From Candidatus Alcyoniella australis (GTDB lineage Bacteria > Lernaellota > Lernaellaia > JAVCCG01 > Alcyoniellaceae), in the NCBI GenBank assembly GCA_030765605.1, contig JAVCCG010000030.1, positions 1 to 14,837 of the forward strand: a stretch of DNA of 14,837 nucleotides, given 5' to 3'. The notes under the pieces are model-generated. The model had not been told where the DNA came from, did not search any database, and was given only the letters and a program-made list of their open reading frames with translations. Each line of letters starts with the position of its first letter. Within the stretch, counting starts at the first letter, position 1. This document shows positions 1-14,837 of this stretch, piece by piece. A program made the translations under genes and the position numbers.

Positions 1-9
1 CCCCCCCAG

Positions 10-38
10 TTGACCCCCATCCCGGCATGTTTTAGGAT
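10..38 (+). promoter_or_regulatory. Candidate sigma-70-type promoter for the redox pair
   Basis: TTGACC at 10-15 (5 of 6 matches to the -35 consensus) is separated by 17 bases from TAGGAT at 33-38 (4 of 6 to the -10 consensus). Transcription would begin near position 45, about 30 bases before the first start codon. This is a motif match by eye only. Confidence 0.45.
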
Positions 39-75
39 TGGGGCTCTGTTGTCACATGAAAACGAGGTAGGGTAA

Positions 76-1605
76 ATGGCTGAGAAGTATGACGCAATAG
101 TCATCGGCGCGGGGCTCGGGGGGCTATCGGGGGCCGCGTTTCTGGCCAAGAGCGGGCTCAAAACATTGTTGCTCGAGCGGCACAACGTGCCGGGGGGCTA
201 TTCGACCAGCTTTGTGCGCGGGCGCTTCGAGTTCGAGGCTGCGTTGCATGAGCTTTCGGGCATCGGCACCAGCGACAAGCCGGGTCAGTTGCTGCGCTAT
301 CTGGATTGGCTGGGTGTGGCCGAGAAGGTCGAGTTCAACAAGGCGCCCAACCTTTACCGCTCGGTGTTCCCGGACCTGGACATCACCCTGCCCAACGGCC
401 GCGAGGCCTACGAGGCCACCTTGTGCGAGGCGTTCCCGCACGAGGCGGACAACATCCGGCGTTTCCTCGATCGCTGTTTCAAGCTGTTCCGCGAGACGTC
501 GATGTTGCAAAAGGAGATGAGCTCGGTCACCAACCCGGCGACGTTGGCCAAGCTGCCGTTCAAGTACCCCAATGCGGTGCGCTTCAACTTCGCCAACTGG
601 GGCCAGGTGCTGGCCCGCGATGTGCTCGATCCACGGGCGCGCGGCGTGCTCTCGCAATATTGGGGCTACTTCGGTCTGCCGCCCTCCCAGGTCTCGTTCC
701 TGTATTTCGCCACGGGCCTGGTCTCGTACCTCAAGTACGGCGCGTCGTTCCCCAAGGGGCGTTCCCAGGCGTTGGCCAACGCCTTTGTGCAGACCATCGA
801 GGATCTGGGCGGCGAGGTGCGCTTCAACTGCGGGGTCAAAACCATCCTCACCTCCACCGGTCGCGTCACCGGCGTAATCACCGAGGACGAGCAGCAGATC
901 GACGCGCGCTACGTGCTCTCCAACGCCGATCCGGTCACCACCTGCCGCGAGCTGATCGGCGCAAGCAAGGTGCCCGGCGCGTTCTTCGACCGGCTGCGCT
1001 CCAACACAGTGGCTCCCTCGACAGTCAACTGCTACATCGGCGCGACCAAGACCGCGGACGAGCTGGGCATGGCGCAGCACGAGATCTTCGTGCAGAACAG
1101 CTACGACATGGAGCGTCACGCCGAGGGCATGATGTATTTCGACAAGCCCGAGGCGATCGCCATGACCGCCTACAACCACGTGCTGCCCGAGATCTCGCCG
1201 CCGGGAACCTCGATGATCGTGCTCACCTGCCTGCATCGCGGTGAGCCGTGGCTCGAGCTGCCGCCGGAGAAATACGTCGATACCAAGAACCAGATGGCCG
1301 AGGGCATGCTCGATCTGGCGTCCAAGATCGCGCCGGGGTTGCGTGACGCCATCGAGGTAATCGAGGTCAGCACGCCGCTGACCAACATGCGTTACGCCGG
1401 AGCACTGGGCGGCAGCATCTATGGCTTCGACAATCGACCGGGCGAATCCACGGTCTGGCGCATTCCGCCCAAGGGGCCGCTGAGCGGGCTGTATTTCGCC
1501 GGAGCCTGGACCCAGCCCGGAGGCGGATTCGAGCCGACGATGATCTCGGGCCAGATGGCGGGCCAGTTGATCGTGAACAACAGCAAACGCAGCGCGGGAG
1601 AATAG
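76..1605 (+). CDS. FAD-dependent oxidoreductase, phytoene desaturase / retinol saturase family
   Basis: This is a 509-residue flavoprotein of the CrtI/carotenoid isomerase/RetSat superfamily, which desaturates, isomerises or saturates polyene or isoprenoid lipids. The N-terminus has the dinucleotide-binding fold, with G-A-G-L-G-G at residues 11-16 followed by the LLLER strand end and a PGGYSTS loop near residues 39-45, as in this family. The C-terminus has the FAD-contacting segment GLYFAGAWTQPGGGFEPT followed by a Gly/Ala helix, also a family hallmark. Length is normal. There is no signal peptide. The start is supported by the purine-rich GAGGTAGGG just upstream. The next gene begins 2 bases after the stop, so the two are almost certainly co-transcribed and the reductase is the likely redox partner. 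No carotenoid genes are visible nearby, so the substrate is unknown and I assign no gene symbol. Confidence 0.85.
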   Translation: MAEKYDAIVIGAGLGGLSGAAFLAKSGLKTLLLERHNVPGGYSTSFVRGRFEFEAALHELSGIGTSDKPGQLLRYLDWLGVAEKVEFNKAPNLYRSVFPDLDITLPNGREAYEATLCEAFPHEADNIRRFLDRCFKLFRETSMLQKEMSSVTNPATLAKLPFKYPNAVRFNFANWGQVLARDVLDPRARGVLSQYWGYFGLPPSQVSFLYFATGLVSYLKYGASFPKGRSQALANAFVQTIEDLGGEVRFNCGVKTILTSTGRVTGVITEDEQQIDARYVLSNADPVTTCRELIGASKVPGAFFDRLRSNTVAPSTVNCYIGATKTADELGMAQHEIFVQNSYDMERHAEGMMYFDKPEAIAMTAYNHVLPEISPPGTSMIVLTCLHRGEPWLELPPEKYVDTKNQMAEGMLDLASKIAPGLRDAIEVIEVSTPLTNMRYAGALGGSIYGFDNRPGESTVWRIPPKGPLSGLYFAGAWTQPGGGFEPTMISGQMAGQLIVNNSKRSAGE

Positions 1606-1607
1606 AG

Positions 1608-2780
1608 ATGGCCAACGAAACGATCGGATGGGTCGAGGACCTCGCATCCTACGCCAGGGTGGTCTACGACTGGAAAGCGTTGCGCAGGCCGGGCAAGGGA
1701 GTCGATTATCTCTCGGCCCAATACCGCGACCAGGTGCGCAGGATTGTCGAGGCGCTGCATCCCAAACGGATGAAGCTGCGCGTGGCCGAGGTGGTCGAGC
1801 AGACCCCGAGCAGCAAGACCCTGCGCATGGAGCGCGTCGACGGCAGCTTCCCGCCGTTCCGCGCCGGGCAGTACGTCAACCTCTACGTCACCATCGACGG
1901 CGTGCTCACCAGCAGGCCCTACAGCATCTCGTCGCTGCCCGGCGAGCAGGCGCTCGACCTGACGGTGCGCGACCGTCAGGGCGGATTCGTGGCCCCGCAT
2001 CTGATCTCGCAGATCGAGGCCGGAGCCGAGCTTGAGAGCAGCGGACCAGCGGGCAGCTTCTATTACGAACCCTTGATCGACGGCAAAGACCTGGTGTTCA
2101 TTGCCGGCGGCTCGGGCGTTACGCCGATCTACAGCATGCTGCGTTCGCTGCTGGGCAGCGATAACGGATTCAAGCTCAACTTGATTTACGGCAGCCGCAC
2201 GCCCAACGACGTGATTTTCGGCAAGGAGCTTAAAAAGCTCGCGCAGGAGCATAAGAACCTCAAGTACAAGCTGGTGATCTCGGATCCGCCCAAGGGTTTC
2301 CGCGGGGCCAAGGGGCTGCTCGACGCCGCGCTGCTGAAAAAGGCCGTGGGTAAGGTTGCGGGCAAGACGTTTTACGTCTGCGGCCCCAACGCGATGTACG
2401 ACCTGGTGCTGCCCGCGCTGGCCGAGCTGGGCGTGCCGCAACACAAGATCAAACGCGAGCTCTACGGCCCGCCGGACGACGTTACCAAGCAGCCTGGGTG
2501 GCCCAAGGCGATCAAGCGCAACCGCAAGTTCAACGTCACCATCGGCGGCAAGACGTTCAAGGCCTCGGCTGTTGAGCCGCTGATTAACTCGTTGGAGCGC
2601 AACGGCGTGGTCGTGCCCGCCCTGTGCCGTTCGGGCGAGTGCAGCGCCTGCCGCACCAAGCTGATCTCGGGCAAGGTCTACATGCCGCCCGACATTGGAG
2701 TGCGCTCCACCGACATCGACTTCGGCTACATCCATGCCTGCGTGGCCTACCCGATCAGCGACATCAAGGTGAAGATATAG
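1608..2780 (+). CDS. Ferredoxin-NAD(P) reductase-type flavoprotein with C-terminal 2Fe-2S domain
   Basis: This 390-residue electron-transfer protein resembles the FNR / phthalate-dioxygenase-reductase style oxidoreductases, which pass electrons from NAD(P)H through FAD to a 2Fe-2S centre. An N-terminal extension of about 55 residues without recognisable motif comes first. The FAD domain follows, with the RPYSISS motif near residue 103. The nucleotide-binding domain has GGSGVTPIYSM and YVCGPNAMYD. The last 90 residues are a plant-type ferredoxin domain with cluster ligands C340, C345, C348 and C378. The ATG at 1608 is 2 bases after the upstream stop, with GGGAGA at 1596-1601 as ribosome site. 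Coupling implies it feeds electrons to the flavoprotein before it or to a distant oxygenase or desaturase; that is inference. Its last 17 bases overlap the 3' end of the opposite-strand lipoprotein gene. Confidence 0.88.
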   Translation: MANETIGWVEDLASYARVVYDWKALRRPGKGVDYLSAQYRDQVRRIVEALHPKRMKLRVAEVVEQTPSSKTLRMERVDGSFPPFRAGQYVNLYVTIDGVLTSRPYSISSLPGEQALDLTVRDRQGGFVAPHLISQIEAGAELESSGPAGSFYYEPLIDGKDLVFIAGGSGVTPIYSMLRSLLGSDNGFKLNLIYGSRTPNDVIFGKELKKLAQEHKNLKYKLVISDPPKGFRGAKGLLDAALLKKAVGKVAGKTFYVCGPNAMYDLVLPALAELGVPQHKIKRELYGPPDDVTKQPGWPKAIKRNRKFNVTIGGKTFKASAVEPLINSLERNGVVVPALCRSGECSACRTKLISGKVYMPPDIGVRSTDIDFGYIHACVAYPISDIKVKI

Positions 2781-5409
2781 GCAGCTTCTCGATGCTCGGC
2801 TCACTGTTGGGGGTGGGCGGGTCGGTGCCCTTCATCAGCCGCCAGTAAAGCTCGGCCGCGTACCATTGGTTTTCGTCGATCCCGTCCCAGTCCATGGTCT
2901 GCGAGAGCTGCACCAGCGGATCGTCAGCGCTGCCCTCGTAGATTTCCTCGGGGTAGATCCGCTCGACGCGCACGTAGCGCTCGTAGTCGGGTTTGGCGCG
3001 GAACACGTCGTACATCCCCGTGCACAGCTGATCAAAGCGGTTCATCGGCGTGGAGCCGAGCACCAGCTCGATGGTCTTGTGCATGTTGGGCATGCTGTAG
3101 GCCACGGAGCTGACGTAGCCGCGTTTGACCCACGGTCCCACTGCCAGGGCCGGGCTGCGGTGCTTGTCGATGTGGTCGAAGCCGTGCTGCGCGTCGTCCT
3201 CGAAGATCACAATCAGCGAGTCGTACCAGATCGGGCTGTGGGCAATGGCCTCGACTACGATGCCCACGGCCTCGTCGTTGTCCGCGACCCACGAGGCCGG
3301 GGTCCACTGGCCGGGGTGCACACCAAAGGCGTGGTTGTTGGGAAGGAAGATCCACGAGAACTGCGGCACGGTCTCATCGAGCACGCGCTGGTTGAACTCG
3401 TGTACGAACATCCAGGCGCGGTCGCGGTCCAGATCCTCTCTGACCAGGTTGAACGGGTACTTGAACATGTAGTAGTCGCGGTAGCGCGTGGCAGCCTCGA
3501 TGCCGAAGTTCTCGACTCCGCCGTAGCCGTAAACGTCGATGCCCTGCTCGATCAGGTGCGGCATGAAGAAATTGGACTCGGGAATTGAGCCGGGGGTGAC
3601 GCTGACCACGATCCCGGGCATGCCGTAGCCCGCGTAGTCCAGCACCCAGCCCTTTTCCACGTAGTCCGGCTCAATAGCGGCCGCGGCCCACTGGTGGCCG
3701 TCGATGCTGCTCTCGGAGTCGCAGTAGAAGTTGTCGAACAGCGTGTATTCGCGCGCCAGCTTGCGCTGGTTGGGGAGCATCTCCTCGGTCCACATGTTGT
3801 ATTCGGGCTTGCCCTCGCCGATCTCCATGTCGCCGTAGGCGCAGTCGTAGGAGAAGTTCTCCTTGAGGATCAGAAACACGTGTTTGATCGGCGACTCGCC
3901 CGCGCGGTCCGGCGATGGCAGGGCGCTGTCGTTGCCGTTTTCAAAGTTGAAGTAGTGCAGCTGGCGGTAGTTGTTCTCATAGACGGTCTGGGTGTAGTCG
4001 GCGAGCTGTTGTTCGTCGGGAACGGCGAGTTTGAAGATCGAGCCGAAGATCTGCCTGCCGACCTGATCGCGGTCCGACGAGGTCTGGCCTTGGCCCTCAT
4101 ACTCGGTGGGACCATCGCCGCGCCCCTTACCGTTGAGCACGTACAGCGTGGAGCCATCAGCGCTCAGCGCCAGGTCGGTGGGATACCACTCAGTGGGAAT
4201 CGAGCCGCGCACTTCGCCGCTTTGCAGGTCGAGTAGCGCCACCAAATTGTCGCCCGCCCCGTTGATGTAGAGCGTAGAGCCGTCGGGCGAAATCGCGGCG
4301 TTGATCGGCGAGATGCCTTTGGGCGCCTCGAAGTCGGCGTGCAGCGAATAGATCCGCGTGACCGCCAGCGAGGCCACGTCGATGGCGTAGACCGAGTCGC
4401 TCTTGTTGCACACCACGTAGACCGTGGATCCCTCGGGCGAGAGCGTCAGTCCCTCGGGGCTTAAGCCCACGGGGATCGAGAGCAGGATTTCACCGTTGGC
4501 GGTGTTGATTACGGTCACGGTGTTGGGCTTGCGCGGGTAGAGCTTATCGCCGTCTTTTTCTTCCTCCTCGGGGAGCTGGAACCCGGCCCAGTTGCTAACG
4601 AACAGCTTGCCGCCGTCCGCGCTGAGCAGCAATTCGTAAGGGTGCCAGCCCGCGTCCCAGCGGCCGATTGTCTGGTCGTCGGACAGGTCGATTGCCGCGA
4701 CGTCGTTGGTCAGCTCGCACGAGACGTAGAGCGTGGCCTGGTCCGGGCTCAGCCGCAGGTCGGTGGTGTAGCAGCCGTCCACAGGGATCGAGCGCTCCAG
4801 ACTTAGCTCGCCGGATTCCACGGCGTAGACGTGCACCGCTTGGTCCTCGCCGCCCGAGACGTACAGCCGCGAGCCCGCGGCGTTAAAGCGCAGGCCGATG
4901 TACATCGAGCCGTTGGGCATCACCAATTCCTGCACCACCTCCATGCTCTGCGGATCGACGATGCGCAGCACATGTTTTTTAGTGCGCCAATGCTCGGGGT
5001 CGAGCACCGTGCCGTAGCCGTTTTCGTTGACTGCGAGCAGCGAGCCGTCGGGGCTGATCTCGAGGTTGGTCGGGAACGTGCCCAGCTGCGTGGTGCGCTG
5101 AGCCGGACGCAGCAGGCGTCCATTAACCAGCACGTTCTCGTCCGGATCGTCGGCAGTGGGCCTGCGCAACGCCTCATCGTTGAGCTCGGGGTAGCGCGGC
5201 TCCACGCACCAGCCGGATTTGCAGATCAACTCGTCCGGGCAATCGAAGAACGTCTCGCATTCGGTGACCGTCTGGTCGCCCGAGCCCGGACCGATCAGCA
5301 CTCCGGAGTCGTCGTCATCGTGGCTCTCGTCGCTGGACTTGGGGCAGCCGCACAGCAGCAGCGAAAGCATCAGCAGTAAAGCTACTGAGGGCAGGAGAAA
5401 CTTGCGCAT
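2764..5409 (-). CDS. Lipoprotein: YncE-type beta-propeller fused to alkaline-phosphatase-family phosphoesterase
   Basis: This is an 881-residue exported lipoprotein. The signal peptide ends in a lipobox (L19-C20-G21, lipidated C22), followed by a DDDD tether at 31-34 and a small Cys motif (C51, C57, C63, C68) of the kind common in deltaproteobacterial surface lipoproteins. Residues of roughly 85-440 hold repeated SPDGSTLYV / SADGSTLYVLN blades, a seven-bladed YVTN/YncE propeller. Residues of roughly 505-860 are a phosphoesterase domain of the acid phosphatase/phospholipase C type, with ENFSYD at 517-522, NNHAFGVHPG starting at 691 and FEDDAQHGFDHIDKHRSPA around 736-754, supplying metal ligands and the active site. 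This matches the known 'bifunctional YncE family/alkaline phosphatase family' architecture. The true substrate is unknown. The start is supported by a GAGG ribosome site 8 bases upstream. It is transcribed divergently from the metallophosphatase and convergently with the reductase gene. Confidence 0.88.
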   Translation of the reverse strand: MRKFLLPSVALLLMLSLLLCGCPKSSDESHDDDDSGVLIGPGSGDQTVTECETFFDCPDELICKSGWCVEPRYPELNDEALRRPTADDPDENVLVNGRLLRPAQRTTQLGTFPTNLEISPDGSLLAVNENGYGTVLDPEHWRTKKHVLRIVDPQSMEVVQELVMPNGSMYIGLRFNAAGSRLYVSGGEDQAVHVYAVESGELSLERSIPVDGCYTTDLRLSPDQATLYVSCELTNDVAAIDLSDDQTIGRWDAGWHPYELLLSADGGKLFVSNWAGFQLPEEEEKDGDKLYPRKPNTVTVINTANGEILLSIPVGLSPEGLTLSPEGSTVYVVCNKSDSVYAIDVASLAVTRIYSLHADFEAPKGISPINAAISPDGSTLYINGAGDNLVALLDLQSGEVRGSIPTEWYPTDLALSADGSTLYVLNGKGRGDGPTEYEGQGQTSSDRDQVGRQIFGSIFKLAVPDEQQLADYTQTVYENNYRQLHYFNFENGNDSALPSPDRAGESPIKHVFLILKENFSYDCAYGDMEIGEGKPEYNMWTEEMLPNQRKLAREYTLFDNFYCDSESSIDGHQWAAAAIEPDYVEKGWVLDYAGYGMPGIVVSVTPGSIPESNFFMPHLIEQGIDVYGYGGVENFGIEAATRYRDYYMFKYPFNLVREDLDRDRAWMFVHEFNQRVLDETVPQFSWIFLPNNHAFGVHPGQWTPASWVADNDEAVGIVVEAIAHSPIWYDSLIVIFEDDAQHGFDHIDKHRSPALAVGPWVKRGYVSSVAYSMPNMHKTIELVLGSTPMNRFDQLCTGMYDVFRAKPDYERYVRVERIYPEEIYEGSADDPLVQLSQTMDWDGIDENQWYAAELYWRLMKGTDPPTPNSEPSIEKLPISSP

Positions 5410-5585
5410 GTTTGTATCCTCGAATCGTGAGCTGATTGGACCACAATGATGGGGCCCGACTGTACGCGCAATGTTAGGCGATATCTTGTGCCAGGTGAAA
5501 GGCTGAAAATCACCAGTTGCCGGTCTGATGATTCCCAGAGAGCGGCGATGCTGTTTTAATAGGCCGACCCTGATGGGAGATACAA

Positions 5586-6830
5586 ATGTTTCGGCTGAAG
5601 CTGCTCTGCGTTCTTATCTGCTTGGCGTCGGTTTTGGTGATCGCACCGGCACAGGCGCGCGTTGTCAAAGCCCCCTACCTTCAGTACGTCACACAAGATG
5701 CGGTCTCGATTCTTTGGGAGACCTCAGTCGCGCAGCAGGACCGCATCGAGTGGGGCCCAAGCGAGGCCCTGGGCAACACCCTTGAGGAGAGCGTGGCCTA
5801 CAAATACCACGAGCAGCGCATCGATGGTTTGGAGCCCGAAACGCTCTACTACTACCGGGCGATCGTGGAGGGCGTACAGGGCGAGATCAAATCATTCGTT
5901 ACCGCGCCCGATGCCTGTTCGCCGTTCAGCTTTGTGCTGTTCGGCGACACCCGCTCCCAGCACCTGCCGCACTCCAAGAATATCGAACGCATCCTCGATG
6001 TTTCTGCGGACTTCGTGATCAACACCGGCGACATCATCGATTCAGAGGAGAGCCAGATTACCAACGAGGTGCGCTGGACCGAGCATTTTCAGATCGAGGC
6101 CGAGCTGCTCGACGAGGTGCCGCTGTTCCCGGTGATGGGCAACCACGACGACGGCACCCAGCAGATCTGGCATCGCATTTTCGCCCTGCCGGGCAACGAG
6201 CTGTACTACCAATTCGATTGGGGCAACTCGCGCTTTATCGTCTGCGACACCCAGCAGCCGATTCTCGATGGCTCCGAGCAGTACGCCTGGCTGGTCAACG
6301 CCCTGGCCGACGCTTACGACGACCCGGACGTGCAGCACGTGTTCGTCAGCTTTCACATTCCGCCATACAGCCACGCGGGGCACGAATCCAACCCGCTGTT
6401 GATCGCGGCGCTGACCCCACTGTTTAAGGAGTACGAAGTACAGGCGGTGCTCAACGGCCACAGTCACAACTTCCAGCACCTGGAGGCGGACGGCGTGCGC
6501 TACTTTATCTCCGGCGGCGGCGGAGCGAGCCTGCAATGCGAGGAGCACGGCATCCCGCAGATGCTCGAATACAGCTGCATGCACCACTACATCGTGATCA
6601 CGATCGACGGCCCGCTGGTGACCCTTGAGGTCTACGATGCGCTGACCAACAGCCGCATCTACTCGACCTTCTGGATGGACGACATGGGCAAGGACCCCTG
6701 CGCCGGGGATGACGACGATCAAATGCCGGACGATGACGATGCGGACGATGACGACGACGACTCGGGGGACGACCACTTCGGCGGCGCGGACGATGATGAC
6801 GACGACGAGAGCTGCTGCGGACGGCTGTGA
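5586..6830 (+). CDS. Secreted purple-acid-phosphatase-like metallophosphoesterase with poly-Asp tail
   Basis: This is a 414-residue exported phosphatase. The first 24 residues are a signal peptide ending in A-Q-A. Residues of about 28-107 form a fibronectin-III-like domain typical of purple acid phosphatases (KAPYLQYVT at the start, LEPETLYYYRA near the end). The metallophosphoesterase core follows, with all five metal-binding blocks visible: GDTR (D121), GD (D149), GNHD (185-188), a histidine in VSFHIPPYS, and GHSHNF. The reaction is expected to be phosphomonoester hydrolysis outside the cytoplasmic membrane. From about residue 371 the protein is a low-complexity tail of Asp runs ending in E-S-C-C-G-R-L. 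GGGAGA at 5575-5580 supports the start. It is divergent from the phosphoesterase lipoprotein across a 176-bp gap, suggesting joint regulation, although I found no clear Pho box there. Confidence 0.87.
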   Translation: MFRLKLLCVLICLASVLVIAPAQARVVKAPYLQYVTQDAVSILWETSVAQQDRIEWGPSEALGNTLEESVAYKYHEQRIDGLEPETLYYYRAIVEGVQGEIKSFVTAPDACSPFSFVLFGDTRSQHLPHSKNIERILDVSADFVINTGDIIDSEESQITNEVRWTEHFQIEAELLDEVPLFPVMGNHDDGTQQIWHRIFALPGNELYYQFDWGNSRFIVCDTQQPILDGSEQYAWLVNALADAYDDPDVQHVFVSFHIPPYSHAGHESNPLLIAALTPLFKEYEVQAVLNGHSHNFQHLEADGVRYFISGGGGASLQCEEHGIPQMLEYSCMHHYIVITIDGPLVTLEVYDALTNSRIYSTFWMDDMGKDPCAGDDDDQMPDDDDADDDDDDSGDDHFGGADDDDDDESCCGRL

Positions 6831-6870
6831 GTCGCCTTAAAACGCGCGAACGCACCAAATTCTAGGATCA

Positions 6871-6960
6871 ACAATTCTCTCCGCGACGCGGAGAGGCTTG
6901 TTGCACTACGACCAGCGTTCTGTGCGAGCCTTGGTGCAGCTCCAAGCTGCCGCTTCAAGC
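6871..6960. repeat. Dispersed intergenic hairpin repeat, copy A
   Basis: This copy is collinear with copy B at 9832-9921. Both carry CGCGGAGAGG (6887-6896 here), CGACCAG exactly 22 bases further on (6909-6915), and about 55 bases on a hairpin with loop CCA. Here the hairpin is GCAGCT at 6936-6941 paired with AGCTGC at 6945-6950. The stem sequences differ between copies yet both still pair. It is not coding in either strand as far as I can see. Confidence 0.6.
6877..6895. terminator. Hairpin downstream of the metallophosphatase
   Basis: CTCTCCG at 6877-6883 and CGGAGAG at 6889-6895 form a perfect 7-bp stem around a 5-base loop, 46 bases after the phosphatase stop codon. There is no T-run, so a factor-independent terminator is uncertain; it may just be part of the repeat copy that starts here. 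Confidence 0.35.
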
Positions 6961-7044
6961 TACTTGCACTGCGGCTGCACGGTAATTTAACTCGACGCGG
7001 GGCGGGTGGTTGGTCAGCGACCGGCGATCTACGCGAGCTATGCT

Positions 7045-7087
7045 GCACCTCAAAGGTGCCGCGAGTTTTGCTGCAGCTCCAAGCTGC
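7045..7087. repeat. Two further hairpins of the same intergenic repeat family
   Basis: GCACCT at 7045-7050 pairs with AGGTGC at 7054-7059 across loop CAA. GCAGCT at 7073-7078 pairs with AGCTGC at 7082-7087 across loop CCA. The 13-mer CCTCAAAGGTGCC at 7048-7060 recurs exactly at 9909-9921, tying this partial copy to the repeat upstream of 9927. Confidence 0.55.
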
Positions 7088-7099
7088 TTAAAGGTGCCC

Positions 7100-7128
7100 T
7101 TGACACCTGCTAAGTGCGTCAATAGCCT
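7100..7128 (+). promoter_or_regulatory. Candidate promoter for the purN-purH(N) unit
   Basis: A consensus-perfect -35 box TTGACA lies at 7100-7105, with a weak -10 (TAGCCT, 3 of 6) at 7123-7128 after 17 bases. It would start transcription near 7135, upstream of the purN ribosome site. This also argues against translation starting at the ATG at 7128. Confidence 0.4.
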
Positions 7129-7157
7129 TGGCCGATCGAAAAAGATGGAGAGATTGG

Positions 7158-7805
<648 letters not shown>

Positions 7806-7830
7806 ATAATCCGGGCTAAGGGAGAGTCAA

Positions 7831-8514
7831 ATGGCGGTGAACTTCGTTGAAAAGGTTGACGATCGGGTCAAAATCCAACACGCGCTGATCAGCGTCAGCG
7901 ATAAGACCGGCCTCGATCAATTGATCCCGGCCCTGGTGGCGGTCAATCCGTCGATTCGCATTTTCTCCACCGGCGGCACCTACAAGGCGATCGAGCGCAT
8001 CCTGGGCGAGGGCGCGGGGGCCAACCTGACCCAGGTCAGCGATTACACCGGCCAGCCCGAGACCCAGGGCGGCCTGGTCAAGACGCTGGATTTTAAGATC
8101 TACCTCGGGCTGCTGACCGAGACCTACAACGACGATCATCAGGGCGATTTGCAGCGCACCGCGGCCGCGGCCATCGACCTGGTGGTGGTCAACCTCTACC
8201 CGTTCTCCGCCACCGTGGCCCAGGCCGACGTGACCGTGGAGATGGCGCGGGCCAACATCGATATCGGCGGCCCGTGCATGGTGCGCGCTTCGGCCAAGAA
8301 CTATCTGCGCGTGACCTCGGTGACCGATCCGGCTGACTATTCGCAGCTGATCGAGCAGCTGCGGGCCGGGGGCGGCGGCCTGACCATCGCCCAGCGCTTC
8401 GAGTACGCGCGCAAGGCTTTTGCCCATACGGCCCAATACGACAAGGCGATCTCCGAGTATCTGGCCGGACAAGATCCCGAGGCGTTGTCAACGGTCTATA
8501 CCCTGGCCGACTGA
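7831..8514 (+). CDS. purH: Stand-alone IMP cyclohydrolase (N-terminal half of PurH)
   Basis: This 227-residue protein corresponds to the MGS-like IMP cyclohydrolase domain that normally forms the first 200 or so residues of bifunctional PurH; it closes FAICAR to IMP, the last step of purine synthesis. Visible motifs are ALISVSDKTGLDQL at the start, STGGTYKAIE, the VKTL nucleotide-binding turn, DLVVVNLYPF and NIDIGGPCMVRASAKN. The canonical KTLHPKIHGG is changed to KTLDFKIYLG. The frame ends with a true stop after the linker helix (AFAHTAQYDKAISEYL), exactly where the transformylase domain would begin. That domain is encoded separately at 9927-11177 on the other strand. GGGAGAG at 7820-7826 is the ribosome site. 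The gene is co-transcribed with purN. Confidence 0.87.
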   Translation: MAVNFVEKVDDRVKIQHALISVSDKTGLDQLIPALVAVNPSIRIFSTGGTYKAIERILGEGAGANLTQVSDYTGQPETQGGLVKTLDFKIYLGLLTETYNDDHQGDLQRTAAAAIDLVVVNLYPFSATVAQADVTVEMARANIDIGGPCMVRASAKNYLRVTSVTDPADYSQLIEQLRAGGGGLTIAQRFEYARKAFAHTAQYDKAISEYLAGQDPEALSTVYTLAD

Positions 8515-8610
8515 GGGCCGTTCGCGGATCGCCCACTCGGGCAGGGGCGTAATTGTCCCGAATCTCGTTCTGGGGTAGCGTATAGCCGCCTTCCCCCAAG
8601 GAGGATGAGG

Positions 8611-9609
8611 ATGTACAAGGCGAGGATTATCGGGACCGGATTCTACGTACCGCCCAAGGTTGTGACCAACGCAGATTTGGCCAAGCTGATAGACACCACC
8701 GATGAGTGGATCCAGGCCCGCACCGGCGTCAAGCAGCGACACTACGTCGAGCCGGGAATGTGCAGCGCCGAGATGAGCGAGTACGCGGCGCGCGCCGCGT
8801 GCCAGGACGCCGGGATCGACGTAAGCGATATCGACTTCATTTATCACGCCACGCTCAGCCCCGACCACCTCATGCCCGGCACGGGCGTGATGCTCGGCCA
8901 TCGGCTCGGTCTGGGCGGTGTGCCGGCAATGGACGTGCGCAACCAGTGCACCGGGTTCGTCTACTCGCTGGCCTCGGCTCAGGCGATGATCGAAACCGGG
9001 ATGTACAAGACGATCCTGGTCAACGGCTGCGAGATCCACTCAACCGGCCTGGAGTTTGCCGATCGTGGCCGCGACGTGACCGTGATCTTCGGCGACGGCG
9101 CGGGCAGCGCGATCCTCACCCGTGAAACCCGCGGCGAGGGCTACGGTATTCTCAAGACCGTGCTGCACGCCGACGGCAAGTTCTACAAGGCGCTGTGGTG
9201 CGAGGCCGAGTCGAGCTGCGAGCACCCGCGGCTGACCCACGAGATGCTCGACGACGGCCGAATCTTCGTCAAAATGAAGGGCAAGCTGGTCTTTGCCCAC
9301 GCCTGCCAGCGCCAGCCCGAGGTAATGCGCGAGGCGCTCGAGGGTTCGGGCTACAGCCTAGAAGATGTGGACGCCTTCGTCTTTCACCAGGCCAACCTGC
9401 GGATCATCCAGTATATCTGCGGGCAGCTCGAAGTGCCCGAGAGCAAGGTGCATAACAACATTGACAAGTATGGCAACACCACCGCGGCCACGATCCCGAT
9501 CGTGATGCACGAGGCTCGGCAGAAGGGCCTGATTAAAGAGGGGTCGCTGGTGCTGATCAGTTCGTTCGGCGCCGGGTTTACCTGGGCCGCGTCGCTGGTG
9601 CGCTTCTAA
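8611..9609 (+). CDS. fabH: 3-oxoacyl-ACP synthase III (KAS III)
   Basis: This is a 332-residue thiolase-fold condensing enzyme that starts fatty acid synthesis by joining an acyl-CoA to malonyl-ACP. I start it at ATG 8611 rather than ATG 8605: AAGGAGG at 8598-8604 abuts the first but is 6 bases from the second, and numbering from 8611 puts the catalytic cysteine at residue 113, near the usual 112. The triad is C113 in RNQCTGF, H259 in FHQANLRI and N289 in KYGNTTAATIP. The C-terminal GAGFTWAASLV is also typical. It lies 96 bases after IMP cyclohydrolase and may have its own weak promoter (TTGTCC 8553-8558, TAGCGT 8576-8581). No other fatty-acid genes adjoin it, so a role in a specialised pathway is possible but not indicated. 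Confidence 0.88.
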   Translation: MYKARIIGTGFYVPPKVVTNADLAKLIDTTDEWIQARTGVKQRHYVEPGMCSAEMSEYAARAACQDAGIDVSDIDFIYHATLSPDHLMPGTGVMLGHRLGLGGVPAMDVRNQCTGFVYSLASAQAMIETGMYKTILVNGCEIHSTGLEFADRGRDVTVIFGDGAGSAILTRETRGEGYGILKTVLHADGKFYKALWCEAESSCEHPRLTHEMLDDGRIFVKMKGKLVFAHACQRQPEVMREALEGSGYSLEDVDAFVFHQANLRIIQYICGQLEVPESKVHNNIDKYGNTTAATIPIVMHEARQKGLIKEGSLVLISSFGAGFTWAASLVRF

Positions 9610-9618
9610 CCGGGGCGG

Positions 9619-9635
9619 CCCGGCTTGGAGCCGGG
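9619..9635 (+). terminator. Hairpin just after fabH
   Basis: CCCGGCT at 9619-9625 pairs perfectly with AGCCGGG at 9629-9635 around loop TGG, 9 bases after the fabH stop. It has no T-run. The 3-base loop TGG is the complement of the CCA loops of the nearby repeats, so it may be an inverted member of that family acting as a terminator. Confidence 0.45.
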
Positions 9636-9702
9636 GGCAAAACTCGCGGATTACGCTGGTAGTTGACCAACGATCCACACCGCGTAGGAAGATGGGGGTT
9701 GG

Positions 9703-9751
9703 AAATATTGTGAAGACAATATTTGGGTGAGCGCTCGCAGGGCATTGTCTT
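9703..9751. other. AT-rich hairpin with overlapping alternative pairing
   Basis: AAATATTGT at 9703-9711 and ACAATATTT at 9716-9724 form a perfect 9-bp stem with loop GAAG. AAGACAAT at 9713-9720 is also an exact complement of ATTGTCTT at 9744-9751, so the two pairings exclude each other. The AT-rich arms stand out in a GC-rich sequence. It could be a bidirectional terminator or part of an RNA; function is unknown. Confidence 0.4.
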
Positions 9752-9831
9752 GAGATTTATTTATACCTGTAAGCATGCGGCTCCCTGGCATTCCCCTCGC
9801 GCTATACACAAAGATCGTTTACCCCACCTTC

Positions 9832-9921
9832 CCCAATCGTTCGTCGCGGAGAGGGTCGTTGAGTTTCGACCAGAGTCCGCTCGCGTGCCATGAGGCGGCT
9901 CCAAGCCGCCTCAAAGGTGCC
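9832..9921. repeat. Dispersed intergenic hairpin repeat, copy B
   Basis: This is the counterpart of copy A at 6871-6960. It has CGCGGAGAGG at 9845-9854, CGACCAG at 9867-9873, and a hairpin of GAGGCGGCT (9892-9900) with AGCCGCCTC (9904-9912) around loop CCA. It ends with CCTCAAAGGTGCC (9909-9921), which recurs at 7048-7060. Confidence 0.6.
9892..9912 (-). terminator. Strong hairpin downstream of purH(C)
   Basis: A perfect 9-bp GC-rich stem with a 3-base loop lies 14 bases beyond the minus-strand stop at 9927. No T-run follows on the minus strand, so it may stabilise the mRNA end rather than terminate alone. It is part of repeat copy B. Confidence 0.4.
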
Positions 9922-9926
9922 AAAGA

Positions 9927-11177
9927 TCAGTGCTTGAAGCTGCGATGGCCGGTAAAGACCATTGTCGCGCCAACCTCGTTGCAGGCCTCGATCGACTGAT
10001 AGTCGTTGATCGATCCTCCGGGCTGGATCACCGAGCGCACTCCCTGGCTTAGCCCGATGTCGATGCCGTCGCGGAACGGGAAGAACGCATCGCTGACCAT
10101 TGTTGCACCCTTGAGCCCGCCGTTGATTGCGGCCACGTCGGCCTCGATTGCTTCGCGTTGTTGTGGGTCGTCGACAAGGCTGAAGTTTTTGTTGTGGCGC
10201 TCGAACGCCAGGCGATCACTCAGCTTGCGGTACGCCTTGTCGCGGGCGATCTCGGCCACGCCCACGCGGTCCTGCTCGCCGGTGCCGATGCCCACGGTCA
10301 CGCCGTCCTTAACGTAGAGCACCGAGTTCGAGGTGACGCCGGCCTCGACCATCCAGCCGAAGAGCATGTCCTCGTATTCGGCGTCGGTCGGCGTGCGCTG
10401 CACTTGATAGTGTTGGCCTTTGTATTCGGTCTGCGCCGCCATCAGTCCCTCGCGGGTGCGCGGCTGGGGCACGAACGATAGCTGGGCGATCAGCGAGCCG
10501 TCGATCAGGCTCTTGAAATCGACGAAGCGCTCGCTGGCGAACTCGTTCAGTCGTGCGATGTTGCCGATGCGCATAATTCGCAAGTTCTTGCGTCGGGCGA
10601 GGATCTCGACCGCGCCGGACTCGAACTCCGGCGCCACTACCACCTCGGCGTAGCGCTCGGAGATCGCCTCGGCCGTGGCCTTGTCCACCGCGCGGTTCAG
10701 GGCGATGCACCCCCCGAATGCGGCCACATGGTCCGCCAGATCGGCCTTGAGGTAGGCCCCGCACAGCGAGTCGTCCACCGCCACGCCCGAGGGGTTGTTG
10801 TGCTTCATGATCGTTACGGCCGGACGATCTGTGAGATAGCGCAGGATGTTCAGTGCGTTGTCCGCGTCAGTGAGGTTGATTTTGCCCGGGTGCTTGCCGA
10901 ACTGCAGCAGCTCGGCGTCGCACACCAGGTAGCGCCCCGGCGCGATGGTTTGCACATCGCCCAGCACCAGGTTGCCGTTGACCGGCTTGAACAGCGCGGC
11001 CTGCTGGCCCGGGTTCTCGCCGTAGCGCAGTCCTTTGCTCTCGTCGCCGATTACCCAGCTGACTTTTTCGTAGAACATCGTCTGGCGCTTATCCCCGGAG
11101 ATAAAGCTGATCTCCATCTGCTCGGGAAACTGCTCGTCGATAATCGTGCGATACGCTTTTTTCAGGTCCTGGGCCAC
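9927..11177 (-). CDS. purH: Stand-alone AICAR transformylase (C-terminal half of PurH)
   Basis: This 416-residue enzyme formylates AICAR with 10-formyl-tetrahydrofolate to give FAICAR, the substrate of the IMP cyclohydrolase at 7831-8514. It contains only the transformylase domain of PurH. Motifs are LRYGENPGQQ near residue 50, the catalytic K-H in MKHNNPSGVA, AAFGGCIALN, SNSVLYVKDG, GTGEQDRVGVAEIA, SDAFFPFRDGID and the terminal TGHRSFKH. The start is GTG at 11175-11177, preceded by GGAGG with 9 bases between them; the ATG at 11192 is out of frame. The short N-terminal stretch DLKKAYRTIIDEQFPEQ looks like the PurH inter-domain helix, so the split lies in the linker. The gene follows panB by 50 bases on the minus strand and is probably in one operon with it. 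Confidence 0.9.
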   Translation of the reverse strand: MAQDLKKAYRTIIDEQFPEQMEISFISGDKRQTMFYEKVSWVIGDESKGLRYGENPGQQAALFKPVNGNLVLGDVQTIAPGRYLVCDAELLQFGKHPGKINLTDADNALNILRYLTDRPAVTIMKHNNPSGVAVDDSLCGAYLKADLADHVAAFGGCIALNRAVDKATAEAISERYAEVVVAPEFESGAVEILARRKNLRIMRIGNIARLNEFASERFVDFKSLIDGSLIAQLSFVPQPRTREGLMAAQTEYKGQHYQVQRTPTDAEYEDMLFGWMVEAGVTSNSVLYVKDGVTVGIGTGEQDRVGVAEIARDKAYRKLSDRLAFERHNKNFSLVDDPQQREAIEADVAAINGGLKGATMVSDAFFPFRDGIDIGLSQGVRSVIQPGGSINDYQSIEACNEVGATMVFTGHRSFKH

Positions 11178-11227
11178 AGTCTCGATCCTCCATGAAACGA
11201 CGGCGAATTGCCGCCAAGCCGGTGCGG

Positions 11228-12061
11228 CTAGATCTTGTCGAATTCCTTGTCGGGCATGGTGAAGGTGTGCTCCGCCGCCGGGAACTGCTTGGCCTTGACT
11301 TGCGCCACGTAGTCCTTGGCCGCGGCCACGATCTGCGGCCCGATTTCGGCGAACTTCTTAACGAACTTGGGGCTGAATCCTGATTTGATCCCGAGCATGT
11401 CGTGGACCACCAGCACCTGGCCGTCGGCGTCGACTCCCGCGCCGATGCCGATGATCGGGATGCTCAGCTGCTCGGAGATCAGCTTGGCCAGCCGGTCGGG
11501 CACGCATTCGAGCACCAGCATGAAGGCTCCGGCCTGCTCGATGGCCAGCGAATCCTCGAGGATGATTCGCGCCCGGTCGGCGGTGCGCCCCTGGACGCGG
11601 TAGCCGCCGATCATGCCCGCGGTCTGCGGTGTCAGGCCCAGGTGGCCGACCACCGGTATGCCCGATTGGACCAGCGCGCCGATTATCTCGATCATACGGC
11701 CGCCGCCCTCGAGCTTGACCGCGTCGCAGTTGCCTTCCTTGATAAAGCGCGTGGCGTTGACAATCGCCTGCTCGACCGACGCGTTGTAGCTGCCAAAGGG
11801 CATGTCGCCGATCAGCATCGCGTAGCTGAGCCCGCGGCTGACCGCACGGGTGAGCACCAGCAGCTCGTCCATGGTTACCGGCAGTGTGTCGCGGTAACCC
11901 AGCACCACGTTGGCCGCGCTGTCTCCGACCAGGATTGTTTCGACCCCGGCCTCGTCGAGCATCAGTGCCGTGGGATAGTCGTAGGCCGTAAGCATCGTGA
12001 TTTTCTCGCCATCGCTTTTGGCCTTGTTCAAGTACCCGATGTCCACTTTCTTACGTTTCAT
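11228..12061 (-). CDS. panB: 3-methyl-2-oxobutanoate hydroxymethyltransferase
   Basis: This enzyme uses 5,10-methylene-tetrahydrofolate to hydroxymethylate alpha-ketoisovalerate to ketopantoate, the committed step of pantothenate and CoA synthesis. It has 277 residues, a normal length. Family motifs are complete: ITMLTAYDYPTA, VGDSAANVVLGY (Mg-binding Asp), DMPFGSY, VKLEGG, VGHLGLTPQ, LECVP (catalytic Glu) and IGIGAG..DGQVLVVHDMLG. The start ATG at 12061 has GGGGAG at 12073-12068 with a 6-base spacer. It leads a minus-strand unit with AICAR transformylase and is divergent from the SHMT-GcvT gene. Its leader is about 160 bases if the promoter at 12232-12259 is real, and that leader is structured. 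No panC or panD is adjacent. Confidence 0.93.
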   Translation of the reverse strand: MKRKKVDIGYLNKAKSDGEKITMLTAYDYPTALMLDEAGVETILVGDSAANVVLGYRDTLPVTMDELLVLTRAVSRGLSYAMLIGDMPFGSYNASVEQAIVNATRFIKEGNCDAVKLEGGGRMIEIIGALVQSGIPVVGHLGLTPQTAGMIGGYRVQGRTADRARIILEDSLAIEQAGAFMLVLECVPDRLAKLISEQLSIPIIGIGAGVDADGQVLVVHDMLGIKSGFSPKFVKKFAEIGPQIVAAAKDYVAQVKAKQFPAAEHTFTMPDKEFDKI

Positions 12062-12074
12062 GGGTGTCTCCCCG

Positions 12075-12154
12075 TGCGGCGCTTTGCCGCATTGTGGAAT
12101 CGGGAGCAGTCCCGGCCGGTAAGGTCCGGTCCGGGCCGTATGGGAAACTGCTCC
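12075..12154 (-). promoter_or_regulatory. Structured leader upstream of panB, possible cis-regulatory RNA
   Basis: Read on the minus strand, GGAGCAGT (12154-12147) pairs with ACTGCTCC (12110-12103). This encloses an 11-base single-stranded segment and an inner stem: CCCGG (12135-12131), a bulged A at 12130, then CCGG, loop ACCTTA, CCGG and CCGGG (ending 12111). Next comes a hairpin TGCGGC / GCCGCA (12091-12086, 12080-12075) abutting the panB ribosome site. The segment CTCCC at 12106-12102 could instead pair with GGGAG of that site (12072-12068), so the outer stem and ribosome-site masking exclude one another. This layout resembles a translational switch. No known riboswitch consensus was recognised. 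Confidence 0.45.
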
Positions 12155-12231
12155 ATTCTAGATTGCCGTGCCCCATAACGTCCTGTTGCCAGGTACATTC
12201 GGGGCCTGCTTCTTAATTGAAAGCAGAGGTC

Positions 12232-12259
12232 ATCTTATACGATGAATCATGCTAGTCAA
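12232..12259 (-). promoter_or_regulatory. Candidate promoter for panB-purH(C)
   Basis: On the minus strand TTGACT (12259-12254) lies 16 bases before TAAGAT (12237-12232), with an overlapping TATAAG (12239-12234). The start of transcription would fall near 12225, inside a small hairpin (CTGCTT 12206-12211 with AAGCAG 12221-12226). Confidence 0.45.
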
Positions 12260-12298
12260 TCCCGTTCGCAGCCCGCCCCCAGGGCTGATCGCAGGCGA

Positions 12299-12326
12299 TT
12301 GACTTGCAGGATCAACGGTGTAAGCT
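12299..12326 (+). promoter_or_regulatory. Weak candidate promoter for the SHMT-GcvT fusion gene
   Basis: TTGACT at 12299-12304 is followed after 16 bases by TAAGCT at 12321-12326 (3 of 6). It would start about 60 bases before the ATG. The rest of the 331-base divergent gap (12062-12392) holds only the panB leader and promoter signals described separately; no gene and no recognisable glycine riboswitch. Confidence 0.3.
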
Positions 12327-12392
12327 GTGGCCTGCCTCGCCTGTCCACTAAGACGGCAAATCACCGAATCGCACAAATAGAGGTGCAATCAC

Positions 12393-14837
12393 ATGCCCAA
12401 AAAGCTGATTCCGGATTTTCTTTTCGACGACGACGTTGAGAAGTTCGACCCGCTGTTCGCCGAGTTGGTCCGCTGCGAGTCCGGACGCCAGACGCGCCAG
12501 ATCAACCTGATTCCGTCCGAGAGCGTCTGTGCCTGGCCCGTACGCAAGGTGCTCGACTCGCCGTTCACCAACCTCTACGCCGAGGGCTATCCGCCCACGG
12601 CCTTTGTTAAGAAGAACGAGGAACAGCTTTCGGACGTCGACTTCAACCTCGCGCACTTTCGCCGCTACGCCGACCGTCGATTCTATAAGGGCAACGCCTA
12701 TGTCAACCTGGTCGAGGCGATCTGCCGCAAGCGCGCGGCCCAGTGCTTTGCCAACCAGCGCGTGGCCGCCGACCAGATCTGGGCCAACGTCCAGCCGCTG
12801 TCCGGCGCGGCCGCCAACCTGGCGGTCTACGAGGCGTTTCTGAAGATCGGCGATCGGCTGATGACCATGGACCTGATGCAGGGCGGCCACCTGAGCCACG
12901 GCAGCCAGTTCCACATGAGCGGCAAGCGCTACCAGATAATTCCCTACGGGGTCGATGCGCGTACCGAGGTCTTTGATTACGACGAGATCCGCCGCATCGC
13001 CCTGGAGAACCGGCCGAAGATGATCGTCGCCGGATTCACCTCATACCCCTGGGCGCCGGACTGGGCCAAGTTCCGCGCGATCGCCGACGAGTGCGGCGCA
13101 ATGCTGATGGCCGACATCGCCCATCCCGCGGGCCTGGTGGTGGCCGGGGCCTACCCCAGCCCCGTGGGTTATGCCGACGTGATCACCTTCACCACCCACA
13201 AGACCCTGATGGGGCCGCGCGGCGCGGTGATTCTGACAACCGACGAGGATCGGGCCAAGAAAATCGACACTGCGGTGTTCCCCGGCGAGCAGGGCGGTCC
13301 GCACATGAACAACATCGCCGCCCTGGCCGTGGCCTTCAAGCTGGCGGCCACCGACGAGTTCAAGCAGCTCCAGCACAAGATCGTGGCCAACGCCAAGCTG
13401 TTCTACGAGGAGCTGCAGCGGCTGGGCCTGCGCATCAGCTACAGCGGCTCGGACACGCACTTGTTCCTGATCGACCTCAAGCCCCTGGCGCGCAAGGGCA
13501 AGCCGATGCTCTACGGCGAGCCCGCGGCCCGAATCCTCGAACTGGCCGGGATCGTGCTCAACAAAAACACCATCCCCGGCGACAAAGCCACGGCCATGGC
13601 CTCGGGCCTGCGCATCGGCACGCCGTGGATCACCCAGCGCGGAGCGGGCGAGGCCGAGATCAAACGCCTGGCCGAGCTGATCCACCGCGTGCTGGTCAAC
13701 ATCGAGCCCTTTGTCTACCAGGGCGTGACCCGGCGGCTGCCGCGCGGCAAGATCGACGTTACGATCCTCGACCAGGTGACCCACGAGGTCGACGAACTGA
13801 CCCGCACGCTCAGCCCCAGCTCCGAGCGCTTTAGCGGCTACCCGCACTACCCGTTCCTCGACGAGACCCCGGAGCAGCCGCTGCTGGTCAAGATCCGCGG
13901 CGAGCGCGCTCAGGCCTTTTTACAGTGCCTGGTGACCGACGACCTGACCAAGCTCGAGCCGGGCAAGGCGATCAATACGCTGCTGCTCGACCGCGAGGCC
14001 AACGTGGCGGCCGAGGTCGGCGTGGCGCGGTTGGAGTCCGACCAGCGCTCGGTGCAGCGTTTCGCGCTCAGCGCCGGACCGCAACGTGCCGACTGGATCT
14101 ACAAGTGGCTGTGCGGCAATGCCGACGGCTACCTGCTGTTCGAGCCCGATAATGTGATCTCCAAGGTCGAGGGCCCGGTGGCCATCGAGCGCATTGCGCC
14201 GGACTCGCCCGAGGCTCAGATTCTGGCCGAGCTGCCCGCGCTTGATGCGGCGCTGATCGGCAAGCCCGCGGCCGAGATCTACGGCCAGAGCCCGGAGCGT
14301 TTCGCGGTCTACAAACCGTTCTTCGTCGGCCAGTACGCTTTGGCCGATTTGGTGGAGCAGCCGACCGACCGCGTGGAGTTCAAATGGGAGCAGCCCGAGA
14401 CCGGGCTGCTGCGCACGCCGTTGTATGAGGAGCATCTGCGCCTGGGCGGCAAGATGGTGCCCTTCGCCGGTTGGGAGATGCCCGTGCGCTACGGCTCGAC
14501 CATCGACGAGCATAACGCGGTGCGCCAGAACGCCGGGCTGTTCGACGTGGCGCACATGGGCGTATTAGAGATCAGCGGCCCGCATGCCCAGGATCTGATC
14601 GATCTGGTGGTGAGCAACTACGTGCGCTGGTTCTCGGACAACATCTCGTTCTACAGCTACGTGCTGGGCATCGACGGCAAGGTGCTCGACGACGTGATGG
14701 TCTATCGCATGCACGTCGATCGCTTCCTGATGGTGGTCAACGCGTCCAACGAGGACAAGATCTGGGCCTGGATCAACCTGGTCAACGACGGCAAGGCGCT
14801 GATCGACCGCAGTTGGCCGATCCGCAGCCGGATGCAG
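12393..14837 (+). CDS. glyA-gcvT: Serine hydroxymethyltransferase fused to GcvT-like segment and aminomethyltransferase (partial)
   Basis: This frame is open for 815 codons to the window edge, so the C-terminus is missing. Residues of about 25-465 are SHMT, which converts serine and tetrahydrofolate to glycine and 5,10-methylene-THF: NLIPSES, YAEGYP (62-67), NVQPLSG, GGHLSHGS, D241 and H244 in ADIAHPAG, the PLP lysine K270 in TTHKTLMGPRG, and the substrate Arg R407 in GLRIGTP. A 26-residue insertion sits between YAEGYP and FYKGN. Residues of about 495-670 resemble a worn GcvT/YgfZ folate-binding module (AQAFLQCLVTDDLTKLEPG). From about 675 a normal GcvT begins (TPLYEEH, FAGWEMPV, GLFDVAHMG) with the catalytic-loop D766-D767 in KVLDDVMVY. 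GcvT releases methylene-THF from aminomethylated GcvH. The start ATG at 12393 has AGAGGTG 7 bases upstream. Confidence 0.9.
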   Translation, partial: MPKKLIPDFLFDDDVEKFDPLFAELVRCESGRQTRQINLIPSESVCAWPVRKVLDSPFTNLYAEGYPPTAFVKKNEEQLSDVDFNLAHFRRYADRRFYKGNAYVNLVEAICRKRAAQCFANQRVAADQIWANVQPLSGAAANLAVYEAFLKIGDRLMTMDLMQGGHLSHGSQFHMSGKRYQIIPYGVDARTEVFDYDEIRRIALENRPKMIVAGFTSYPWAPDWAKFRAIADECGAMLMADIAHPAGLVVAGAYPSPVGYADVITFTTHKTLMGPRGAVILTTDEDRAKKIDTAVFPGEQGGPHMNNIAALAVAFKLAATDEFKQLQHKIVANAKLFYEELQRLGLRISYSGSDTHLFLIDLKPLARKGKPMLYGEPAARILELAGIVLNKNTIPGDKATAMASGLRIGTPWITQRGAGEAEIKRLAELIHRVLVNIEPFVYQGVTRRLPRGKIDVTILDQVTHEVDELTRTLSPSSERFSGYPHYPFLDETPEQPLLVKIRGERAQAFLQCLVTDDLTKLEPGKAINTLLLDREANVAAEVGVARLESDQRSVQRFALSAGPQRADWIYKWLCGNADGYLLFEPDNVISKVEGPVAIERIAPDSPEAQILAELPALDAALIGKPAAEIYGQSPERFAVYKPFFVGQYALADLVEQPTDRVEFKWEQPETGLLRTPLYEEHLRLGGKMVPFAGWEMPVRYGSTIDEHNAVRQNAGLFDVAHMGVLEISGPHAQDLIDLVVSNYVRWFSDNISFYSYVLGIDGKVLDDVMVYRMHVDRFLMVVNASNEDKIWAWINLVNDGKALIDRSWPIRSRMQ

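Follow-up and report, generated by a model that had tools for sequence, protein, structure and literature searches.

In well-studied bacteria, serine hydroxymethyltransferase (SHMT) and the T protein of the glycine cleavage system (GcvT) are separate proteins. Two kinds of described enzymes come close to a combination of both. Formiminotransferase-cyclodeaminase and C1-THF synthase are bifunctional, with two folate-using activities per chain, and channelling has been reported for each of them. Dimethylglycine oxidase, the heterotetrameric sarcosine oxidase alpha chain and TMAO demethylase contain a one-carbon-releasing enzyme together with a GcvT-like THF-binding domain. The gene described here is located in a stretch of 14,837 nucleotides of Candidatus Alcyoniella australis (the window, which is contig C30) and encodes SHMT and GcvT on a single chain. 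It resembles the first kind as a probable bifunctional enzyme, but the enzymes themselves are unrelated to it. It shares with the second kind the joining of a one-carbon-releasing enzyme to a GcvT domain, but the partner is the PLP-dependent SHMT instead of a flavin or other demethylase; GcvT-domain fusion enzymes of the dimethylglycine oxidase type appear among the PDB matches of its GcvT part, which nevertheless matches true T proteins best. No relevant description of SHMT/GcvT or glyA/gcvT fusions was found in the open-access literature, and the fusion goes unmentioned in open-access papers covering related pathways.

The original prediction, made from the letters of the window, proposed SHMT and GcvT in one uninterrupted frame, and this is borne out: the frame has no stop, encodes 815 aa, leaves through the contig end, and shows Pfam matches to both enzymes (an SHMT domain and two GCV_T stretches, 2e-45). 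A search of the contigs of the same genome located the remainder of GcvT on a terminus of contig C113; this terminus shares exactly 127 identical bp with the window end, an overlap that looks like an assembler k-mer break. Joining both contigs provides the stop codon that was to be sought beyond the window and gives a complete protein, whose domain order is SHMT (1-470), a degenerate half GcvT (~487-660) and a complete GcvT (~673-1040). Features and coordinates are listed in Table 1.

Table 1. Location of the fusion gene, its parts and other genes mentioned in the text (window coordinates unless another contig or locus is given).
Feature	Position	Strand	Remarks
Shine-Dalgarno-like GAGGTG	12380..12385	+	7 nt upstream of ATG, read from sequence
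SHMT-GcvT fusion gene, first 815 codons	12393..14837	+	1,081 aa in total after joining C113
SHMT enzyme, residues 1-470	12393..13802	+	PF00464 2e-122; PLP lysine K270 at 13200-13202
Insert of ~28 residues (68-95) between GYP and RFYKG	12594..12677	+	Absent from canonical SHMT
Degenerate half GcvT, residues ~487-660	13851..14372	+	GCV_T stretch, model, graded series in relatives
GcvT, N-terminal part	14409..14837	+	D766-D767 at 14688-14693; rest on C113, complement of about 80038-80838
Folate-user cluster	7128-7802, 7831-8511, 9930-11177 (-), 11231-12061 (-)		PurN-like, split PurH, PanB
Calcineurin-like phosphoesterase	5586-6827		Long Asp-rich C-terminal tail
gcvH and gcvPA of the same genome	G000:C61:14986-15345 and 15390-16721		Adjoining
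GcvT-SHMT chain of G043	L042:5262-7913	-	883 residues

The SHMT part reaches 426.7 bits as GlyA (PF00464, NF000586/PRK00011), for which the cut-off is 335, its nearest solved chains are ordinary SHMTs, and the PLP lysine and the other catalytic residues are kept. D241, H244, K270 and R407 occupy the positions that had been predicted and, like E43, Y62, Y66, Y98, S137, H166, R276 and N390, are identical in 66 of the 66 fused-family SHMTs aligned. Both the curated model score and these four PLP-site residues, plus E64 and Y98, place the domain among the SHMTs. It differs from GlyA by the insert of about 28 residues ahead of RFYKG, a C-terminal extension and the presence of GcvT on the same chain. 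The insert, which is conserved across the fused family, is seen as a jump from residue 69 to 96 in the alignment with solved SHMTs, and it adjoins the tyrosine that is located at the folate site in the E. coli SHMT (Y64/Y65). The second-best SHMT model for the fusion is that of the long-type SHMT PRK13580 (NF010094), which covers the C-terminal extension; however, the fusion is outside this type, with 303.5 bits against a cut-off of 735, and the model, of 496 positions, stops at the SHMT extension. The predicted structure of a full-length relative (L067) shows a pLDDT of 91 and a pTM of 0.89, and that of the 815 residues of the window a pLDDT of 84.5 and a pTM of 0.81. The N-terminal part of the L067 model superposes on solved SHMTs with Z up to 53.9 and rmsd of 1.6 A (Foldseek, VIA-align), and overall with Z of about 50 and rmsd of 1.3-2.6 A. 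Since SHMT entries fill the matches of this whole-model fold search, it informs on the SHMT part and is silent on the remainder of the chain.

The GcvT part (PF01571, TIGR00528) was predicted to be canonical and to have the D766-D767 pair, and it is so. The joined protein shows a complete C-terminal GCV_T domain with the DD motif and every conserved residue tested, including those of the folate site in the PDB alignment, where D767 aligns to position 96 of the solved Thermotoga T-protein chain. Y754, D766, D767, Y771, N783, N786, Y883, E886, E891, R921, D922 and R925 are identical in the 64 fused-family GcvTs (64/64). Pfam recognises this C-terminal barrel weakly, and the relative L128 exceeds the TIGR00528 cut-off. 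The partners that a T protein needs to be assigned as such, gcvH and gcvP, are present in the same genome. Its difference from other T proteins is that it is tied at its N-terminus to SHMT, via the degenerate half GcvT. This middle stretch went unrecognised in the original prediction; it has a GCV_T match at 13887-14201 (model positions 51-154, 7e-8), and in the structural model its strands and helices succeed one another as they do in the N-terminal half of the complete GcvT. Among relatives, the middle copy ranges from nearly complete, with 245 bits in L068 and 222 in G033, to eroded, with 36 bits in the genome of the window, and the DD motif is mostly absent from the eroded copies. Median pairwise identity in the fused family is 57% for SHMT, 49% for GcvT and 29% for the middle domain. 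The plainest reading is an SHMT-GcvT-GcvT ancestor whose middle copy has since decayed, and the middle half T domain is probably dead.

The distribution of the fusion was analysed in 60 relatives, then in 386 diverse genomes and then in a scan with one genome per species. A fusion-type SHMT is found in nine of the 386 diverse genomes, in long frames in all of them (that of the window being cut by the contig). The expectation that both enzymes are separate genes in most bacteria therefore holds for the broad sample but not for the phylum of G106, where 70 of 100 genomes carry the fusion-type SHMT; by similarity to named loci, this phylum is probably Bipolaricaulota. The scan kept 80 loci, 65 of them with complete frames, and 62 of these 65 have both enzymes in one chain, mostly in Chloroflexota (Anaerolineae) and Bipolaricaulota. 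The three others are L072, which meets a contig end, L121, which meets a run of N, and L096, which is split. In the latter (L096:138-3234), a Ratteibacteria MAG, SHMT and the middle domain plus GcvT are in two overlapping frames, either a natural split or a sequencing frameshift. By NCBI title, which can be wrong for MAGs, 48 belong to Chloroflexota, 13 to Bipolaricaulota and the remainder to Spirochaetota, Aerophobota, 'Deltaproteobacteria' and others. It is a genuine and ancient fusion that occurs in many little-studied bacterial phyla. Databases probably file these proteins under the name of one half, because the fusions pass the SHMT cut-off and L128 also passes that of GcvT.

Fused SHMTs form one clade (SH-aLRT 100) in a tree with 25 stand-alone SHMTs, and fused GcvTs lie on one side of a branch (SH-aLRT 76), with subclades that match those of the SHMT tree; both trees are quick ones, without bootstraps. 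This fits a single fusion event, after which the whole unit would have been inherited, and the fusion may have been transferred between phyla. The sister family f2 (G001, G003 and G005), of the same class, has its SHMT as a separate, divergent protein (L044-L046), and its GcvT gene (L039, L040 and L041) encodes about 150 residues ahead of the middle domain and GcvT. These N-terminal residues align to SHMT columns 333-467, the C-terminal domain, with an hhalign E of 3.8e-5 and a probability of 71% in a comparison of thin alignments (3 and 5 sequences); none of 200 column shuffles reaches the f2 score (best 33.9 vs 40.4). Since the f2 GcvT retains the middle domain and this faint remnant of the C-terminal SHMT domain, the f2 lineage has probably discarded the catalytic SHMT domain of an originally fused protein, a likely rather than certain reading. 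Separate glyA and gcvT genes in close relatives had been named as a result that would speak against the fusion; f2 does have a separate SHMT, but it reads as a loss from an already fused gene. A further chain, in G043, has GcvT at its N-terminus and a divergent SHMT after it, in a genome that also encodes a canonical SHMT. In the SHMT and GcvT trees, the two parts of this chain lie outside the fused clade, which indicates an independent origin of this reverse-order fusion, so that on these trees the link appears to have evolved two or more times, with either enzyme first. A search for further reverse-order fusions gave G043 alone, in a phylum represented by two genomes.

Neither the genome of the window nor any of the eight other fusion genomes tested has a GcvT besides the fusion. 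The fusion is also the only SHMT in the genome of the window, G002, G004, G006, G106, G244 and G372, as well as in the cultured Pelolinea submarina MO-CFX1 and Bellilinea caldifistulae GOMI-1. G033, G180 and the genomes of L064 and L068 additionally encode a canonical SHMT, so that some fusion genomes do not depend on the fusion alone for SHMT. The gcvH and gcvPA genes of the genome of the window are elsewhere, on C61. G033 shows gcvH-gcvPA-gcvPB-lplA directly 3' of the fusion and G180 shows gcvH 3' of it; gcv genes beside the fusion were rejected as a general rule, because most of the 80 public loci lack them in the vicinity. Additional GcvH-like proteins are encoded in pairs, mostly as frames of about 220-285 aa, apart from the true gcvH at G000:C85 and G000:C109, and also in G002, G004, G006 and G003. 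Regarding one-carbon supply, serA is present in the genome of the window, and formate-THF ligase (PF01268) has no match in it (G000) or in G002, G004 and G006. The reductive glycine pathway was consequently rejected as the reason for the fusion in this genome, and serine is the likelier one-carbon source. Several other fusion genomes do have formate-THF ligase and could run in the opposite direction. Beside the fusion, the window contains a cluster of folate users: a PurN-like formyltransferase, a PurH split into two genes on opposite strands (the cyclohydrolase part and the AICAR transformylase part) and PanB, which uses methylene-THF. By eye, the split PurH and panB also seem to be near the fusion in G002 (L037). 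The same lineage has predicted lipoproteins with Asp runs like those in the tail of the phosphoesterase of the window.

The genome of the window has its sole SHMT and its sole T protein on one chain that has long been conserved and whose catalytic residues are intact, while gcvH and gcvPA are encoded elsewhere; both activities, the direction of flow and the recapture of folate are what we infer for it. The single gene probably encodes a bifunctional folate enzyme, by which one THF pool is loaded and unloaded at two sites. The N-terminal SHMT would interconvert serine plus THF and glycine plus 5,10-methylene-THF, and the C-terminal T protein would transfer the aminomethyl carbon from the lipoyl arm of the H protein to THF, yielding methylene-THF and NH3, with the half T domain as a folded spacer between them. 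The fusion would fix a 1:1 ratio, with two folate sites per chain, and since both sites share the THF/methylene-THF pair, (poly)glutamylated folate released at one could be recaptured by the other; tethering could speed folate reuse. In the genome of the window, SHMT would remove C3 of serine and the remaining glycine would be cleaved by GcvP/H with the T domain of the fusion, for an expected net use of two one-carbon units stripped from serine. Passing of THF or a fixed 1:1 ratio, as originally suggested, is compatible with everything found. Passing of glycine between the sites, suggested along with them, is unlikely, because the substrate of GcvT is the aminomethyl group on the H protein; free glycine is used by GcvP and is not bound by GcvT. 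A stronger version, in which polyglutamyl THF/methylene-THF would be channelled between the sites, the half T domain would be a structural or folate-tail-binding bridge, and the two one-carbon units of serine (or two glycines) would be converted on one particle, is a tentative proposal that we consider rather doubtful.

These readings presuppose a genuine gene with two working halves. The gene is cut by the end of the window contig, and the assembly consists of 157 contigs, as would be seen if two contigs or genomes had been joined within it, but such an artefact or chimaera is extremely improbable: the SHMT/GcvT junction is well within the contig, and identical architecture is present in the single-contig genomes G106 and G244, on the complete isolate chromosome of Pelolinea submarina and in dozens of unrelated assemblies. 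These orthologues in closed and unrelated genomes rule out assembly as the source of the architecture, and the region 13780-14420, where a join had been suspected, is in a single frame here and in eight other genomes of several families. One half might instead not be a working enzyme in vivo, the SHMT being, for example, a folate sensor or the catalyst of another aldol reaction. The insert adjoining an active-site tyrosine and the canonical SHMT kept by some fusion genomes would suit this explanation; however, it is unlikely given that all catalytic residues checked are invariant in 66 sequences and that no other SHMT was found in the genome of the window, the f3 relatives, G106, G244, G372, Pelolinea and Bellilinea.

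The chances are about even that the link serves mainly stoichiometry and co-expression, with independent enzymes, folate moving via solution, no channelling and a decayed spacer in the middle, an explanation that opposes the recapture step only and leaves bifunctionality standing. It agrees with the poor conservation of the middle domain, whose catalytic residues are mostly lost, and with f2, which dropped the SHMT half yet kept GcvT; since a whole family gave up that half, the physical link is not indispensable. On the other hand, the link is retained across many phyla, in nearly all complete frames, and has evolved more than once, with either enzyme first; this exceeds the needs of co-expression, which operons supply too. 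Returning to the bifunctional enzyme, SHMT and the glycine cleavage system are two main one-carbon sources, and direct sharing of folate is an old question. The fusion would be overlooked by annotation pipelines in which a protein takes its name from one of its halves. It may serve as a part for engineered one-carbon pathways, and its presence in several phyla and in cultured strains provides a natural system for tests of folate transfer.
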